Positions 1 to 64,000 of a stretch of DNA of 64,000 nt are shown one piece after another. Below the pieces are notes generated by a model that worked only from the letters and a program-made list of their open reading frames with translations, was not told the origin of the DNA and did not search any database. Position numbers and translations under genes: made by a program. Location: contig NZ_JAHESD010000002.1 of the NCBI RefSeq assembly GCF_018598585.1, positions 124,001 to 188,000 on the forward strand, given 5' to 3'. This DNA is from Chryseosolibacter indicum. GTDB lineage: Bacteria > Bacteroidota > Bacteroidia > Cytophagales > Cyclobacteriaceae. Each line of letters begins with the position of its first letter. The stretch's first letter is position 1.

Positions 1-1383
1 TCTTTCACGTCTTACAATCTCTCTCAGTTCTTCTTGTCCAATAGGAAGTGTTATTTCTGGTAAATTAACATCACCTCTTTGGCGGACTTTATTAATGGCA
101 TCTGCTACGCTCTGATCAATATCATTAGCTTCAATTTTTGCTTCTGCATACGTCAATAAAACTTCGGCATAGCGTAATTGAATAATATTAATCCCATTGT
201 TCAGCTTGCTGTTTCTGTCTTCAGCATTGATATACTTTTTCAGCGTATATCCTGTAGATGTAGCATAGAATGTGCTACCAACTTCATCAGCAGTTTTGCT
301 GCCTGGTGTCGGGTTAAAGATTTTACCATCAGGAAGTACAGCGCCAGGTACATACAGTGTATAAGCCATTCGGGGATCGCGACCAACATAAGGATTGAAT
401 GGATCAAATCCACTTGTAACATCAGTGATTAGCTTTCCATTTTGCATCGTGTACATGTCACTTAGCGCCTTGGTAGGAACAAACTGGTTAGGACTAGGTG
501 TAGTTGTCCCATTTGCACTGTAAGGTGCCATAATCGCAAAAACCTGGTTTGGTAATATGTCTTTCACATATTGCCTGTCAAGTATAACCTCTTTATTAGT
601 TAAATCATTTTCACCAGCATAGGTAAAAAGGTTTTTGTATTGAGAATAAATATCGTACACATTAAGGTCCATTACTTTTTTTGCATCTGTAGCAGCCTCG
701 GCCATACGGCCTGCATAAAGATTGGCTCTTGCTTTTAAAGCTAAAGCTGCACCTTTTGTTATACGTCCTTTTTCTGCAGCACTATGCGTTGTAGGAAGTA
801 GATTTGCAGCGCTATCTAGTTCAGCATCTACAAAGTCCCAAACTTCAGAAACAGGCGCGCTTGTAAGTTCACGTGCTTCTTCAACGGAAATCATCTTTTT
901 AACAAGGGGTACGTTGCCAAACATGGCAGCCAGTTTAATGTACTGAAAAGCACGTAGTGTTTTAGCTTCTCCTATGTACTGTTCAACTACTTTTTTGTTA
1001 GCATCTGTAACAACTACTTTATGTATATTGTCAAGTACAAAGTTAGCTGCTGCAACTCCTTTATAAGCCACAGCCCATTCATCTGCAATTACAGAGCTTG
1101 AAGCATCCAGGCTTTGCTCAACAAAAGCATCGTTGCTAAAAAATAGATTTACATGTCCGATATCTGAATAAGCATCTCTTCTGAAAATACGTTCTGGTTC
1201 ATCCAGGTACTGGTATGCGGCGTTAACAGCTAGCTTGGCATCGTTATCACTGCCACTCCAGTAAAATTCATCTAACACTCTGTCAGTTGGTACCGTTTCG
1301 AGCAAGTCATCTGTACAACCTATCGTGCCAAGTGAGCACGATAGTGTAGTAATAGCTATGATAGAATATTTTTTAAATCTCAT
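1..1383 (-). CDS. SusD/RagB-family outer-membrane glycan-binding lipoprotein (3' end cut off)
   Basis: This gene runs off the left edge. Reading leftward from the ATG at 1383 there are 461 open codons and no stop. The N terminus (MRFKKYSIIAITTL) is a signal peptide with a candidate lipobox ending at Cys23 (GTIGC), followed by the usual SusD segment DDLLETVPTDRV. TPR-like helical segments follow (EAKTLRAFQYIKLA, ALALKARANLYAGRMAEAA), and near the edge comes the family signature around RYAEVLLTYAEAK. SusD proteins sit on the cell surface as a lid on a SusC transporter and capture oligosaccharides or peptides. It lies 21 bp downstream of the SusC gene on the same strand, so the two form an operon. 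The substrate cannot be read from the sequence. The family assignment is firm. Confidence 0.95.
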   Translation of the reverse strand, partial: MRFKKYSIIAITTLSCSLGTIGCTDDLLETVPTDRVLDEFYWSGSDNDAKLAVNAAYQYLDEPERIFRRDAYSDIGHVNLFFSNDAFVEQSLDASSSVIADEWAVAYKGVAAANFVLDNIHKVVVTDANKKVVEQYIGEAKTLRAFQYIKLAAMFGNVPLVKKMISVEEARELTSAPVSEVWDFVDAELDSAANLLPTTHSAAEKGRITKGAALALKARANLYAGRMAEAATDAKKVMDLNVYDIYSQYKNLFTYAGENDLTNKEVILDRQYVKDILPNQVFAIMAPYSANGTTTPSPNQFVPTKALSDMYTMQNGKLITDVTSGFDPFNPYVGRDPRMAYTLYVPGAVLPDGKIFNPTPGSKTADEVGSTFYATSTGYTLKKYINAEDRNSKLNNGINIIQLRYAEVLLTYAEAKIEANDIDQSVADAINKVRQRGDVNLPEITLPIGQEELREIVRRER

Positions 1384-1404
1384 GATTTCAATCATTAGTA
1401 GTTG

Positions 1405-4400
1405 TTAAAATTGAACATTAACGCCCAGTGTCATAAGAGAAACCTGAGGATAGTATAATGCTCTTCCAGATTCCACTTCAGGATCAAGTCCCCATTCCTT
1501 CAACTTAGAGAAGGTCAATACATTCGTTGCTGAAGCGTATACACTAGCCTTTGTCATACGTGCTTTTTCAATAAGCGACGAAGGAAGGTTATACGTCAAT
1601 TGAATATTCTTCAGCTTCAGGTAAGAAGCATCCAAAATCATTCTGTCCGAAGTATTCACGTTTTTTAACTCGCGTTTTACAGGACGTGGGAATTTAGCGT
1701 TTGGATTAGTTGGTGTCCAATAATTTCCTTCTACAACGGAAGGTACGAATCCCTCGTTGTTACCCATTTCAGCAAGTGCACCTGATAATCTTACGTCCAT
1801 ATCTGCAGCTCCTTGGAAGAACGCTGCCAATTCAAAATTCTTGTATCCAAGGTTAACTGTAAAGCCGTAAGTAAACTTAGGGAAGCTTGTGCCAATCATC
1901 ATCATATCATCTGCGTTGATGATCTTATCGTTGTTACGATCAACATACTTCACATCGCCTGGTTTTGCTGTTTTTTTGTCACCGTAATCGCCAATCGTTG
2001 GATATTGAGCAATTTCAGTATCGTTTTGAAATAAGCCATCGGTTTGGTAACCCCAGTGTGCATTAATAGGAAGACCTTCCTTAATTACATAACGTGGGTC
2101 TATGTCATTTCCAGTAATATAAGGTCCTGTTCCTGCAAGGTCAACCACTTCATTCTTGTTCATAGCGAAGTTACCGCTAAAGCCATAGGTGAACCCGGGC
2201 TTAAATTCTCCTCTATAACCAAGAGCAAGTTCAATCCCGCTATTATCTACAATACCCGCATTTTGAGGTGCTGGAAGAAGTCCAACAGTTGAAGGAATTG
2301 GAAGGTTTATCAAAATGCCATCAGTACGTTTCTTATAGTAATCAAATGATAGACTGAGGTTTTCAAATAGCAACGCATCGAAACCTACGTTTGTCTGCTC
2401 AGTTGTTTCCCATGTTATATCCCTGTTAGCTAATTGTTTGAAACCATATGATATTACAGAAGCACCTCCGAAATAGTATGCGCCTGGGTCATAAGCCTGA
2501 TAGTAGCTATAAAGTCCTACGGCCTGATTACCTGTTTTTCCCCAAGATCCTCTTATCTTAAGTTCTTCTATAAAGTTTACGTTTTCAAGGAATTGCTCTT
2601 CCGAAATTCTCCATCCTGCTGAAACCGAAGGGAAAAAGCTATATACGTTATCTCCAATAAAGCGAGATGATCCGTCATAACGACCGTTTACTTCAAATAG
2701 GTACTTGTCAGCAAAGGCATAATTTACACGCAACATATAAGAGCGAAGTCCCCATTTGGTATCGCGGCCTCTGTTGTTTCTCGTTCCGTCATTTGCACCT
2801 TGTCCGATTGATTGAACGTCGTTGCTATAGAATCGCTCTCTATATGCCCATAATGAGTCAGTTGTATTAGAGATTTCAGAGTGTCCTATCAACGTTGAAA
2901 TGTTGTGTTTGCCAAACTCTTTTTGGTAAGTCAGTAAATTGTTGATAGTATACTCAGTAGCATTAATTCTAGACTCTGCAAGCGAATTGTTGGCCGGAAC
3001 TTTTGTAATATTTTTAACCTTGTCCGTATTACTAAAAGAATTTGTAAAGTCCTTCTTACGTGTCAAAACAATACGTGGCGCGATTTGGGTGCTAAACTTC
3101 AATCCATCAACAATCTCCCAGCTTGCACGCAGGCTACCAATGATATTTTCAACTACCTGTGTTGATTTTCCACCAAGTTCAGCATACATAAGCGGGTTGT
3201 GTCCTTGGCTGCTTAATCCGTAGGATCCATCCGAGTATTTAGGAACTGCGAAAAGTGAACCATGGAAAAGCCTGTCATAAATTGTGGATTCCAAAGTAGG
3301 TGTAGTTGAACGCTCACGTCTGTAGTTCAAATCTCCTGATACTGAAATTCTCTTTGATATGGCAAAGTCAGAATTCAACCTTACATCTTTCAGGTCAAAG
3401 TCATAACCTTCTATTAACGCATCTTGGCGCATATTGCGCGCACTCATACGGGCCTTAAAGTTCTCGCTACCACCACTTACGGCAATAGAATTATTATACT
3501 GCGGTGCAGTTTTAAATAACTCTTTATACCATACGTTTGGTAAAGGATATTGTTCACGGTCTTTGCTGTTTACCCAGGTCTGGATAGACTCATCGGTGAA
3601 CATTGCTGGTACTGCAAGCCCGGCGTTGTTATAGGCAGTCTGTTGTAACCTCATATACGCCTCAGTATCCATCATTTCAGGATTATTGATTGAGCGCTGT
3701 AAAGCATAGTATCCATTATAGTCTACTGTAACTTTACCTTCTTTTGCTCTCTTTGTCGTGATAAGGATTACACCATTTGCAGCTCGTGAACCATAGATTG
3801 CTGTGGAAGCAGCATCTTTTAGAATTGATACAGACTCGATGTCATTCGGATTGATAAAGTTCATATCCTGTTCAATTCCGTCTACAATTACTAATGGGTC
3901 ATTCTTGCGCTTGTTGTTTTTGTCAGGTAAGCTGGTAGTACCACGTATGGTAAGAGCAGTTTTAGCTCTTCCTGGTATACCACCCTGGTCTTGTACAGTT
4001 AATCCTGCTGCCTGCCCTTGTAGGGCCTGAGATAGATTAGAAAGCGGTCTTACAGTAAGCGCTTCTGTTTGTACAGTGGCAACTGAGTTGGTAAGACTTA
4101 CCTTTTTCTGCACACCATATCCTACAACTACAACTTCACCTAGTGTAGAGATATCTTCTGCCATTACAACTTCAATCTTTGTCTGGTTACCTACAGGTAT
4201 TTCCTGTGGTGTATAACCAATAAATGAGAAGACAAGTACGGCATCCGGATTGGTAACGTTCAAAGTAAACTTACCATCCCCATCGGTGGTGGTACCATTA
4301 GCCGTACCTTTCTCTAAAACGTTAACACCAGGCATAGTTTCTCCTCCAGAAGTTACTGTACCTGATATGTTTATTTCAGATTGTTGAAATAATGATGATG

Positions 4401-4551
4401 CAAAACTTGAATTGGTATTTGTGTAAAACAATACACTACTTGCATGTGCTTGTGACGCAGCAAAAGAACCAGCCAATATAAGAACGGCAGGCTTTAAAGT
4501 GTAAGGTCTCCACTGCTTATGCCTGAGGCATTCCAGTATAGATAATTTCAT
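1405..4551 (-). CDS. SusC/RagA-family TonB-linked outer-membrane transporter
   Basis: The 1048-residue protein has a signal peptide (about 1-38), a carboxypeptidase-regulatory-like beta-sandwich at about 58-135 (ISGTVTSGGETMPGVNV, then FIGYTPQEIPV), a TonB-box-like segment VVVVGYGVQKK, and a plug domain ending in the typical SusC segment SVSILKDAASTAIYGSRAANG. A long beta-barrel follows and ends in an aromatic residue (GVNVQF). SusC barrels import glycan or peptide fragments across the outer membrane using TonB energy, with SusD as the lid. Length is typical. It is the first gene of the susC-susD pair. No ECF sigma/anti-sigma genes or glycoside hydrolases lie on this side, so substrate and regulation stay open. 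Confidence 0.97.
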   Translation of the reverse strand: MKLSILECLRHKQWRPYTLKPAVLILAGSFAASQAHASSVLFYTNTNSSFASSLFQQSEINISGTVTSGGETMPGVNVLEKGTANGTTTDGDGKFTLNVTNPDAVLVFSFIGYTPQEIPVGNQTKIEVVMAEDISTLGEVVVVGYGVQKKVSLTNSVATVQTEALTVRPLSNLSQALQGQAAGLTVQDQGGIPGRAKTALTIRGTTSLPDKNNKRKNDPLVIVDGIEQDMNFINPNDIESVSILKDAASTAIYGSRAANGVILITTKRAKEGKVTVDYNGYYALQRSINNPEMMDTEAYMRLQQTAYNNAGLAVPAMFTDESIQTWVNSKDREQYPLPNVWYKELFKTAPQYNNSIAVSGGSENFKARMSARNMRQDALIEGYDFDLKDVRLNSDFAISKRISVSGDLNYRRERSTTPTLESTIYDRLFHGSLFAVPKYSDGSYGLSSQGHNPLMYAELGGKSTQVVENIIGSLRASWEIVDGLKFSTQIAPRIVLTRKKDFTNSFSNTDKVKNITKVPANNSLAESRINATEYTINNLLTYQKEFGKHNISTLIGHSEISNTTDSLWAYRERFYSNDVQSIGQGANDGTRNNRGRDTKWGLRSYMLRVNYAFADKYLFEVNGRYDGSSRFIGDNVYSFFPSVSAGWRISEEQFLENVNFIEELKIRGSWGKTGNQAVGLYSYYQAYDPGAYYFGGASVISYGFKQLANRDITWETTEQTNVGFDALLFENLSLSFDYYKKRTDGILINLPIPSTVGLLPAPQNAGIVDNSGIELALGYRGEFKPGFTYGFSGNFAMNKNEVVDLAGTGPYITGNDIDPRYVIKEGLPINAHWGYQTDGLFQNDTEIAQYPTIGDYGDKKTAKPGDVKYVDRNNDKIINADDMMMIGTSFPKFTYGFTVNLGYKNFELAAFFQGAADMDVRLSGALAEMGNNEGFVPSVVEGNYWTPTNPNAKFPRPVKRELKNVNTSDRMILDASYLKLKNIQLTYNLPSSLIEKARMTKASVYASATNVLTFSKLKEWGLDPEVESGRALYYPQVSLMTLGVNVQF

Positions 4552-5294
4552 ATGTGGGGTTTAATGTTTTAATCGGTTTTCTCAAATGCCTGCATCTCCT
4601 TGAGAACAGGTAAGAACAAAAACAGGACTGGTTTTTGTTTTTAATTGATTCACTAGGTCTGAGTCATGTCATTTGCGTTAACTATATTTCTATCTCAATA
4701 GGTTTGTGTGCTGCTAATAATTACAATAACCGCACTTAGCGCCTTACAATAGAGCACACGTTATACACCTCTTTTTAATCGGGCGTAAAACTATGTTTGT
4801 TTATAGATGATTAGTTCGCAATATCTTTTATGATCTTACATAGGTAGACGGTTGAGCAGCTTCGCTGCTGCACAGCATTAACAGTACCTACCACGTTGTA
4901 AGTGTGATTTTTTGAAAAATCAGTACCTGGATATTTGGAAATATGAATTTAAAATACGTTTCAAACTTTTTGTTTGTGTTTTCTATGGGTCGTCTAATGT
5001 AATGATTACGTTAACTGCTTGATTCTCAAATCCGATTGTTGATTAAAAAAGATTTAGTTGATACAGGATGTCTATTTCAAGCATGGGGTCTTTTCTGGTT
5101 TGAATTGTCAGGGGGTAAGTATTTATACGGAGATAAGATGAAATTTCTATCTTCGAATGTTTCTGGTGTTGACAACGGTATGTGTTAGATATTATAAAAA
5201 TTTAAAGAATGAGCATCTTTTAGTACAAATGCTGTCCAAAATGGTTTCTGAAAACATAATGGAATATGAATCAATTGTAAGAATTTTGTGAGAG
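4552..5294. other. Divergent spacer between susC and the FGE gene
   Basis: A 743-bp AT-rich spacer between two divergent genes, so it must hold both promoters. A -7-like element TATGTTTG lies at 4792-4799 on the plus strand, but no good -33 TTTG is correctly spaced. A small hairpin (AGCAGC, loop TTC, GCTGCT) lies at 4855-4869. I found no convincing minus-strand -7 element for susC and no credible small gene. The minus-strand reading frame at 5192-5527 overlaps the FGE gene and looks like a shadow. Confidence 0.5.
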
Positions 5295-6221
5295 ATGAAT
5301 GCCGGAAATATATACCGAAAAAGCTTACTGTTTATTGTGATGTTGGGTGCAGCATGCACCAAACATAAAGAGCCTCTTAATAAAGATAATAGCAATGCCG
5401 AAGATAAAATGGTTTGGATTTCCGAGGGAAATTCTCCGCATGGAGATGATAAGGTCTCTGTAAAAGGCTTCTGGATGGATAGCCATGAGGTTACTAACCG
5501 GCAATTCGATGAGTTTGTTAAAGCCACGGGCTACATAACTGTTGCAGAACGAAAGCTCGATTGGGAACAGTTGCGTGCACAGCTTCCTGTTGGCACACCT
5601 AAACCGCCTGACAGTCTACTAGTGCCTGGTTCTATCGTGTTCATCCAACCTCATGAACCAGTTATGTTAAATGAGTATTCTCAATGGTGGGTATTCATGC
5701 CAAAGGCTGACTGGCGACATCCTGAAGGCGAATCCAGTAATATCGAAAACCGGTGGGATCATCCCGTGGTTCACATTGCCTATGAAGATGCTGTAGCCTA
5801 TTGCAATTGGGTAGGTAAACGATTGCCTACTGAGGCCGAGTGGGAGTTTGCAGCAGGCATCATTAGTACCAAGGCCAATGAAACCGACGCACTTGGAAAG
5901 TTCACAGCCAATACTTATCAGGGAAGCTTTCCTGTGACAAATTTAAATGAGGACGGTTTTGAAGGCACTTCTCCTGTAAAAAGTTTTCAACCCAATCAAT
6001 TTGGACTATATGATATGATTGGTAACGTATGGGAATGGACGAGCGACAGTTTTTATGACCCTGCCGAGCCAGGTATTGAAAAACGTATAACAAAAGGAGG
6101 TTCGTACTTATGTTCATCGAACTATTGTTCCAACTACAGGACTGATGCTCGGCAGGGCACTGCTGTAGACTCCGGAATTTCCAATGTGGGCTTTCGATGC
6201 GTAAGAGATAGCCAGGAGTAA
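5295..6221 (+). CDS. Formylglycine-generating enzyme (SUMF1/FGE-sulfatase family) lipoprotein
   Basis: 308 residues. The N terminus has a lipobox (VMLGAAC), so this is probably a secreted lipoprotein. The FGE-sulfatase fold is marked by [14 protein letters not shown], the segment [38 protein letters not shown] and the C-terminal GFRCVR. The catalytic region [15 protein letters not shown] keeps both cysteines in C-x4-C spacing (Cys273 and Cys278). This pair is typical of true FGEs, which oxidise a sulfatase cysteine to formylglycine, and is usually absent from structural relatives such as GldJ/GldK. No sulfatase gene lies in the window. The divergent SusCD pair would fit sulfated-glycan use, but that is inference. 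The ATG at 5295 gives a complete signal peptide. Confidence 0.9.
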
Positions 6222-6351
6222 TCCCATCTATTTTGTTTCTTATATAGAGTTGTCAGGGTAGTAAGAGAAGATTCAGGGTATAATTCGCAGGTGGTGCTAA
6301 TTCTTTCCAAAACATTCTTTGGTCTTTCTGCCAAAGTGACTTAAAAAAGGC

Positions 6352-6395
6352 ATGAGTAAGCCAGGACGAAGGTAGGACGAAGCTACGACGGAGCC
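6352..6395. repeat. 11-bp-period tandem array, 3-4 units
   Basis: Unit starts are exactly 11 bp apart: AGGACGAAGGT (6363-6373), AGGACGAAGCT (6374-6384) and ACGACGGAGCC (6385-6395). A weaker unit ATGAGTAAGCC (6352-6362) lies in front. The period equals about one helical turn and is not a multiple of three, so this is not coding. Similar 11-bp-period arrays occur at 36983-37026 and 61297-61340. Confidence 0.8.
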
Positions 6396-6768
6396 AGTTT
6401 ATAAGATTTGAGTATATGTAGCCAAATATAATTCTTCAGGCCGGAAGTAATGTCAGCCTCTATCAAAAGCACTGCCACAAAGATCCTTTGAGTACGTAAG
6501 CAAAGGCAAGCACAACACATGATCGCCGCAGATGCTATTATTTCATCCAAAGACCGTTCTGATACAATATAATCCTTAATGCTGTTGTTCGCAACCTGTT
6601 ATTTTTTAATTTCATTAACTGACTGAAGTATCGAGCAGGGTAGTAGTAATCTCCTGTATTTCCCCCGGATCATCTGAATTGCGAAGCGTGAAAGGATAGT
6701 CATGGTTGTTATCCCGGGATAGTTAAATGAAAACTAAAGAGTTTTAAAACGATTGTCCAGCATTAATC

Positions 6769-6804
6769 TGCTAATTTGATATATTTATGCTAAATTGGTA
6801 TATC
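6769..6804 (+). promoter_or_regulatory. 17-bp imperfect direct repeat upstream of the InsA-like gene
   Basis: TGCTAATTTGATATATT (6769-6785) and TGCTAAATTGGTATATC (6788-6804) match at 14 of 17 positions and start 19 bp apart. The second copy ends 20 bp before the ATG at 6825. TTTG and TTGG elements inside the copies resemble parts of a Bacteroidota promoter. This could be a promoter with an operator for a DNA-binding protein, perhaps the zinc-ribbon/HTH product itself. That role is inference. Confidence 0.45.
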
Positions 6805-6824
6805 ACCCCTAACCCTCTTCATTT

Positions 6825-7253
6825 ATGCAGGAAATTGTCTGCCCCAAATGCAAACATGATGTATTAATTAAAAGCGGAATAGTAAAAGGTCGCCAGCGAT
6901 TTCGTTGTAAGAAGTGCGACTACTTCTTTACGGTTTTAAAAGAGGGAAAGAACATAGACCCTTACTATGTAATCAAAGCACTTCAACTTTACATTGAAGG
7001 TGTCACGCTGCGCGAAATAGAGCGTATCCTGGGCGTTAGCCATGTATCTGTACTCAACTGGGTTAAGAAGTACAATGTAAAGGCACCGGAAAACTATGAG
7101 TACCATCCCACCTACACAGTCCTCAACCACACTGAGCTGTTAAGCTTCTTCTCTTCTAAAGATAGCCTTAAAGGTGCGGGCTGCATTATTACGGAGCTTG
7201 GCGACAAATTTATGATGATTAAGTGGGAGCGTTTCCGCAAAAGCAAAGTGTGA
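6825..7253 (+). CDS. IS1 InsA-like zinc-ribbon/HTH protein, probably a domesticated regulator
   Basis: 142 residues. Residues 1-40 form a zinc ribbon with two CxxC pairs (CPKCKHD and CKKCDYF), as in the InsA N terminus of IS1-family transposases. Residues 50-85 form a helix-turn-helix (LYIEGVTLREIERILGVSH, then SVLNWVKKY). The C-terminal tail of about 55 residues ends without a DDE catalytic domain. No InsB frame, terminal inverted repeats or target duplication are visible, so this is not a working insertion sequence. It lies 88 bp upstream of a porin-MHS transporter pair on the same strand, which suggests a local transcription regulator. Function is inferred from domains only. Confidence 0.75.
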   Translation: MQEIVCPKCKHDVLIKSGIVKGRQRFRCKKCDYFFTVLKEGKNIDPYYVIKALQLYIEGVTLREIERILGVSHVSVLNWVKKYNVKAPENYEYHPTYTVLNHTELLSFFSSKDSLKGAGCIITELGDKFMMIKWERFRKSKV

Positions 7254-7341
7254 AGTATATAATTTAACAAAAGTATAGTTGCAAAACGATTTCAGAAAGA
7301 CAGTTTGATGAATTTGGTCTCAACACCAATAAACCTTTTTT

Positions 7342-8751
7342 ATGAGACTAAGGCATCATGCATTCCTCTACGCATTGCTTTTCACAGCATTTGCTGCACA
7401 TTCACAAGGTTCAGAAACCTATAATTCCGGTGTAAAGGTGAACCTCGATCCGGAAGGAAATAAGTACGTTCGTTTTATCATCTGGAATCAGATCTGGATG
7501 AGATCCATTCAACACAACGATGGCACAGCGGTAAATGGAGTTCCCAGTAACAATACGTGGGATATTGGCGCAAGAAGACTTCGCTTTTTAGCCTACGCAC
7601 AAATAACACCACGTTACCTGGTACTAACACATTTCGGTATTAACAACCAGTCTTTTGCTACAGGGGGTGCATCAGGTTCGTCAGGTACCGGAGGATACGG
7701 TGCGGGTAAAAAGCCAGGCATCTTCTTTCACGATGTCTGGAATGAATATGCCATTGTCCCTGCAGTAGATCCTGAGACAAAGACACCCAACAAATACAAC
7801 GTATACCTTGGTGCAGGATTACATTATTGGTGGGGTATCAGTCGCATAAGCAGTGCCAGTACATTAAACTTTCTTGCAATAGATGCACCTGTTGTCAACT
7901 GGCCTTTGGTAGATTTAAGCGATCAGTTTGTAAGACAGTTCGGTGTTTACACGAAAGGCAGACTTGGTAAATTGAATTACAACTTTAGCGTTAACAAACC
8001 CTTCGCTACAAATCTGACACCCGCCGTCGACCCTTTAAAAGGAAGGGTTGCAGTAGATAATAATGGTGATGCCAAGCCTGCCGTTCAGGGATATTTTGAT
8101 TACCAGTTTCTTGATCAGGAAAGCAACGTACTGCCTTACAGGGTTGGAACATATGTCGGCACCAAAAAGGTGTTTAACATTGGTGCAGGGTTCTATCATA
8201 ATAATAACGGTACCAGAAGCCTCGACGCCGCAGGCGATCTGCAACGTCATAACATTACCTTAATCGGTGTTGATGTTTTCGCTGATATGCCCATAGGATC
8301 TAAAGAGAAGAATATGGCAATTACCGCTTATGGCGTATATTACAATTATGATTTTGGTCCTAACTATATTAGGCACGTAGGCATTATGAACCCGGCCGCA
8401 GGTTTCGATCCAAACTACACAGGGCCAAGGTCCGTTCAGGGCTTCGGTAATAATCGTCCTTTTGTAGGTACCGGAAATATTATTTACGCACAAGCCGGGC
8501 TGTTATTACCCAAAGGTATCAGTGGTAAACTTCGTTTACAGCCCTTTGGTGCTTTTACATTGAAAGATTTTGAATATCTTGATGAGACAGGAAGTTATAT
8601 TGATTTTGGAGCTAATATTTTCCTTGATGGTCATCATGCTAAAATAACCCCGCAGTACAGCATAAGACCTCAGTACTTCACGCAGAACGATAGGAGGGTA
8701 GTTGATGGTAACAAAGGAGAATTTATGATTCAACTCCAGGTCTATTTATAG
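7342..8751 (+). CDS. Outer-membrane porin
   Basis: 469 residues with a cleavable signal peptide (LLFTAFAAHSQG). The rest is Gly/Asn/Tyr-rich with alternating beta-strands (KVNLDPEGNKYVRFIIWNQIW, RLRFLAYAQITPRYLVLTHFG) and a C-terminal strand ending in an aromatic-rich segment (GEFMIQLQVYL). Length and texture fit a phosphate-selective/OprP-like or general Bacteroidota porin. It is 27 bp upstream of an MHS-family inner-membrane transporter, so the two probably form an outer-plus-inner-membrane uptake route for one small metabolite. The ATG at 7342 gives the full signal peptide. Confidence 0.85.
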   Translation: MRLRHHAFLYALLFTAFAAHSQGSETYNSGVKVNLDPEGNKYVRFIIWNQIWMRSIQHNDGTAVNGVPSNNTWDIGARRLRFLAYAQITPRYLVLTHFGINNQSFATGGASGSSGTGGYGAGKKPGIFFHDVWNEYAIVPAVDPETKTPNKYNVYLGAGLHYWWGISRISSASTLNFLAIDAPVVNWPLVDLSDQFVRQFGVYTKGRLGKLNYNFSVNKPFATNLTPAVDPLKGRVAVDNNGDAKPAVQGYFDYQFLDQESNVLPYRVGTYVGTKKVFNIGAGFYHNNNGTRSLDAAGDLQRHNITLIGVDVFADMPIGSKEKNMAITAYGVYYNYDFGPNYIRHVGIMNPAAGFDPNYTGPRSVQGFGNNRPFVGTGNIIYAQAGLLLPKGISGKLRLQPFGAFTLKDFEYLDETGSYIDFGANIFLDGHHAKITPQYSIRPQYFTQNDRRVVDGNKGEFMIQLQVYL

Positions 8752-8778
8752 AAACTACTTAAGCTACTAATATAAATT

Positions 8779-10308
8779 ATGAACAACACAGAGAATAAGA
8801 GCATCTGGTCAGTAATCTGGGCGTCATCCGTCGGTACGCTCATCGAATGGTATGACTTCTACATTTTTGGAAGCCTTGCACCAATTCTTGCAAGCCAGTT
8901 TTTTCCGAAAACAAATCCTACGGCAGCCCTGTTATCAACGCTCGCAACTTTTGCCGCAGGTTTTATTGTAAGACCTTTTGGAGCGCTCGTATTTGGGCGC
9001 CTTGGCGATTTAATTGGAAGAAAATATACCTTCCTGTTAACCCTGGTAATTATGGGGGGCTCTACCTTTGCTATCGGTATTGTGCCGGGTTATGAATCCA
9101 TTGGCTTTGCCGCCCCAGTTATTATCCTGCTCTTGCGTTTATTGCAAGGTTTGGCGCTCGGTGGTGAATATGGTGGCGCTGCTACCTATGTTGCAGAACA
9201 CTCTCCTAAAAACAGGCGTGGGTTCTATACATCATGGATACAAACCACAGCAACCCTCGGACTATTCGTTTCACTTGGTGTTATCCTGATTACCAGAAAC
9301 AGTCTTGATTCTGATGCCGCAGCATCCATTGCAAAATTTAACGATTGGGGATGGCGCATACCTTTCATCATATCAATCTTACTGGTAGGTGTTTCCATCT
9401 ACATACGCCTACAGATGAAGGAATCGCCACTCTTTGCAAAGCTTAAGGCCGAAGGTAAAACATCCGTTAATCCTTTGCGGGAAAGTTTTGTTCATAAAAC
9501 TAATCTGAAGATGGTCTTGCTCGCGTTATTCGGCGCTACCATGGGGCAGGGCGTTGTATGGTATACCGGTCAGTTCTATGCACAATCGTTCCTTGAAAAT
9601 GTTTGTAAGATAGACTTCGAACAGTCACGCACCATTCTCATCTGGTCCATTCTCTTTGCAACTCCGATGTTTATCGTATTTGGAAGCTGGAGCGATAAGG
9701 TAGGTAGAAAATGGATTATGATGGCAGGTATGTTGTTGGCAATACTTACTTACAGGCCGCTCTTCAATAAGTTACTGGAGTGGAGCGATCCGTCAACCAG
9801 GACAGAGATAACTGAAAGAAAAGAAATTAATACGAACACAAAGCCGATAGGAGAAAACTTCCTTCGGACCGTGGTGACAAAAACACACTTTACCGATGGC
9901 ATGGTACTGTCCGAAACAAAGATAGATACCGTATATGCTACACCAGGAAAAACTACTTTGAAACCCGATGTAAAAATATCCAAGGTGGTAAGTTCAGGTA
10001 CATACTGGTCTATTGTAGCTGTTGTATTTATTATGATTGTATATGTTACAATGGTATATGGTCCTATTGCAGCGTTTCTTGTTGAGTTATTCCCAACAAA
10101 GATCAGATATACTTCTATGTCTTTGCCATACCACATCGGTAATGGTGTATTTGGTGGGTTAACACCGTTTATCGCAACACTATTTACCACCATCTATCTG
10201 GACGACAAGCTTGTAGGCCTATGGTATCCTATTGTAATTGCCGCAGTTTGTCTTGTAGTTGGTACTATTTATATCTCTAACAGAATTGACCCTAATGTAG
10301 AGGACTAA
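8779..10308 (+). CDS. MHS-type MFS metabolite:H+ symporter
   Basis: 509 residues with about twelve membrane helices. The N terminus has the MHS hallmark ASSVGTLIEWYDFYIFGSLA. The loop 2-3 motif is GRLGDLIGRKYTF, the helix 4 region is LRLLQGLALGGEYGGAATY, and a second MFS motif GSWSDKVGRKWIM follows. The family takes up organic acids, betaines or shikimate by proton symport (KgtP, ProP and ShiA are relatives). Residues about 325-405 are a hydrophilic insertion absent from typical ~430-residue members. The gene follows the porin by 27 bp and precedes the 80-residue protein by 18 bp. A carboxylate substrate is likely but unproven. Confidence 0.92.
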   Translation: MNNTENKSIWSVIWASSVGTLIEWYDFYIFGSLAPILASQFFPKTNPTAALLSTLATFAAGFIVRPFGALVFGRLGDLIGRKYTFLLTLVIMGGSTFAIGIVPGYESIGFAAPVIILLLRLLQGLALGGEYGGAATYVAEHSPKNRRGFYTSWIQTTATLGLFVSLGVILITRNSLDSDAAASIAKFNDWGWRIPFIISILLVGVSIYIRLQMKESPLFAKLKAEGKTSVNPLRESFVHKTNLKMVLLALFGATMGQGVVWYTGQFYAQSFLENVCKIDFEQSRTILIWSILFATPMFIVFGSWSDKVGRKWIMMAGMLLAILTYRPLFNKLLEWSDPSTRTEITERKEINTNTKPIGENFLRTVVTKTHFTDGMVLSETKIDTVYATPGKTTLKPDVKISKVVSSGTYWSIVAVVFIMIVYVTMVYGPIAAFLVELFPTKIRYTSMSLPYHIGNGVFGGLTPFIATLFTTIYLDDKLVGLWYPIVIAAVCLVVGTIYISNRIDPNVED

Positions 10309-10326
10309 TAATTTTAATTTAAGAAC

Positions 10327-10569
10327 ATGAATCAGATAAAACGTTTTGCTGGAATAATATGGATGGCTTTAGGACCATTAGCCATGTACTTTCTTATCTC
10401 AACAGCTGCGAGCGAGATACAAAAAAAACCTGTATTGGATACAAAGATCCAATGGGTAGTATTCGTTGTAGTGTTTATTCCTATTGCTGTAGGTACGATT
10501 ATCTTTGGATACTATGCTTTGAAAGGCGAGTATGACTATCTGCCTCACGATTCTGAAAATCTGAAATGA
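10327..10569 (+). CDS. Small two-helix membrane protein (DUF6814-like)
   Basis: 80 residues with two hydrophobic helices (AGIIWMALGPLAMYFLI and IQWVVFVVVFIPIAVGTIIF), a short linker and a charged C terminus. It is 18 bp downstream of the MHS transporter and before a clear terminator, so it is the last gene of the porin-transporter operon. Small proteins of this design often follow MFS genes in Bacteroidota. The DUF6814 label is my recollection of that group. A role as accessory subunit or stabiliser of the transporter is inferred only from position. Confidence 0.75.
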   Translation: MNQIKRFAGIIWMALGPLAMYFLISTAASEIQKKPVLDTKIQWVVFVVVFIPIAVGTIIFGYYALKGEYDYLPHDSENLK

Positions 10570-10580
10570 TATTAATATAC

Positions 10581-10615
10581 GAGCCTTGGTAAACTTTACC
10601 AGGGCTTGTGTTTTT
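10581..10615 (+). terminator. Rho-independent terminator after the MHS operon
   Basis: The left arm AGCCTTGGTAAA pairs with TTTACCAGGGCT (one G-U pair) with a very short loop, followed by GTG and five T residues. It lies 11 bp after the stop of the 80-residue protein and before the DUF3311-like gene, so the sensor-kinase genes probably have their own promoter or depend on read-through. Confidence 0.8.
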
Positions 10616-10627
10616 AAACAATAGCCT

Positions 10628-10834
10628 ATGAGAAAGCAAAAGCTTATTGTATTGAGTATGTTGATAACGGTATTGTTTTCGTATCCGCTCATTGCTATTG
10701 TAAACACACCCGCATGGGTTGCAGGTATCCCACTGTTGTACTTCTATATCTTTACTACCTGGCTATTGTGCATAGTCTGTATTTTAAAACTAGCGGAAGG
10801 ACGAGAATCAAGTCCTCCAAATAACAAGCGGTGA
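10628..10834 (+). CDS. Small two-helix membrane protein (DUF3311-like)
   Basis: 68 residues with helices IVLSMLITVLFSYPLIAIV and IPLLYFYIFTTWLLCIVCILK joined by the segment NTPAWVAGIP. This layout, two helices with a small Pro/Gly loop and a Tyr/Trp-rich second helix, is that of DUF3311 proteins, which usually sit directly upstream of sodium/solute symporters. Here the next gene, starting 45 bp downstream, is a symporter-domain histidine kinase, which supports the assignment. A partner role with the SSS domain is inference. Confidence 0.7.
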   Translation: MRKQKLIVLSMLITVLFSYPLIAIVNTPAWVAGIPLLYFYIFTTWLLCIVCILKLAEGRESSPPNNKR

Positions 10835-10879
10835 TCCGTTAAAGGCCAATTGCCTTCACCCTGTGATGTAGCGAAATAT

Positions 10880-13597
10880 ATGAATGAGGTATTTGTTGTC
10901 TTTTGTGTATTTCTTTATCTGGCTATTCTTTTTGGCATAGCTTATTATGCGGAGTTCAAATTAAAGAGAGGCAAGAGTATTATCAATAACCCTTATGTCT
11001 ATGCGTTGTCGCTCGCAGTTTATTGTACCGCATGGACTTACTACGGTAGCGTTGGCCGTGCTGCCACCCATGGCATCGAATTCTTAACCACTTACATTGG
11101 TCCTACCATTATGTGTGCGTTGTTCCTTCCCATGGTAGGTAAGATATTGCGCATTTGCAAAGCGCAACAACTTACCAGCCTCGCTGATTTTATCTCCGCG
11201 CGTTATGGAAAGAATTTTACCATTGCCATTGTTGTAACAGTTTTCAGCGTATTGGGTATTACACCCTATATCGCCCTTCAGTTAAAAGCCATAGGCAAAA
11301 GCATGGAAGTAATTGCCTTCAATGGCGGTCATGTAAACAATGTCAATACTTCCATTTTTGATAGTACATTCTTTATCGCAGGAATCATTTCTGTTTTTAT
11401 TATTCTCTTCGGCGCGCGCTCTGTTGATGCATCTGAAAAACATGAAGGACTCGTTGCTGCCATCGCTTTTGAGTCTATTGTTAAACTAGTCGCTTTCGTT
11501 GCTGCAGGTATTTTTGTGACGTATGGTCTTTTCGATGGCTTTAGCGATATCTTTTTACGGGCTTCGCGGGTTGAGGAATTGCGGCACCTCTTTCAATTTG
11601 AGTTGGGTACCGGTACTTCTTATACCTCCTGGATGGCACTCACTTTTCTGGCCATGCTGGCCATTGTGTTTCTACCGCGACAATTTCAGGTAACGGTAGT
11701 TGAAAATATTAATGAAAATCATTTGCGGAAGGCAGCATGGCTTTTCCCGTTATATCTTTTCACCATCAATATTTTTGTGCTTCCTATCATGTTTGCTGGC
11801 AAGCTCATCTTCGATAACGGTGCAGTAGATGCGGATACTTTCGTTCTCGCAATACCCTTGTATTTTAATGAACACCTTCTAGGTCTGTTGATATTCATCG
11901 GAGGTTTTTCCGCTGCAACAAGTATGATCATTGTCGAGACAATTGCGTTAAGCACCATGATCAGCAACCACATAGCCTTACCCGTTTTACTTTCTGCGAA
12001 GAATTTTAAGACTGCTGGCGAAGATAAGCTTATCCGTACTATTCGCACCATCAGGCAGGCGAGCATACTGGTTATTCTGATGCTTGCATTCTACTATAGT
12101 AAGACCGTCGCACAGCAGGCTACCCTGGTTTCTATCGGGTTAATTTCATTTGCAGCAGTTGCTCAGTTTGCACCCTCCGTTTTTGGTGGCATCTACTGGC
12201 GTGAGGGGTCACAAAAAGGTGCTATGGCAGGCATTTGCATGGGTGCCGTAATCTGGTTTTATACGTTGGTAATTCCTTCGATGACAAGCGCTGGAATGAT
12301 CAGTAGCAAAATCATGAACGAGGGGCTCTTTCATATAACAATGTTAAAACCTTACGAACTATTCGGTTTAACAGGCCTTGATTCCATTACACATAGCCTC
12401 TTCTGGTCATTGCTCTTTAACACTGCTGCCTATGCCGTTGTATCGCTTTACACAAAGCAATCGGTGCAGGAAGTTTACCAGAGCGAGTTGTTTGTAAACA
12501 TATACAAGCTTGATGGTCCTGACTTACACCGACCAGTTTGGCGTGGCATTGCTTATCTTCCTGACCTCAAAGGACTCCTTGCTACTTTCCTGGGAGAAGA
12601 ACGTACACAAAAGCTTATCTCCAGTTATGCACACAGGCATAAGATCCCGCTTGACGACAAGCATGCCGATCCACGCATCGTGGCTTTTTCTGAGCGGCTG
12701 CTGTCCGGCGTAATAGGTTCGGCCTCTGCGCGCATTATGGTTAGCAGTGTCAGTAAAGAAGAAGAGTTAAAGATTGATGAACTACTTAACATTCTTCGGG
12801 AGTCACAGCAGATCATTGAATTAAACAAAGAATTAAGAAAGAAGTCGTTAGAGTTAACCCGGGCAACAGATGAATTAAGAAGGGCAAATGCTATTCTTAA
12901 AAACCTAGATCTGCAGAAAGATGAATTTCTATATACCGTTACACACGAGTTGCGTACGCCGCTTACGTCTATAAGGGCGATGGCAGAAATTGTTCACGAT
13001 AATCCTGATATTGACATTGAGCAACGCCAGCACTTTCTTACAGGACTTATCAAGGAAACGGAGAGGCTGAGTCACCTGATCTCACAGGTATTAAATCTCG
13101 AACGATATGAATCCGGGAAACAGCAACTCAACCTGTCGTATGTTAATTTGTACACCTTACTCATCACCGTTGCCGAGTCATTTGAAATGCTGCTCAATGA
13201 AAAAAGTATTAAGCTTGAGTTAGATGCACAAGGAAATGTAGCCCCGTGGCGATGTGATGAAGATCTCATTCATCAGGTGTTGGTAAACCTGCTGTCAAAT
13301 GCTATCAAGTTTGCTGATGCCGAGAATGGTCGTATAGCTCTTGCTTTGGAACAAAAGCAAGAAGAGGTACGCGTTGTTGTTGAAGACAATGGAAAAGGAA
13401 TTGCTCCGGCTTTGCATCAGCTTATTTTTGATAAATTCTTTCAGGCTCACAATCAAACATTAAAGAAGCCCGAGGGGAGCGGATTAGGCTTGGCTATTAG
13501 TAAGAAAATAGTTGAGATGCACAATGGAAAAATATGGGTGGAAAGTGAAGTTGATAAAGGATGTCGTTTTATCTTTACGCTGCCAATAATTGAATGA
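10880..13597 (+). CDS. Sodium/solute-symporter-domain sensor histidine kinase (CbrA-like)
   Basis: 905 residues from the ATG at 10880. An upstream TTG at 10850 would add ten unlikely residues. Residues 1 to about 560 form an SSS (SLC5) transporter with 12-13 helices. Next comes a STAC-like linker (GEERTQKLIS to LLSGVIGSASARIM), a coiled coil, a HisKA domain with phospho-acceptor His689 in THELRTPLTS, and a HATPase with NLLSNAIKFADAE, DNGKGIAP and GSGLGLAISKKI. CbrA-type kinases couple a transported metabolite to signalling and often control uptake genes. The adjacent porin-MHS operon is the obvious candidate target. Its stop overlaps the response-regulator start by ATGA, indicating coupled translation. 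Confidence 0.93.
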   Translation: MNEVFVVFCVFLYLAILFGIAYYAEFKLKRGKSIINNPYVYALSLAVYCTAWTYYGSVGRAATHGIEFLTTYIGPTIMCALFLPMVGKILRICKAQQLTSLADFISARYGKNFTIAIVVTVFSVLGITPYIALQLKAIGKSMEVIAFNGGHVNNVNTSIFDSTFFIAGIISVFIILFGARSVDASEKHEGLVAAIAFESIVKLVAFVAAGIFVTYGLFDGFSDIFLRASRVEELRHLFQFELGTGTSYTSWMALTFLAMLAIVFLPRQFQVTVVENINENHLRKAAWLFPLYLFTINIFVLPIMFAGKLIFDNGAVDADTFVLAIPLYFNEHLLGLLIFIGGFSAATSMIIVETIALSTMISNHIALPVLLSAKNFKTAGEDKLIRTIRTIRQASILVILMLAFYYSKTVAQQATLVSIGLISFAAVAQFAPSVFGGIYWREGSQKGAMAGICMGAVIWFYTLVIPSMTSAGMISSKIMNEGLFHITMLKPYELFGLTGLDSITHSLFWSLLFNTAAYAVVSLYTKQSVQEVYQSELFVNIYKLDGPDLHRPVWRGIAYLPDLKGLLATFLGEERTQKLISSYAHRHKIPLDDKHADPRIVAFSERLLSGVIGSASARIMVSSVSKEEELKIDELLNILRESQQIIELNKELRKKSLELTRATDELRRANAILKNLDLQKDEFLYTVTHELRTPLTSIRAMAEIVHDNPDIDIEQRQHFLTGLIKETERLSHLISQVLNLERYESGKQQLNLSYVNLYTLLITVAESFEMLLNEKSIKLELDAQGNVAPWRCDEDLIHQVLVNLLSNAIKFADAENGRIALALEQKQEEVRVVVEDNGKGIAPALHQLIFDKFFQAHNQTLKKPEGSGLGLAISKKIVEMHNGKIWVESEVDKGCRFIFTLPIIE

Positions 13598-13968
13598 GCA
13601 TGGCAAGAAAGGTTCTTGTAGTAGATGATGATCCATACATACTGATGTCGTTGGAGTTCTTGATGAAAAAGAGCGGATACGAAGTGATGGTGGCAAGAAA
13701 TGGAAAAGAAGCACTTACGCTTGTAGATCAGGAAGTACCTGATCTTGTCTTACTGGATATTATGATGCCTGACGTAGATGGGTACGGGATCTGCAGTTAT
13801 ATTAAAACCAATAACACCTTAAAAAAAATAAAGGTTGTTTTTTTAAGTGCGAAGACAAAGGAAGCAGACAAACAAAAAGGCCTTGACCTTGGCGCCGAAC
13901 TTTATATAACCAAACCATTTGCCACTAAAGAATTAGTGAAGAAGATAGACGCACTGCTTGCTGAATAA
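13594..13968 (+). CDS. Single-domain response regulator, partner of the SSS-kinase
   Basis: 124 residues forming a complete receiver domain and nothing else. Acidic pocket VVDDDP (residues 9-14), phospho-acceptor Asp55 in LLDIMMPDVDG, the switch Ser in VFLSAKTKEAD, and the conserved Lys in YITKPFATKEL. There is no DNA-binding output domain, so it must act by protein contact, by phosphorelay, or through another regulator. It overlaps the upstream kinase gene by four bases (ATGA) and is certainly its cognate partner. Confidence 0.95.
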   Translation: MSMARKVLVVDDDPYILMSLEFLMKKSGYEVMVARNGKEALTLVDQEVPDLVLLDIMMPDVDGYGICSYIKTNNTLKKIKVVFLSAKTKEADKQKGLDLGAELYITKPFATKELVKKIDALLAE

Positions 13969-14109
13969 AGCTTAAACCAATCACTCATTGTGCCAGTCCC
14001 AAGTATTTAGAGTAACAAAAGGAACGTGAATAATAGTGTTGCTAAGCAACCTATTCTATGAAAACAAACCTAATAACTATGTGATTGCGGGCTAACGTGT
14101 CGGCCTGCT

Positions 14110-14214
14110 CTCCTCCCTATAAAAAACATCACAGCTAAGAGTAGATTTCATACATCTCACTTTATCGCATCAACTAATAATTATCCAAGTCCTGCATTTC
14201 ATCGAACGGAGATC
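14110..14214. repeat. Degenerate ~103-bp interspersed repeat, copy 1
   Basis: Starts with CTCCTCCCTATAAAAAA, passes through CATACATCTCACTTTATCGCATCA, and ends with TTATCCAAGTCCTGCATTTC then GAACGGAGATC. It aligns by eye with copies at 14372-14474 and 15611-15713. Conserved words are the CTCCT..CTAT start, ATCTC.ACTT.AT, and (T)TA(T/C)CCAAG..(C)TG.CATT near the end. Confidence 0.55.
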
Positions 14215-14371
14215 TTTTCTTCTTCCATCACAAACCTAAACGCACATCCTCTCCGACATTCGTTGGGGCAGGCGATGACGGCACTTTTAAACCAATTTCC
14301 CCTATAGAGTACACATAGAACTGACGCGTTATTGCGAAGGGCAGCGTAAGGATGTGTACTAGCATAAAGAA

Positions 14372-14474
14372 ATCTCCTGCCTATGGAACATTAGACTTGC
14401 AGAAACGTAAAGTTACATCTCCACTTCATTACATCAGCTTTCTGTTTACCCAAGCCTGTGCATCCCAACTTCAT
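14372..14474. repeat. Degenerate ~103-bp interspersed repeat, copy 2
   Basis: Starts TCTCCTGCCTATGGAACA, contains TTACATCTCCACTTCATTACATCA, and ends TTTACCCAAGCCTGTGCATCC then AACTTCATC. It has the same order of conserved words as the copy at 14110-14214, about 260 bp upstream, but is clearly diverged. Confidence 0.5.
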
Positions 14475-14673
14475 CCTGCCTACACATGATTCGCTCTCAT
14501 ATGTCCTCGCGATTACGGTCAGTATGCAATTGCACCATCCCAGCACAACAGTTTCACAACTCCATGCTGCTTGTAAACCAGTATTGATTTCTTAAGTTAA
14601 TGTGAAAACAGAAGAGGTTGGTTGCCGAGCTATATGCTCAACACGTATTACCATTATCATTAACACCTATTTT

Positions 14674-15465
14674 ATGAAAACCTTAAAAGGAAAGTCAGTC
14701 ATCATAACCGGAGCAGGATTAGGACTTGGACTTGCAGCGTCAGTAGAACTGGCAAGCCAGGGTGCTCACCTTACACTTGTTGACTACAACGAACAGGCGC
14801 TGATGGAAGCACATCAGCATATAAGTAAGAAATATGCTGACGCAAATATCATTGCCATTAGTGGTGATGCTTCCAAAGAAGAGGATGTAAAGCATTACGT
14901 GCAGGAAACTATAAAGGAGTTTGGTCGTATTGATGGTTTATATAACAATGCAGGGATTGAAGGCCGACAGGCCCCGCTTGCGGAGTATGATGTTAACATC
15001 TTTAAGAAAGTAGTAGATATAAACCTGATGGGAGTATACTATGGTATGCGTTATGTTATCCCGCAGATGCAAAAGCAAAAATATGGTAGAATTGTTAACG
15101 TATCTTCTGTTGGCGGACTGCGTGGTGTAATGAACCAGACACCATACGTAGCAACGAAACATGCCGTAATTGGTCTCACTAAAAATGCAGCCCTTGAATA
15201 TGCCCGTGATGGAATAATTACCAATGCCATTTCACCCGGAGCCATACTTACACCCATGGTAGCCGAAGCATTTCGCCAGGTTAACCCGGCAGATCCCAAA
15301 AAAGCTGAAGCAGAATATGCACAAGCTAACCCTACGAAACGGTTAGGGTTACCTGAAGAAGTAGCGAAGGTTGTCGCGTTTCTTTTAAGTGAGGACATCT
15401 CCTACGTAAACGGACAGGTTATCGCTATAGACGGAGGTCAGTCTAATAGTTATGGAATAGTTTAA
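14674..15465 (+). CDS. Classical short-chain dehydrogenase/reductase
   Basis: 263 residues from the ATG at 14674. A GTG at 14602 in the same frame would add 24 non-typical residues and is rejected. Nucleotide-binding motif TGAGLGLGL (residues 11-19), NNAG, catalytic Ser in VNVSSVGG, YxxxK as YVATK, and the post-catalytic PGAILTPM. The acidic residue after beta-strand 2 (LVDYNE) points to NAD(H). Family members oxidise or reduce alcohols, ketones or sugars, and the substrate cannot be told. The gene stands alone between two repeat-bearing spacers. Confidence 0.93.
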   Translation: MKTLKGKSVIITGAGLGLGLAASVELASQGAHLTLVDYNEQALMEAHQHISKKYADANIIAISGDASKEEDVKHYVQETIKEFGRIDGLYNNAGIEGRQAPLAEYDVNIFKKVVDINLMGVYYGMRYVIPQMQKQKYGRIVNVSSVGGLRGVMNQTPYVATKHAVIGLTKNAALEYARDGIITNAISPGAILTPMVAEAFRQVNPADPKKAEAEYAQANPTKRLGLPEEVAKVVAFLLSEDISYVNGQVIAIDGGQSNSYGIV

Positions 15466-15957
15466 TAATGTTGGTAGTAAACGCAACAAGATGACAACAC
15501 TGCGCCTACGCTAATACTTCTAAAATACAAACCCAACTAACACGTCATTGCGCATGTCCAGACGAATGTCGCGAAGCTGACGGGTTGGTTTGCGGGATTA
15601 CGTAAAGCTGTCCCCTCCTATAAAAATTTCACGTGGAATAGGGAAGTACATAGTATCTGCATTAATCGAAACATCTTAAGCTTATCCAAGCATGCATTCC
15701 ATTGTAAGGGATCGCTTCGTCATGCCACACACGAGTCCATATCACACATCCTTGGGATTACGCTACTTGAGGTAGTTCGGTCCGCCATCCTTCGTTTCGG
15801 ATGCGCAGCTATACCGTTATCAGTTTAGTTAAAATTCATTTTCATAATCATATAGAATCTTCCTAGTGACAGTAAGGATAGCATGGCTGAATGAGTTTAA
15901 CCAGAGATCACGGATTTCATATAAAATACTTATATTGAAAGTTGTTGTAAGAATTAA
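15466..15957. other. 492-bp spacer with one degenerate repeat copy
   Basis: No gene is seen. A CACGTCATTGCGCATG segment at about 15540 and GGATCGCTTCGTCATGCC at about 15708 resemble the CGTCATTGCGAG...GAAGCAATC words of common bacterial interspersed repeats. The third ~103-bp repeat copy lies at 15611-15713. The last ~70 bp are AT-rich and presumably hold the promoter of the 15958 gene. Confidence 0.45.
15611..15713. repeat. Degenerate ~103-bp interspersed repeat, copy 3
   Basis: Starts TCCCCTCCTATAAAAATTTCAC, passes ATAGTATCTGCATTAATCG, and ends GCTTATCCAAGCATGCATTCC then TTGTAAGGGATC. Together with the two copies upstream of the SDR gene it brackets that gene. Orientation is the same in all three. 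Confidence 0.55.
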
Positions 15958-16362
15958 ATGAATATGAGTAAGCTACAATGTAAATGTGGATTTGTGATTC
16001 ATGATTATCAGGTTGATATTCCCTATAAAGGCGCAATCATTCCGAATGGGCCTTTCTTTGATTTTTTTGATAAGGTTCAGGAAGGCATAGAATCATTCGT
16101 TGAGGCAACTAAACAGGGTAGGCGAAAAGAATGGATAGAGGAGCGCTTGTCAGGATCTACTTATTCAACAGATATAACTGATAAGCAACTTATGGGAGAG
16201 ATTTTCGGCCAGTATTACTTTGACCTGAGGCGATTAATTTATCAATGTGAAAATTGTGGCAGAATTTGGATACAGCAGAATAATTCCACCGCTTTCGTTC
16301 CCTTTCTGCCTGATGCTGATAATTGGAAGAATATTTTATTCGATGATTCAGAAGTAGAATAA
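15958..16362 (+). CDS. Hypothetical protein with paired cysteine motifs (zinc ribbon-like)
   Basis: 134 residues. CKCG (Cys8, Cys10) near the N terminus and CENCGR at about residues 96-100 could together bind one metal ion. The middle is charged and helical (DFFDKVQEGIESFVEATKQGRRKEW). There is no signal peptide or membrane helix, so it is cytoplasmic. Two ATGs are possible (15958 and 15964) and the difference is trivial. I do not recognise the family. A strong hairpin directly downstream supports a real single-gene transcript. Confidence 0.75.
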   Translation: MNMSKLQCKCGFVIHDYQVDIPYKGAIIPNGPFFDFFDKVQEGIESFVEATKQGRRKEWIEERLSGSTYSTDITDKQLMGEIFGQYYFDLRRLIYQCENCGRIWIQQNNSTAFVPFLPDADNWKNILFDDSEVE

Positions 16363-16373
16363 GAAAAGACAAG

Positions 16374-16420
16374 GAAGGATAAGGAACGGTAAGCAACAAC
16401 GTTCCTTTTCCTGATCCTTC
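16374..16420 (+). terminator. Two-part hairpin terminator after the 15958 gene
   Basis: The inner stem AAGGAACG (16381-16388) pairs with CGTTCCTT (16400-16407), followed by a T-rich segment. An outer stem GAAGGAT (16374-16380) pairs with ATCCTTC (16414-16420). It starts 11 bp after the stop codon. The left arm is also part of a short 10-bp-period run (16363-16392). Confidence 0.7.
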
Positions 16421-16560
16421 GTCCTATGGAAACACAATCCTTTACATGGTCCACAATGACGGTTATAAAATAGTTTTTCGCCAAGCACCTCTGCGGGAGG
16501 TAATAAACGTAAGATGACTTTCGAGAAAAAGTGTGAAGTAAATTTTATCTTTACAGTATT

Positions 16561-16982
16561 ATGAATTTCAAGGTAAAAACCAGCACCCTTAAAAGACTTT
16601 TAACACATGTTGGCATAGTAATCAGTCTGTTTTGCCTTCTTTCTTTTGTGTTATTTAATGCGGTGTTGCCCTTTGTAGCGAACAAGGGAAAAGTTGTTCT
16701 TGTACCTGACTTAAAAGGAATGACTATTGATCAGGCTAAACAATTTGTGACAGATAAAAATGTGACTATCGAATGGTTCCATATCCTGACTTAACAGGTT
16801 CAACATTAGACCTTGCAAAAAGGCAATTAGTGGCTCTTGACTTAAAAATTAACACAATTCAATATCGGCCCTATGTTGCTCATGATGCTATTTTGGAGTC
16901 ATGGGTAAATGGTGAAAGAATTGAAGTGCGACAATCTATCTCTAAAGGATCAGGCGTAGACCTTATCGTTGGTAAGCTTTGA
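16561..16982 (+). pseudogene. PASTA-domain protein broken by an internal deletion
   Basis: Frame 1 (16561-16794) encodes an N-terminal membrane helix (VGIVISLFCLLSFVLF) and the first PASTA half VVLVPDLKGMTIDQAKQFVTDK, then goes off-frame. A second frame (16773-16982) resumes with PYPDLTGSTLDLAKRQL, continues through VAHDAILESWVNG, and ends SKGSGVDLIVGKL, a complete second PASTA domain. Bacteroidota PASTA proteins have about 40-45 residues between these points (the end of domain 1 and the start of domain 2), and these are missing. A deletion that also shifted the frame explains this best. An intact paralogue is probably elsewhere. An ATG at 16773 could allow re-initiation, but that product would lack a membrane anchor. 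Confidence 0.8.
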
Positions 16983-17119
16983 TAAAATATGGGGCTTACA
17001 TCTTTTTGTAATAAAGGTTATACAAATAAGTGATGCTGCAATTGGATATCGGCTACTGTAACATTTCACTGCCGATTTCGTCATAGAAAAAGCGAGTAAA
17101 AACGGGTAATCTTATTAAC

Positions 17120-17962
17120 ATGATCATCAATTCTATAAAAAACACTTTAAGTGTTGCACTCATACTATTTACTTTTTGCACTTACGGGCAACAGCAAGCA
17201 AACCCAACCTACGGTGATAATAAACATGCTGGAGCCTATAAACAAATTAATGGGGTAAACCTTTACTACGAAATTTATGGAGCAGGTAAGCCGTTGATTC
17301 TGCTTCATGGCAATGGTGGATCAATCAGAGGTCAGAGTAGGAGAATCGAATATTTTAAAAACTACTTTAAGGTTATTGTAGTAGATAGCAGAGGCCATGG
17401 TAAATCTGCTTACCCTGCCAATAAGCCATTAACCTACGAAATGATGGCCGCTGACATTAATACTCTGATGGACAGCCTTCATATTGACAGTGCGTTTATT
17501 TGGGGCCAAAGTGATGGCGGTATATTAGGACTTCTAATGGCTATTAAATACCCTGCTAAGGTGTCGAGGGTTGCCGGATTTGGCGCAAATCTCTTCCCTG
17601 GTAAAAAGGCTATTGCTGATGAGCTTGATAACATGGTTATTGATTCATTAAAAAGCACAAAGAACGAAAGGGTAAAACAACTTTATTCACTGCTAGCCTA
17701 TCAACCTAACATTACAGAAAAAGAGTTGAATAAGATTAAATGTCCGGTATTGGTAATGTCGGGTGACAGGGATGCGATTAAGCTTGCGCATACAATCAAA
17801 ATATTTGAGAATATTCCCAATGCCAATCTGTTTATCATGCCAGGTGCCTCGCATTTCGGCGCGTATGAAAAACCTGAGCTATTTAACATGGTACTGTTAG
17901 ATTTCTTTACGAAATCATTTTCAAAAGTATCAACAGTTGATATTATGCTGGGACATCGATAA
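17120..17962 (+). CDS. Secreted alpha/beta hydrolase
   Basis: 280 residues with a signal peptide (SVALILFTFCTYGQ). Alpha/beta-hydrolase fold with oxyanion segment LLHGNGGS (residues 61-68), VVDSRGHGKS, nucleophile Ser131 in WGQSDGG, acid Asp218 in SGDRDAI, and His245 in PGASHFG, so the triad is complete. Family members cleave esters, lactones or haloalkanes, and no substrate is implied here. It is monocistronic, and its 3' end faces the WecA-type gene across a hairpin. Confidence 0.93.
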   Translation: MIINSIKNTLSVALILFTFCTYGQQQANPTYGDNKHAGAYKQINGVNLYYEIYGAGKPLILLHGNGGSIRGQSRRIEYFKNYFKVIVVDSRGHGKSAYPANKPLTYEMMAADINTLMDSLHIDSAFIWGQSDGGILGLLMAIKYPAKVSRVAGFGANLFPGKKAIADELDNMVIDSLKSTKNERVKQLYSLLAYQPNITEKELNKIKCPVLVMSGDRDAIKLAHTIKIFENIPNANLFIMPGASHFGAYEKPELFNMVLLDFFTKSFSKVSTVDIMLGHR

Positions 17963-18004
17963 TACAATAGCGGCGTCAGTATTCTAAAAAAGAGTAAATT
18001 GGCT

Positions 18005-18059
18005 GAGACGTGGATGTGCTAATCTCTTAAAGAGGGTTTTTAAGAGAATTATTCGTCTC
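18005..18059. terminator. Nested hairpin between convergent genes
   Basis: The inner stem TCTCTTAAA (18023-18031) pairs with TTTAAGAGA (18039-18047). An outer GAGACG (18005-18010) pairs with CGTCTC (18054-18059). It lies between the hydrolase (plus) and the WecA-type gene (minus) and could terminate both. Confidence 0.6.
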
Positions 18060-18091
18060 CCAAGCTATACATGTTGGTATTCAGTGTTGTC

Positions 18092-19165
18092 TTAAGCAGG
18101 TTTTGTTGATTCCTGCAGGTCGTATGCTTTCTTATTAAGAATAAGTGCTCCGGTAATTATTGCAAAGATCATGACAGCAACCAGTATGGTTATGGTTAAA
18201 GGTAAGAACTCGATGAGTGTGGCTAAGATCAGGGTAATAGAAATAACAAACAGCGCAATGATCAGAGCAGCTTGTTTGTGTGTAACACCGAGGAAAAGCA
18301 GCAAGTGATGTAGATGTGTTTTATCAGCCTGGAAGGGAGAGATTCCTTTCTTAATCCTTCCCAGGTAAACCCTTAACGAATCCAGCACAGGAACAAGGAA
18401 AATAGAGGCAACCAGAAGTAGCACTTTCGTTTTATCGATTGAGGTACTCGTCTCTGCTGTATTTAGCAGATTAATAGCCGATGTAATAAGAACAAAGCCA
18501 AGAAATAGGGAACCAGCATCACCCATGAAGATCTTTTGCTTATTGCTAAAGTTAAAGCGTAAGAATGCAACGAGGCTTCCTACAATCGCCATAAACAGAA
18601 TGACTTGTTCTCTATAATTCACTTTAAAAGATATATAAGAGAGGATTGAGAAACCGATAATAGCAAGTATACCAAACAATCCATCAATTCCATCCATGAG
18701 ATTGAAGGCGTTCACAACGCCCGTAATAAGTATTATTGTTAATACATACTGGCTTAAAAGCGGTATCTCATTAATGCCAAGTATTCCGTATAGTGAATCA
18801 ATTCGAATTCCTGAGGCCGCAACGTTATAAGCACATGTTGCTTGAATAAAAAGCCTGTAAACAGGTTTAATATTAAACCTGTCGTCTATCGCACCAACAA
18901 ATAGCATGATTAATGCTCCTGTTAATAAAGGTAATTTAAGCTGATTGTCAGACATGAATCGGTAGCTTGAGATGCAGGCAAGTGTTGTAGCGATGCCAAT
19001 GGCGATACCGCCAATTAGTGGGATAGGGGTATGATGAATTTTTCTGGCATTAGGCTTATCCAACCACCCTGTTCTGGCTGCAATCTTCTTTAAAAGCGGA
19101 ATAATAATGTAAGAAAATATCAGTGCAGCAATGGCTGGGATAATCAATTCAACAGTGGTTCTCAT
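18092..19165 (-). CDS. WecA/MraY-family undecaprenyl-phosphate sugar-1-phosphate transferase
   Basis: 357 residues from the ATG at 19165 (MRTTVELIIPAI). An ATG at 19198 would add 11 residues of weak character. About eleven membrane helices. Family motifs: KPNARKIHHTPIPLIGG near the N terminus, AIDDRF, NAFNLMDGIDGLF, FMGDAGSLFLGF and the cytosolic ADKTHLHHLLL. The enzyme loads a sugar-1-phosphate (GlcNAc or a relative) on undecaprenyl phosphate and starts O-antigen, teichoic or exopolysaccharide synthesis. It stands alone, away from any glycan cluster in this window. The HLHH motif favours the WecA over the MraY branch. Confidence 0.93.
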   Translation of the reverse strand: MRTTVELIIPAIAALIFSYIIIPLLKKIAARTGWLDKPNARKIHHTPIPLIGGIAIGIATTLACISSYRFMSDNQLKLPLLTGALIMLFVGAIDDRFNIKPVYRLFIQATCAYNVAASGIRIDSLYGILGINEIPLLSQYVLTIILITGVVNAFNLMDGIDGLFGILAIIGFSILSYISFKVNYREQVILFMAIVGSLVAFLRFNFSNKQKIFMGDAGSLFLGFVLITSAINLLNTAETSTSIDKTKVLLLVASIFLVPVLDSLRVYLGRIKKGISPFQADKTHLHHLLLFLGVTHKQAALIIALFVISITLILATLIEFLPLTITILVAVMIFAIITGALILNKKAYDLQESTKPA

Positions 19166-19434
19166 AGGGGGTTCACCTGCTTTTAGGAACTGCTTCATTC
19201 CATGTTCAGAAGGTTAAGCAGGGCATTGCCATTGGTGTGCCATTTCTCTTTTCTTGAAAATTGAACTAATTAAAGGGTTTTTAAATTCAGGCATTCCAAA
19301 TTCAGGACTTTGCTTCCAGTTTGGATACTGCACGTACTTTTGTAGAAGCAAAAGTGTTAGAAAGGGCCAACCGTGCAGAATAAAAGAAAATAATAGCTTA
19401 CCAATTGATCATCACGGTAAAGATACTAAACAAA

Positions 19435-19465
19435 AAGCTCAGCCACTTTTCATTAGGCTGAGCTT
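19435..19465 (-). terminator. Terminator of the desaturase gene, within a 327-bp gene-free spacer
   Basis: A perfect 10-bp stem AAGCTCAGCC / GGCTGAGCTT with an 11-base loop, followed on the minus strand by TTTTTG. It lies 27 bp after the desaturase stop. The rest of the spacer (19166-19492) shows no credible gene. A plus-strand frame at 19254-19475 runs through this hairpin and is rejected. Confidence 0.85.
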
Positions 19466-19492
19466 GGTGCTTTAAAAAAATATTAAGCTTGA

Positions 19493-20602
19493 CTACGCAT
19501 ACGCTAGTGCTTCTTTCCCAAACCGGCGTAACATCCTGTAATGCGATGCCAGTGCACTTGTAAACGAAGGATTTTCGTAGTAGGGAAGGTTGTATTCTTT
19601 AGCCGTAGTTTTTACAATTTCTGAGATTGCTCTATAATGGGTGTGGCAAACTTTAGGAAACAGATGATGTTCAATCTGCATGTTTAATCCGCCGCAAAAG
19701 AAACACGTCAGGAAGTTGTTGATACCAAAATTGGCTGTCGTGCGCATCTGGTGTGCTGCCCAAACATCTTCCATCGTTCCTGTTGTATCAGGTTCGGGAA
19801 ACTCAATGCCCTCAACAATATGGGCGAGCTGAAATACAAGGCCAAGAACAAAGCCTTTAGCCATTTGCATAGCAACAAATCCTATAACAAATTGCCACCA
19901 TGTGATGGAATCAATGAGAACAAGGGGTAATACGATTACAAGTACATAGTATAGAATCTTGAAGAAAAAGAGCTTAAAGTGCTCTATAGGGGGGTGTTTT
20001 GGAGTAGGAAAGCTTCCGATTTTATTTTGAAAGAACTTTACATAGTCCTTGGCGAAGATCCACGCAAGGCTTGCAAAACCATAGAGCAGGAATGCATAAT
20101 AATGTTGAAAACGTTGAATAGCTTTCGGCTTGTCCTGTGGACAAACACTTACCAAACCTGGCGCTACAATCAGATCGTCATCATGGTCGTGTATATTTGT
20201 AAAGGTATGATGTACTACATTGTGTGAAATCTTCCAGTTATAATCATTGGCCCCAAGCAAGTGAAAGATAGAACCAAGTGCTTTGTTAACAAGTGGATTT
20301 GATGAGTAGGAGCCATGCAGGGCGTCATGACAAACATTAAAGCCAATGAAAGCGGAAAAAACACCAAGCGCAATGGCCATGGTAAACATGGTCCATATTC
20401 CAAAGTTGCCAAACAGTATCAACAGATAAAGCGCTAGCGTTCCTCCCAGGAAAAGTACGGTTTTGAAAATCATCAAACCGTCAGCATGTTTTGACTTTCC
20501 TGTTTCGGAGAAGTACGCATCAACCCTTTCCTTTACTTTGTAATAGAAGCCTTGTTTTTCTTTGCAGAATTTAACCTGCTCGTTGTATTTTACTTGTACC
20601 AT
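19493..20602 (-). CDS. Membrane fatty acid desaturase (acyl-CoA/front-end type)
   Basis: 369 residues from the ATG at 20602 (MVQVKYNEQVKF). A GTG at 20674 would add 24 residues and is rejected. The three histidine boxes of the di-iron centre are present: HDALHG, HNVVHH and QIEHHLFP. Four membrane helices lie between boxes 1-2 and box 3. The Gln-first third box is typical of delta-5/delta-6 front-end and linoleoyl-CoA desaturases, here without a fused cytochrome b5. It inserts a cis double bond and probably adjusts membrane fluidity. Single gene with its own terminator. Confidence 0.93.
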   Translation of the reverse strand: MVQVKYNEQVKFCKEKQGFYYKVKERVDAYFSETGKSKHADGLMIFKTVLFLGGTLALYLLILFGNFGIWTMFTMAIALGVFSAFIGFNVCHDALHGSYSSNPLVNKALGSIFHLLGANDYNWKISHNVVHHTFTNIHDHDDDLIVAPGLVSVCPQDKPKAIQRFQHYYAFLLYGFASLAWIFAKDYVKFFQNKIGSFPTPKHPPIEHFKLFFFKILYYVLVIVLPLVLIDSITWWQFVIGFVAMQMAKGFVLGLVFQLAHIVEGIEFPEPDTTGTMEDVWAAHQMRTTANFGINNFLTCFFCGGLNMQIEHHLFPKVCHTHYRAISEIVKTTAKEYNLPYYENPSFTSALASHYRMLRRFGKEALAYA

Positions 20603-20841
20603 TATTTCTTTTAAGACCAGCAAGTTTTTGTCAAACTGTGCTGGTTCACATTGTCTTATCTTCTCAAGATACACTTTTTTTGATTTATTTCCTAAGGGAA
20701 ATGGATAACGGGATAAGAATTGGAATATTTGAATCAGGATAGTGATGGGGATAATGTTTTTTCATTTCTTTAATCTTTTACTTTATTGAAGTTAGGTATA
20801 GATTGTGGTCGGTTAAGGATTAGAGGTATAAGCATGCACGA

Positions 20842-22311
20842 ATGGCAGAAACGTTAAGTGATAGAAAGATTTTCTCGCTACTTGAAGTAACCAAGAGTAT
20901 TCAGAAGACTTTGTCTGAACGGTATAAGAATTCGTTTTGGGTTAAGGCAGAAATGAATAAGCTTAACTATTACAGGCAGTCAGGCCACTGTTATCCGGAA
21001 TTGGTTGAGAAACAGAATGGAAAGATAATAGCACAAATAAAGTCATGTTTATGGAAGGACGATTATTTACGCGCCGACAGTAAATTTCGTGCTGTTTTAA
21101 AAGAGCCACTTAAAGATGGTATTAAGATACTCTTCCTTGCCAGGATAACCTTTGACCCCTCACACGGGTTGTCGCTCTCAATACTTGATATAGACCCAAG
21201 TTATACCTTAGGGGATCTTGAAAGGGAAAAACAGGAGACAATACAAAGACTTCGCGAAGAGGGTATCTTTGAAAGAAATAAAGCTTTAAAACTACCTGCT
21301 CTGCCTCAACGTGTTGCAATAATTTCAGTAGAAACAAGTAAAGGCCTTGCCGATTTTACAAAAGTTATAGAAACTAATCCATGGCATTATAAGTTCTTTG
21401 GCTTTCTATTTCCTTCTTTATTACAAGGCGACAAAGCTGTGGCATCTATATCCTATCAGCTAAAAAGAATTAAAAAGGTAAAGGATCATTTTGATGTTGT
21501 AGCCATAATACGCGGGGGTGGTGGAGATGTAGGTTTATCGTGTTATAATAATTATGCGTTGGCAAAAGAGATTGCTATGTTTCCTCTGCCTGTAATAACT
21601 GGTATAGGTCATGCCACAAATGAAACAGTAACAGAGATGATTTCATTTTATAATGCAATAACACCAACGAAATTGGCAGAGTATCTGCTTCAGACTTTCC
21701 ATAACTTCTCTGTTCCTGTAAAAGAAGCTGAGAAGAAAATTCATGACCTTTCCAGGCGGATTATAAGTCAGGAGAACAAGAGGTTTCAATCAGAAATCAA
21801 ACTGTTTCGTTCTGTTACAGAAAATATTCTTGCGATCAATAAGAACGACATCAGGAGCTTGGCAAAGTCAGTATTGCAATCCGCCAACTATATCTTTAAG
21901 AATAGGAGGGACGGATTGGTGTCTGTTAAGGCTAGCCTTACAAGAGCAACCAATACTTTTTGTAAAGCAAAGAAGTTTGAAATAAGACAGGTGGCTAACA
22001 ATATCCCCAAAGATGTGAATGCGCAAATGGTGGATTTTCAGATAACACTTTCTCAATTGAATCATAGATTGCAATTTCATACTTTGCAGCTGTTCAGGAG
22101 TAAAACTGCTGAGTTGAATAACCTTGAAAAGAATATAAATAATATGAGCCCGGAAAATGTGTTGAAAAGAGGTTACAGCATTACTTTGCATAATGGAAAG
22201 TCGATCAGGAACGTTGCTGATATGTCCGAGGGAGATTTACTCGAAACGCTTGTGGCTGGTGGAAAGATTGTAAGTACAGTGAAATCTTCAAGCAAAAAGG
22301 AAAATGAGTGA
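20842..22311 (+). CDS. xseA: Exodeoxyribonuclease VII large subunit
   Basis: 489 residues. N-terminal OB fold (FWVKAEMNKLNYYRQSGHCY), central catalytic domain (LPQRVAIISVETSKGLADF, VAIIRGGGGDVGL, PVITGIGHATNETV, ITPTKLAEYLL) and a long C-terminal coiled coil (about 290-440) that binds XseB, ending in the conserved PENVLKRGYSI. The enzyme degrades single-stranded DNA from both ends. Oddity: three residues after the conserved His, where many XseA have Asp, this protein has Asn (IGHATN). Overlaps xseB by 8 bp. Confidence 0.97.
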   Translation: MAETLSDRKIFSLLEVTKSIQKTLSERYKNSFWVKAEMNKLNYYRQSGHCYPELVEKQNGKIIAQIKSCLWKDDYLRADSKFRAVLKEPLKDGIKILFLARITFDPSHGLSLSILDIDPSYTLGDLEREKQETIQRLREEGIFERNKALKLPALPQRVAIISVETSKGLADFTKVIETNPWHYKFFGFLFPSLLQGDKAVASISYQLKRIKKVKDHFDVVAIIRGGGGDVGLSCYNNYALAKEIAMFPLPVITGIGHATNETVTEMISFYNAITPTKLAEYLLQTFHNFSVPVKEAEKKIHDLSRRIISQENKRFQSEIKLFRSVTENILAINKNDIRSLAKSVLQSANYIFKNRRDGLVSVKASLTRATNTFCKAKKFEIRQVANNIPKDVNAQMVDFQITLSQLNHRLQFHTLQLFRSKTAELNNLEKNINNMSPENVLKRGYSITLHNGKSIRNVADMSEGDLLETLVAGGKIVSTVKSSSKKENE

Positions 22312-22519
22312 ACAAATAAAATACACAGAAGCTTTTGATGAGCTTCAAAACATAGTTGCAGAAATTGAGCAAGGTGAAATATCGGTAGACGAATTATCTG
22401 AAAAAGTTAAACGTGCAGCGTATCTTATTAAAGTTTGCAAAATAAAACTTACTACCACAGAAGAAGACGTAAATAAAATTTTAAGAGGCCTTGATTCTTC
22501 AACTGAGAACATCAGCTGA
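22304..22519 (+). CDS. xseB: Exodeoxyribonuclease VII small subunit
   Basis: 71 residues, the normal size. The helical hairpin has the family signature (YTEAFDELQNIVAEIEQGEISVDEL, then KVKRAAYLIKVCKIKLTTTEEDVNKIL). Several copies bind the XseA coiled coil and are needed for activity. The start overlaps the end of xseA by 8 bp, so the two are translationally coupled. The stop lies 9 bp from that of the convergent cyclophilin gene. Confidence 0.97.
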   Translation: MSEQIKYTEAFDELQNIVAEIEQGEISVDELSEKVKRAAYLIKVCKIKLTTTEEDVNKILRGLDSSTENIS

Positions 22520-22528
22520 CAGTTTTGA

Positions 22529-23200
22529 TTATTTAACCGTTACCTTTATGGGTATCTTTTTTAATGGCTTGTCTTCACTGAATGTTTTTACACTTGCAAT
22601 TTTATCAATGACTTCGAGACCATCAACCACTTCTCCGAAAACGGTATACTTTTGGTCCAGCGACATATAGCCACCCTGCTCCATATAGATTTTCTTTTGT
22701 TCGTCTGTTAGCTTCAGGTTGTTATTAGACTCTTCGTTTTCTACCTGATAGTCTGCATAAGTGCTTCCATGTACGATAAAAAATTCAGACGAAGAAGATT
22801 CCAGGTTAGGGTTGTTCTCATCTGACCTTGCCATGGATAATGCACCTTTCTTATGGATGTATTTAGGATTAAATTCAGCGGGTATAGTATACGGCAGTTC
22901 TTTTGGGTATATCCCTGCCTGTATCATAAACTGGTAGAAAATCCTATAGAATTCAGCGTTCTCGTAAGTACCTTCTTTAACAAGCTTGATGAAGTTTGCC
23001 CGATGCAGAGGAGTGTCTTCGTATAATTTCAGGCGAATATTTCCATAAGGCGTTTCTATAGTAACTTCTGTTTCGGGATTCTCTTTTCCGTATTGCGTTA
23101 ATACCTCCTTTAGATTCTCTTTTGTAATCTCAATAACAGGTTTCCTCGACTCACAAGAGAATAAAACAAGAAATAATAATAGACAGCTTAGTCGTCGCAT
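22529..23200 (-). CDS. Cyclophilin-type peptidyl-prolyl isomerase lipoprotein
   Basis: 223 residues from the ATG at 23200 (MRRLSCLLLFLVLFSC), which places a lipobox directly after the signal helix. The ATG at 23233 would put 11 extra residues in front. The cyclophilin fold shows in TPYGNIRLKLYEDTPLHRANFIKLV, FYRIFYQFMIQAG, KGALSMARSD, SSSSEFFIVHG, YTVFGEVVDGLEVIDKIA. It has the bacterial insertion (about residues 140-175) seen in Bacteroidota members. It assists folding in the periplasm. Confidence 0.94.
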   Translation of the reverse strand: MRRLSCLLLFLVLFSCESRKPVIEITKENLKEVLTQYGKENPETEVTIETPYGNIRLKLYEDTPLHRANFIKLVKEGTYENAEFYRIFYQFMIQAGIYPKELPYTIPAEFNPKYIHKKGALSMARSDENNPNLESSSSEFFIVHGSTYADYQVENEESNNNLKLTDEQKKIYMEQGGYMSLDQKYTVFGEVVDGLEVIDKIASVKTFSEDKPLKKIPIKVTVK

Positions 23201-23287
23201 GATACCAGCAAATTTTAGGCTGCCAATCTGCAAAAAATATTGTTGATCAAAAAATGTCTGAGATGTATATTGGTTCTGATTTAAGTA

Positions 23288-23530
23288 TCAAAGTCCTGCC
23301 TCGTCAGCAAGACTCATTTCCGAGTCATCTAGTAATCCCTGATTTAGCTTAGGAAAAATGTATTCGTTTCTGCTGTCATCAATGTTTACAGCCTCCTTAA
23401 TTTTTTCCTCTTGAACAAGAGAATTAAAGGATTGGTCGCCTCCAGCAGTTTGACCTACCATATCTTCTCCGTCGTTTCTCTCAGCAGACGGGCCGGGGGC
23501 AAACTGATTAAATAATGAATTTGATTTCAT
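23288..23530 (-). CDS. Hypothetical acidic 80-residue protein
   Basis: Acidic and mostly disordered, with no signal peptide or helix (MKSNSLFNQFAPGPSAERND, then SLVQEEKIKEAVNIDDS). It sits between the cyclophilin and YihY genes, 55 bp downstream of the latter on the same strand. A stretch of 80 codons with a normal ATG and no overlap supports a gene, but I recognise no family and the composition is unusual. Confidence 0.5.
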   Translation of the reverse strand: MKSNSLFNQFAPGPSAERNDGEDMVGQTAGGDQSFNSLVQEEKIKEAVNIDDSRNEYIFPKLNQGLLDDSEMSLADEAGL

Positions 23531-23585
23531 AAAGAGGTATTTTATTGGTCTGATATAAGACTAATAAATTATTATGCCCTGCAAA

Positions 23586-24482
23586 TCAATCCAATAGCTT
23601 CTCCTCATATTCGTGCGTATACTTAGTTGCGCATATATGCTTGTTCATATTATCTCCATAGGCATGAGTAAATGCTGCTCCAAAATAGAGGATAAAAGAA
23701 CAGTAAAAGATGAACAGCAACAGTAATGCAAATGAAGCAGAGGCTCCAAAGATTGTTTCTATCCGCGCATGAATTAATACTTTGCCTAAAACTAACTTTC
23801 CAGCGTTAAATAAGATGCCTGTAATAAAGCCACCATTGAATGCAACTTCCCATCTTACTTTCGCTTCAGGTAAGAATTTAAAAAGAATAGTAAACCATGT
23901 TGAGATTACCATTACAGAGAAGAATATATTAAAACCTCTTATTACGAAAAGACCAATTTTCGGGATGGCTATTTGAAGGTAATCCAATGAAATGGCTAGA
24001 GAATAGTCAATAACGCCGGCGAGCAGAAATAGAAATCCTGTCAGCACTATAATTCCAAGTGAAGTACCTCTTTCACGGAGCTGATACCTAAAGCTAGTTC
24101 TTCTTCGCCTGATCTTCCACAGCTTGTGAATGTTCTCTTTGATGACTTTAAGGAGGGTAGTGCCCACAAAAATAAAGAAGATTAAACCGGCAATTGATAT
24201 CAGTCTATTGCTTTCGGCACGCATAAAATTATTCACAATAGTTTCAATCTCTTTGGTTGCCTCTTCACCTACCGTTGATGCGATCTTTTCAAAAAGCTGG
24301 TTTTTAATGCGATCTGACTTAAAGTATAAGCTAAACAAGCTTACCAGTATGATGACAATAGGAGATATAGCGAAAGTTGTAAAAAACGCAGTTGAAGAAG
24401 ACAGAATGAGTGGCTCTGCACGTCTGAGGAGGTTAAATGATTGCCTGCATAGTTTCAAAAATAATTTTAACCGTTCTATCAT
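23586..24482 (-). CDS. YihY/BrkB-family inner-membrane protein
   Basis: 298 residues with six membrane helices. The N-terminal segment SSTAFFTTFAISPIVIILVSLF, the middle FIFVGTTLLKVIKENIHKLW and the C-terminal FGASASFALLLLFIFYCSFILYFGAAFTHAYG are the family landmarks. The function is not settled (it was once mis-assigned as RNase BN), and a transport or envelope role is usually assumed. A cytosolic Arg-rich patch (KIRRRRTSFRYQL) follows helix 2. Confidence 0.93.
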   Translation of the reverse strand: MIERLKLFLKLCRQSFNLLRRAEPLILSSSTAFFTTFAISPIVIILVSLFSLYFKSDRIKNQLFEKIASTVGEEATKEIETIVNNFMRAESNRLISIAGLIFFIFVGTTLLKVIKENIHKLWKIRRRRTSFRYQLRERGTSLGIIVLTGFLFLLAGVIDYSLAISLDYLQIAIPKIGLFVIRGFNIFFSVMVISTWFTILFKFLPEAKVRWEVAFNGGFITGILFNAGKLVLGKVLIHARIETIFGASASFALLLLFIFYCSFILYFGAAFTHAYGDNMNKHICATKYTHEYEEKLLD

Positions 24483-24742
24483 TATTTAAACTGTCATTTC
24501 ACTTTTTAGCATTGAAAACAAACCGCATGCATGAGCAAGATACGTTATTATCAATAAGGAGCTTCAATTTTTAACATAAAGATAGTAATAAGCGAATTAT
24601 AATTAATGCAGTTAATGTGAATCGGATCAGAGTCATTCTTCTAGAGATCGCAACAATATCTGATTCCTGTAATTTTTTACAACAGTGTCACTACTGAAAG
24701 CAAAAAATAATACTTACCTTTTAATTACTTTAAAAAGTAACT

Positions 24743-25192
24743 ATGAAACTTTTTGCATTGGCACTTTTAGTGATTTCTATGCAGGATATTGCCTTCAAGG
24801 AAAAGGAACACTTTGAAGTAAAACTAGATTATCAATTTAAAATCAGACCAGTACAGGAGCGTGTTTGGGCTGCCTCAGAAAAGTCGAGAAGTACCGAAAG
24901 TCTTCTTCCTTACCTTGTTGTAAACATAAACATGCTTCAATTTTCTGAGGGAGAGGTTAGGGTGCGAATAATTAATAACAAAAGCACTTCTCAGGGAAGT
25001 AAGAAAATTTATGAAGGAATGGCTATACCTGTCGTAGTAGGCTTTACGGACGATGCAAAGGATAGGGTTACCGCTCATGAGTACCAGGTAATATTTCTTG
25101 ACGAGAAAAAGTCGCCACTAAGCCGGATAGTCATTTTTATTGAGGATGATGGAACATTTTATGTAAATGGTGAAAAAAGAGGCAGATTATAA
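24743..25192 (+). CDS. Hypothetical secreted beta-rich protein
   Basis: 149 residues with a short signal-like start (MKLFALALLVISMQDIAF). The rest is beta-rich and hydrophilic (KEHFEVKLDYQFKIR, ARM-free). No known motif was recognised. The ATG at 24743 is preceded by a TACCTTTT element at 24716-24723, close to a -7 box, but without a proper -33. The divergent neighbour is the YihY gene and the next gene is the PIG-L deacetylase 92 bp downstream. Confidence 0.7.
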   Translation: MKLFALALLVISMQDIAFKEKEHFEVKLDYQFKIRPVQERVWAASEKSRSTESLLPYLVVNINMLQFSEGEVRVRIINNKSTSQGSKKIYEGMAIPVVVGFTDDAKDRVTAHEYQVIFLDEKKSPLSRIVIFIEDDGTFYVNGEKRGRL

Positions 25193-25284
25193 GATATCTT
25201 CCCTTGTTAATAATTGTTAAAAATGTTCAAGCGGTAAAGTAATTTCATTAGAATACCTTTAAAATTGCAGCTTAAACCTGATAC

Positions 25285-27822
25285 ATGAGAAAGGTATTTT
25301 TGTTTTTCCTTCTTACTCCAATAATTGTTTATTCGCAAACTTATCAGCAACCAGATGCGGCTCAGATTAAACTAAGGCTGAAGAAACTTAATTTTCTAGG
25401 TTCAGTTCTCTATATGGCGGCGCATCCTGATGATGAGAACACAAAAGTTATAACCTATCTTTCTAACGATCGGCTGGCTACAACAGCTTATTTATCCCTT
25501 ACGCGGGGAGATGGCGGGCAAAACCTTATAGGACCTGAAATCAGGGACCTACTAGGTGTAATACGTACCCAGGAACTATTAGCAGCAAGACGTGTAGATG
25601 GTGGGCTCCAATTCTTTACGCGAGCCAATGATTTCGGTTTTTCCAAGTCGCCCAATGAGGCTTTTTCTATTTGGGGGAAACAAGAAGTTTTCTCAGATGT
25701 AATTAAGGTTTTCAGACAATATCAACCAGATGTTATCATAACAAGATTTCCTCCCGATGAGCGTGCTGGCCATGGGCATCATACTGCTTCGGCAATCTTA
25801 GCTAACGAGGCATTTGATGCTTCAGCAGATCCGAACGTTTATCCTGAACAGTTGAAGGAGCTAAAAGCATGGCAGCCGAAACGACTCTATACCAATACGG
25901 GGAGGTGGTGGAATAAAGACATTGACGAAAAATCTCCAGGGGTTTTAACTTTAGATGTAGGAGGCTACAATCAGCTACTAGGAAAGTCGTATACCGAAAT
26001 TGCAGCACTAAGCAGTAGTCAGCATAGGAGTCAGGGTTGGGGAACAAGAGGTGTGCGAGGCTACTTTCCCGAATTTTTGGAATATATGAAGGGAGAGCGG
26101 GCGCAGAAGGATGTCTTTGACGGCATCAATACCACATGGACCCGACTAAAGGGGGGTGATAAAGTACAGGTCCTTGTCGATAGAGTGATTAAAGAATTTC
26201 AGGTAGAAAATCCCTCAGCAATTGTTCCGACCTTGCTACTTCTCCGAAAAGCAATTAATAGCTTAGAGGAAGGCATATGGAAGCAACGCAAGCTCAAAGA
26301 AGCCGAGCAGCTTATTAAGGATTGTCTTGGATTATACCTGGAAGTAACCTCTTCGCACTACCAGACAACCCAGGGTGAAGAGTTAAAAAATTCTTTTGAG
26401 CTTGTAAACCGTTCTTCATTTCCCTTGACCTTAAAGAATGTAAGATCGGCTTCTTTGAAGTGGGATACAACATGTCTGCAGGAGTTAAAGACGAACAACA
26501 AAATTCAATTTAGGTCTAAAATAATAACACCGGAGGCGCTTCCTTATTCAGATCCTTACTGGTTGCAAAATCCGCATACGCTGGGTTTGTTCAATGTTCA
26601 CAATAAAGCATATATAGGCCTTCCTGAAAATCCTCCAGCCATCTCTTATACCTTTACATTCGAGGTCGGCGAGGAATTAGTTGACTTCGAAGTGCCACTT
26701 ATCTATAAATGGACTGATCATGTAAAGGGTGAAATGTGGCGGGCATTGGAGATAGTACCACCGGTATTTATAAATACACAGGATAAGGTTTTAATCTTTT
26801 CTGATGACTCACCAAAGCAGTACCGAGTAGTATTAAAATCATCGTCGAGTAAAAAATTAGAAGGTACCCTTAAATTGAAACTTCCGGAGGGATGGAGAGC
26901 TGAGCCATCGGCACACACATTTAGTTTTACACGCCGGGATGATGAGCTGATAAGAACATTTACAATTTATCCTTCTGTTGCCGAATCTAAAGGTGTGTTA
27001 GAGGCAATAGCTGTAATTGATGGAAAGGAATACAATAAATCAATTCAGCTGATTCAGTATGACCATATTCCCGTTCAGACAATTCTTCCAATTGCGCAAA
27101 CCAATGTGGTAAAGATCGGACTTAAAAAAGAAGGAAAGACGATAGCTTATATTAAAGGCGCCGGAGATGAAGTCCCCAACGCATTGCGTAATATGGGTTA
27201 CGACGTGTGGGAGATGAAGAATGAAGAAGTAACACCTGATAACCTAAAACGCGTAGATGCTGTTGTTCTTGGTGTTCGTGCATTAAATACGAATGATCGC
27301 ATACGCTATTTCATGAATGATCTTCTAGCTTACGCAAAAGAAGGTGGAACTGTGGTAGTTCAATACAATACCAGTAACGAGCTGTGGGTAGAGAACTTTT
27401 CTCCTTTTCAAATAAAGTTAAGTAGAGATCGTGTTACGGAGGAAGATGCGGAAGTGCGTATTCTTAAACCTGATCATGTAGCTTTAAATTATCCAAATAA
27501 AATAACTGCAAAGGATTTTGAAGGATGGGTGCAGGAAAGAGGGCTGTACTTTCCATCTCAATGGGATGCGAACTTTGAGGCTTTACTTTCTATGAATGAT
27601 AAAAGAGAAACTCCGAAAGATGGAAGTTTACTGGTTGCTAAATACGGGAATGGCTATTATGTGTATACTGGACTGTCGTTTTTCAGAGAGCTTCCTGAAG
27701 GAGTTTCAGGTGCTTATAAACTCTTCGCTAACCTTGTTTCGTTAGGAAAGCAGCCTGTAAAAACTGAGGCAACAAAAGAAAAAAGCAAGGAAAAACCAAA
27801 CGCTAGCAAGAAGCGTCTTTAG
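25285..27822 (+). CDS. Secreted PIG-L-family deacetylase with C-terminal GATase-like domain
   Basis: 845 residues. Signal peptide (FLFFLLTPIIVYSQ). The PIG-L/LmbE zinc domain lies at about 35-260 with the metal motif MAAHPDDENTKV, the RGDGGQN segment and the distal HGHH. A beta-sandwich-rich middle (about 340-600) follows, then a flavodoxin/GATase-like alpha/beta domain (about 605-820; GKTIAYIKGAGDEVPNAL, VVLGVRALN). PIG-L enzymes remove N-acetyl groups from GlcNAc-type substrates. It lies just upstream of a 38-residue membrane peptide and an SSS symporter, which suggests deacetylation of an amino sugar outside the cytoplasm followed by uptake. The pairing is inference. The Lys-rich tail is unusual. 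Confidence 0.9.
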   Translation: MRKVFLFFLLTPIIVYSQTYQQPDAAQIKLRLKKLNFLGSVLYMAAHPDDENTKVITYLSNDRLATTAYLSLTRGDGGQNLIGPEIRDLLGVIRTQELLAARRVDGGLQFFTRANDFGFSKSPNEAFSIWGKQEVFSDVIKVFRQYQPDVIITRFPPDERAGHGHHTASAILANEAFDASADPNVYPEQLKELKAWQPKRLYTNTGRWWNKDIDEKSPGVLTLDVGGYNQLLGKSYTEIAALSSSQHRSQGWGTRGVRGYFPEFLEYMKGERAQKDVFDGINTTWTRLKGGDKVQVLVDRVIKEFQVENPSAIVPTLLLLRKAINSLEEGIWKQRKLKEAEQLIKDCLGLYLEVTSSHYQTTQGEELKNSFELVNRSSFPLTLKNVRSASLKWDTTCLQELKTNNKIQFRSKIITPEALPYSDPYWLQNPHTLGLFNVHNKAYIGLPENPPAISYTFTFEVGEELVDFEVPLIYKWTDHVKGEMWRALEIVPPVFINTQDKVLIFSDDSPKQYRVVLKSSSSKKLEGTLKLKLPEGWRAEPSAHTFSFTRRDDELIRTFTIYPSVAESKGVLEAIAVIDGKEYNKSIQLIQYDHIPVQTILPIAQTNVVKIGLKKEGKTIAYIKGAGDEVPNALRNMGYDVWEMKNEEVTPDNLKRVDAVVLGVRALNTNDRIRYFMNDLLAYAKEGGTVVVQYNTSNELWVENFSPFQIKLSRDRVTEEDAEVRILKPDHVALNYPNKITAKDFEGWVQERGLYFPSQWDANFEALLSMNDKRETPKDGSLLVAKYGNGYYVYTGLSFFRELPEGVSGAYKLFANLVSLGKQPVKTEATKEKSKEKPNASKKRL

Positions 27823-27855
27823 TTATATACGATAAAGAAAACATTTAATACTAAG

Positions 27856-27972
27856 ATGGAAAAAGACACTCCACCTGTCTTCAAGTCCTGGCGTCAGTGG
27901 TACGTTCTTGTAATAGCCGTACTGGTTGTTCAGGTTGTTTTATATTACCTGTTAACCCAGTCATTCTCATGA
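27856..27972 (+). CDS. 38-residue single-helix membrane peptide, overlapping the SSS gene
   Basis: ATG at 27856, TGA at 27970-27972. A polar N terminus (MEKDTPPVFKSWRQWY) precedes one hydrophobic helix (VLVIAVLVVQVVLYYLL) and the tail TQSFS. It lies 33 bp after the PIG-L stop. The stop overlaps the symporter ATG (27969) as ATGA, a standard sign of translational coupling. The Trp/Tyr belt before the helix is typical of small transporter-associated peptides. No family is recognised. A small subunit of the symporter is likely by position. Confidence 0.7.
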   Translation: MEKDTPPVFKSWRQWYVLVIAVLVVQVVLYYLLTQSFS

Positions 27973-29663
27973 ACAGTTTAGATTGGGTAGTGCTTATAGG
28001 CACCGTTGCTTTTATTGTTACCTATGGAACATGGAAGACAAGGAAGACAGCAACCATGGAAGGCTATCTGAAGGGTGATAGTTCCCTTAAATGGTGGATG
28101 ATCGGCATTTCTATTATGGCTACGCAAGCGAGCGCTGTAACTTTCCTATCAACACCTGGGCAGGCGATAGAAGATGGAATGCGTTTTCTTCAGTTCTACT
28201 TTGGTCTTCCAATTGCCATGGTCATTATTTCAGTTACTATGGTACCTATCTATTATAAGTTGAAGGTATACACTGCGTATGAGTATCTTGAAAACCGATT
28301 CGACCTTAAAACACGTTCTCTCGCTGCAGTATTGTTTCTTATACTTAGAGGGCTTTCCGCAGGTATAACATTGTATGCTCCTGCATTGGTTCTTTCAACA
28401 ATATTGGAGTGGCGTATTTCGATCACCACTGTAATAATCGGTTCACTGGTTATCATCTACGTTGTATCCGGAGGAACTAAGGCAGTTAGCCTAACCCAAC
28501 GTCATCAGATGGCTGTAATCATGAGCGGAATGATACTGGCCGGGATACTTGCATTTTCAATGTTGCCTCATGATGTTTCATTTATAGATACTGTTACAAT
28601 AGCAGGGGAATTGGGAAAGCTCAACCTTGTTAATATAGAATTCAATCCCAATGACAGATACAACATTTGGTCCGGACTTATTGCAGGTACCTTTCTGTTT
28701 CTTTCTTACTTCGGAACAGATCAGTCGCAGGTAGCGCGTTACCTAGGAGGCGCTTCAATTGCTGAAAGCAGATTGGGACTTATCTTCAACGGTCTGCTTA
28801 AAATCCCAATGCAGTTCATTATTCTTTTTATCGGTGTGCTGGTATACGTATTCTATCTCTTCCATCAACCCCCCATATTTCATAATACAGTGCTTAAAGA
28901 GACTGTAATGCAAACTGAAAGAGGTGATACCTTACGAGCTATTGATAATGCTTATACCAAAGTCTTTAACGAAAAGAAGGGTGAGGTTATTAACCTTGTT
29001 GATGCTATTCACGCAAAAGACGAGCGTAGCGTGAAGGCAGCACGTTCAAAAATAAAGGCAATTGAAGAAGAAGAAAAGCTACTAAGAGATTCTACAAGAG
29101 CCATTATTAAGAATGCGCTCCCTGCCGCCAAAGTTCAAGACCGGGATTATATCTTTTTAAATTTTGTACTGAATAATTTACCGCATGGAATTATCGGCTT
29201 ACTTCTCGCCGTCATGTTTTCTGCAGCCATGTCGTCAATGGCAGGCGAACTAAATGCGTTGGCATCAACAACAACAGTGGATATCTACAAAAGATCGGTT
29301 GCCATCAATCAATCAGAAGTAGTATACATTAAAGCTTCAAAATGGTTTACTATTGCGTGGGCAATTCTCGCTATGGCTTTTGCTATGCTTGCAAGCTTTG
29401 CAGAGAACCTGATACAATTCGTTAATATAGTTGGGTCACTATTCTATGGAACTATTCTTGGTATTTTTCTTACAGCTTTCTATGTGAAGTATGTGAAAGG
29501 CACGGCTGTTTTTTGGTCAGCGCTTATAGCAGAGGGAATTGTTTTCTATTGTTACTTCTTTACCGATATTGCTTTTCTACTCTACAACATAATTGGATGT
29601 ATCAGTGTTATACTAATATCCATTCTTACGCAGGCGTTTATTCAAAAGCAACGTATTGCGTAA
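27969..29663 (+). CDS. Sodium:solute symporter (SSS family)
   Basis: 564 residues from the ATG at 27969. The frame is open upstream to 27897, but that region codes for the 38-residue peptide in another frame. About 13 helices. Family segments: SLKWWMIGISIMATQASAVTFLSTPGQA near the N terminus (cut here: WWMIGISIMATQAS), YTAYEYLENRFD, GGTKAVSLTQRHQ, FLSYFGTDQSQVARYL, and FSAAMSSMAGELNALAS. A charged, helical insertion (about 310-390, rich in Lys/Glu/Arg) lies between two late helices. The substrate is probably the product of the PIG-L enzyme, an amino sugar or related molecule, by operon logic only. Confidence 0.93.
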   Translation: MNSLDWVVLIGTVAFIVTYGTWKTRKTATMEGYLKGDSSLKWWMIGISIMATQASAVTFLSTPGQAIEDGMRFLQFYFGLPIAMVIISVTMVPIYYKLKVYTAYEYLENRFDLKTRSLAAVLFLILRGLSAGITLYAPALVLSTILEWRISITTVIIGSLVIIYVVSGGTKAVSLTQRHQMAVIMSGMILAGILAFSMLPHDVSFIDTVTIAGELGKLNLVNIEFNPNDRYNIWSGLIAGTFLFLSYFGTDQSQVARYLGGASIAESRLGLIFNGLLKIPMQFIILFIGVLVYVFYLFHQPPIFHNTVLKETVMQTERGDTLRAIDNAYTKVFNEKKGEVINLVDAIHAKDERSVKAARSKIKAIEEEEKLLRDSTRAIIKNALPAAKVQDRDYIFLNFVLNNLPHGIIGLLLAVMFSAAMSSMAGELNALASTTTVDIYKRSVAINQSEVVYIKASKWFTIAWAILAMAFAMLASFAENLIQFVNIVGSLFYGTILGIFLTAFYVKYVKGTAVFWSALIAEGIVFYCYFFTDIAFLLYNIIGCISVILISILTQAFIQKQRIA

Positions 29664-29829
29664 ATAGTTATCAGCTTAAATTTTGATGCCAAGAAGTACA
29701 GACTTTATTCGTTGATGTCATTCATTTAACTATTAATCAATCTATCGACTTCAACGGCAAAATGATCAACTTATTTCTTTTCTCACCGTAACTAGTTACA
29801 ATCTGAAACCTGTAAAAATGTAGAATTAT

Positions 29830-30354
29830 ATGATACCAGATAAAGTTATCTATACAGATGGGAGGGATGTAACAGTTACAGATTCTGCTCTCAAAGTTAA
29901 AAATACAGCTTATAATATAAGTGGTATTACAAAGATGTGTTTGTGGACTATAAAGCCGCAACGTTGGCCTGCAGTACTTCTGCTCTTACTTGGCATAGCA
30001 GGCTTAGTATGTGGATGGATGGGGCTATTGCCCGAAAGTATGAATATGAATACCAATAGTGGTGTCATTAATAGTAATACCCTCGCCTTATGGATTGGTG
30101 CGGCATTAACCGTTATTGGAATAATTGCGTTGGTGGTAGCAAAAGAAAGATATGCCGTGCGCATTGCTACTGCTGAAGGAGAGAAGAACGCCGTAGTAAG
30201 TTATAAGCGGGAGTATATTGCTCAGATTGTTGACGCACTTAATAAAGCGTTTTCATTCAATACAACGCAAAATACATTTGCCAGCTCACAACCTTCGGGT
30301 TATACTACGAGCACTTCAACATCAGGGAAAAGTTATGTAACAATAAAAGAATAA
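29830..30354 (+). CDS. DUF6232-like two-helix membrane protein
   Basis: 174 residues. The N-terminal strand-rich part (VIYTDGRDVTVTDSALKVKNTAYNISGI) precedes two helices (about 56-72 and 88-106) with a Gly/Trp-rich loop. After them comes YAVRIATAEGEKNAVVSYKREYIAQIVDALNKAF, and a Ser/Thr-rich tail. The pattern of field-describing strand plus helix pair plus 'IVDALNKAF' helix is that of DUF6232. The function is not known. Strong terminator directly downstream. Confidence 0.7.
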   Translation: MIPDKVIYTDGRDVTVTDSALKVKNTAYNISGITKMCLWTIKPQRWPAVLLLLLGIAGLVCGWMGLLPESMNMNTNSGVINSNTLALWIGAALTVIGIIALVVAKERYAVRIATAEGEKNAVVSYKREYIAQIVDALNKAFSFNTTQNTFASSQPSGYTTSTSTSGKSYVTIKE

Positions 30355-30398
30355 GTTGGTTTCAGTAAGGCTGTAGATTATAAAATCTACAGCGTAAT

Positions 30399-30426
30399 AG
30401 ATCTGCTCTTAGAGCAGATCTTTTTT
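30399..30426 (+). terminator. Rho-independent terminator of the DUF6232-like gene
   Basis: A perfect 10-bp stem AGATCTGCTC (30399-30408) / GAGCAGATCT (30412-30421) with loop TTA and a run of six T. A second small hairpin (GCTGTAGAT / ATCTACAGC) lies just upstream at 30370-30393. Confidence 0.92.
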
Positions 30427-30430
30427 GTTT

Positions 30431-30466
30431 AAAAAAAAGAAGAGCTTTCAAATTCATGAAAGCTCT
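30431..30466 (-). terminator. Rho-independent terminator of the 30516 gene
   Basis: A perfect 10-bp stem AGAGCTTTCA (30441-30450) / TGAAAGCTCT (30457-30466). On the minus strand it is followed by TTCTTTTTTTT (30431-30440). It faces the plus-strand terminator at 30399-30426, so the convergent pair is insulated in both directions. Confidence 0.88.
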
Positions 30467-30515
30467 TTCAATCTATATGGCTTTGGAAGAAAAGACGTGC
30501 GAATATCAAGTGGCA

Positions 30516-30740
30516 CTATTGAGCTAGCACCTGACCTCCATTGTTCACTTTTACAAGTTTAACGGTGTCTCCGTTACAATCTACACCTTTTCCGAATTCA
30601 ATAATGGTATAACCTACACATTTCTTTTTTACTACTGATGCGTTACTAGCATTTTGTGCAGACTCATTTTTTGGAATATCAGCACCGATTAGAACAAATA
30701 CTAATGCTGCTAGGCCTGGGGCAATAATAAGTTTTTTCAT
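30516..30740 (-). CDS. Small secreted protein with two cysteines
   Basis: 74 residues. Signal peptide (MKKLIIAPGLAALVFVLIGA), an Asn/Ser/Ala-rich spacer, then a compact beta-rich tail containing Cys41 and Cys55 (KKCVG, VDCNG), perhaps disulfide-linked. Own terminator downstream. Not recognised; peptides of this shape are often exported or periplasmic. The ATG at 30740 is the only good start. Confidence 0.65.
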   Translation of the reverse strand: MKKLIIAPGLAALVFVLIGADIPKNESAQNASNASVVKKKCVGYTIIEFGKGVDCNGDTVKLVKVNNGGQVLAQ

Positions 30741-30996
30741 GCCTTTTAAGTTTAATGAGAAAGAAAACGCGAATTTCAGGATTAACTCAACTGTATATCA
30801 ATCGGTTATGCAAACCTTTAATTCGGGACTATATCTTAATAAAATATTGTGCCATTGATAAACCGGCTTAAAAAGGGCGCAATGTAATGCTGCTTGGGCA
30901 AAGTTTCTACAGCTGGTGAAATTTTCTATTCTAAAAAATTAAATGTTTGGTACAGTAATTTTCATAGGATAAGCATACCAAAAATGTTAGGAAATT

Positions 30997-32472
30997 ATGG
31001 GAAAAGATAGAGAAGGAACATTTCATCCTCGCAAAGGAAAACCATCTGGTGCGGGAAAAACAGAACTTGGAACAACCGGGTTAAAAGATATTGACACTTC
31101 AGAGTTCGATAATTACTTAGACGTTGCGGATAGATATACAGTTGGAGAAGAACAGCCAGCTCCTAATATTCCTGTAAGACATCCCAACAGAAATGTTGAT
31201 AAGGGAGAAGAGAGAAAGCAGGAGAAAAGAGATAATAATAACAATACAAACGGTAGTTATAAAAGTAAAGCGGAGACATTTACAGTAGAGCGTACGTCAA
31301 CGACGCCTGAAGAGCTACCTGCATTGATGTCTAAAGATCAATTAACAGCACTTGCTAATTTTAATTCTAGTGTATGTATTACTGCATATTTACCTACGCA
31401 CAGCTTTGGTGGCGAGAAAAATGATCAGCGAGATAATATCGTATTTAAAAATATTCTCCAGCAAATTACCAGTCAGCTTCGCGAGAAAGGTATGGACATG
31501 GGAAGGATAGAAACGCTGCTCAAGCCTGGTTATGATTTACTTCGAAATAATGAGTTCTGGTTAGATCTTAAGCAAGGCCTGGGTGTTTATATAGCGGAGA
31601 ATCATTTTAAATATATTAAAATGCCATTAGCTCCTACTGAAAAGATAATGATAAACTCATCGTTCTACATCAGTCCGCTAATGCCAATCTTATCCAGTAA
31701 GGAGTACTTCTATGTGTTGGTGTTAAGTAAAAAGCAATGCAAGCTTTATAAAGCAGATGCTTTTGGGATGACATACGTACCAACGCCGGAAGTTCCTAAT
31801 GGTGTTGATGATGTTGTTCGCTTTGAAGACAAGGACGACGAAAAATTGTTTAGAACAGATACAGCAGGTGCTGGGCAAGGTGCGAATTTCCATGGGCAAG
31901 GTGCTGGTAAGCCAGATGAGAAAAAGCATATTACCATCTATTTCGATGAGGTAGAGGAAACGTTGTGGCGCGACGTCTTCAATACTGAAAATGTACCACT
32001 TGTGCTTTGTGGGGTTGAATACCTGATACCACTTTACAAGAGTGTAGCTAAATATAAATTTATTTGGGATCAGCCTATTACAGGAAGTCACGAGCATGAT
32101 GATATCAATACATTATATAAGCAAGCCCGACAACTCGTTGAGCCATACTTCCAGCAAAGGGTAAACAGAGCATTGGAGAATTATGGAAACCAATCTGCCA
32201 CTGGATTAACGTCCAGCATTGCAGCTGATGTGATTCCTGCAGCGCATTACGGAAAAGTATCGCATCTCTTTGTTCAGAAAGACGAACATATTTGGGGTAC
32301 GTTTGACGAGATGGAGAATAAGCTGGTTATCAATGAATCGCAGCAAGGTAATGATGAGGATCTTATTGATAAGGCAGTGATGAAGACCATTCTAACAGGT
32401 GGTGAAGTTCACATGCTCGAGAAAGAGCGTATGCCGGGCCAAAGCCAGATTGCAGCATTAATGAGATATTAA
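30997..32472 (+). CDS. baeRF-type (bacterial archaeo-eukaryotic release-factor-like) protein
   Basis: 491 residues. The first ~110 are charged and disordered. The rest follows the baeRF (eRF1-like) plan: an N-terminal beta-strand segment VCITAYLPTHSFGG, a middle domain YFYVLVLSKKQCKLYKADAF, and C-terminal pelota-like parts (PLVLCGVEYLIPLYKSVAKY, HLFVQKDEHIWGTFD). The usual baeRF end, MLEKERMPGQSQIAALMRY (Pro-Gly-x-x-x-x-Ala-Leu-x-Arg), is present. Such proteins are proposed to act on stalled ribosomes or in stress, which is not proven here. It heads a compact run with gaps of 10 and 9 bp to the 69-residue gene and SDR. Confidence 0.85.
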   Translation: MGKDREGTFHPRKGKPSGAGKTELGTTGLKDIDTSEFDNYLDVADRYTVGEEQPAPNIPVRHPNRNVDKGEERKQEKRDNNNNTNGSYKSKAETFTVERTSTTPEELPALMSKDQLTALANFNSSVCITAYLPTHSFGGEKNDQRDNIVFKNILQQITSQLREKGMDMGRIETLLKPGYDLLRNNEFWLDLKQGLGVYIAENHFKYIKMPLAPTEKIMINSSFYISPLMPILSSKEYFYVLVLSKKQCKLYKADAFGMTYVPTPEVPNGVDDVVRFEDKDDEKLFRTDTAGAGQGANFHGQGAGKPDEKKHITIYFDEVEETLWRDVFNTENVPLVLCGVEYLIPLYKSVAKYKFIWDQPITGSHEHDDINTLYKQARQLVEPYFQQRVNRALENYGNQSATGLTSSIAADVIPAAHYGKVSHLFVQKDEHIWGTFDEMENKLVINESQQGNDEDLIDKAVMKTILTGGEVHMLEKERMPGQSQIAALMRY

Positions 32473-32482
32473 GATTTTACAT

Positions 32483-32692
32483 ATGCAGAATTACAGAATC
32501 TATTTTGGCGATGGTGAACGTAGTGAAGTAGTAAGGATATTACGCAGCCATCATGATATTATCATTGATAACATAGATGATAATAGCGTAGGAATTACGA
32601 TAGAACGTGATGATGACGGTGCTTCTTATAGAAGTCTTATGGATGAAATCGATCGTGAAATTTTCTCTTTAAGAAGCGAATCAGGTATATAA
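32483..32692 (+). CDS. Hypothetical 69-residue protein in the stress operon
   Basis: Small, cytoplasmic and acidic. The first half is alpha/beta (MQNYRIYFGDGERSEVVRIL), and the rest is DIIIDNIDDNSVGITIERDDDG followed by a helix (LMDEIDREIFSLR). No family is recognised. It sits 10 bp after the baeRF gene and 9 bp before the SDR gene on the same strand, so it is very probably cotranscribed. Confidence 0.75.
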   Translation: MQNYRIYFGDGERSEVVRILRSHHDIIIDNIDDNSVGITIERDDDGASYRSLMDEIDREIFSLRSESGI

Positions 32693-32701
32693 ACTTTAGA
32701 T

Positions 32702-33565
32702 ATGGATTCATCAGTAATGCCAAAGGAAATTCCACCTCAGCATCAGGATAAACAACCTGGTATTGAGCAGGAGATGAATCCGAGGCCGGTCTATGATAAT
32801 GACCAACCTGGCTTCGGTCGTCTTAAAGATAAAGTTGCAATTATTACCGGAGGAGACAGTGGTATAGGGAGGTCAGTGGCGGTTCTGTTCGCCAAGGAAG
32901 GAGCAGATGTTGCAATTGTTTACCTCAACGAACATGAGGATGCAGAAGAGACAGCGGCTCTCGTCAGAAAGTATGGCAAGGAAGCCTTGCTGATTCCTAC
33001 TGATATTTCTGTTGAGGTTAATTGTAAAAATGCAGTTGACCAAACGGTAGAAAAGTTTGGAAGGTTAGATATTCTTGTTAATAACGCTGCAGTTCAGTAT
33101 GAACAACACGATATACAGGATATATCAGCACAACAATGGGAATACACTTTCAGAGTGAATATCTTTTCGTACTTTTTTCTTTCTAAATATGCATCAGCAT
33201 ATATTCAGGAAGGTGGTTCAATTATCAATACCACGTCTGTAAATGCATATCGGGGAAATGAAGTATTGATGGATTACTCAGCGACTAAGGGTGCAATTGT
33301 ATCCTTTACAAGAAGTTTGTCGCAGTCATTAATTAAGAAAGGCGTTCGTGTAAATGCAGTAGCTCCTGGGCCGGTATGGACACCTTTAATACCTGCATCA
33401 TTTGATGATGAGAAGGTAGAAAAGTTTGGTAAAGATACACCGATGCAGCGTCCCGCTCAACCGGTTGAGATTGCTACATGTTACGTGTTCCTTGCTTCCA
33501 ACGAGGCTGCGTTCTTAACAGGACAAGTACTTCATCCGAATGGAGGTTCTATTATTAATACGTGA
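32702..33565 (+). CDS. YghA/YdaD-like short-chain dehydrogenase, stress-associated
   Basis: 287 residues. The N-terminal extension (about 1-40) is rich in Pro, Gln and Asp, as in general-stress SDRs (YghA, YdaD). The core has TGGDSGIGRS, NNAA in place of NNAG, Ser in NTTSVNAY, the YSATK active-site motif and PGPVWTPLIP. Probably NADP-linked with a general reductase role. It ends the baeRF operon; a strong terminator is directly downstream. Confidence 0.93.
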   Translation: MDSSVMPKEIPPQHQDKQPGIEQEMNPRPVYDNDQPGFGRLKDKVAIITGGDSGIGRSVAVLFAKEGADVAIVYLNEHEDAEETAALVRKYGKEALLIPTDISVEVNCKNAVDQTVEKFGRLDILVNNAAVQYEQHDIQDISAQQWEYTFRVNIFSYFFLSKYASAYIQEGGSIINTTSVNAYRGNEVLMDYSATKGAIVSFTRSLSQSLIKKGVRVNAVAPGPVWTPLIPASFDDEKVEKFGKDTPMQRPAQPVEIATCYVFLASNEAAFLTGQVLHPNGGSIINT

Positions 33566-33587
33566 TTTTTGGGGTTTATTAAGACAG

Positions 33588-33620
33588 AAAGTTCGCAGAT
33601 GAAAGTCTGCGAACTTTTTT
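33588..33620 (+). terminator. Rho-independent terminator of the baeRF-SDR operon
   Basis: A perfect 12-bp stem AAAGTTCGCAGA / TCTGCGAACTTT with a six-base loop (TGAAAG) and a six-T tail. It starts 23 bp after the SDR stop and separates this operon from the LLM gene. Confidence 0.93.
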
Positions 33621-33679
33621 ATTTCTATTCATGGCAAGATTCTTTATTGTATTAACGCAATAAACAATTATAAAACATC

Positions 33680-34654
33680 ATGGCGCTAATTGGGTATCAT
33701 GCTTCACACGAACAGTTTAAACCAAGTGAACTGCTTCAATACGTAGCAATGGCAGAGCAAGCAGGGTTTCAGGCAGTAAATTCATCTGATCATTTTCATC
33801 CCTGGAGTAAACGTCAGGGGCAAAGTGGTTTTTCCTTTGCCTGGTTGGGTGCTGCATTACAAAGTACAATGCTGCCTTATGGTGTTGTGTGTTCTCCAGG
33901 ACAAAGATATCATCCAGCTATTGTTGCTCAGGCTGTATCTACTTTGTGCGAAATGTTTCCGGGAAGGTTTTGGATTTCGGTGGGAAGTGGTGAAGCGCTT
34001 AACGAACGTATCACAGGAGAGAAGTTTCCTGCCAAGCAGGAGCGCAACGAAAGATTGCTCGAGTGCGTGGAGATAATGCGAAGACTGCTGAGAGGGGAGA
34101 AGGTAACACATCATGGTCGGGTTATTGTCGAAGAAGCACAGTTATATACGCTTCCACAGATCCAGCCATTGATTATTGGGGCAGCAGTTACTACAGCAAC
34201 TGCAGGATGGGTAGGTACCTGGGCCGACGGACTTATTACGATTAATGCTCCTGAAAGAGAATTAAAAGAGACTATAAAAGCTTTCCGGGAATCCGGAGGA
34301 GAAAAGAAGCCGATGTATCTGAAACTTCAACTATCCTATTCGAGAAATGAAGAGGAGGCGCTTAAAGGTGCATACGACCAATGGCGAACCAACATCTTCT
34401 CAGGCAAAGTACTCGGTGAACTATGGACAGTGGAGCAGTTTGATGCCATCGGGGAAATGATAAGACCAGACGACATTAAAGATATGATACATATTTCTTC
34501 AGATATCCAAAAGCATGTCGATTGGATTAAGAAGTATATAGATATGGGGTTCGAGAAGATTATCCTGCATAATGTTAATCGTGAGCAGGAATACTTTATT
34601 CAGGAATTTGGAGAAAAAGTATTGCCCCATGTGTCGTCATTGCAGACTGCTTAA
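33680..34654 (+). CDS. LLM-class (luciferase-like) FMN/F420 oxidoreductase, TIGR03885-like
   Basis: 324 residues. TIM-barrel luciferase-like fold: MALIGYHASHEQFKPSELL at the N terminus, SSDHFHPW, the segment GVVCSPGQRYHPAIVAQAVSTL, FPGRFWISVGSGEALNE, WADGLITINAPE and near the C terminus GFEKIILHNVNR. The start AxxGxHAS-type and the DHFHPW motif match the TIGR03885 subgroup, which commonly sits with stress genes in Bacteroidota. Substrate unknown. It pairs with the ASRT-like gene 14 bp downstream. Confidence 0.88.
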   Translation: MALIGYHASHEQFKPSELLQYVAMAEQAGFQAVNSSDHFHPWSKRQGQSGFSFAWLGAALQSTMLPYGVVCSPGQRYHPAIVAQAVSTLCEMFPGRFWISVGSGEALNERITGEKFPAKQERNERLLECVEIMRRLLRGEKVTHHGRVIVEEAQLYTLPQIQPLIIGAAVTTATAGWVGTWADGLITINAPERELKETIKAFRESGGEKKPMYLKLQLSYSRNEEEALKGAYDQWRTNIFSGKVLGELWTVEQFDAIGEMIRPDDIKDMIHISSDIQKHVDWIKKYIDMGFEKIILHNVNREQEYFIQEFGEKVLPHVSSLQTA

Positions 34655-34668
34655 TTTAAAAGTAAATA

Positions 34669-35040
34669 ATGAAGGCAATTGGTAAAAAATTGTGGGTTAT
34701 TGCCGAAGGTTATATACCCGAATATGGTACTGGTAAAGAACCGGAATTTTTAAGTCATGAAACCGCTTGTATTCTGAACACCTCAGATAAGCCAGCTCAA
34801 GTATCTATAACCATTTTCTTTAATGACAGGGAGCCCGCAGGTCCCTTTAAAATTACTGTTGAACCGAGAAGAACGCTACACCTTCGTTTTAATGATCTGA
34901 AAGAGCCAGAACAAGTTCCGTTGGGTACTGATTATGCCAGTGTTATAGAATCAGATACACCCATTGTAGTTCAACATACGCGGCTGGATTCTAGACAAGC
35001 TGAGAATGCAATTATGACAACTATTGCATATTCAGAATAG
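34669..35040 (+). CDS. Sensory-rhodopsin-transducer (ASRT/DUF1362) family protein
   Basis: 123 residues. Strong match by eye to the Anabaena sensory rhodopsin transducer family: IAEGYIPEYGTG, EPEFLSHETACILN, ITIFFNDREPAGPF, EPRRTLHLRFNDL, TDYASVIESDTPIVVQHTRLDSRQAENAI. The family has a small beta-sandwich that forms tetramers and is thought to bind small molecules such as sugars. No rhodopsin gene lies in the window, so the light-signalling name is probably misleading. Cotranscribed with the LLM gene (14-bp gap). Confidence 0.93.
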   Translation: MKAIGKKLWVIAEGYIPEYGTGKEPEFLSHETACILNTSDKPAQVSITIFFNDREPAGPFKITVEPRRTLHLRFNDLKEPEQVPLGTDYASVIESDTPIVVQHTRLDSRQAENAIMTTIAYSE

Positions 35041-35104
35041 GGTTAAATTGAGGAAGGAACTTTTACTTCTTGTATTTTAGTTCTTCTTCTATCACCTTGA
35101 CCAT

Positions 35105-36283
35105 ATGTTAAAATTGTTGAATATATTCTTGATCTTATCTGTATTGTTTTTCAGCTGCCAGGATGATACAGCATCCGAAAAGCCGGCAGAGAAGAAATAC
35201 TTTATCTCAGCGGAAGAAACGGCTGATATTCCCTTAGAAACATTGAAAGCACTCACTACAAGCCTTGGGCAACCCGATATAGCGGCGTTATTAAAATATA
35301 GTATTAAGTCTTATACAATTGTTTATGAGACTACTTTTAAAGGAGAGCCAATTCAAGCCTCAGGACTTTTGATTATACCTCAGGGACTAACAGCAGACGC
35401 CCCGATAATCAGTGTGCAACACGGAACTACCTTCGTTAAAAGTGATGCTCCTTCTTTAGGAGCGTTTACAGGAATGGAATTATTTGCATCAGCAGGATAT
35501 ATTTCGTTAGTGCCTGACTTTATCGGTTATGGCAAATCTGCATCTGTATTTCACCCTTACTACGATAAGGATCATTCAGCTTTTGCAGTAGTAGATATGA
35601 TTAAGTCGGCAAAAGAATTTCTTGCCAGTAAGAAGATTGGCTTTAACGAAAAACTATTCCTTGCAGGTTACTCGGAAGGAGGATATGTGACATTGGCAGC
35701 TGCAAAAGAAATAGAAACGAACCCTTCACACAACCTTAAACTCACAGCTGTGGCAGCAGGAGCTGGTGGCTATGACTTGAATGAAATGCTTAAAGGAATA
35801 ACCACAAGTACATATTATTCCTATCCAAGTTACCTCGCGTTTGTAATGATGTCGTACAACAACACTTACAACTGGAATAAACCGTTAAATTATTTTTTTA
35901 AACAACAATATGCTGATGCACTAAATCAGTATATGAACGGAGAATATGGTGGTTCTTTTATAAATCAAAAGTTAACGACTGATCTTAATTCGCTTTTTAA
36001 TGCCGATTTTTATAGTCGATTGAAACAACCACAGGGAGAACCAGAACTAAAACAAGCACTGGCTAATAATAGCATTGTAGGATGGAATACCGCCACGCCA
36101 ATCCGGTTGTATCATGGTAGTAAAGATGAAATCATCCCTTATCAGAATTCTGAGTCAACATTAAAGAGCTTTAGAGAAGCTGGAAATAATAATGTCACGC
36201 TAACTATTATTCCTCAAGCTACCCATGGTAGCGGTCTTCAGCCGATGCTTCAGAACGTTATACCTTGGTTTCTTTCGTTATAA
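35105..36283 (+). CDS. Lipoprotein alpha/beta hydrolase (secretory-lipase-like)
   Basis: 392 residues. Lipobox LFFSC (Cys18). The hydrolase fold shows the segment PIISVQHGTTF, a nucleophile Ser190 in AGYSEGGY, an Asp in YHGSKDEIIP and a His in PQATHGSG. The segment FIGYGKSA is typical of the secretory-lipase group. It probably cleaves esters at the cell surface or in the periplasm. Preceded by a 64-bp spacer and not clearly part of the stress island. Confidence 0.9.
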   Translation: MLKLLNIFLILSVLFFSCQDDTASEKPAEKKYFISAEETADIPLETLKALTTSLGQPDIAALLKYSIKSYTIVYETTFKGEPIQASGLLIIPQGLTADAPIISVQHGTTFVKSDAPSLGAFTGMELFASAGYISLVPDFIGYGKSASVFHPYYDKDHSAFAVVDMIKSAKEFLASKKIGFNEKLFLAGYSEGGYVTLAAAKEIETNPSHNLKLTAVAAGAGGYDLNEMLKGITTSTYYSYPSYLAFVMMSYNNTYNWNKPLNYFFKQQYADALNQYMNGEYGGSFINQKLTTDLNSLFNADFYSRLKQPQGEPELKQALANNSIVGWNTATPIRLYHGSKDEIIPYQNSESTLKSFREAGNNNVTLTIIPQATHGSGLQPMLQNVIPWFLSL

Positions 36284-36429
36284 TGGTGCTAAAGATGCTG
36301 GCGAATGCATTGCTCATAAAGAAAAAATGTACCACGGAGATTGAATGATATTTGCAGAATAAGGTAGTTGCCTACCTTCCTGTATAAGAAAGACGTTGGA
36401 TCGTTGGCTATTTAATTTTTCAACGGTCG

Positions 36430-36458
36430 TTTCATCAATAGCTTATTTTTTAGCTTTG
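36430..36458 (+). promoter_or_regulatory. Candidate promoter of the 36486 gene
   Basis: The -7 element TAGCTTTG (36451-36458) is an exact TAnnTTTG match. The best -33 is TTTC at 36430-36433, with a 17-bp gap against the usual 19-21. The start codon is 28 bp downstream. The hairpin AAGGTAG/CTACCTT at 36361-36378 lies upstream and may end the hydrolase transcript. Confidence 0.4.
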
Positions 36459-36485
36459 TTTGAAAGATCTTTCTGCAATTAGAGT

Positions 36486-36743
36486 ATGTTAAAATGTATT
36501 TCCAATAAGAAGATGTTTGCAAGTGTCGAGCTTGCGGAAGACGTACTCATCGAGTTATGGACAAAAAATGACTATACAGATAACAATGCTCCTATTGCGG
36601 TATACAAATGCGAAGACTGCGGATATTATCATCTTACCTCCCGCGGACCTATGAATTCCAAACTCGCCTCACTTATCGGATCCGACAAATTTAAAATTAT
36701 GAAGGAAGCGAACCGATGGCTTGACAAATGGAAGAAAAAATAG
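36486..36743 (+). CDS. Small zinc-ribbon-like protein
   Basis: 85 residues. A single CEDCGYYHLTS segment plus an N-terminal MLKCISNK cysteine give a zinc-knuckle impression. C-terminal helix rich in Lys/Trp (IMKEANRWLDKWKKK). It resembles small conserved Bacteroidota proteins with a YKCEDCGYYHLT motif, whose role is not known to me. Single gene. Confidence 0.75.
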   Translation: MLKCISNKKMFASVELAEDVLIELWTKNDYTDNNAPIAVYKCEDCGYYHLTSRGPMNSKLASLIGSDKFKIMKEANRWLDKWKKK

Positions 36744-37211
36744 AGTCATATTTTTCTACTTCGCCTGCTGTATAAATCTTGCCAAGCCAATATAATCGCA
36801 GGAAAGTGTGCCTTCAAACCCGAATACCGGAATATATTTAAGTACAAGCCCCGGAGCCTCAGTTTTTGTATAACAAGAGTAAATAGGTATTCTTCTAATA
36901 GATCTTCATCCAGGTGATAAGGTATTGCTAGCCTGTAGGACCAGAGGTGGACCCATCTGCTTATAGTAACGGATTAGTTGTCCTTCTGCCATTCTTCTGT
37001 CATCCTTCTATCAACCTTCTGAAAAAGGCCTTTTTATAGAAGAATCATTGAATCTACAGTAAAAAACCGCAGTATTACTACTAATGCCAGACCGTATCAA
37101 CACGGTAGCCACGCTTACTGTTGTAGACAACGAAAAAGAAGGTGACGGAGGGAAAAGTTTGTTTTTATACGCTTTCTGAAAGCCGGATATTGTGCTTTTA
37201 CGGAATGTGCG
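36744..37211. other. 468-bp spacer with 11-bp array and a coding-like fragment
   Basis: It holds the tandem array at 36983-37026, listed separately. On the minus strand, 36906-36759 is open for 48 codons with protein-like text (EAPGLVLKYIPVFGFEG, then CDYIGLARFIQQAK and a stop at 36759-36761) but no start codon, perhaps the tail of a lost gene. No intact gene. Confidence 0.45.
36983..37026. repeat. 11-bp-period tandem array, 4 units
   Basis: CTTCTG-type words start at 36983, 36994, 37005 and 37016, exactly 11 bp apart. Units are CTTCTGCCATT, CTTCTGTCATC, CTTCTATCAAC, CTTCTGAAAAA. On the minus strand they read AGAAGGTTGAT, AGAAGGATGAC, AGAAGAATGGC, AGAAGGACAAC. Confidence 0.85.
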
Positions 37212-37799
37212 TCATTTAGTTCTTTTTAACAAGGCAGGATAAGTTTCCCGGGCCTTTCTGCTGAAGATATGGCTACTTTCTATTTTGCCTGAATGGAGTT
37301 CCAATGACCAGTCGCCGCCTTGTAACTCGGCACCTGTGTCATTTTCAGACGCCGCGATGTCTATACCTGTTCGAACAGCAAAGCTGTTCACAAATCCAAT
37401 ACCTCTCGATCCTTTCCCTACTTCACAGCCATAGATCAGGATGTCTCCTCCTGGCATAAAGCATTCTTTCCATGTCCCCAATATGAGCTCACTTTCTTCA
37501 ATCATATCACCTGTAAGCTCTTTATTAGCAAAAAGTAGCTTGCCTGCCTCGCCGTGGGTTACAATGTGGAGGGAGTTTACTGGTTTATGGGTTTTAACCG
37601 CGCTGGTAATAAAGGCAAGTATATCACTTGAGTTATTAAAGAACACAACTTTAGTCCCTGGTTTTATTTCCTTAACCAGAACTTCTATGTTCTTTAAACT
37701 TCTGTCGATTACAACAACATTAGAGCCTTGCTTATTCTGCTGCGCGAAAAGAATCTGGATGGATAAGATAAAGGCGAGTAGAAACTGTTTCATAAGCAA
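37212..37799 (-). CDS. Stand-alone secreted DUF4347 domain protein
   Basis: 195 residues. Signal peptide (LLAFILSIQILFAQ) then one DUF4347 domain: VVVIDRSLKNIEVLVKEI, the segment SLHIVTHGEAGKL with His82, ILIYGCEVGKG with Cys125, and IAASENDTGAELQGGDWSLELHSG. DUF4347 normally forms the N terminus of giant surface adhesins. Here it is alone. The His-Gly and Gly-Cys segments recall the His/Cys dyad of clan CD cysteine peptidases, so an enzymatic role is possible but untested. It may start at residue 1 or 3 (MLMKQF). Confidence 0.85.
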   Translation of the reverse strand: MLMKQFLLAFILSIQILFAQQNKQGSNVVVIDRSLKNIEVLVKEIKPGTKVVFFNNSSDILAFITSAVKTHKPVNSLHIVTHGEAGKLLFANKELTGDMIEESELILGTWKECFMPGGDILIYGCEVGKGSRGIGFVNSFAVRTGIDIAASENDTGAELQGGDWSLELHSGKIESSHIFSRKARETYPALLKRTK

Positions 37800-38132
37800 A
37801 TCTCCAAAACATATTGTCGGAAAAAATTGATGCCTATAACACTATCTATAAACGATTTTTACCTATTTCTCGGAACCATAGATAAACTTGCTGCTTTTCT
37901 AATGGGTCGTAATAGCGCTTGTATCGATTGAGTAACTCAAACTGCTGCCGCTTATAACAGTTCTTCCGAAACCGTTATTCTGTTCACAAGGAAAAAAACT
38001 TTTACAACAGGCCAAGCTCATTATTGTCTTGCTTCAGTTTCCTGTTGCAATAGTAGGCAGTTGTAGAACGAGTTAAACAAAAGAACCACATAGTTTCAAG
38101 TCATGCGGTTCTATTTTACAGATGTAATACTT
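37800..38132. other. 333-bp spacer with decayed coding-like fragment
   Basis: It holds the minus-strand fragment listed at 37846-37974. A further 20 or so coding-like codons in another minus frame (RSTTAYYCNRKLKQDNNELGLL before a stop) lie at about 38005-38075. No intact gene and no clear promoter for the 37212 gene. Confidence 0.4.
37846..37974 (-). pseudogene. Possible gene relic (42 open codons, no start)
   Basis: Between two in-frame stops the minus strand reads as a plausible protein segment (KRQQFELLNRYKRYYDPLEKQ, written here in part, then VYLWFREIGKNRL and a stop). It is rich in Tyr, Arg and Leu with no low-complexity character. No ATG/GTG/TTG start is available. A coding-like segment in another frame lies just upstream, which suggests frameshift decay. 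The parent family is not recognised. Confidence 0.35.
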
Positions 38133-40589
38133 CTAATTGACACGGAAAGTATCAACCGGATTTTTGCTTGCAGCCCTTATAGATTCAAAGCTTATTGTGA
38201 GCCAGGCAATCAAAAAAGCAATCATTCCTGAAATTAAAAAGACCGTAATACCCGGGCTGATTTTATACGCAAACCCCTCCAGCCATTTGTTCATAGCGTA
38301 GTAACCCAGCGGAACAGAGATAACAAATGAAATTACAATAAGTCTGATATACTCTTTCGACAGCATGGTTACAATACTTTGTACTGAGGCTCCAACAACT
38401 TTACGTATACCGATTTCTTTTGTCTTGCGCTCGGCAACGTAAACCGAGAGACCATATAAGCCAAGGCAGGAGATAATCAATGCAATAGTAGTTGAAATGG
38501 TAAGCAGGGTAGAAGTACGCTTTTCGGCGGCGTAAAGTGTCTTTATGTTTTCATTTAAAAAGATACTTTCGAAAGGAGCATCGTTTATGCGTTCATCCCA
38601 CAATGCTTTCATCTTTGCCTGCGTTTGTTGGAACGATTTCATTTCTATTGTTACTGCCATGTAAGGGAAGTAATCGCGGTTTCCTGATAGCATAAACAGC
38701 ATCGGGCGGATTTTGCGATGCAGCGAGAATTGGTGAAAGTCGTTTACTACACCGATAATAGAAAGTTCGTACCGTTCAGAACCCGGTTCAAAGAATATTC
38801 TTGAGCCCACAGCTTTATCGAGAGGAATATCAAACTCCTTCAGGCTTGCCTCATTAACTATAATTTTAATTGGATTAATCGTGTCATTAGGAAGATTATC
38901 TTGTCCCACAATAAAATCTCTTCCGGCAATCAGATCAATATTAAGCGCATTAAAGTATTCAGCATCAACACTAATGATGTCGTGAGTAACAGACTGATCG
39001 TTTGACGATCCTTCTTTGTAAACACCCCAATCCCGCGAAAGCGGTGTTGATGGAATACTTGATGTTGCAGATACAATGCCTACACCTTCCAACGCTTCAA
39101 AAGCTGATTTTAAGGTTGTATATTGACCGGATGCCTGTGCAGTGCGCATGGGTATCATTACAACCTGGTCTGTTGTAAATCCTAACGATTTGGTTTGAAC
39201 ATATTTAAGTTGTTGTTGGATAATAACAATAGAGGAAATAAGGGTAATTGTGATTACGAATTGGAAAACTACAAGTCCTTTTCTTAACCATTGTGATCCG
39301 TCACTGCTTAGAGACTTTCCTTTTAAAACGGAAGTTGGTTTTAGTGATGAAAGAAAAAAGGCAGGGTAACTTCCTGCAAGAAGGCCTGTGGTGGCGGCAA
39401 TAAATAATGTGGCTGAGATAATAAAGGGAAGATTGTTTCCGGTAAATGCCAAGTGCTTTTGCATGATTTCATTAAAGAAAGGTAGCGCAAATACTACCAT
39501 TAGAAAAGCTAAGACCAAAGCAAAAGCAACAATAACCAATGACTCTCCTAAAAATTGCCTGATGAGGTTATTTCTAAAGGCACCCATCGATTTACGTATC
39601 CCTACTTCGCCTGCACGTTGTGCGGATTTAGCCGTTGTAAGGTTCATGAAGTTGATACAGGCCAGCAGAAGTATAAAAATACCAATAGTGCCGATGATGT
39701 AGATGTAGGTAATGCTACTGCTGTTGGTATCAGATGAAGCATCGGTTCTGATATCAGAATATAACCTTACCTCGTCAAGTGGTTGTAGCTTGAGTATCTT
39801 ATTTCTTCCGGATTGCCTTAGTTCATTGCCAGCATGCATTTCTACAAACCCTGGCAGCTTAGCTTCAACGTTCTTGTATGTTTCCGGCTCTTGAAGCTTA
39901 ATGTAACTGCCTACAATATTATTGTTAGCCCACGTAGTTTGATTTAAAACCCATTGTCCCCAACCATTGCTATTCATGCTCATGTAGATGTCCGCATCTA
40001 CATGAGAAGGAAATTCCGAAGGAGCTACCACTCCTGTTACGCGAAAAGTGTCGGCAGCGGTACCGCTGTTGATAATAATCAATTCATCCAGTGGACTTCT
40101 TTTACCAAAGATCTTTTCACTTAGCTTCTGCGAGATCAAGGCAGTAGACGGAGCGTCTAACGCAGTTGCGGCATTGCCTTCAATAAGCTGATAAGGGAAA
40201 ACATCAAGAAAAGTTGAATCGACAAGAAAAGCTTTCTTCTCGAAAAATGAATTATCCTTATACCGTACAATATTGATCTCTGTATTCAAAGGTTTCATCA
40301 CCCTGGTAAACGTTTCAATTTCTGGCAATACCTGCGCAAGACCAGGTGCAATAGGAGGTGACGCATTTCCTGTTGTTTCAGCTACACCATCTTTAACAAA
40401 TGTTGTATTGATACGGAAGATTTTCTCGCGCTCGGAAAACCCTTTCTCATAATTAAATTCGTCCTGTATATACAGCGTTATTAAAATGCAACACGCGATA
40501 CCTGTTGACAGGCCTAAAATGTTTATCAAAGAGAATACTTTGTTTTTTACAAGTAGTCTCAAGGCAATGATAATATAGTTTCTTAGCAT
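38133..40589 (-). CDS. MacB/FtsX-family ABC transporter permease
   Basis: 818 residues. Layout: N-terminal helix (about 20-40), periplasmic MacB core, FtsX domain with three helices (about 290-410), a fourth helix near 430, a second periplasmic MacB core, and a second FtsX domain (about 690-800). Family segments: LLACINFMNLTTAKSAQRAGEVGIRKSMGA and GLYGLSVYVAERKTKEIGIRKVVGAS. This double-permease design is common in Bacteroidota exporters for peptides or lipoproteins. No ATPase gene is adjacent, so an external one must serve it. Confidence 0.94.
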   Translation of the reverse strand: MLRNYIIIALRLLVKNKVFSLINILGLSTGIACCILITLYIQDEFNYEKGFSEREKIFRINTTFVKDGVAETTGNASPPIAPGLAQVLPEIETFTRVMKPLNTEINIVRYKDNSFFEKKAFLVDSTFLDVFPYQLIEGNAATALDAPSTALISQKLSEKIFGKRSPLDELIIINSGTAADTFRVTGVVAPSEFPSHVDADIYMSMNSNGWGQWVLNQTTWANNNIVGSYIKLQEPETYKNVEAKLPGFVEMHAGNELRQSGRNKILKLQPLDEVRLYSDIRTDASSDTNSSSITYIYIIGTIGIFILLLACINFMNLTTAKSAQRAGEVGIRKSMGAFRNNLIRQFLGESLVIVAFALVLAFLMVVFALPFFNEIMQKHLAFTGNNLPFIISATLFIAATTGLLAGSYPAFFLSSLKPTSVLKGKSLSSDGSQWLRKGLVVFQFVITITLISSIVIIQQQLKYVQTKSLGFTTDQVVMIPMRTAQASGQYTTLKSAFEALEGVGIVSATSSIPSTPLSRDWGVYKEGSSNDQSVTHDIISVDAEYFNALNIDLIAGRDFIVGQDNLPNDTINPIKIIVNEASLKEFDIPLDKAVGSRIFFEPGSERYELSIIGVVNDFHQFSLHRKIRPMLFMLSGNRDYFPYMAVTIEMKSFQQTQAKMKALWDERINDAPFESIFLNENIKTLYAAEKRTSTLLTISTTIALIISCLGLYGLSVYVAERKTKEIGIRKVVGASVQSIVTMLSKEYIRLIVISFVISVPLGYYAMNKWLEGFAYKISPGITVFLISGMIAFLIAWLTISFESIRAASKNPVDTFRVN

Positions 40590-40789
40590 AACAGAAAGGA
40601 TTTGGGTTAACAGGATTTTAAATAGAACTTCACCTTAGGGGGATGGTTACAGTACTATCACACAAAATTTTTTGGTAAAGACAGGTGTTTGATACAAAAG
40701 TTGCATAATGCGGTGATCGGAACGAAGTATTTGGTTACTCTAAGTGTGCTTTTAATTGACAGATAAGGGGTATTTTGTATCTTCACACT

Positions 40790-42280
40790 GTGAAAGCACT
40801 AACCTCTCTGGTTGCCCTTTTGGTACTTGCCCTGGTTTCCTATGGCCAGATTAATATTGATTCCGTGCAGCAAAAGCTTTCAACACCACCACAGTTGCCA
40901 GATTCTTTAAAGACAACATGGTTAAAAGTAGATTCTATACGAGTTGGTTTTAATCACTCGTCCGACAGTTTAAGAGGTGAATATCAGCAGTTGATCGCCC
41001 CGATTGACTCTAAAATCAATAAGGTTCAACATAAAATTGACAGCTTAAACAAGCTAGGAATGCCAGCCAATGCGCTTACGCAGAAATTGGATAGCCTTGA
41101 TCAAAAAAGAAAGGCTTTAAAAAATGATTTAGATCAGAAGACTTCATCCCTTAAAACAAAAACAATCGGTAAGCTGGACAAAGTTGAGATGACGCCAGGA
41201 ATGGAAAAGGTAAGGGGAGATCTTACACAACAAGTTAATGGGTTTAATCTTTCTGATAAGAACATAACAGGTATACCTTCAATTGAAGTGCCGGGTTATT
41301 CTATTCCCGATTCTGATCAGTTAAGTAGTATTTCATCACAACTCGGCGAAGCCGGTAAGGTGGCAGAATTGCCGAAAGTAGATACACCTCTTGGTAATGT
41401 AACTGATATAACAGGGGAGGTTAAAGGATTAAGTGAAGATATAACAACCATTACAAAAGGTGGGAATCTTAACGATTTAAAAAACATTGATAAGACAATC
41501 GAGAGCCAGGCAGGGAAAATTGAAGGCGTACAAGAATTGCAAAAGCAATCGGGAGCTGTAGATGGTCTTCAAGGTAATATTGATAAAATGGGAAACCCGG
41601 ATGCTTTAAAACAAGAGGCTAAAGCAATGGCTAAGAAAGAAGCCATCAATCACTTTGCCGGGAAAGAAGAACAGTTGAAGGCGGCGATGGATAAGCTTTC
41701 AAAATACAAGGCTAAGTATAGTTCTGTTAAAAGCATTAAAGACCTACCTAAACGTCCACCCAATGCGATGAAGGGCAAGCCATTTATTGAAAGGTTTGTA
41801 CCAGGAATGTATTTGCAGTTTCAAAATAAAAATGGATGGTTCTTTGATGTAAACCCGTATGGAAGTTACAAGATAAGTGGGAGGTTTACTTCCGGTTTAG
41901 GATGGAATCAGCGTTTTGTTTATGATCATAAGGCGCAGCTATGGCTTTCGAGAAGTAGAATTTTTGGTCCCCGCGCGTTTGTTGATTTTCATGTTGGCAA
42001 GGGATTCAATGTTCACCTGGAACAAGAGGTGATGAATACCTTTGTACCAAATACCCTTACAGGCAATACCGATAATGGCAAAAGGGAATGGGTTTGGAGC
42101 ACGATGCTGGGGCTAAAAAAACAATACAAGATTTATAAAAATTTAAATGGTACAGTGCTGATACAGTACAACCTTTTTAATCTTTACTATAAGGCACCTT
42201 ATCTTGATCGCCTTAATTCAAGGATAGGATTTGAATACACTTTAAAAAAGAAGCAGAGTAAGGAAGAGGCGAAGAACTGA
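40790..42280 (+). CDS. Coiled-coil plus beta-barrel secreted protein of unknown function
   Basis: 496 residues from the GTG at 40790; a TTG at 40775 is less likely. Signal peptide (ALTSLVALLVLALVSYGQ). Residues about 60-310 are charged helices and coiled coil with DSL/KID periodicity (SKINKVQHKIDSLNKLG, and KAMAKKEAINHFAGKEEQLKAA). The C-terminal ~150 residues are beta-strand-rich and Gly/Tyr/Phe-rich (MYLQFQNKNGWFFDVNPYGSYK, RIGFEYTLKKKQSK), like an outer-membrane barrel. No family recognised. Own terminator downstream. Confidence 0.85.
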   Translation: MKALTSLVALLVLALVSYGQINIDSVQQKLSTPPQLPDSLKTTWLKVDSIRVGFNHSSDSLRGEYQQLIAPIDSKINKVQHKIDSLNKLGMPANALTQKLDSLDQKRKALKNDLDQKTSSLKTKTIGKLDKVEMTPGMEKVRGDLTQQVNGFNLSDKNITGIPSIEVPGYSIPDSDQLSSISSQLGEAGKVAELPKVDTPLGNVTDITGEVKGLSEDITTITKGGNLNDLKNIDKTIESQAGKIEGVQELQKQSGAVDGLQGNIDKMGNPDALKQEAKAMAKKEAINHFAGKEEQLKAAMDKLSKYKAKYSSVKSIKDLPKRPPNAMKGKPFIERFVPGMYLQFQNKNGWFFDVNPYGSYKISGRFTSGLGWNQRFVYDHKAQLWLSRSRIFGPRAFVDFHVGKGFNVHLEQEVMNTFVPNTLTGNTDNGKREWVWSTMLGLKKQYKIYKNLNGTVLIQYNLFNLYYKAPYLDRLNSRIGFEYTLKKKQSKEEAKN

Positions 42281-42433
42281 TTTTCAGTGCGTTGAATCAC
42301 ACCAATGCATCTTTTTGCAAACTTATGATGGTTTTTACAATGTCCCAGGTAGCGTTTATTTAAAGATTTACCTAACGATGACTCCAACCGTTTGTGTTTG
42401 AACATAGGCGTAAGTTGGGTTATTACAAGGATT

Positions 42434-42464
42434 AAAAGCAGTTAAGGCAATTGACTGCTTTTTT
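42434..42464 (+). terminator. Rho-independent terminator, in a 453-bp spacer
   Basis: A 9-bp stem AAAAGCAGT (42434-42442) / ACTGCTTTT (42454-42462) with a T tail, about 155 bp after the 40790 gene stop. The rest of 42281-42733 has no gene I accept; a plus frame at 42486-42761 overlaps the next start and lacks protein-like features. Confidence 0.75.
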
Positions 42465-42733
42465 ATTTCTGCCTAGGGGCAAAAATTGTGGATAATTGCC
42501 GCCTATTTCGATACTCAAATCCACCTTTCTAAGCAACTTTATAGTAGAATCAGTCTTTTTAGCCCACTTAAAGCCGCTTTATCGCTTTCTCCAGTTCATT
42601 ACGGCCGCTGGCGCGATTTTTTTATCCTAACCAACAGTAGAAGTGGTGAAATTGGTGTCTTTACTAAGATCCGATTTCTAGTGATAGCGAGAACCCCCGT
42701 CTTTCTGGTTAAAAATAGCCGAAGGATCTTTAT

Positions 42734-44986
42734 ATGTTATCAGAACGAAACAGAATCATAAGGCACCAATTATTGAAAGCCATAAACAAGGTTTTCAAAT
42801 TACCTTGTTTATGGTTCTTATCAGTTGTTGAACTACGCACCTACGTTGCAACTGCTCTTCTAGTAACTATCATTTCATCTTACACTTACGGTCAAACTTG
42901 CAATGATTGTCCTGCTTCTTCTCAATGCCGCCCCTGTCAGGGAAATTTTATAAGTATAACATTAAGATATAATGGGATAATACCTGCCTGGATTGCTGCG
43001 TCAGATGGAGAAGAAGGAATCTTTTGGGATTTTGTGCGCCCAGGAGAAACATTTACAGTTAAGGGAAGTGCTCCTGGAAATCGGTTTGAAAGAAACAGGC
43101 TGACAATAACTGTAGCAGGTATTTTAGAAACGTCGATTCTTACTTCTTGCGAGGGAAATCTTTTCATTGGGCTCCTGTTAAACAGGTTTACCGTTGTAGC
43201 TGCAGAAAGCGCACTGGGCGGAAAATTATGTTGCCGCGCTGGAGATGTTGATACTACTAACCCTCAGATAACAAATTGTCCGCCTACTGTTGAAGTAGAT
43301 ATAAACCCAGGTGAATGTACCAAAGCAGTTACCTGGAATGTGCCTACGGCTACCGATAATTGCTCTGTTGCAAGTTTCGTCAGCAACTACCAGCCAGGAT
43401 TTAAATTTGGAATAGGCACGACAAAAGTTACTTATACAGCAAAGGACCTCTCCGGAAATACTACTACCTGTTCCTTTGATGTAAGAGTGAGAGATAAAAC
43501 AAGTCCAGTATTCTCTTTTTGCCCGGGTAACATTACCCTAAGAGCCAATGAGAAGGGTGAAGCTGTTGCCACGTGGTCACTTCCTACCGCTACAGACAAT
43601 TGTAGTGCAGTAACACTTTCAAGTATACATAAACCAGGCGATGTATTTAAGATAGGCAAAACAGAAGTCGTTTATACTGCCAAGGACAATAGTGGTAATG
43701 CTTCTACCTGCAAATTTAATGTTGTAGTTGAAGATCAATCACCTCCTGTAATCACAAAGTGTCCTTCCAACATAACCTTGGTAGCAAATACGAGTTGCAA
43801 TGCTATTGCTACATGGCTAGCGCCAACAGCAAATGATAATTCAGGAAGCGTTACCCTTACAAGTTCTCATAAATCCGGAAATAGTTTTCCAATTGGCAGA
43901 ACAGAAGTAACATACACTGCTACAGATTTGTCCGGTAACAGTTCTACGTGCAGCTTTTTTATAGATGTTAGTAACGGGAATAAACCTGTAATAACAGGAT
44001 GTCCTGGCACTATCACTATTGCGTCAGGAGAGTCAGGTAAAGCTGTGGTTCAATGGATAGAACCAGTAGCAACTTTACGATGCGGCATTCCTTCTGTGGT
44101 AAGTACGCATAAGCCACGTGATGTTTTTGAAATAGGCAGTACGGAAGTAACGTATACTGCGAAAGATGATAAAGGCAATTCAGCTGTTTGTAAGTTCATT
44201 GTTAAAGTAGAGGATAAAACAGGTCCAGCATTCACTAACTGTCCTGGTGCCCTTGTAGCAAGAGCAGATGATGGTTGTAATGTACGAGTATTTTGGGACC
44301 CACTTGTTGCAACAGATCATTCAGGTTTAATCAATATCACAAGCACACATAAACCAGGAGACGTTTTTCCAATTGGAAAAACAGAGGTGACGTATAAAGC
44401 CATAGATCGATTTGGTAATGCAAGTTTATGCAAGTTTGAAGTGACTGTCATGGATGAGAACTTGCCCGAGATAACAGGATGTCCTTCAGATATATCCGCT
44501 AAAGCAGATTACACAGGAAAAGTTGATGTTGAATGGACGGAGCCAACGGCAACTACACCGTGTGGTAATGTAAACTTAATCGCATCTCATTTACCAGGTA
44601 GTTCTTTTTCTATTGGTACAACAAGAGTTGAATATTTAGCTACAACAGCCAACGGAGCAGTAGCAAGTTGTAGGTTCAATGTTGTAGTCTCGTATGATGA
44701 CATTGATTTTGATATTGGCAAGGTCATAACACCTGATGGTGATGGAATCAATGATACTTGGTTCTTGAAGAACATCGAAAAGTACAAAGAGAACAAAGTG
44801 ATTATAGTAGACAGATGGGGAAGTGAGATCTTTAATGCCTCAGGGTACAATAATGAGAATATTGTTTGGAACGGTGAAAACAAAGCGGGAGTCGGTGTAC
44901 CAACCGGAACCTACTTCTACACCATATCGGTAAAGCTGGGGCCGAACATGATAGATAAGCGTGGTTTTATAGAACTGATCCGATGA
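42734..44986 (+). CDS. HYR-repeat surface protein with T9SS type B sorting domain
   Basis: 750 residues. Signal peptide (ATALLVTIISSYTYG). A Cys-rich N-terminal part (about 55-165) precedes six HYR-like Ig repeats (about 175-660), each with a CPxxI/V start, a KPGDVF-type core and an EVTYTAKD-like strand followed by SGNxxxCxF. The C terminus is the gliding-motility-type (T9SS type B) sorting domain: VITPDGDGINDTWFLKN, VDRWGSEIFNASGY, VPTGTYFYTISV. It is exported by T9SS. The gene overlaps the PorP/SprF gene by ATGA, the usual partner for type B cargo. Confidence 0.93.
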   Translation: MLSERNRIIRHQLLKAINKVFKLPCLWFLSVVELRTYVATALLVTIISSYTYGQTCNDCPASSQCRPCQGNFISITLRYNGIIPAWIAASDGEEGIFWDFVRPGETFTVKGSAPGNRFERNRLTITVAGILETSILTSCEGNLFIGLLLNRFTVVAAESALGGKLCCRAGDVDTTNPQITNCPPTVEVDINPGECTKAVTWNVPTATDNCSVASFVSNYQPGFKFGIGTTKVTYTAKDLSGNTTTCSFDVRVRDKTSPVFSFCPGNITLRANEKGEAVATWSLPTATDNCSAVTLSSIHKPGDVFKIGKTEVVYTAKDNSGNASTCKFNVVVEDQSPPVITKCPSNITLVANTSCNAIATWLAPTANDNSGSVTLTSSHKSGNSFPIGRTEVTYTATDLSGNSSTCSFFIDVSNGNKPVITGCPGTITIASGESGKAVVQWIEPVATLRCGIPSVVSTHKPRDVFEIGSTEVTYTAKDDKGNSAVCKFIVKVEDKTGPAFTNCPGALVARADDGCNVRVFWDPLVATDHSGLINITSTHKPGDVFPIGKTEVTYKAIDRFGNASLCKFEVTVMDENLPEITGCPSDISAKADYTGKVDVEWTEPTATTPCGNVNLIASHLPGSSFSIGTTRVEYLATTANGAVASCRFNVVVSYDDIDFDIGKVITPDGDGINDTWFLKNIEKYKENKVIIVDRWGSEIFNASGYNNENIVWNGENKAGVGVPTGTYFYTISVKLGPNMIDKRGFIELIR

Positions 44987-45918
44987 CGAAATCTCTACCT
45001 TCTTTTACAATAGTGCGAAACACTTCAATGGTGGTAATGCTCATGGGCCTTACCATTATAAAAGGATTCAGTCAGCAGAACATACAGTTCACACAATACA
45101 TGTTTAATGGCCATGTTATCAACCCGGCATATGCCGGAGCTGATGAAGCTTTAAGTCTAACTTTCGTTCAGCGAAGTCAATGGTCAGCGATAGAAGGTGC
45201 TCCATCAACACAAACCTTAACAGGGCATACTTTGTTTAATAATAAGCACGTGGGTCTTGGCCTCACATTAGTTAATGATAAAATAGGGGTGCATAAAAAT
45301 TTTACAGCTCTTACAAGTTACGCCTATCATTTAAGTGTCAGCCATAAGGCGCAAGTTTCGTTAGGGGTACAAGGCGGACTAAAAAGCATGAGGTCAGACT
45401 ATGGCTCTTTAAACGCAAGCAATGATCCTCGTGTAGCCGATGCATCCATTTCCAAAACATATCCTGATCTTGGCTTTGGCATTTACTATAGAAGTCCCAC
45501 CATTCATGCTGGCTTATCCGTTCCGCAAATTATTCAAGAGAAATATGCTCTTAACGATTCTCTTTCAATAAACATAAGTAAAACCAACATACTATTCTTC
45601 TCTAAATACAGGATACCGCTGAACGAAAACCTTGAAGTAGAACCAGGAATATTACTCAAGTATTTTGCGGGCGTTCCTCTTTCATTTGATCTCAATGCAA
45701 ATTTGATTTATCGCCAGGTATTTGTTACAGGGCTGTCGTATAGAAATAAAGAATCTTTCGACTTTTTATTAAAAGCAAAGGTTTCTGAACAACTTCAAAT
45801 AGGCTATGCTTACGATTATCCTATTAATGCAGTATCAAGAATAGGAAATGGATCACATGAATTAATGATCAATTATCAGTTCCGCTATACACAAAGAAAC
45901 GTAACCTCACCGCGATAA
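44983..45918 (+). CDS. PorP/SprF-family T9SS outer-membrane protein
   Basis: 311 residues. Signal peptide ending GLTIIKGFSQQ. Family start QNIQFTQYMFNGHVINPAYAGADEALSL, then a beta-barrel with SQWSAIEGAPSTQTLTGH, HVGLGLTLVNDKIGVHKN and YPDLGFGIYYRS. PorP/SprF proteins anchor or deliver a cognate type B cargo. The ATGA overlap with the HYR gene says this is its dedicated partner. One base separates it from the next frame. Confidence 0.95.
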   Translation: MTKSLPSFTIVRNTSMVVMLMGLTIIKGFSQQNIQFTQYMFNGHVINPAYAGADEALSLTFVQRSQWSAIEGAPSTQTLTGHTLFNNKHVGLGLTLVNDKIGVHKNFTALTSYAYHLSVSHKAQVSLGVQGGLKSMRSDYGSLNASNDPRVADASISKTYPDLGFGIYYRSPTIHAGLSVPQIIQEKYALNDSLSINISKTNILFFSKYRIPLNENLEVEPGILLKYFAGVPLSFDLNANLIYRQVFVTGLSYRNKESFDFLLKAKVSEQLQIGYAYDYPINAVSRIGNGSHELMINYQFRYTQRNVTSPR

Positions 45919-45919
45919 A

Positions 45920-46855
45920 ATGAAGAAGTTTTCTGTAACACTGGTACTAATAACTTTTGTCATGTATAGTGTGACAAATGCACAGGAAACAGTTTTTATG
46001 TTGTTTAAAAGCGACACGAAAACTGCAGATGAGCAGTTTGATAAAGGAAACTACTACGAAGCATTGCGTAGTTATCAAAAGGTATTGAATAAGAATAGTA
46101 ATGCAAATGAAGTCAAGCTAAAGCTTGCACGATGCTATTATCTCCTTAAAAAATACAATGAGTCTGTCGAAACCCTTCATACAATTTCCGAAGACGTAAA
46201 TCAATTACCTGCAAGCGACATATTTCTCTATGCCGAAGCCCAAACTTCACTTGGTAATTATGAGAAGGCAATTGAAGCATATCGAAAGTATTTGATAAAA
46301 TCACCCGGCGATGACCACGCACTTAAAAAGATATGGCGTCTAAAAAATATAAAGTTTCTATATGAAGATTCATTAATGTATGCTGTAAGGCCTGTTCCAT
46401 TTAACTCTGTTTATAGTGAAATGTGCCCGTTTGTGAATAATAATCAGTTAATATTTGTCTCAAACAGAAAGGGAGTTCAGCCCGTTAGAAAGGTTGACGC
46501 AACATCCAATTCCTATTTCTATAAAATGTTTTCAACATCTTTACTAGCTGATACTATCTTGTACTCAGGCACATACCAGTACAGCAAGCCAATAAGTTTT
46601 GGAAGGGAGATAAGCTCCTCGTTTCATGACGGACCCACATCCTTTTATAACAATGGCAAGTCAATAGTATTCTCCTCGACATCTAAAAATATCAACACTT
46701 CCGGGGAAAGAACCATTCAACTTTTCTTTGCTGAGTACATTATTCCCCCTTTCTTTAAGAATCAGAGCAGACGCTTTATTTACTCAAAGCAGGGTAGTTA
46801 CGGAAAAGAATTATGTTCTGGTCAGAAGTGGTTTCGATTACCCTTACACTTTTAA
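45920..46855 (+). pseudogene. PorE/OmpA-type TPR-PD40 protein, truncated and fused to foreign sequence
   Basis: Residues 1-20 are a signal peptide. Residues 35-135 are TPR helices (ADEQFDKGNYYEALRSYQKVL, cut here, and AEAQTSLGNYEKAIEAYRKYL). From 150 the PD40/WD40-like propeller starts (FVNNNQLIFVSNRKG, SIVFSSTSKN, IQLFFAEY). It should continue with more propeller blades, a CNA-like domain and an OmpA domain, for about 640 residues in total. Instead it ends in about 40 off-type residues, because another frame's beta-barrel tail follows. Deletion between the two genes is the best explanation. It may still be translated. Confidence 0.75.
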
Positions 46856-47114
46856 AAACTTAAGCGTGTATGTGGGAGCCGATCTGTTTGGAGGATTCTT
46901 CCAGCAAGCTACAGATAAAACTATTACTCAGTATCAAATAGGTCTTTGTCCCCTTATCGGAATAAAAAGTTTTTACCTAGCCAACCGGATTAGCATAGGA
47001 TTAGAAACAGGACCCCGATTTGGAAAGGTAATACGTCATCATGATGTCATTTCCCAACAATGGGAGAACAAGGCTATTGACAACTTTTTTCTTTACTTCT
47101 CTTGCCATATATAA
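46740..47114 (+). pseudogene. C-terminal fragment of a beta-barrel protein, deletion-joined
   Basis: In the +1 frame relative to the PorE-like gene, the segment RADALFTQSRVVTEKNYVLV, then SGFDYPYTFKNLSVYVGADLFGGFF and IGIKSFYLANRISIGLE reads as outer-membrane barrel strands. No signal peptide or proper N terminus exists; the ATG at 46728 lies before the apparent junction. The fragment ends with a normal stop and is followed 13 bp later by the DUF4468 gene. The parent gene was lost up to about 46740-46760. Confidence 0.65.
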
Positions 47115-47127
47115 ATATTGAAAGATT

Positions 47128-47676
47128 ATGAGAAGCACATTTCGTCTTTTTGCATTTATACTAATTCAAATGCCACTTATTGCAGATGCGCAATTATTGC
47201 AATGGGAAGAACGTAATGGCAAAGTTCAGGCTCAAAAAATATTTGAAGTCAGCGGGCAACAAGCACATAATATATATATAAAAGTTAACTACTGGCTTAT
47301 TGAAGTGTATAATAGCCCTGAGGAAATTCTTAAAGCGAGATTGGAAAATGAATTCTTAAAGGGAGAAGTTTATCATCCAAACGTTTTTAAATTAGATAAC
47401 CTTGATAATGCTGGGTTGAGGTACACTTTCACTTTGGATATTAAAGATGAAAAAGTACGCTTTACTATATCCAATGTGCACATTTTACATTCCTATGCAC
47501 ACGAGACAGATGATGATCATTTGCTTGAATTTTATATTAAAAAATTAAGCAAGGGGAAAGATACCACTGCACGCAAAGTTGTAGAGTCGGTAAACTTATT
47601 TGCCGATTCATTACTAAAATCTTTTGAAACCCACCTTTTTTCAAACAACTACTATGTCACGAAAGAAGATTGGTAG
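47128..47676 (+). CDS. DUF4468-like secreted protein
   Basis: 182 residues. Signal peptide ending IADAQ. TBP-like DUF4468 pattern: KIFEVSGQQAHNIYIKVNYWL, the segment RLENEFLKGEV, LRYTFTLDIKDEKVRFTISNVHIL. The C-terminal third is helical. Function unknown. It comes after the T9SS cassette and its remnants, and may have belonged to it. Confidence 0.75.
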   Translation: MRSTFRLFAFILIQMPLIADAQLLQWEERNGKVQAQKIFEVSGQQAHNIYIKVNYWLIEVYNSPEEILKARLENEFLKGEVYHPNVFKLDNLDNAGLRYTFTLDIKDEKVRFTISNVHILHSYAHETDDDHLLEFYIKKLSKGKDTTARKVVESVNLFADSLLKSFETHLFSNNYYVTKEDW

Positions 47677-48113
47677 TAGAATCAGATTGGCAGGCTACCT
47701 CCTAATAATAACTTAATTGATTGGGGACAGTTCAACACTCCTGAAGCTTAACTTATCCTCAACTGCCATATTATTTAACTTCAATTTAACGTTTCGTTAA
47801 TTATTAACCGTTTTAGGTCGTGCTCGTTTCCTAAATACTTCTACCTAATGGAAGTGGCTTCGTTCTAATGCTCGCCACGTTCTCCCTGGTTTAGCATCGA
47901 CACCATTTTTAAGGTCACATCTTTTCAATTACGATGGCGATAGGTCAAGCGTGGCATAAGATTGTTCGAAGTATTAATAGCATTTGTAATTATCAGGTTC
48001 TTATGGCAGCACTATTGATAATTCAACCGTTACTTGATAGCTGAATGATCTATCAGGTATTTATTACACGTCCCCTTTCCCGATATCGGGAATGTTTACC
48101 TCAATTAAAGTCT
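47677..48113. other. 437-bp spacer, nothing firm
   Basis: AT-rich spacer between the DUF4468 gene and the acyltransferase. I found no gene, hairpin or repeat that I can support. The frame upstream of the acyltransferase start stays open to 48045 but is not protein-like. Confidence 0.4.
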
Positions 48114-49085
48114 ATGTTCAATTCAATTAAACTATCAAAATCAACAAGACGAAAACTTAAATACGCCTTGCTTTACAGATTTGTTTTGGTAGTTATTCGT
48201 CTCTCTAATCTCCTTCCTTTAAGAGTATGGCTTTCGATTAGCGGTGGGGTTGGAAGACTTGTTTACTTCCTGTCGCCTCGCCTAAAAAGACAAGTGGTGC
48301 AACATCTTTCTTTAGCATTTAAAAAAGAAATGTCACCTGAAAAAATTAAGAAACTGTCGGAGCAGGCAATTGAAATGTTAGGTAAGAATGCTGGTTCTGT
48401 TATTCGAAACTTTACTTTAAAGGGTAGTGAAGACTTTTATAAGCGTACGAAAATTAAAGGACAACAATATGCTGAAGAGGCATTTGATAGTAGACGAGGG
48501 GTTATTTTCCTCACTGCTCATTTAGGGCCTTTTGAGAGCATTGCCACCGATCTTTCGTTGCGCGGCTTTCACCCTTACATTGTCGGTACACCCTTAAAGG
48601 ATCGGAATCTGAACACGCTTCTTATGGAAAGCAGAACCAAGTTTGGTGCAACACTCATCGAACGCGGAAAAGATACTTTTCGTATCATGAAAAATATTTC
48701 AAATGGAGGCACAATGGCAATTTTAATTGACCAGGACACCAGGGTTAAAAGTGTATTTGTGAAGTTTTTCGGTATAGAATGTTCTACTCCTGTAGGTGCG
48801 ACATTGATAGCCTTAAGAACAGGAGCGGCCGTAATTCCTGTTTTTGCCCGTCTTAATAAGAACGGTACACAGGAGATTAATTATTACCCGGAAATTGAAC
48901 TCGAAAGAACAGGAGACGAGGAAAATGATCTTATTACCAATACCCAACGATTTACAATGGTTATTGAAAACGAGATTAGAAAGTATCCGGAACAGTGGGT
49001 ATGGATGCACGAACGTTGGAAAACAAAAAATAATGCAGTTAAGAAAGTAGTTAAACCTGTTGAGACAGCAATGGCTGATTATTAA
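48114..49085 (+). CDS. LpxL/HtrB-like lysophospholipid/lipid A acyltransferase
   Basis: 323 residues from the ATG at 48114 (MFNSIKLSKSTRRK); an ATG at 48045 would add 23 odd residues. Membrane anchor helix (VLVVIRLSNLLPLRVWLSI), then the acyltransferase motif H-x4-E as HLGPFE, GGTMAILIDQD and, near the end, EQWVWMHERWKTK. LpxL-type enzymes move a secondary acyl chain to lipid A in the inner membrane; other phospholipid substrates are possible. Single gene. Confidence 0.9.
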   Translation: MFNSIKLSKSTRRKLKYALLYRFVLVVIRLSNLLPLRVWLSISGGVGRLVYFLSPRLKRQVVQHLSLAFKKEMSPEKIKKLSEQAIEMLGKNAGSVIRNFTLKGSEDFYKRTKIKGQQYAEEAFDSRRGVIFLTAHLGPFESIATDLSLRGFHPYIVGTPLKDRNLNTLLMESRTKFGATLIERGKDTFRIMKNISNGGTMAILIDQDTRVKSVFVKFFGIECSTPVGATLIALRTGAAVIPVFARLNKNGTQEINYYPEIELERTGDEENDLITNTQRFTMVIENEIRKYPEQWVWMHERWKTKNNAVKKVVKPVETAMADY

Positions 49086-49548
49086 TTTGGTTACTGATAT
49101 TTGATCCCAATTGAATCGGTGTTACATTATTGCTTCTAAAGATTTAACTATACCTTGAAACGTGCGGCACTATCTATTGAGATTACAGCCAGTCGAACAA
49201 GTTGATTTTTATCCTTGCTCATTACCTTGAAAGGAGAAATAAATAGAGCAACTGATATCAAGTTCAAAAAAATATAGACACTTAAAGCCTTTCATAAATA
49301 GTATTAGTCTTTCTGAGGTTTCACCTGTAAGTATGAAATAATCAAATTACAATGCTAACAATGACTGTGGTTCTTTGTACGCCCTGATACCAGTAATACT
49401 GCAAAGTACTTATTTTAAGATCAGAACTGTTGCTTTACGTTTAGTTATTTGTTTTAAGCCCTGACGGGATGCCTTAGTAATTCTCTCTTTAAAATTCTAT
49501 ATGGGAAATATTTTTAGTTAATTGATTTCTTAACATAAACGATGTTAG
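49086..49548. other. 463-bp spacer, nothing firm
   Basis: AT-rich spacer before chaA. No gene, strong hairpin or repeat seen. No clear -33/-7 promoter pair could be fixed. Confidence 0.4.
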
Positions 49549-50616
49549 ATGAGGCTATTACTACAATGGACAACTATAATTCCCTTGCTTGCCTGGGCTG
49601 CTTTCTTCTCTGGTTTTGTTAATCACAATGCAATATTTCAATTTCTCACAAGCGTTCTGCTGATCTTTAGTGTTATGTCGGCCGTACACCACTCTGAAAT
49701 TATTGCTCATCGGGTGGGAGAGCCTTATGGTACCATTATTCTTGCTGTTGCTGTTACAACCATTGAAGTGTCGATTATCATTTCGCTTATGGTGTCCGGA
49801 GGAAATGAAGCTAATTCAGTGGCGAGAGACACAGTTTTTTCTGCAACCATGTTAATACTCAACGGAATTGTAGGGTTGTGTCTTTTCATTGGTGGTTTAA
49901 AATTTTATGAACAGCGGTTTTCCAAACACTCCGCTTCTATAGGTCTGGTTTCAATAGTAGCCATTGTGATTTTAACGATGGTGTTTCCATCATTTACTAC
50001 AAGCATCAAAGGACCATACTATTCAAACCCACAATTGATCTTTGTGTCCATTAGCTGTTTAATAATTTACGCCGTTTTTTTACTTGCACAGACCCGAAGA
50101 CACCGTGAGTACTTTCTTACAAAAGACGATAGTGAAACAGACAATCATGTTAAGATCACAAACACTGTATTGGTATTGAGTCTGATATTTTTACTTGTTA
50201 GTCTTGGAATTGTTGTACTCCTTGCCAAGACACTTTCATCTGCAATTGAAGGAATTATTATAAGTTATAATCTACCCAAAACATTAGTAGGAATTATAAT
50301 CGCGGCAGTAATTCTTTTGCCAGAGGGAATAGCTGCAATTATTGCAGCAAGAAATAACAAATTACAAACCAGTCTTAATCTTGCCCTGGGATCAGCTCTT
50401 GCAAGTATTGGGCTCACAATTCCATGTGTGGCTATTGTAAGTATTGTTTTTGATTTGAAAGTCATATTAGGTTTAGATATTAAATCAATCATTCTTCTGG
50501 GGCTTTCCGTTTTTACTGTGATGCTGTCATTGGCGAGCGGAAGGACCAACATTGTATATGGTGTGGTTCTGTTGGTTAACTTATTCGCCTTTATATTTTT
50601 GGTGATATTCCCTTAG
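49549..50616 (+). CDS. chaA: Ca2+(Na+)/H+ antiporter
   Basis: 355 residues, about eleven helices. Both CaCA alpha-repeats are clear: AHRVGEPYGTIILAVAVTTIEV (cut here: EPYGTIILAVAVTTIEV) and LPEGIAAIIAARNNKLQ followed by LNLALGSALASIGLTIP. These match the ChaA signature closely. It exchanges cations for protons and helps with alkaline or salt stress. The acidic cytosolic loop is short. Monocistronic; it converges on the ELWxxDGT gene over an 83-bp inverted repeat. Confidence 0.95.
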   Translation: MRLLLQWTTIIPLLAWAAFFSGFVNHNAIFQFLTSVLLIFSVMSAVHHSEIIAHRVGEPYGTIILAVAVTTIEVSIIISLMVSGGNEANSVARDTVFSATMLILNGIVGLCLFIGGLKFYEQRFSKHSASIGLVSIVAIVILTMVFPSFTTSIKGPYYSNPQLIFVSISCLIIYAVFLLAQTRRHREYFLTKDDSETDNHVKITNTVLVLSLIFLLVSLGIVVLLAKTLSSAIEGIIISYNLPKTLVGIIIAAVILLPEGIAAIIAARNNKLQTSLNLALGSALASIGLTIPCVAIVSIVFDLKVILGLDIKSIILLGLSVFTVMLSLASGRTNIVYGVVLLVNLFAFIFLVIFP

Positions 50617-50710
50617 CAGATATGAATTATATAGAATAGTACCGTATTTTGTGATTTCATTCGAGAATCAGAGGAGTAAAAGCTAAATAAATAATTACAA
50701 TAAAGATGTA

Positions 50711-50793
50711 ATAAGCCTGCAACACATGTATGTTAGTAGTAGTATTTGCTGCTATAAAATGCATCCATTTGAAACATGTAGTTGCAGGCTTAT
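50711..50793. repeat. 83-bp inverted repeat between convergent genes
   Basis: The left arm ATAAGCCTGCAACACATGT (50711-50729) pairs with the right arm ACATGTAGTTGCAGGCTTAT (50774-50793): 13 perfect pairs, one bulged base, then six more pairs. The 44-base loop is AT-rich. There is no T tract, so it is not a simple terminator. It lies between the chaA and ELWxxDGT 3' ends. It could be a MITE-like element or a bidirectional RNA stop. Confidence 0.7.
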
Positions 50794-50841
50794 AATATTA
50801 GATCGCAGTAACAAAGTCTAAGCAAAGCTTAGTACCTCAGC

Positions 50842-53787
50842 TCATTTTTTAATAATTCTAACTGTTGAGATGTTGCTTCCCGCTATAACTTTAAGTAAAT
50901 ACACACCAGAAGGAAGTTGAATGCCAATATCATACTTCTCGTTATAACGCAGGTTACTATAGCTTTCTCTTACATTACCATAGTAATCGGTGATACTTAC
51001 GTCAAATGTTGAATTTGGAGGCCCATCAATATTTAGGGTAGAGCTAAGTGTAAATGGATTTGGATAGTTAGTAATAATGTGTTGGCTCGGTGAATTCATG
51101 TCCTTTTGCGCTACATATACCTCCTCATCAAGACATGGTCCAGGTATTGCACTTTCATCCAATGAAAATAACTCTCTGCCCAATCGTGGATCAGTTGAGG
51201 TTAAATAAATTGTATTATCCAACATTGTAAGATTTTGTGGTGAGCCACTTGTCAATATAGGAAAGGTTCCACATGTTGTGCCGTCAGTTCTCCAAAGGTT
51301 ATTCTGAGGTGTATTATTTACAGAACCTGTAAAATATATCATATTACCTTTTCTTGTGATGTCAGAAAATCTTGTGAGGTTATCAATAGGGTTCAGAATG
51401 GCAACTGTTCCTTCAGAAGTACCATTGGTCTTCCAAAGAGCGCCAGGGAGAAATGTACTCCTTACATAAGACGTAGCTACAATAAGATCTTCGCCTGTTC
51501 TTCCGAGTAAGTACATGCTGTAAATACGGGCTCCTTCTGGTGTATCGAATGTAGCTACTTCTACTGTGCCAGCTTCTGTTCCATCCGATTTCCATAATTG
51601 ATTATCCGACTGAAAATATAAGGTGTCTTCAAGACTGGTAAGACCATTTGGATTAATATCCTTGACTCTGAAAGTGCCACTTTCTGTTCCATCACTCCTC
51701 CATAATTCATAATCTCCTGTATAAGCTACAAAGTACAAGATGTTTTTAACATTGATTAATTGAGAAGGCGCACTTGGTTCAAGGGGATTAGGATTAATTT
51801 TTTTGACCATTACTGTGCCAGCGGAAGTACCATCACTTTTCCAAAGTTCTTCGCCGACTTCAGGATCTGTTAATGCAGAAAAGAAAAGTGTACCATTTAC
51901 ATTGGTCAACCAGATAGGAGGTGCACCCACTTCATTGAAAGATCGAATATATTCAGTGCTTTCAATAGTTCCTGTTGTTTTCCAAAGCTGTGCTTCACGC
52001 GGAAATTCCTGCCCGGCAATCATCGGAACTTCAATTGAGAAAAATAATGTTCCATTAACATCTTCCAGGTCTCCTATATAATCACCTCCACCTTTATTGA
52101 TATCTGTTACCCAGGTTGTTTCATCATTGATAAGGTTCGTCCGCCAGAGTTTAATATCTAATGTAAGGGAGTCAGTATCGATAGAGTTGGCCCAATAGTA
52201 GAGGTAATTTCCAGATTGCGTGAGGTATTGGACATTATCTTCAAACCGGTGGACAAGACTTGTACCATTCAATGTGCCGTCACTTTTCCATAAACCATAA
52301 GTAAATCCATCAAAGGCACTGAAATACATCATACCGTTTGCGACAATAAAATTCTCGGGATTACTATCGCGTGTACTAAAGAGTAATTGGTTAATACGTT
52401 GGTGGGTTGATCCGTTTGTTCGCCATAGGCTTCCATTTATAACATAGTAAAGGAAATTGCCAGAAGATGTTAAATGCGTGAGGCTGTAGTATCCGTTCGA
52501 ATCGCTAATAACGGATTTTAAGCTTTCAGGGGTGGCGTCAATACCGAAGATGTGAACAGTGTTAAGCTGGGTTGCCCACGAGGCAAGAAAATGCATTGAC
52601 CCTTTAAATCCTGTAAGATCAGGATAGCCAGTGAGACGCATTTGGTTATGGTTTGTTAAACTCATGGTTCCATTTTCTGTTCCATCGCTTATCCATAAAT
52701 CATAATTGGAAGTTGCTACAAAGTAAAGTTTGTTATTATAGCTGGTGAGATAATTAAGATATTGGGGGCTTCGGGAGCCAGGAACAATATCTTTTACTAA
52801 TTGGGTACCCGCAGCTGTTCCATCACTCTTCCAAAGTTCAACGCCATGGGCAGCGTCTTTTCCTGTAAAATACAATACACCGTTAACATGAGTTAGTTGT
52901 GTTGGCTCTGTCATATCATCAACAGGTGTATGTAATGGAGTCCCGCTGTTTTCTCCAACTTTTGCTACCATCATTGTTCCTTGTGCAGTACCATCACTCA
53001 CCCAGAGGCGTCTAAAAAAGGATTCATCATATGCCACAAAGAATAATTTGCCTTCAATGTTGATCAGGTCCCTGGGATGACTGCTCACTCTGTGCTGGGG
53101 ACGAATGTCTTTCATCATCCGAGTTCCTTCTGTAGTGCCATCCGTTATCCATATCTCATATCCATGCTGCCCATCATTTGTAACGAAGTATAGCAGACCG
53201 TTCATGTTGGTAAGACTAGATGGGTTGCTGCTGCCAACAACCCGCATGATATCCATTACGATAGATGTTCCCTGAGTTGTTCCATCAGATTTCCAGAGCT
53301 CACGACCTCTTGAACCATCATGTGCTGAAAAGAAAACTAATCCGTTGCTATACGTGAAAAGGGAGGGATCACTTCCATTTATTCCTGGATTAATATCCTT
53401 AACCATTACAGTACCATTGGAAGTGCCATCGGTTTTCCATACCTCATTTCCGTGAATACCATCATTCGCAGAAAAATATAAGATGCCATTCATACTTGAC
53501 AGGTTGCTTATAAAGTCAAGCTCCTTCAGCATGATTGCTGTTGAATCAGGTTGTTTGATTACCCAAAGTTGTCTGCTCTTCAGGACAAAGTATAAGTCAC
53601 CATTTACATCTGTCCAACCGGAGTAGTCGTTGAATGTTAATGGTTCGCCAGTTGCATTAATATCCTTAACAAGTTTAAGTACCTCTGTATTTACTTGTCC
53701 GTACAGAGTCATGAAAGATGCAGATGAAAGTCCGCTCAGCAGAAAAAATATTCTGATAAGAGACGTGAAATGTACATGTTTTCTCAT
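50842..53787 (-). CDS. Giant ELWxxDGT-repeat secreted protein with T9SS type A sorting domain
   Basis: 981 residues. Signal peptide. The body holds 15 repeats centred on a [LVI]W.[ST]DGT box (11 strict, such as EVWKTDGT and ELWKSDGT; four degenerate, such as SLWRTNGS), spaced about 45-65 residues apart. Each is followed by a GT/ST and a hydrophobic V-strand, suggesting a beta-propeller. C terminus: NYPNPFTLSSTLNID ... LPSGVYLLKVIAGSN ... RIIKK, the type A T9SS signal. Function unknown; probably surface or secreted. Confidence 0.92.
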   Translation of the reverse strand: MRKHVHFTSLIRIFFLLSGLSSASFMTLYGQVNTEVLKLVKDINATGEPLTFNDYSGWTDVNGDLYFVLKSRQLWVIKQPDSTAIMLKELDFISNLSSMNGILYFSANDGIHGNEVWKTDGTSNGTVMVKDINPGINGSDPSLFTYSNGLVFFSAHDGSRGRELWKSDGTTQGTSIVMDIMRVVGSSNPSSLTNMNGLLYFVTNDGQHGYEIWITDGTTEGTRMMKDIRPQHRVSSHPRDLINIEGKLFFVAYDESFFRRLWVSDGTAQGTMMVAKVGENSGTPLHTPVDDMTEPTQLTHVNGVLYFTGKDAAHGVELWKSDGTAAGTQLVKDIVPGSRSPQYLNYLTSYNNKLYFVATSNYDLWISDGTENGTMSLTNHNQMRLTGYPDLTGFKGSMHFLASWATQLNTVHIFGIDATPESLKSVISDSNGYYSLTHLTSSGNFLYYVINGSLWRTNGSTHQRINQLLFSTRDSNPENFIVANGMMYFSAFDGFTYGLWKSDGTLNGTSLVHRFEDNVQYLTQSGNYLYYWANSIDTDSLTLDIKLWRTNLINDETTWVTDINKGGGDYIGDLEDVNGTLFFSIEVPMIAGQEFPREAQLWKTTGTIESTEYIRSFNEVGAPPIWLTNVNGTLFFSALTDPEVGEELWKSDGTSAGTVMVKKINPNPLEPSAPSQLINVKNILYFVAYTGDYELWRSDGTESGTFRVKDINPNGLTSLEDTLYFQSDNQLWKSDGTEAGTVEVATFDTPEGARIYSMYLLGRTGEDLIVATSYVRSTFLPGALWKTNGTSEGTVAILNPIDNLTRFSDITRKGNMIYFTGSVNNTPQNNLWRTDGTTCGTFPILTSGSPQNLTMLDNTIYLTSTDPRLGRELFSLDESAIPGPCLDEEVYVAQKDMNSPSQHIITNYPNPFTLSSTLNIDGPPNSTFDVSITDYYGNVRESYSNLRYNEKYDIGIQLPSGVYLLKVIAGSNISTVRIIKK

Positions 53788-54049
53788 GGTAGTAGTATTT
53801 AAGATTTTACATCTACCAGTGGGATTAAGGAGGGAATGGAGAGCCCAATGAGAGGGCTGTTGATGATGCTACTAATTTACCAGTCTCTTTTGGTTTTGTG
53901 AAGATTAATTTGACTAAAGTTAAACAGGCAATGGATCGGCGAAACTTCTTACATTCCTGTGCCGCTAATTACAGTTTTCAACTGTTATGTATCTTTCTAT
54001 TATTAAGGTATTTACAAATCCAAAAGACATAGAATTAATGTTTTAACAA
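53788..54049. other. Divergent spacer between the ELWxxDGT gene and imuA
   Basis: AT-rich, with no gene. It must hold the minus-strand promoter of the ELWxxDGT gene, for which I saw no exact CAAAnnTA element. The imuA promoter and its palindromes begin at 54050 and are listed separately. Confidence 0.4.
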
Positions 54050-54099
54050 CTAAATATATTAGTTTATTTGGCTAATTTAATTAGTATAAACTACCTTTG
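54050..54099 (+). promoter_or_regulatory. imuA promoter with two palindromic candidate operators
   Basis: -33 box TTTG at 54067-54070 and -7 box TACCTTTG at 54092-54099, spacing 21 bp, an exact Bacteroidota consensus. Two 13-bp palindromes sit on it: CTAAATATATTAG (54050-54062) and CTAATTTAATTAG (54072-54084), both CTAA-N5-TTAG, with centres 22 bp apart, two helical turns. One lies just upstream of -33 and one within the spacer, a natural position for a repressor. The cassette is damage-induced in other bacteria, so a LexA-type or other SOS repressor is a candidate. Confidence 0.75.
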
Positions 54100-54120
54100 C
54101 TTCCGGAAGCGGGGGTTATT

Positions 54121-54852
54121 ATGATTTTGAATAGAAAAGCAGATATTCTAACTGAGCTACAATCAGATATTCTTCGGTTACAGGGATTTCGTACAGTTAA
54201 TAATGGTTTACTTGATGCTGATTTGGGAGTAATAAAGCAAGCTTTTCCAAATGCATCCTTTCCGTTGTCTTGTATACATGAGTTTATTACATCGCAGCAG
54301 GAACATCGTGCCGCAACAAATGGCTTTCTTTCAGGATTACTTTCTTCATTGCTAGGCGTGGATGGTGTATTACTTTGGATCGGTACCTCACGTTATCTCT
54401 TTCCTCCATCGCTTCCAGCTTTTAATCTTTCTCCGGAGCGTATCATCTTCATTGATGTTTCAAAACAAAGAGATGTGCATTGGGTAATGGAAGAAGCGCT
54501 AAAGTGTAAAGCACTTACTGCTGTAGTTGCAGAAGTGAAGGAAATAAGTTTTATAGAATCCCGACGTTTTCAGCTTGCAGCAGAGCAAAATAAGGTAACT
54601 GGTTTTCTTCTTTGTCATCAAACAAAAAAGATAAGTGCAACTGCATGCGCATCGCGATGGAAGGTCTCTCCATTACCGAGTGAAACAATTGATGATTTAC
54701 CTGGTGTAGGTAGTCCTAAATGGCATGTTGAACTTATGAAAGTGAGAAATGGCAAGCCTCAAAGCTGGGATATCCAATGGGTTGATGGAAAATTTGTACC
54801 AATCTATAAAACAGTATCATTATTTACTGAACAAAACCAAAAAGCAGGATGA
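54121..54852 (+). CDS. imuA: ImuA, RecA-like accessory protein of the mutagenesis cassette
   Basis: 243 residues from the ATG at 54121; the TTG at 54097 lies inside the promoter -7 box. RecA/SulA-like fold with no clear Walker A. Segments typical of Bacteroidota ImuA: ADILTELQSDILRLQGF, PLSCIHEFITSQQEHRAAT, VLLWIGTSRYLFPPSL, FIDVSKQRDVHWVMEEALKC and a C-terminal PKWHVELMKVRNGKPQSWD. ImuA supports DnaE2 translesion synthesis with ImuB. It is 3 bp upstream of imuB. Confidence 0.92.
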   Translation: MILNRKADILTELQSDILRLQGFRTVNNGLLDADLGVIKQAFPNASFPLSCIHEFITSQQEHRAATNGFLSGLLSSLLGVDGVLLWIGTSRYLFPPSLPAFNLSPERIIFIDVSKQRDVHWVMEEALKCKALTAVVAEVKEISFIESRRFQLAAEQNKVTGFLLCHQTKKISATACASRWKVSPLPSETIDDLPGVGSPKWHVELMKVRNGKPQSWDIQWVDGKFVPIYKTVSLFTEQNQKAG

Positions 54853-54855
54853 GAG

Positions 54856-56349
54856 ATGGGGCGTTTTGTTTCAATATGGTTCCGCTATTTACGCACGGAC
54901 TGGTTTTCTCTCCGACAACCTGAATTAAAGAAATTGCCATTTGTTCTTCGCTCTCCTTCCCGGGGACGAATGATTATTACGGCAGCAAATTCTGTAGCAG
55001 CACAGCAAGGCTTACATTGCGAAATGGCAGTTGCCGATGCAAAGGCTTTAGTGCCCGAATTACAAGTACAGGATGATATACCAGATCTTACTGATAAGTT
55101 ACTCCGACGGCTTGCAGAATGGTGTATCCGTTTTACACCACTTGTAGCTATCGATCCTCCTGATGGCCTTTTGTTTGATGCAACAGGCTGTTCGCATCTT
55201 TGGGGTGGTGATGACAAATACATTGAAGACATTACGAGAAAGCTGCAAGCACGTGGTTATGATGTGCGTATAGCAATGGCAGATACAGTAGGGATTGCGT
55301 GGGGTGTTGCCCGTTTTGGAAATGGTTCATTGATTATTGAAAGTGGGATAACAATAGATGCGTTGGTAAATCTACCACCTGAAGCTTTGCGCCTAGAAGC
55401 AGATGTTACTGAACGTTTGCATAAATTAGGACTACATACCATTCGTCAATTTATTCGCATGCCACGTACTTCATTAAGAAGGCGTTTTGGTCAGCATTTT
55501 TTGCAGCGTTTGGATAAGGCCCTGGGGAGCGAAATAGAAATACTTAGTCCTGTTCATCCAGTGGAGTTGTACCAGGAAAGATTGCCTTGCTTTGATCCGG
55601 TAGCAACATCTACAGGTATTGAGATGGCATTGAAAGAATTACTTACCAAGCTTTGCTTTCGTCTTCAACGTGGACAGAAGGGACTTCGGAAAGCTATTTT
55701 TAAAGGTTATCGTATAGATGGAAAAGTAGAGAAGGTTGAAGTTGGGACCAATCGACCGTCACACCATGTTGAACATCTTCTTAAACTGTTTCAAATTAAT
55801 TTAGGAACAATTGAACCATCTTTAGGTATTGAACTATTTGTTTTGGAGGCTCCGATCATAGAAGAGTACTTGCCGCAGCAGGAGCAGATGTGGAATGAAT
55901 CGGGTGGGCTTGAGGACATTCGTTTATCTGAATTGCTTGACAGGTTAGCTGTAAGAATTGGTGCACATGTTATTCACCGTTATCTTCCTGATGAACATTA
56001 TTGGCCAGAGCGTTCTGTAAAACTTGCCACCTCACTCCAGGAAAAGCCAAGCACTCAATGGCCTATTAAACCGAGGCCTGTGCAATTATTGCCTAAGCCT
56101 GAACCTATTGAAGTTACGGCACCTATTCCTGACTACCCACCTATGTTATTTCGCTATAAAGACAAGGTGCATATGATTAGCAAAGCTGATGGACCAGAAC
56201 GCATTGAACAAGAGTGGTGGTTGCAGCAAGGCCAACATCGTGATTATTATCGTGTAGAGGATGAGGAGGGACGCCGGTATTGGATATTCAGGTTAGGACA
56301 TTACCATGACAAAATTTATCAATGGTTCCTGCATGGATTTTTTGCGTAG
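54856..56349 (+). CDS. imuB: ImuB, inactive Y-family polymerase-like adaptor
   Basis: 497 residues. Y-family polymerase fold with LVAIDPPDGLLFDATGCSHLW and the helix-hairpin-helix (LHKLGLHTIRQFIRMPRTSLRRRFG). The Pol IV catalytic carboxylate motifs (like HxDMDAFFA and SIDEA) are replaced (SIWFRYLRTDW, LLFDATGC), so it is very probably not a polymerase, as known for ImuB. The segment PQQEQMW resembles a Q-x-x-M-W beta-clamp motif. C-terminal ImuB-specific domain. It bridges ImuA, the clamp and DnaE2. Six bases separate it from dnaE2. Confidence 0.93.
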   Translation: MGRFVSIWFRYLRTDWFSLRQPELKKLPFVLRSPSRGRMIITAANSVAAQQGLHCEMAVADAKALVPELQVQDDIPDLTDKLLRRLAEWCIRFTPLVAIDPPDGLLFDATGCSHLWGGDDKYIEDITRKLQARGYDVRIAMADTVGIAWGVARFGNGSLIIESGITIDALVNLPPEALRLEADVTERLHKLGLHTIRQFIRMPRTSLRRRFGQHFLQRLDKALGSEIEILSPVHPVELYQERLPCFDPVATSTGIEMALKELLTKLCFRLQRGQKGLRKAIFKGYRIDGKVEKVEVGTNRPSHHVEHLLKLFQINLGTIEPSLGIELFVLEAPIIEEYLPQQEQMWNESGGLEDIRLSELLDRLAVRIGAHVIHRYLPDEHYWPERSVKLATSLQEKPSTQWPIKPRPVQLLPKPEPIEVTAPIPDYPPMLFRYKDKVHMISKADGPERIEQEWWLQQGQHRDYYRVEDEEGRRYWIFRLGHYHDKIYQWFLHGFFA

Positions 56350-56355
56350 GGAGAA

Positions 56356-59300
56356 ATGAGCAGCATGAATTATATTGAATTACAAGTTACATCCAACTTC
56401 AGTTTTTTACGAGGGGCATCGCATCCGCAAGAATTTGTTGAGCAAGCAAAAGCCTATGGCTATTCAGCAATTGCTATCACAGATCGGAATACATTTGCCG
56501 GTATTGTACGTGCACATGTTGAAGCTAAAAAGCAAGGCATCAGAATAATTCCAGCGTGCAGACTAGATCTTCTTGACGGCCCAAGTTTACTTGTTTTTCC
56601 TACCAATAAAGATGCATATGCCCGTATATCAGCCTTGCTTACCACCGGGAACCTGAGAACTGAAAAAGGAAAATGTGATCTCTATAAATCAGACGTTTAT
56701 CAACATGCCAGGGGATCGAAGTTTATAGTTATACCACCTGTAAATCTCAATGCTGCGTTTGATTTTGAAGATGAATTCAAGAAAGAACTGAAGGAATATA
56801 AAGATACTCTGGGCGAGCATTTATATATAGCAGCATCCCGCTCTTATTCCGGTGATGATGCAAAGAAGCTACATCGTATCTCGCAATTATCTCAGCAACT
56901 GGTGATGCCTATGGTTGCTACAAATGATGTGCATTATCATCACCCCATGCGAAGGGAGCTGCAAGACATTGTAACCTGTGTACGGGAGAAGTGTACTATA
57001 CACAATGCAGGCTTCAGGTTGTATGCTAATGCAGAACGTTATTTAAAACCAATTGAAGAAATGAACCGCTTGTTCAGGCAATATCCTGATGCTATTTATC
57101 AAACACAGGTAATAGCAGAAGCATGTTCGTTTGCATTGGACGAGTTGCAATACTGTTATCCTGAGGAGCTTACTACTGAAGGGCGAAGCCCCCAAGATGA
57201 ACTTGCTTTCTTAACCAAACAAGGAGCAGAACAAATGTATGGCAAGGATATTCCTGAAAAAGTGAAGGCAAATATTGAGCACGAGTTATCCTTCATTGAG
57301 AAAATGAATTATGCGGCTTATTTCCTTACTGTATATGATATTGTTCGTTATGCACGTGATCAGAAAATATTATGTCAGGGCAGGGGTTCAGCGGCCAATT
57401 CCACTGTATGTTATTGTTTGGGGATAACCTCTGTTGATCCGTCAAAATTTGACTTATTATTTGAGCGCTTTATTTCTTCTGCCCGAAATGAGCCACCCGA
57501 TATTGATGTTGACTTTGAGCATGAAAGGAGGGAAGAAGTAATGCAGTATATCTATAATAAGTACGGGCGTGATCGTGCTGCAGTTGTTGCTACTGTTACA
57601 CAACAACATCATAAAGGGGCCATCAGAGATGTAGGTAAAGCCATGGGGTTATCAGCTGATATCATAAGTCGTTTGTCTGGTTTGATATGGGATTTTTCAG
57701 AGGAGGGATTTGACAGGAACAGAATTATCAGCCAGGGTATTAACCCGGATGATCCTACAATCAGGAAAGTACTTGAGCTGACAAATCAATTCATTGGTTT
57801 CCCTCGCCAGTTAGGGCAACATACAGGAGGTTTTGTAATTACACAAGGCAAGCTATCAGATCTTTGTCCTATTCTGAATGCACGTATGAAAGATCGCACC
57901 AATATTGAATGGAATAAAGATGATATTGATGCGTTGCATTTTCTTAAAATTGATGTGCTGGCCCTAGGCATGCTCACTTGTATACGTAAAGCTTTTGATC
58001 TGGCTAAAGCCCACTATAACCTTGATCTTACACTTGCTAATATTCCACAGGATGACCCGCAGGTTTATAAAATGGTGAGTCATGCTGATACTATTGGGGT
58101 TTTCCAGATCGAGAGCCGCGCGCAGCAATCTATGTTGCCCAGATTGCAGCCCAAGGAGTTTTATGATCTTGTAATTGAAGTTGCCATTGTGAGGCCTGGT
58201 CCTATACAAGGAGATATGGTGCATCCTTATTTGCGAAGACGTAATGGGCAAGAACCTGTTGAGTATCCCTCAAAGGAGTTGGAAGAAATATTAAGTCGCA
58301 CCCTGGGTGTGCCCTTGTTTCAGGAGCAGGCTATGAAGATTGCTATTGTTGCAGCAGGATTTACTCCAGCCGAGGCTGATGCGCTTCGTAGGAGTATGGC
58401 TACATTTAAAGTAAAAGGGCAGGTGTCACACTTTGAACAGAAGCTTATTAATGGCATGGTGAAAAACGGTTATAAGCTTGAGTATGCACAACGAGTATTC
58501 AGACAACTTGAAGGGTTTGGAAGTTATGGTTTCCCTGAGAGCCATGCGGTGAGCTTTGCTCTTCTTGTATACGTTTCTTCCTGGATCAAGTGTTATTACC
58601 CGGATGTATTTGCTTGTGCCTTACTTAACAGTATGCCTATGGGTTTTTACCAACCAGCACAGATCATTATAGATGCACGCAAACATGGTGTTGAAGTAAG
58701 GCCGGTGGATGTTAACCATTCTTATTGGGATAATAACCTGGAAGAGAAATCAGGAGAATTTCATGCGCTTCGCTTAGGTTTTCGACAGGTTAAAGGTTTG
58801 AGGGAAGAGGAAATGAAGTTACTGGTCAATGCCAGGAAGGATGGCTTTGGTTCTATAGCAGAACTTCGCAGAAAGACAGGACTTACAGATACCGTACTTG
58901 AAAAACTTGCTGATGCAGATGCATTTCAGTCAGTAGGGCATGATAGAAGAAAAGCATTATGGGAAGTTTCGGTACAGGATTACCGTAATGATCTGTTTGC
59001 GGGGCAACACATTCATGAGCATGGAGTGAAGCTGCCGGAGATGACCTTACCTGAGCATGTGGTTCAGGATTATGCAGCAACATCGTTGTCGCTGAAAGCT
59101 CACCCGGTAGGGCTTATACGAAGTCAGCTTGATCAATTGAATATTCTCTCCGCATCAGCCCTTGCTACAAGGAAAAACGGTGATCTTGTTAAGGTAGCAG
59201 GTTTAATTCTTGTACGACAAAGACCAGGAACAGCAAAAGGCATCTGCTTTATTACAATAGAAGATGAAACAGGCACCGCTAACTTAGTTGTATTCCATCA

Positions 59301-59568
59301 GTTGTTTGATCAATATCGAAAGGAGATCATTCAATCCAGACTGCTTATGGTAGAAGGACAGCTTCAGATTGAAGGTGAAGTGATTCATGTGATTGTGAAG
59401 CGTTGCTATAATTACTCGAGGTTATTACAACGCCTCACATCCGCGAAAGCGGAACTTTCATTAAAACCTACTTCCAGATCAGATGAAACTACATCACCTT
59501 TCCTCTCAAAAAAAGAAAGTGAGGTTGTACAAGGGCATATATTCCCTAAGGGAAGGAATTTTAAATAG
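56356..59568 (+). CDS. dnaE2: Error-prone DNA polymerase III alpha subunit DnaE2
   Basis: 1070 residues, normal for DnaE2. PHP domain at the N terminus (ELQVTSNFSFLRGASHPQEF, then AIAITDRNTFAG). Polymerase core with catalytic Asp382 and Asp384 in PPDIDVDFEHERR, and the third Asp in FLKIDVLALGML. GRGSAANS segment, helix-hairpin-helix (GSIAELRRKTGL) and OB fold (VKVAGLILVRQRPGTAKGICFITIEDETG). It makes translesion DNA past damage. ATG at 56356 or 56365 cannot be decided. Last gene of the cassette. Confidence 0.96.
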   Translation: MSSMNYIELQVTSNFSFLRGASHPQEFVEQAKAYGYSAIAITDRNTFAGIVRAHVEAKKQGIRIIPACRLDLLDGPSLLVFPTNKDAYARISALLTTGNLRTEKGKCDLYKSDVYQHARGSKFIVIPPVNLNAAFDFEDEFKKELKEYKDTLGEHLYIAASRSYSGDDAKKLHRISQLSQQLVMPMVATNDVHYHHPMRRELQDIVTCVREKCTIHNAGFRLYANAERYLKPIEEMNRLFRQYPDAIYQTQVIAEACSFALDELQYCYPEELTTEGRSPQDELAFLTKQGAEQMYGKDIPEKVKANIEHELSFIEKMNYAAYFLTVYDIVRYARDQKILCQGRGSAANSTVCYCLGITSVDPSKFDLLFERFISSARNEPPDIDVDFEHERREEVMQYIYNKYGRDRAAVVATVTQQHHKGAIRDVGKAMGLSADIISRLSGLIWDFSEEGFDRNRIISQGINPDDPTIRKVLELTNQFIGFPRQLGQHTGGFVITQGKLSDLCPILNARMKDRTNIEWNKDDIDALHFLKIDVLALGMLTCIRKAFDLAKAHYNLDLTLANIPQDDPQVYKMVSHADTIGVFQIESRAQQSMLPRLQPKEFYDLVIEVAIVRPGPIQGDMVHPYLRRRNGQEPVEYPSKELEEILSRTLGVPLFQEQAMKIAIVAAGFTPAEADALRRSMATFKVKGQVSHFEQKLINGMVKNGYKLEYAQRVFRQLEGFGSYGFPESHAVSFALLVYVSSWIKCYYPDVFACALLNSMPMGFYQPAQIIIDARKHGVEVRPVDVNHSYWDNNLEEKSGEFHALRLGFRQVKGLREEEMKLLVNARKDGFGSIAELRRKTGLTDTVLEKLADADAFQSVGHDRRKALWEVSVQDYRNDLFAGQHIHEHGVKLPEMTLPEHVVQDYAATSLSLKAHPVGLIRSQLDQLNILSASALATRKNGDLVKVAGLILVRQRPGTAKGICFITIEDETGTANLVVFHQLFDQYRKEIIQSRLLMVEGQLQIEGEVIHVIVKRCYNYSRLLQRLTSAKAELSLKPTSRSDETTSPFLSKKESEVVQGHIFPKGRNFK

Positions 59569-59607
59569 ATTGTCAGGTAAAAAGCCACGAGTGCCGTGTA
59601 AATTCAT

Positions 59608-60360
59608 TCATGATCGTAAACCTTGACTATAAGGGAAGGAAACTCCTGTTATCATCTTACAAGTCTCTAAAAACTTTTCCTGAAGCGTTATGTCATCGGC
59701 CATCGGGTTGTGACGTCTTTCCTTTTGATGATGAAAGTATCTACCGCTTACCTTAGTGTTGATGTCATCACTTGTTGCGAGCCAGACTTGTGTTTCATAC
59801 CCTTTTTGAAGATCGTCAGGCGCACCTTTACCACCCATCCTGGTAGGAACCCATCCCGGATCCATAGCGTTAGCATAGACGTCAGGCCATTTACGGGCAA
59901 TTACCTTGGCAAGCATTAACACATGAAGTTTAGAGTCTGAATAACTTAAGTGGTTTGTATTGATTTTAAATTCTTCAAGATTTGGCTTACCTTGCAGATG
60001 CAAGCTTGAGCTGAGGTAGATTAAACGCTTAGGCTTATGGATCAAACAAGTAAGGATGTAAGGGGCTAAGGTGTTAACAGCGAAAATTGTTTTCGAGGCA
60101 ACCTGGTAAACTCCTGCATTGTGAATGATCGCATCAAATGCTCCGGAGTTATTTACTTCATGTGCAAGCATCTTCGTTTCTTCTATATCAGATAAGTCTG
60201 CTGTGAAAACAGTTTCAGCTCCTGGTACATTGTCAATAGCCTGCTTGCCACGTTCAGGATTGCGTGCATGAAGTACTACGTTGTGTCCTTGATTTACGAG
60301 TGATTTTGCAGCAAGTAGTCCAAGACCATCAGCAGAGCCTGTTATAAATATTCTCGCCAT
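59608..60360 (-). CDS. Atypical short-chain dehydrogenase
   Basis: 250 residues. Nucleotide-binding TGSADGLGLLAAKSL, HNAGVY in place of NNAG, IYLSSSLH for Ser, and YSDSK as the YxxxK motif. The Arg of VVLHARNPERG after strand 2 favours NADP(H). Similar to retinol-dehydrogenase-like SDRs. It is 8 bp downstream of the cupin gene, the same operon; substrate unknown. Confidence 0.88.
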   Translation of the reverse strand: MARIFITGSADGLGLLAAKSLVNQGHNVVLHARNPERGKQAIDNVPGAETVFTADLSDIEETKMLAHEVNNSGAFDAIIHNAGVYQVASKTIFAVNTLAPYILTCLIHKPKRLIYLSSSLHLQGKPNLEEFKINTNHLSYSDSKLHVLMLAKVIARKWPDVYANAMDPGWVPTRMGGKGAPDDLQKGYETQVWLATSDDINTKVSGRYFHHQKERRHNPMADDITLQEKFLETCKMITGVSFPYSQGLRS

Positions 60361-60368
60361 ATCGCATG

Positions 60369-60776
60369 TTAGTTTGAAGTTCTACCTGAATATTGTTCGT
60401 CAGTAACTTTCTCCATCCAGGTAACAACTTTACCGTTTAATTGTTCCTGGATTGCGATATGAATCATGGCTACTTTAGGAGAGGCTCCGTGCCAATGCTT
60501 TTCATCAGGCTCAAACCACACTACATCTCCAGGTCGGATCTCTTCAATAGGGCCACCTTCGCGTTGTACCCAACCCAGTCCTGACACAACAATGAGTGTT
60601 TGTCCCAATGGATGCGTATGCCAGGCTGTTCGTGACCCTGCCTCAAAAGTTACTGTTGATGCCGCAGCCCTTCTGGATTCATTGGGTTGAAATAAGGGGT
60701 CTATACGTACTGTACCTGTAAACCAGTCTTCCGGTCCTTTTGTTGATGGTTGAGAGCCAATTCTTATAATCTCCAT
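60369..60776 (-). CDS. Cupin-domain protein (carboxymuconolactone/quercetinase-like)
   Basis: 135 residues, a single double-psi-free beta-barrel cupin. Cupin motif 1 is in [29 protein letters not shown] (His, His, Gln/Glu pattern HTHPLGQ) and motif 2 in [18 protein letters not shown]. Metal binding by the His residues is likely. Often found with SDR or peroxidase-family genes. First gene of the pair. Confidence 0.9.
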
Positions 60777-61296
60777 GGTTTTATTTTTAGGCTAAATAGC
60801 GTATTTCTTACTATAGAACATGATCGTGCCAAACGTTTATAGCTTCCTTGCTTTAATAATTTCTTGAAACGCTTAATGAATAAAATGTAGCTCTGGTATC
60901 AGAAGTTAGAAATTGAGGCAGTGGATGATGGAGTGCCTGCCTTGACCAGATACCAACGTGTAATTATTACTGTAAGAGATCATAAGTAGGGAATATCCTT
61001 TTCTTTCCTGGTATGGGCTCTTTATTGTCATCCTGAAGCTATTATTGAGCCTTAGTAATCTTTAATTGTTTTAAAAGCCCGAAGTGCCGTATTAAAGGGC
61101 CTTTTCCCCCAATCCATTATTGCCTATAAACAGCTGAGTTTCCTTTTCTGGCTCTCTTGATTAACCCTATCTGTCTTATTGTCGGTATTAATGGACAGTT
61201 TGTCTTACTGATCTCTTAATCCTTATGAAAAGAGATACTATGGGCATGAGCAGAATTTAACGTTTAGACAAGCCTTTTAGGATAGTCAAAGTCGAG

Positions 61297-61340
61297 GCAT
61301 ACTCGAAGCATACTCGAAGCATCCTCGAGGCATCCTTAAG
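61297..61340. repeat. 11-bp-period tandem array, 4-5 units
   Basis: Units of exactly 11 bp: GCATACTCGAA (61297-61307), GCATACTCGAA (61308-61318), GCATCCTCGAG (61319-61329), GCATCCTTAAG (61330-61340). A partial unit TCAAAGTCGAG lies upstream and GCATCATGGGG downstream. The period is not a multiple of three, so it is non-coding. Confidence 0.9.
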
Positions 61341-61456
61341 GCATCATGGGGAGAAATAATAATTTTATGGCTGTGAAACAGGGGGGAAGGTTGGGGAGAG
61401 AGAGGGGAATTAATGGGACTTGGCGGAAGTCTTCGGTAGCAACTGAAGAAGTAATA

Positions 61457-61489
61457 TTCCCGTCCTGACGGAGTGGTGCAGGACGGGAA
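61457..61489 (-). terminator. Strong hairpin 3' of the GxGYxYP gene
   Basis: A perfect 11-bp stem TTCCCGTCCTG (61457-61467) / CAGGACGGGAA (61479-61489) with an 11-base loop. It lies 16 bp after the stop of the minus-strand gene. No T tract follows, so it may be an RNA-stabilising or attenuating hairpin rather than an intrinsic terminator. Confidence 0.65.
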
Positions 61490-61505
61490 ACTAAGAGGTG
61501 TGTAT

Positions 61506-64000
61506 TTATTCTTTAATAAATCTTAACACGGTGTTTTTCTCATCTTCTATTTTGAGCATGTATACGCCGGGCTTAAGCGGTGTGACGTCAACTGAAGGTT
61601 GATCCTGGGTAAGGGTGCTTTTGTTCAGCATTAACTCTCCCTGCAAGTTATAGATACCTACCTGCACATGATCACCCACACCAGTTACAAGCAACTCGCT
61701 GGAAGCAGGGACCGGGTGGATTGAAACCTGACTTTTTCTGTCTTTGGGTTTTGCATTTTCCGAAGTTAACTGGGTAGCAAGATTTCCAAATAATTCAACT
61801 TCTGCCAGTTGAAGGGTGGACCCGTTGTTGTTGGTCATGTTAAACCTATAATGGGTATAGCTCGTGCTGTTTTCGAAGGTAAAGGTTCGGGTTTGAAACC
61901 TCCTAGGAAAATCCTGGTTAGTCCGGCTATCCAACGTAGTCCAGGTAGTTCCGTTATTCGATCCTTGTAAAGTCCAGTTAAGGGGATCGCGTTCCGGGTG
62001 ATCGTTGGCTGATGTGATGGTATAACTTTTCACCACGTAAGGCGAAGGAGCCTGGTACTGTAACCATGCAGAAGGATGGAATGTCAGGTACTTGGTGTTC
62101 GTCTGGTTGTCGATCAGATTGGTATATTCTTCACCTCTTGGAGAACCTGTTTGATATTGCGCATTTACTGTTCCTCCAAGATTCGTAATATCCTGGGTTG
62201 CAAGAACGGGTTCAACGGGGAGGCCATTCGCTTCACGGATAAGCTGGAAAATATGATCAGGACGTACTACCACATAGTCGTCATTGAGGGAGTTCGCTAC
62301 GTTTTTAAAGTTAGTGGGTTTCACATCATTCCAGGGTTGTGCCTGTATGATAATGAAGCGTGGCTCAGTGCCATCCCATCCTTGTGATGCTGAAGCGATA
62401 TGCTCAATCATGGCTTGTTCCTGTGTACAGTAGTTACAGGCCAGCGCCATGCCCGGAAGACTTCCGTTGTAAATGGTGAGTCCTCCACCTGTATTTTGCG
62501 CTGTGACACCAAGCAATGATGGGGCGTATGTGGCAAATGCTTCTCCGACATTTTGATCAATCCCCCCTGTAATAGTGTTCCAAATGGTTACAACTCTGAA
62601 GCCGGCGCGTTTGTTATATTCCTCTGTTTTCGAAACGAATTGGTTTAATAGGTTTTGACTAGGCCAATCGTTTGGATAGGCATAACCGTAACCTGAAGGG
62701 CCCGAGATTAAGTTGTCGTTATTGGTAGCGGTTTGCCAGAAGTAATTTAAGGCTCCGGGCATGGCATCAACCATGGCAGGTGAGAGTGTCCATCCGATGG
62801 GTACAGAACCACGATCAGGATTACTCCAGAGCTTACGCATGAGGTGCTCTATAAACTGCAGGTTATCGCCATCACTTAAAATAAAAGCAACGTAGAGTTT
62901 ATTTTGTAGTGCTGGCCTAGGAGGTATAGGCTTAGGATTTATTGTGCGAGGCATACCGCTATGCATCGTCAGGTTTGAGCACCAGTCACTGGCAATGGTG
63001 GCAATGCCATAGGTTGAAGCACGTTGCACACCGGGCTGCTCTTCAGGCCACCAGCCCATGTAGTTGGCTCCTGCAGGCATAGAGGATAAGAATTTGTTTA
63101 GCAATTCACTCTCGCCCGGAACATCAGGGTTAAGCCATATTACGGCAGCACCCAACGCTGTGGCATACTCGCGCAAGGCAGCTTTGTGAATGTCAGGGTT
63201 TAACCCTATTAATAGGCGATGGTCGAGGCTTGGCCAATATGTATCATACAGTGTTTGATACACCTGTAGCTTACTGGTGAACTGACCACGCAGATCAAGC
63301 AATACAGGTAAGTTGTATGGCGCCGCAGTCAGACGTGATAGCAAGGTAGGAGACGCAATGAGTGCACCCTGATTTTTGGCAAGCATGGTGGCGAGGTTTA
63401 CTGTATGGATCTGATCAGGATCATATACGATCAGGCCTGCTATCTCACTGCGGTATTTAGTAATAAGATCCCATTTATCAGCAGGCTCTGTCCAAGCCAG
63501 GTTTAACGACTGAAGCCATGTGTAAGGACCTTCAGCAAAGGCATCACCTTCATAGGAAAATATGCGGGGTTGCGTTTTGTTTACTATGCCTTTTAAGGAA
63601 GCAAATAAATAGAGCTCGTCAGATGAGTTTTGAGACACGCCAACCCAATCTACTTTAGTATATGATGTTCCATGCCAGAATACACGCAGCTCTATAGACT
63701 GATTGGCTGCGGGCATGTTAAAAGGCAATGTAAAATTTACATAATCTCCAGCAATGCGGAATTGTTGGCGGGTAATGGTTTGAGAGGCAAGTGTTGCACC
63801 AGTGGTAGCGTTGCGTACATCGATATCTACTACAGGGTCGTTATTTGCAGTGTTGTTGTCAACTTTCATACGGAACTCAGCCACATTAGGTCCTGCAGGT
63901 ATGCCTGTGTCATAGGGTCCATAAATCATGTGATCATTGGGTGCATCAATGCCTACCTGGCAAAGCCATCCGTCAGATTCGGGCCTCCCTGTTTTGTGAC
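61506..64000 (-). CDS. GxGYxYP-family putative glycoside hydrolase with discoidin and T9SS type A domains (5' end cut off)
   Basis: The gene runs off the right edge: above the internal ATG at 63929 the frame stays open to 64000 (for example GWLCQVGIDAPNDH), so the true start is outside. 830 codons are visible. An N-terminal beta-sandwich (carbohydrate-binding-like) is followed by the GxGYxYP domain, with the naming motif visible as GYGYAYP. Then an F5/8 type C (discoidin) domain (SPYVVKSYTITSANDHPERDP, then FNMTNNNGSTLQLAEVELFG) and a C-terminal T9SS type A sorting signal (VSIHPVPASSELLVTG ... LKPGVYMLKIEDEKN). Probably a secreted carbohydrate-active enzyme; activity of the family is not established. 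Confidence 0.92.
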   Translation of the reverse strand, partial: HKTGRPESDGWLCQVGIDAPNDHMIYGPYDTGIPAGPNVAEFRMKVDNNTANNDPVVDIDVRNATTGATLASQTITRQQFRIAGDYVNFTLPFNMPAANQSIELRVFWHGTSYTKVDWVGVSQNSSDELYLFASLKGIVNKTQPRIFSYEGDAFAEGPYTWLQSLNLAWTEPADKWDLITKYRSEIAGLIVYDPDQIHTVNLATMLAKNQGALIASPTLLSRLTAAPYNLPVLLDLRGQFTSKLQVYQTLYDTYWPSLDHRLLIGLNPDIHKAALREYATALGAAVIWLNPDVPGESELLNKFLSSMPAGANYMGWWPEEQPGVQRASTYGIATIASDWCSNLTMHSGMPRTINPKPIPPRPALQNKLYVAFILSDGDNLQFIEHLMRKLWSNPDRGSVPIGWTLSPAMVDAMPGALNYFWQTATNNDNLISGPSGYGYAYPNDWPSQNLLNQFVSKTEEYNKRAGFRVVTIWNTITGGIDQNVGEAFATYAPSLLGVTAQNTGGGLTIYNGSLPGMALACNYCTQEQAMIEHIASASQGWDGTEPRFIIIQAQPWNDVKPTNFKNVANSLNDDYVVVRPDHIFQLIREANGLPVEPVLATQDITNLGGTVNAQYQTGSPRGEEYTNLIDNQTNTKYLTFHPSAWLQYQAPSPYVVKSYTITSANDHPERDPLNWTLQGSNNGTTWTTLDSRTNQDFPRRFQTRTFTFENSTSYTHYRFNMTNNNGSTLQLAEVELFGNLATQLTSENAKPKDRKSQVSIHPVPASSELLVTGVGDHVQVGIYNLQGELMLNKSTLTQDQPSVDVTPLKPGVYMLKIEDEKNTVLRFIKE

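Follow-up and report, generated by a model that had tools for sequence, protein, structure and literature searches.

Canonical LexA/SOS boxes occur at the imuA operons of other phyla. In phage lambda, CI, a protein with a CI-type N-terminus and an S24 C-terminus, acts at OR1 and OR2, neighbouring operators that lie slightly more than two helical turns apart over a promoter.

The closest described system to the one analysed here is that of Sanchez-Osuna et al. (2021, PMC8565304), where CTAA-N5-TTAG is the operator of a non-canonical (phage-CI-like, S24) LexA in Bacteroidetes. According to the parts of that article available to us, the Pontibacter actiniarum protein binds CTAA-N5-TTAG in gel shifts, both dyads and the spacer length being needed; several regulated genes are induced by mitomycin C, and imuA-imuB-dnaE2 is among the predicted targets in several species. 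The same parts report extensive paralogy of the regulators in the Bacteroidetes group and, in Elizabethkingia, a change of operator together with a regulator paralogue. A full-text search for the motif string in the literature collection used here retrieved no other source.

We have analysed a stretch of 64,000 nucleotides from Chryseosolibacter indicum (hereafter, the window) that carries an imuA-imuB-dnaE2 cassette. As far as the available parts of PMC8565304 go, the published regulon and the present one share the motif (identical in dyads and 5-bp spacer), an HTH_3 plus S24 regulator with Ala-Gly and Ser-Lys, the targets dinB, SplB and imuA-imuB-dnaE2, and the presence of two or more sites at several promoters. 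They differ in the genus and in that recA has no site within one mismatch here. A preliminary description of the window had placed two CTAA-N5-TTAG palindromes, with centres 22 bp apart, on an exact Bacteroidota promoter of the cassette. It proposed the motif as the damage-repressor operator of the lineage, to be looked for upstream of imuA, recA and lexA-like genes.

Results

Candidate operators on the imuA promoter

Direct reading of the sequence confirmed both parts of that description: the two palindromes lie within 54050-54084, with centres at 54056 and 54078, and the promoter (TTTG, 21 bp, TACCTTTG) within 54067-54099 (Table 1). The second palindrome occupies 13 of the 21 bp between the promoter elements, which match what we take to be the Bacteroidota -33/-7 consensus. 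The window contains one match to this promoter pattern, with 0.56 expected from shuffles; the pattern is not rare by chance and is therefore no evidence by itself, so we dropped it as a stand-alone argument.

The product of imuA gave no match in a Pfam search. As its start, the ATG at 54121 is more likely than the TTG at 54097 of the ORF listing, which falls within the -7 box; the ImuA queries used below started at 54118, one codon upstream of the likely ATG. Divergent from imuA lies a gene for an ordinary-looking 981-aa protein, in which ELWKSDGT-like motifs recur and which has a Por secretion tail.

Table 1. Coordinates of the features at the imuA locus and of the genes for the 122/123-aa proteins (positions in the window unless a locus is given)
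Feature	Position	Strand	Basis or remark
Candidate operator 1, CTAAATATATTAG	54050-54062	.	Pattern match; 3' end 4 bp upstream of the -33 element
-33 element, TTTG	54067-54070	+	Bacteroidota-type promoter
Candidate operator 2, CTAATTTAATTAG	54072-54084	.	Pattern match; within the -33/-7 spacer
-7 element, TACCTTTG	54092-54099	+	21 bp from TTTG
imuA	54121-54852	+	NF033429 (ImuA), E 1.6e-14, 54 bits against a cut-off of 150; gene order; relatives
imuB, Y-family polymerase-like	54856-56349	+	PF00817 (IMS) above cut-off
dnaE2, error-prone DNA polymerase	56356-59568	+	NF004225 above cut-off; PF07733, PF17657, PF14579, PF02811
Gene for the 981-aa protein	50842-53787	-	PF18962 (Por secretion tail)
122/123-aa protein family	L144:1130-1498	-	Window's genome
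122/123-aa protein family	L139:1555-1926	+	Window's genome

Conservation upstream of imuA

ImuA matches were present in 15 of the 118 genomes of the family, the window's genome among them. To these we added the best 80 of at least 557 confirmed ImuA loci of a named set and scanned the 300 bp before imuA in the resulting 95 upstream regions. As the preliminary description had anticipated, the motif is conserved before imuA orthologues, well above its frequency in randomised upstream sequence: 82 of the 95 regions carry an exact CTAA-N5-TTAG (9 of the 15 family genomes and 73 of the best 80 named loci), against a mean of 0.9 and a maximum of 3 in dinucleotide-shuffled upstreams. The runner-up among all 256 palindromes of the same shape reached 11 of 95. 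After removal of four genomes common to both sets, 78 of 91 upstreams have at least one exact site. The named loci span Cytophagales, Chitinophagaceae and Sphingobacteriaceae; since they were picked by likeness to ImuA and are related, the 91 loci are not 91 independent events. Of the 82 site-bearing upstreams, 43 also have a TAnnTTTG box close to the last site (shuffles gave a mean of 5.8 and at most 16).

A pair of sites 21-23 bp apart precedes imuA in 19 of the 91 non-redundant loci, counting that of the window. Among adjacent pairs at imuA, 19 of 25 have this spacing, with 14 different spacer sequences; hence the dyads persist as the spacer drifts.

Number and pairing of sites in the genome

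The window contains four CTAA-N5-TTAG sites against 1.72 expected, a count as high in 13 of 100 shuffles and thus not significant; the two further sites (8360 and 28477) both lie inside ORFs. Over the whole genome (5,805,109 bp) we counted 83 sites, whereas the reversed control gave 178, and 11 against 21 when the spacer was A/T only, which rules out genome-wide over-representation. From these 83 sites, 51 were listed and six more located, with about 27 inspected in context; the remaining 26 have G or C in the spacer. The signal is carried by position and pairing rather than by site number. The exact 22-bp pair occurs a single time in the 5.8-Mb genome, and there are three pairs at centre spacings of 13-43 bp, when about 0.04 would be expected from 83 evenly spread sites. 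One precedes imuA (22 bp), another a radical SAM gene resembling PA0069/SplB (21 bp), and the third lies between the genes for an ATP-dependent DNA ligase and a 122-aa protein (34 bp). Pairing exceeds chance, as does conservation upstream of imuA.

Regarding the 11 sites with A/T-only spacers, eight lie before or between genes, two in coding sequence and one at a gene end, 18 bp before the next gene. The eight comprise one between dinB and the lexA-like gene, one at the SplB-like gene, two at imuA, two at the ligase/122-aa region, one at the gene of a 123-aa protein and a doubtful one on C118. Another inspected site (C89) is intergenic, 37 bp upstream of an ORF. The result for recA was negative: its promoter in the window's genome (L054) has no CTAA-N5-TTAG within one mismatch, with two near-matches far from the recA start, and recA is unsupported as a regulon member there. 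In G084, from the same genus, recA (L216) has a 22-bp pair and the SplB-like gene a 23-bp pair; the recA pair in one genome and its absence from the other indicate that the regulon differs within the genus.

The 123-aa protein resembles the 122-aa protein. Genes of this family stand repeatedly beside CTAA-N5-TTAG sites, in many cases with a gene for an ATP-dependent DNA ligase in divergent orientation next to them. The two proteins gave no Pfam match above cut-off and no NCBIfam or PHROGs match. Likely relatives, recognized by eye (L213, L215, L218, L220, L221 and L222), accompany paired sites in G084 and G015, with three cases in each genome, and the family is a candidate new SOS gene.

Spacing of paired sites

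We examined the spacing of pairs in the near genomes G000, G084, G015 and G093, a group selected after the pair list was seen. All 23 pairs (gaps of 0-30 bp) are spaced by 21-23 bp (11 pairs) or 31-34 bp (12 pairs), with none at the other 24 possible values. G074, also near and imuA-bearing, was read afterwards as a check and gave 22, 22, 31, 32, 33 and 33 bp, six out of six within the rule. The five near genomes together present 29 of 29 pairs at these spacings, many of them at orthologous promoters and hence not independent. In the remaining imuA genomes with CTAA sites we found one pair each in G028 (32 bp), G044 (33 bp) and G017 (24 bp, outside the rule), and none in G100.

In the 118 family genomes we found 108 pairs, compared with 29 when the reversed control was used. 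A hand tally after collapsing copies (three identical G112 copies were counted once) left 106: 36 at 18-20 bp, 25 at 21-23 bp and 26 at 31-34 bp, with the rest at 24-30 (8), 13-17 (3) and 35-43 bp (8), that is, at chance level outside 18-23 and 31-34 bp. In other genera (G006, G011, G042, G059, G061, G089, G112 and others), most pairs have a spacing of 18-20 bp, and the joint is often TA-rich, as in TTAGTAAATACTAA. A clean 10.5-bp period across all genomes was not established: over 73 pairs, periods of 11-14 bp fit equally well or better, owing to this preference for 18-20 bp. Only in the near genomes do the two spacing classes stand out clearly. In 54 single-site upstreams, the best second-site scores fell at -32 and -21 (3.26 and 3.20 of 8, for a mean of 2.39 and a standard deviation over offsets of 0.30), a weak, suggestive signal. 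The spacings in the near genomes suggest same-face cooperative binding, which is their simplest reading, with the helical period not proven.

The candidate regulator

Two S24 matches were obtained in the genome, which is 99.4% complete; both are in proteins with HTH_3 and S24 domains (XRE-S24) that carry AGYL and GDSM or GHSM. Neither matches the LexA DNA-binding model, the mark of a canonical LexA with a winged-helix domain. One of them, encoded on contig C44 and called the C44 protein here, has 257 aa with QKASAGYL and GDSMLP; the Ala-Gly bond and the Ser-Lys dyad are present, the Lys being placed by eye in the alignment within IVFKRAF. No full-length solved relative was found for it, and almost all of the eight hits were to the HTH. 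Its gene is divergent from dinB, and the region between them contains an exact CTAA-N5-TTAG upstream of both genes, at distances of 12 bp from dinB and 219 bp from the C44 gene, so that the motif does stand at the lexA-like gene. An additional one-mismatch site lies 33 bp from the exact one; in G084, G074, G015 and G093, the dinB/regulator region has two exact sites, 33 bp apart.

imuA loci without the motif

The exact site is absent from 13 of the 95 imuA loci (15 family loci plus the best 80 of at least 557). In a midpoint-rooted ImuA tree of 94 rows, one of the 95 being too short, nine of these 13 fall together on one side of a branch with support 100/94. They belong to three Dyadobacter and to the family genomes G018, G095, G034, G105, G026 and G067. 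The other four are L063, L079, L098 and L128. A divergent XRE-S24 gene adjoins imuA in seven of the nine clade loci, those of the six family genomes and Dyadobacter sp. CY345 (L026, L028, L029, L031, L032, L033 and L093). In the six family genomes the interval between the two genes contains TTTGACA-N7-TGTCAAA, intact in five of them and half decayed in G067 (L032); Dyadobacter has TTGTTA-like palindromes instead, that between the two genes in L093 being TTTGTT-like.

We also considered whether TTTGACA-N7-TGTCAAA might serve a wider regulon of this clade as its operator. Exact copies of it number three in G034, one each in G105, G018, G095 and G026, and none in G067, with five of the seven at imuA. 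For the two copies away from imuA, we found no ORF of at least 70 aa starting within 320 bp downstream. Allowing one mismatch, the six genomes have 40 sites against 12 for the reversed control, and the nine other imuA-bearing family genomes 26 against 20; the former excess leaves room for a few additional sites. In G044, too, an S24 gene adjoins imuA, yet that locus keeps its CTAA sites. The motif-less clade looks like an operator change accompanying a regulator paralogue, of the kind described for Elizabethkingia in the available parts of PMC8565304.

Discussion

We consider it very probable that both palindromes are operators of a CI-like LexA, most likely the 257-aa C44 protein, which would repress imuA-imuB-dnaE2 until damage occurs. 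Dimers of this XRE plus S24 LexA would occupy the -33/-7 spacer and the DNA immediately 5' of the -33 element, and with both sites filled RNA polymerase would be excluded from the cassette. Upon DNA damage, RecA filaments would promote self-cleavage of the repressor at the Ala-Gly bond, cleaved dimers would leave and the mutagenic cassette would be expressed. For Chryseosolibacter indicum we infer the role of the C44 protein as repressor, as well as binding, repression, induction and cooperation between the two sites. The arrangement shares with canonical LexA at imuA the cassette and an expected damage repressor with a self-cleaving S24 domain, but the box is a different one and no LexA winged helix is present in the regulator described here.

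Several results speak against the operator reading: the missing recA site, the lack of genome-wide over-representation of the motif, and its absence before imuA in 6 of the 15 imuA-bearing family genomes. One could argue that the palindromes arose by chance in an AT-rich spacer, or form part of the promoter, and bind no repressor. The region is indeed AT-rich, with 29% G+C over 53950-54117 against 40% for the window, and the motif count of the window would fit such an origin. Nevertheless, chance is refuted by the conservation found at imuA relative to the shuffles, together with the recurrence of 21-23 bp pairs around differing spacer sequences, and we give this explanation virtually no weight.

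A second alternative keeps the operators and changes the protein: the main binder could be the other XRE-S24 paralogue (C11 protein, encoded on contig C11; 297 aa), or both paralogues, with the C44 protein not being the main imuA regulator. The extensive paralogy reported for the group, in the parts of PMC8565304 available to us, leaves room for it. Against it, the C11 locus has no CTAA-N5-TTAG at up to one mismatch; the two proteins are 35% identical, with a putative recognition helix that differs by eye; and in G084, G015, G093 and G074, where imuA retains the motif, the sole S24 match is to the dinB-linked protein. We therefore regard a main role for C11 as improbable and retain the C44 protein as the preferred candidate.

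The proposal of the preliminary description, that CTAA-N5-TTAG serves this lineage as damage-repressor operator, is supported by the imuA conservation and by its identity with the published Bacteroidetes LexA motif; the idea is very probably right and has been in print since 2021 (PMC8565304). Relative to the parts of that article consulted, the pair-spacing rule and the motif-less imuA clade are additions: we did not find the rule (21-23 or 31-34 bp) there, and the string 'cooperativ' occurs 0 times in the main text, to which that count was limited.

Tentatively, this CI-like LexA may work through operator pairs about two or three helical turns apart, with dimers on one face of the DNA cooperating like lambda CI; we hold this for possible, somewhat short of even. 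Lambda CI and the present system have in common the CI-like N-terminus, the S24 C-terminus and neighbouring operators slightly more than two turns apart on a promoter. They differ in that the genes under control here are those of host repair and not of a phage, in that the repeated box is CTAA-N5-TTAG, and in that cooperativity is read here from spacing alone.

With these results, a published operator of the damage response reaches the mutagenic cassette in a further genus of Cytophagales, and a proposal first drawn from the letters of the window is borne out. If pairs do cooperate, the threshold of the damage switch would be sharper than with single sites, and each gene would have its own spacing class, with two turns for imuA, for the SplB-like gene and for recA (in G084), and three for dinB/lexA-like and the ligase/122-aa gene. 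The spacing rule allows a cheap and specific test of such cooperativity. Finally, the imuA clade in which a divergent regulator goes with an altered palindrome offers a natural example of a damage regulon whose operator may have been exchanged.
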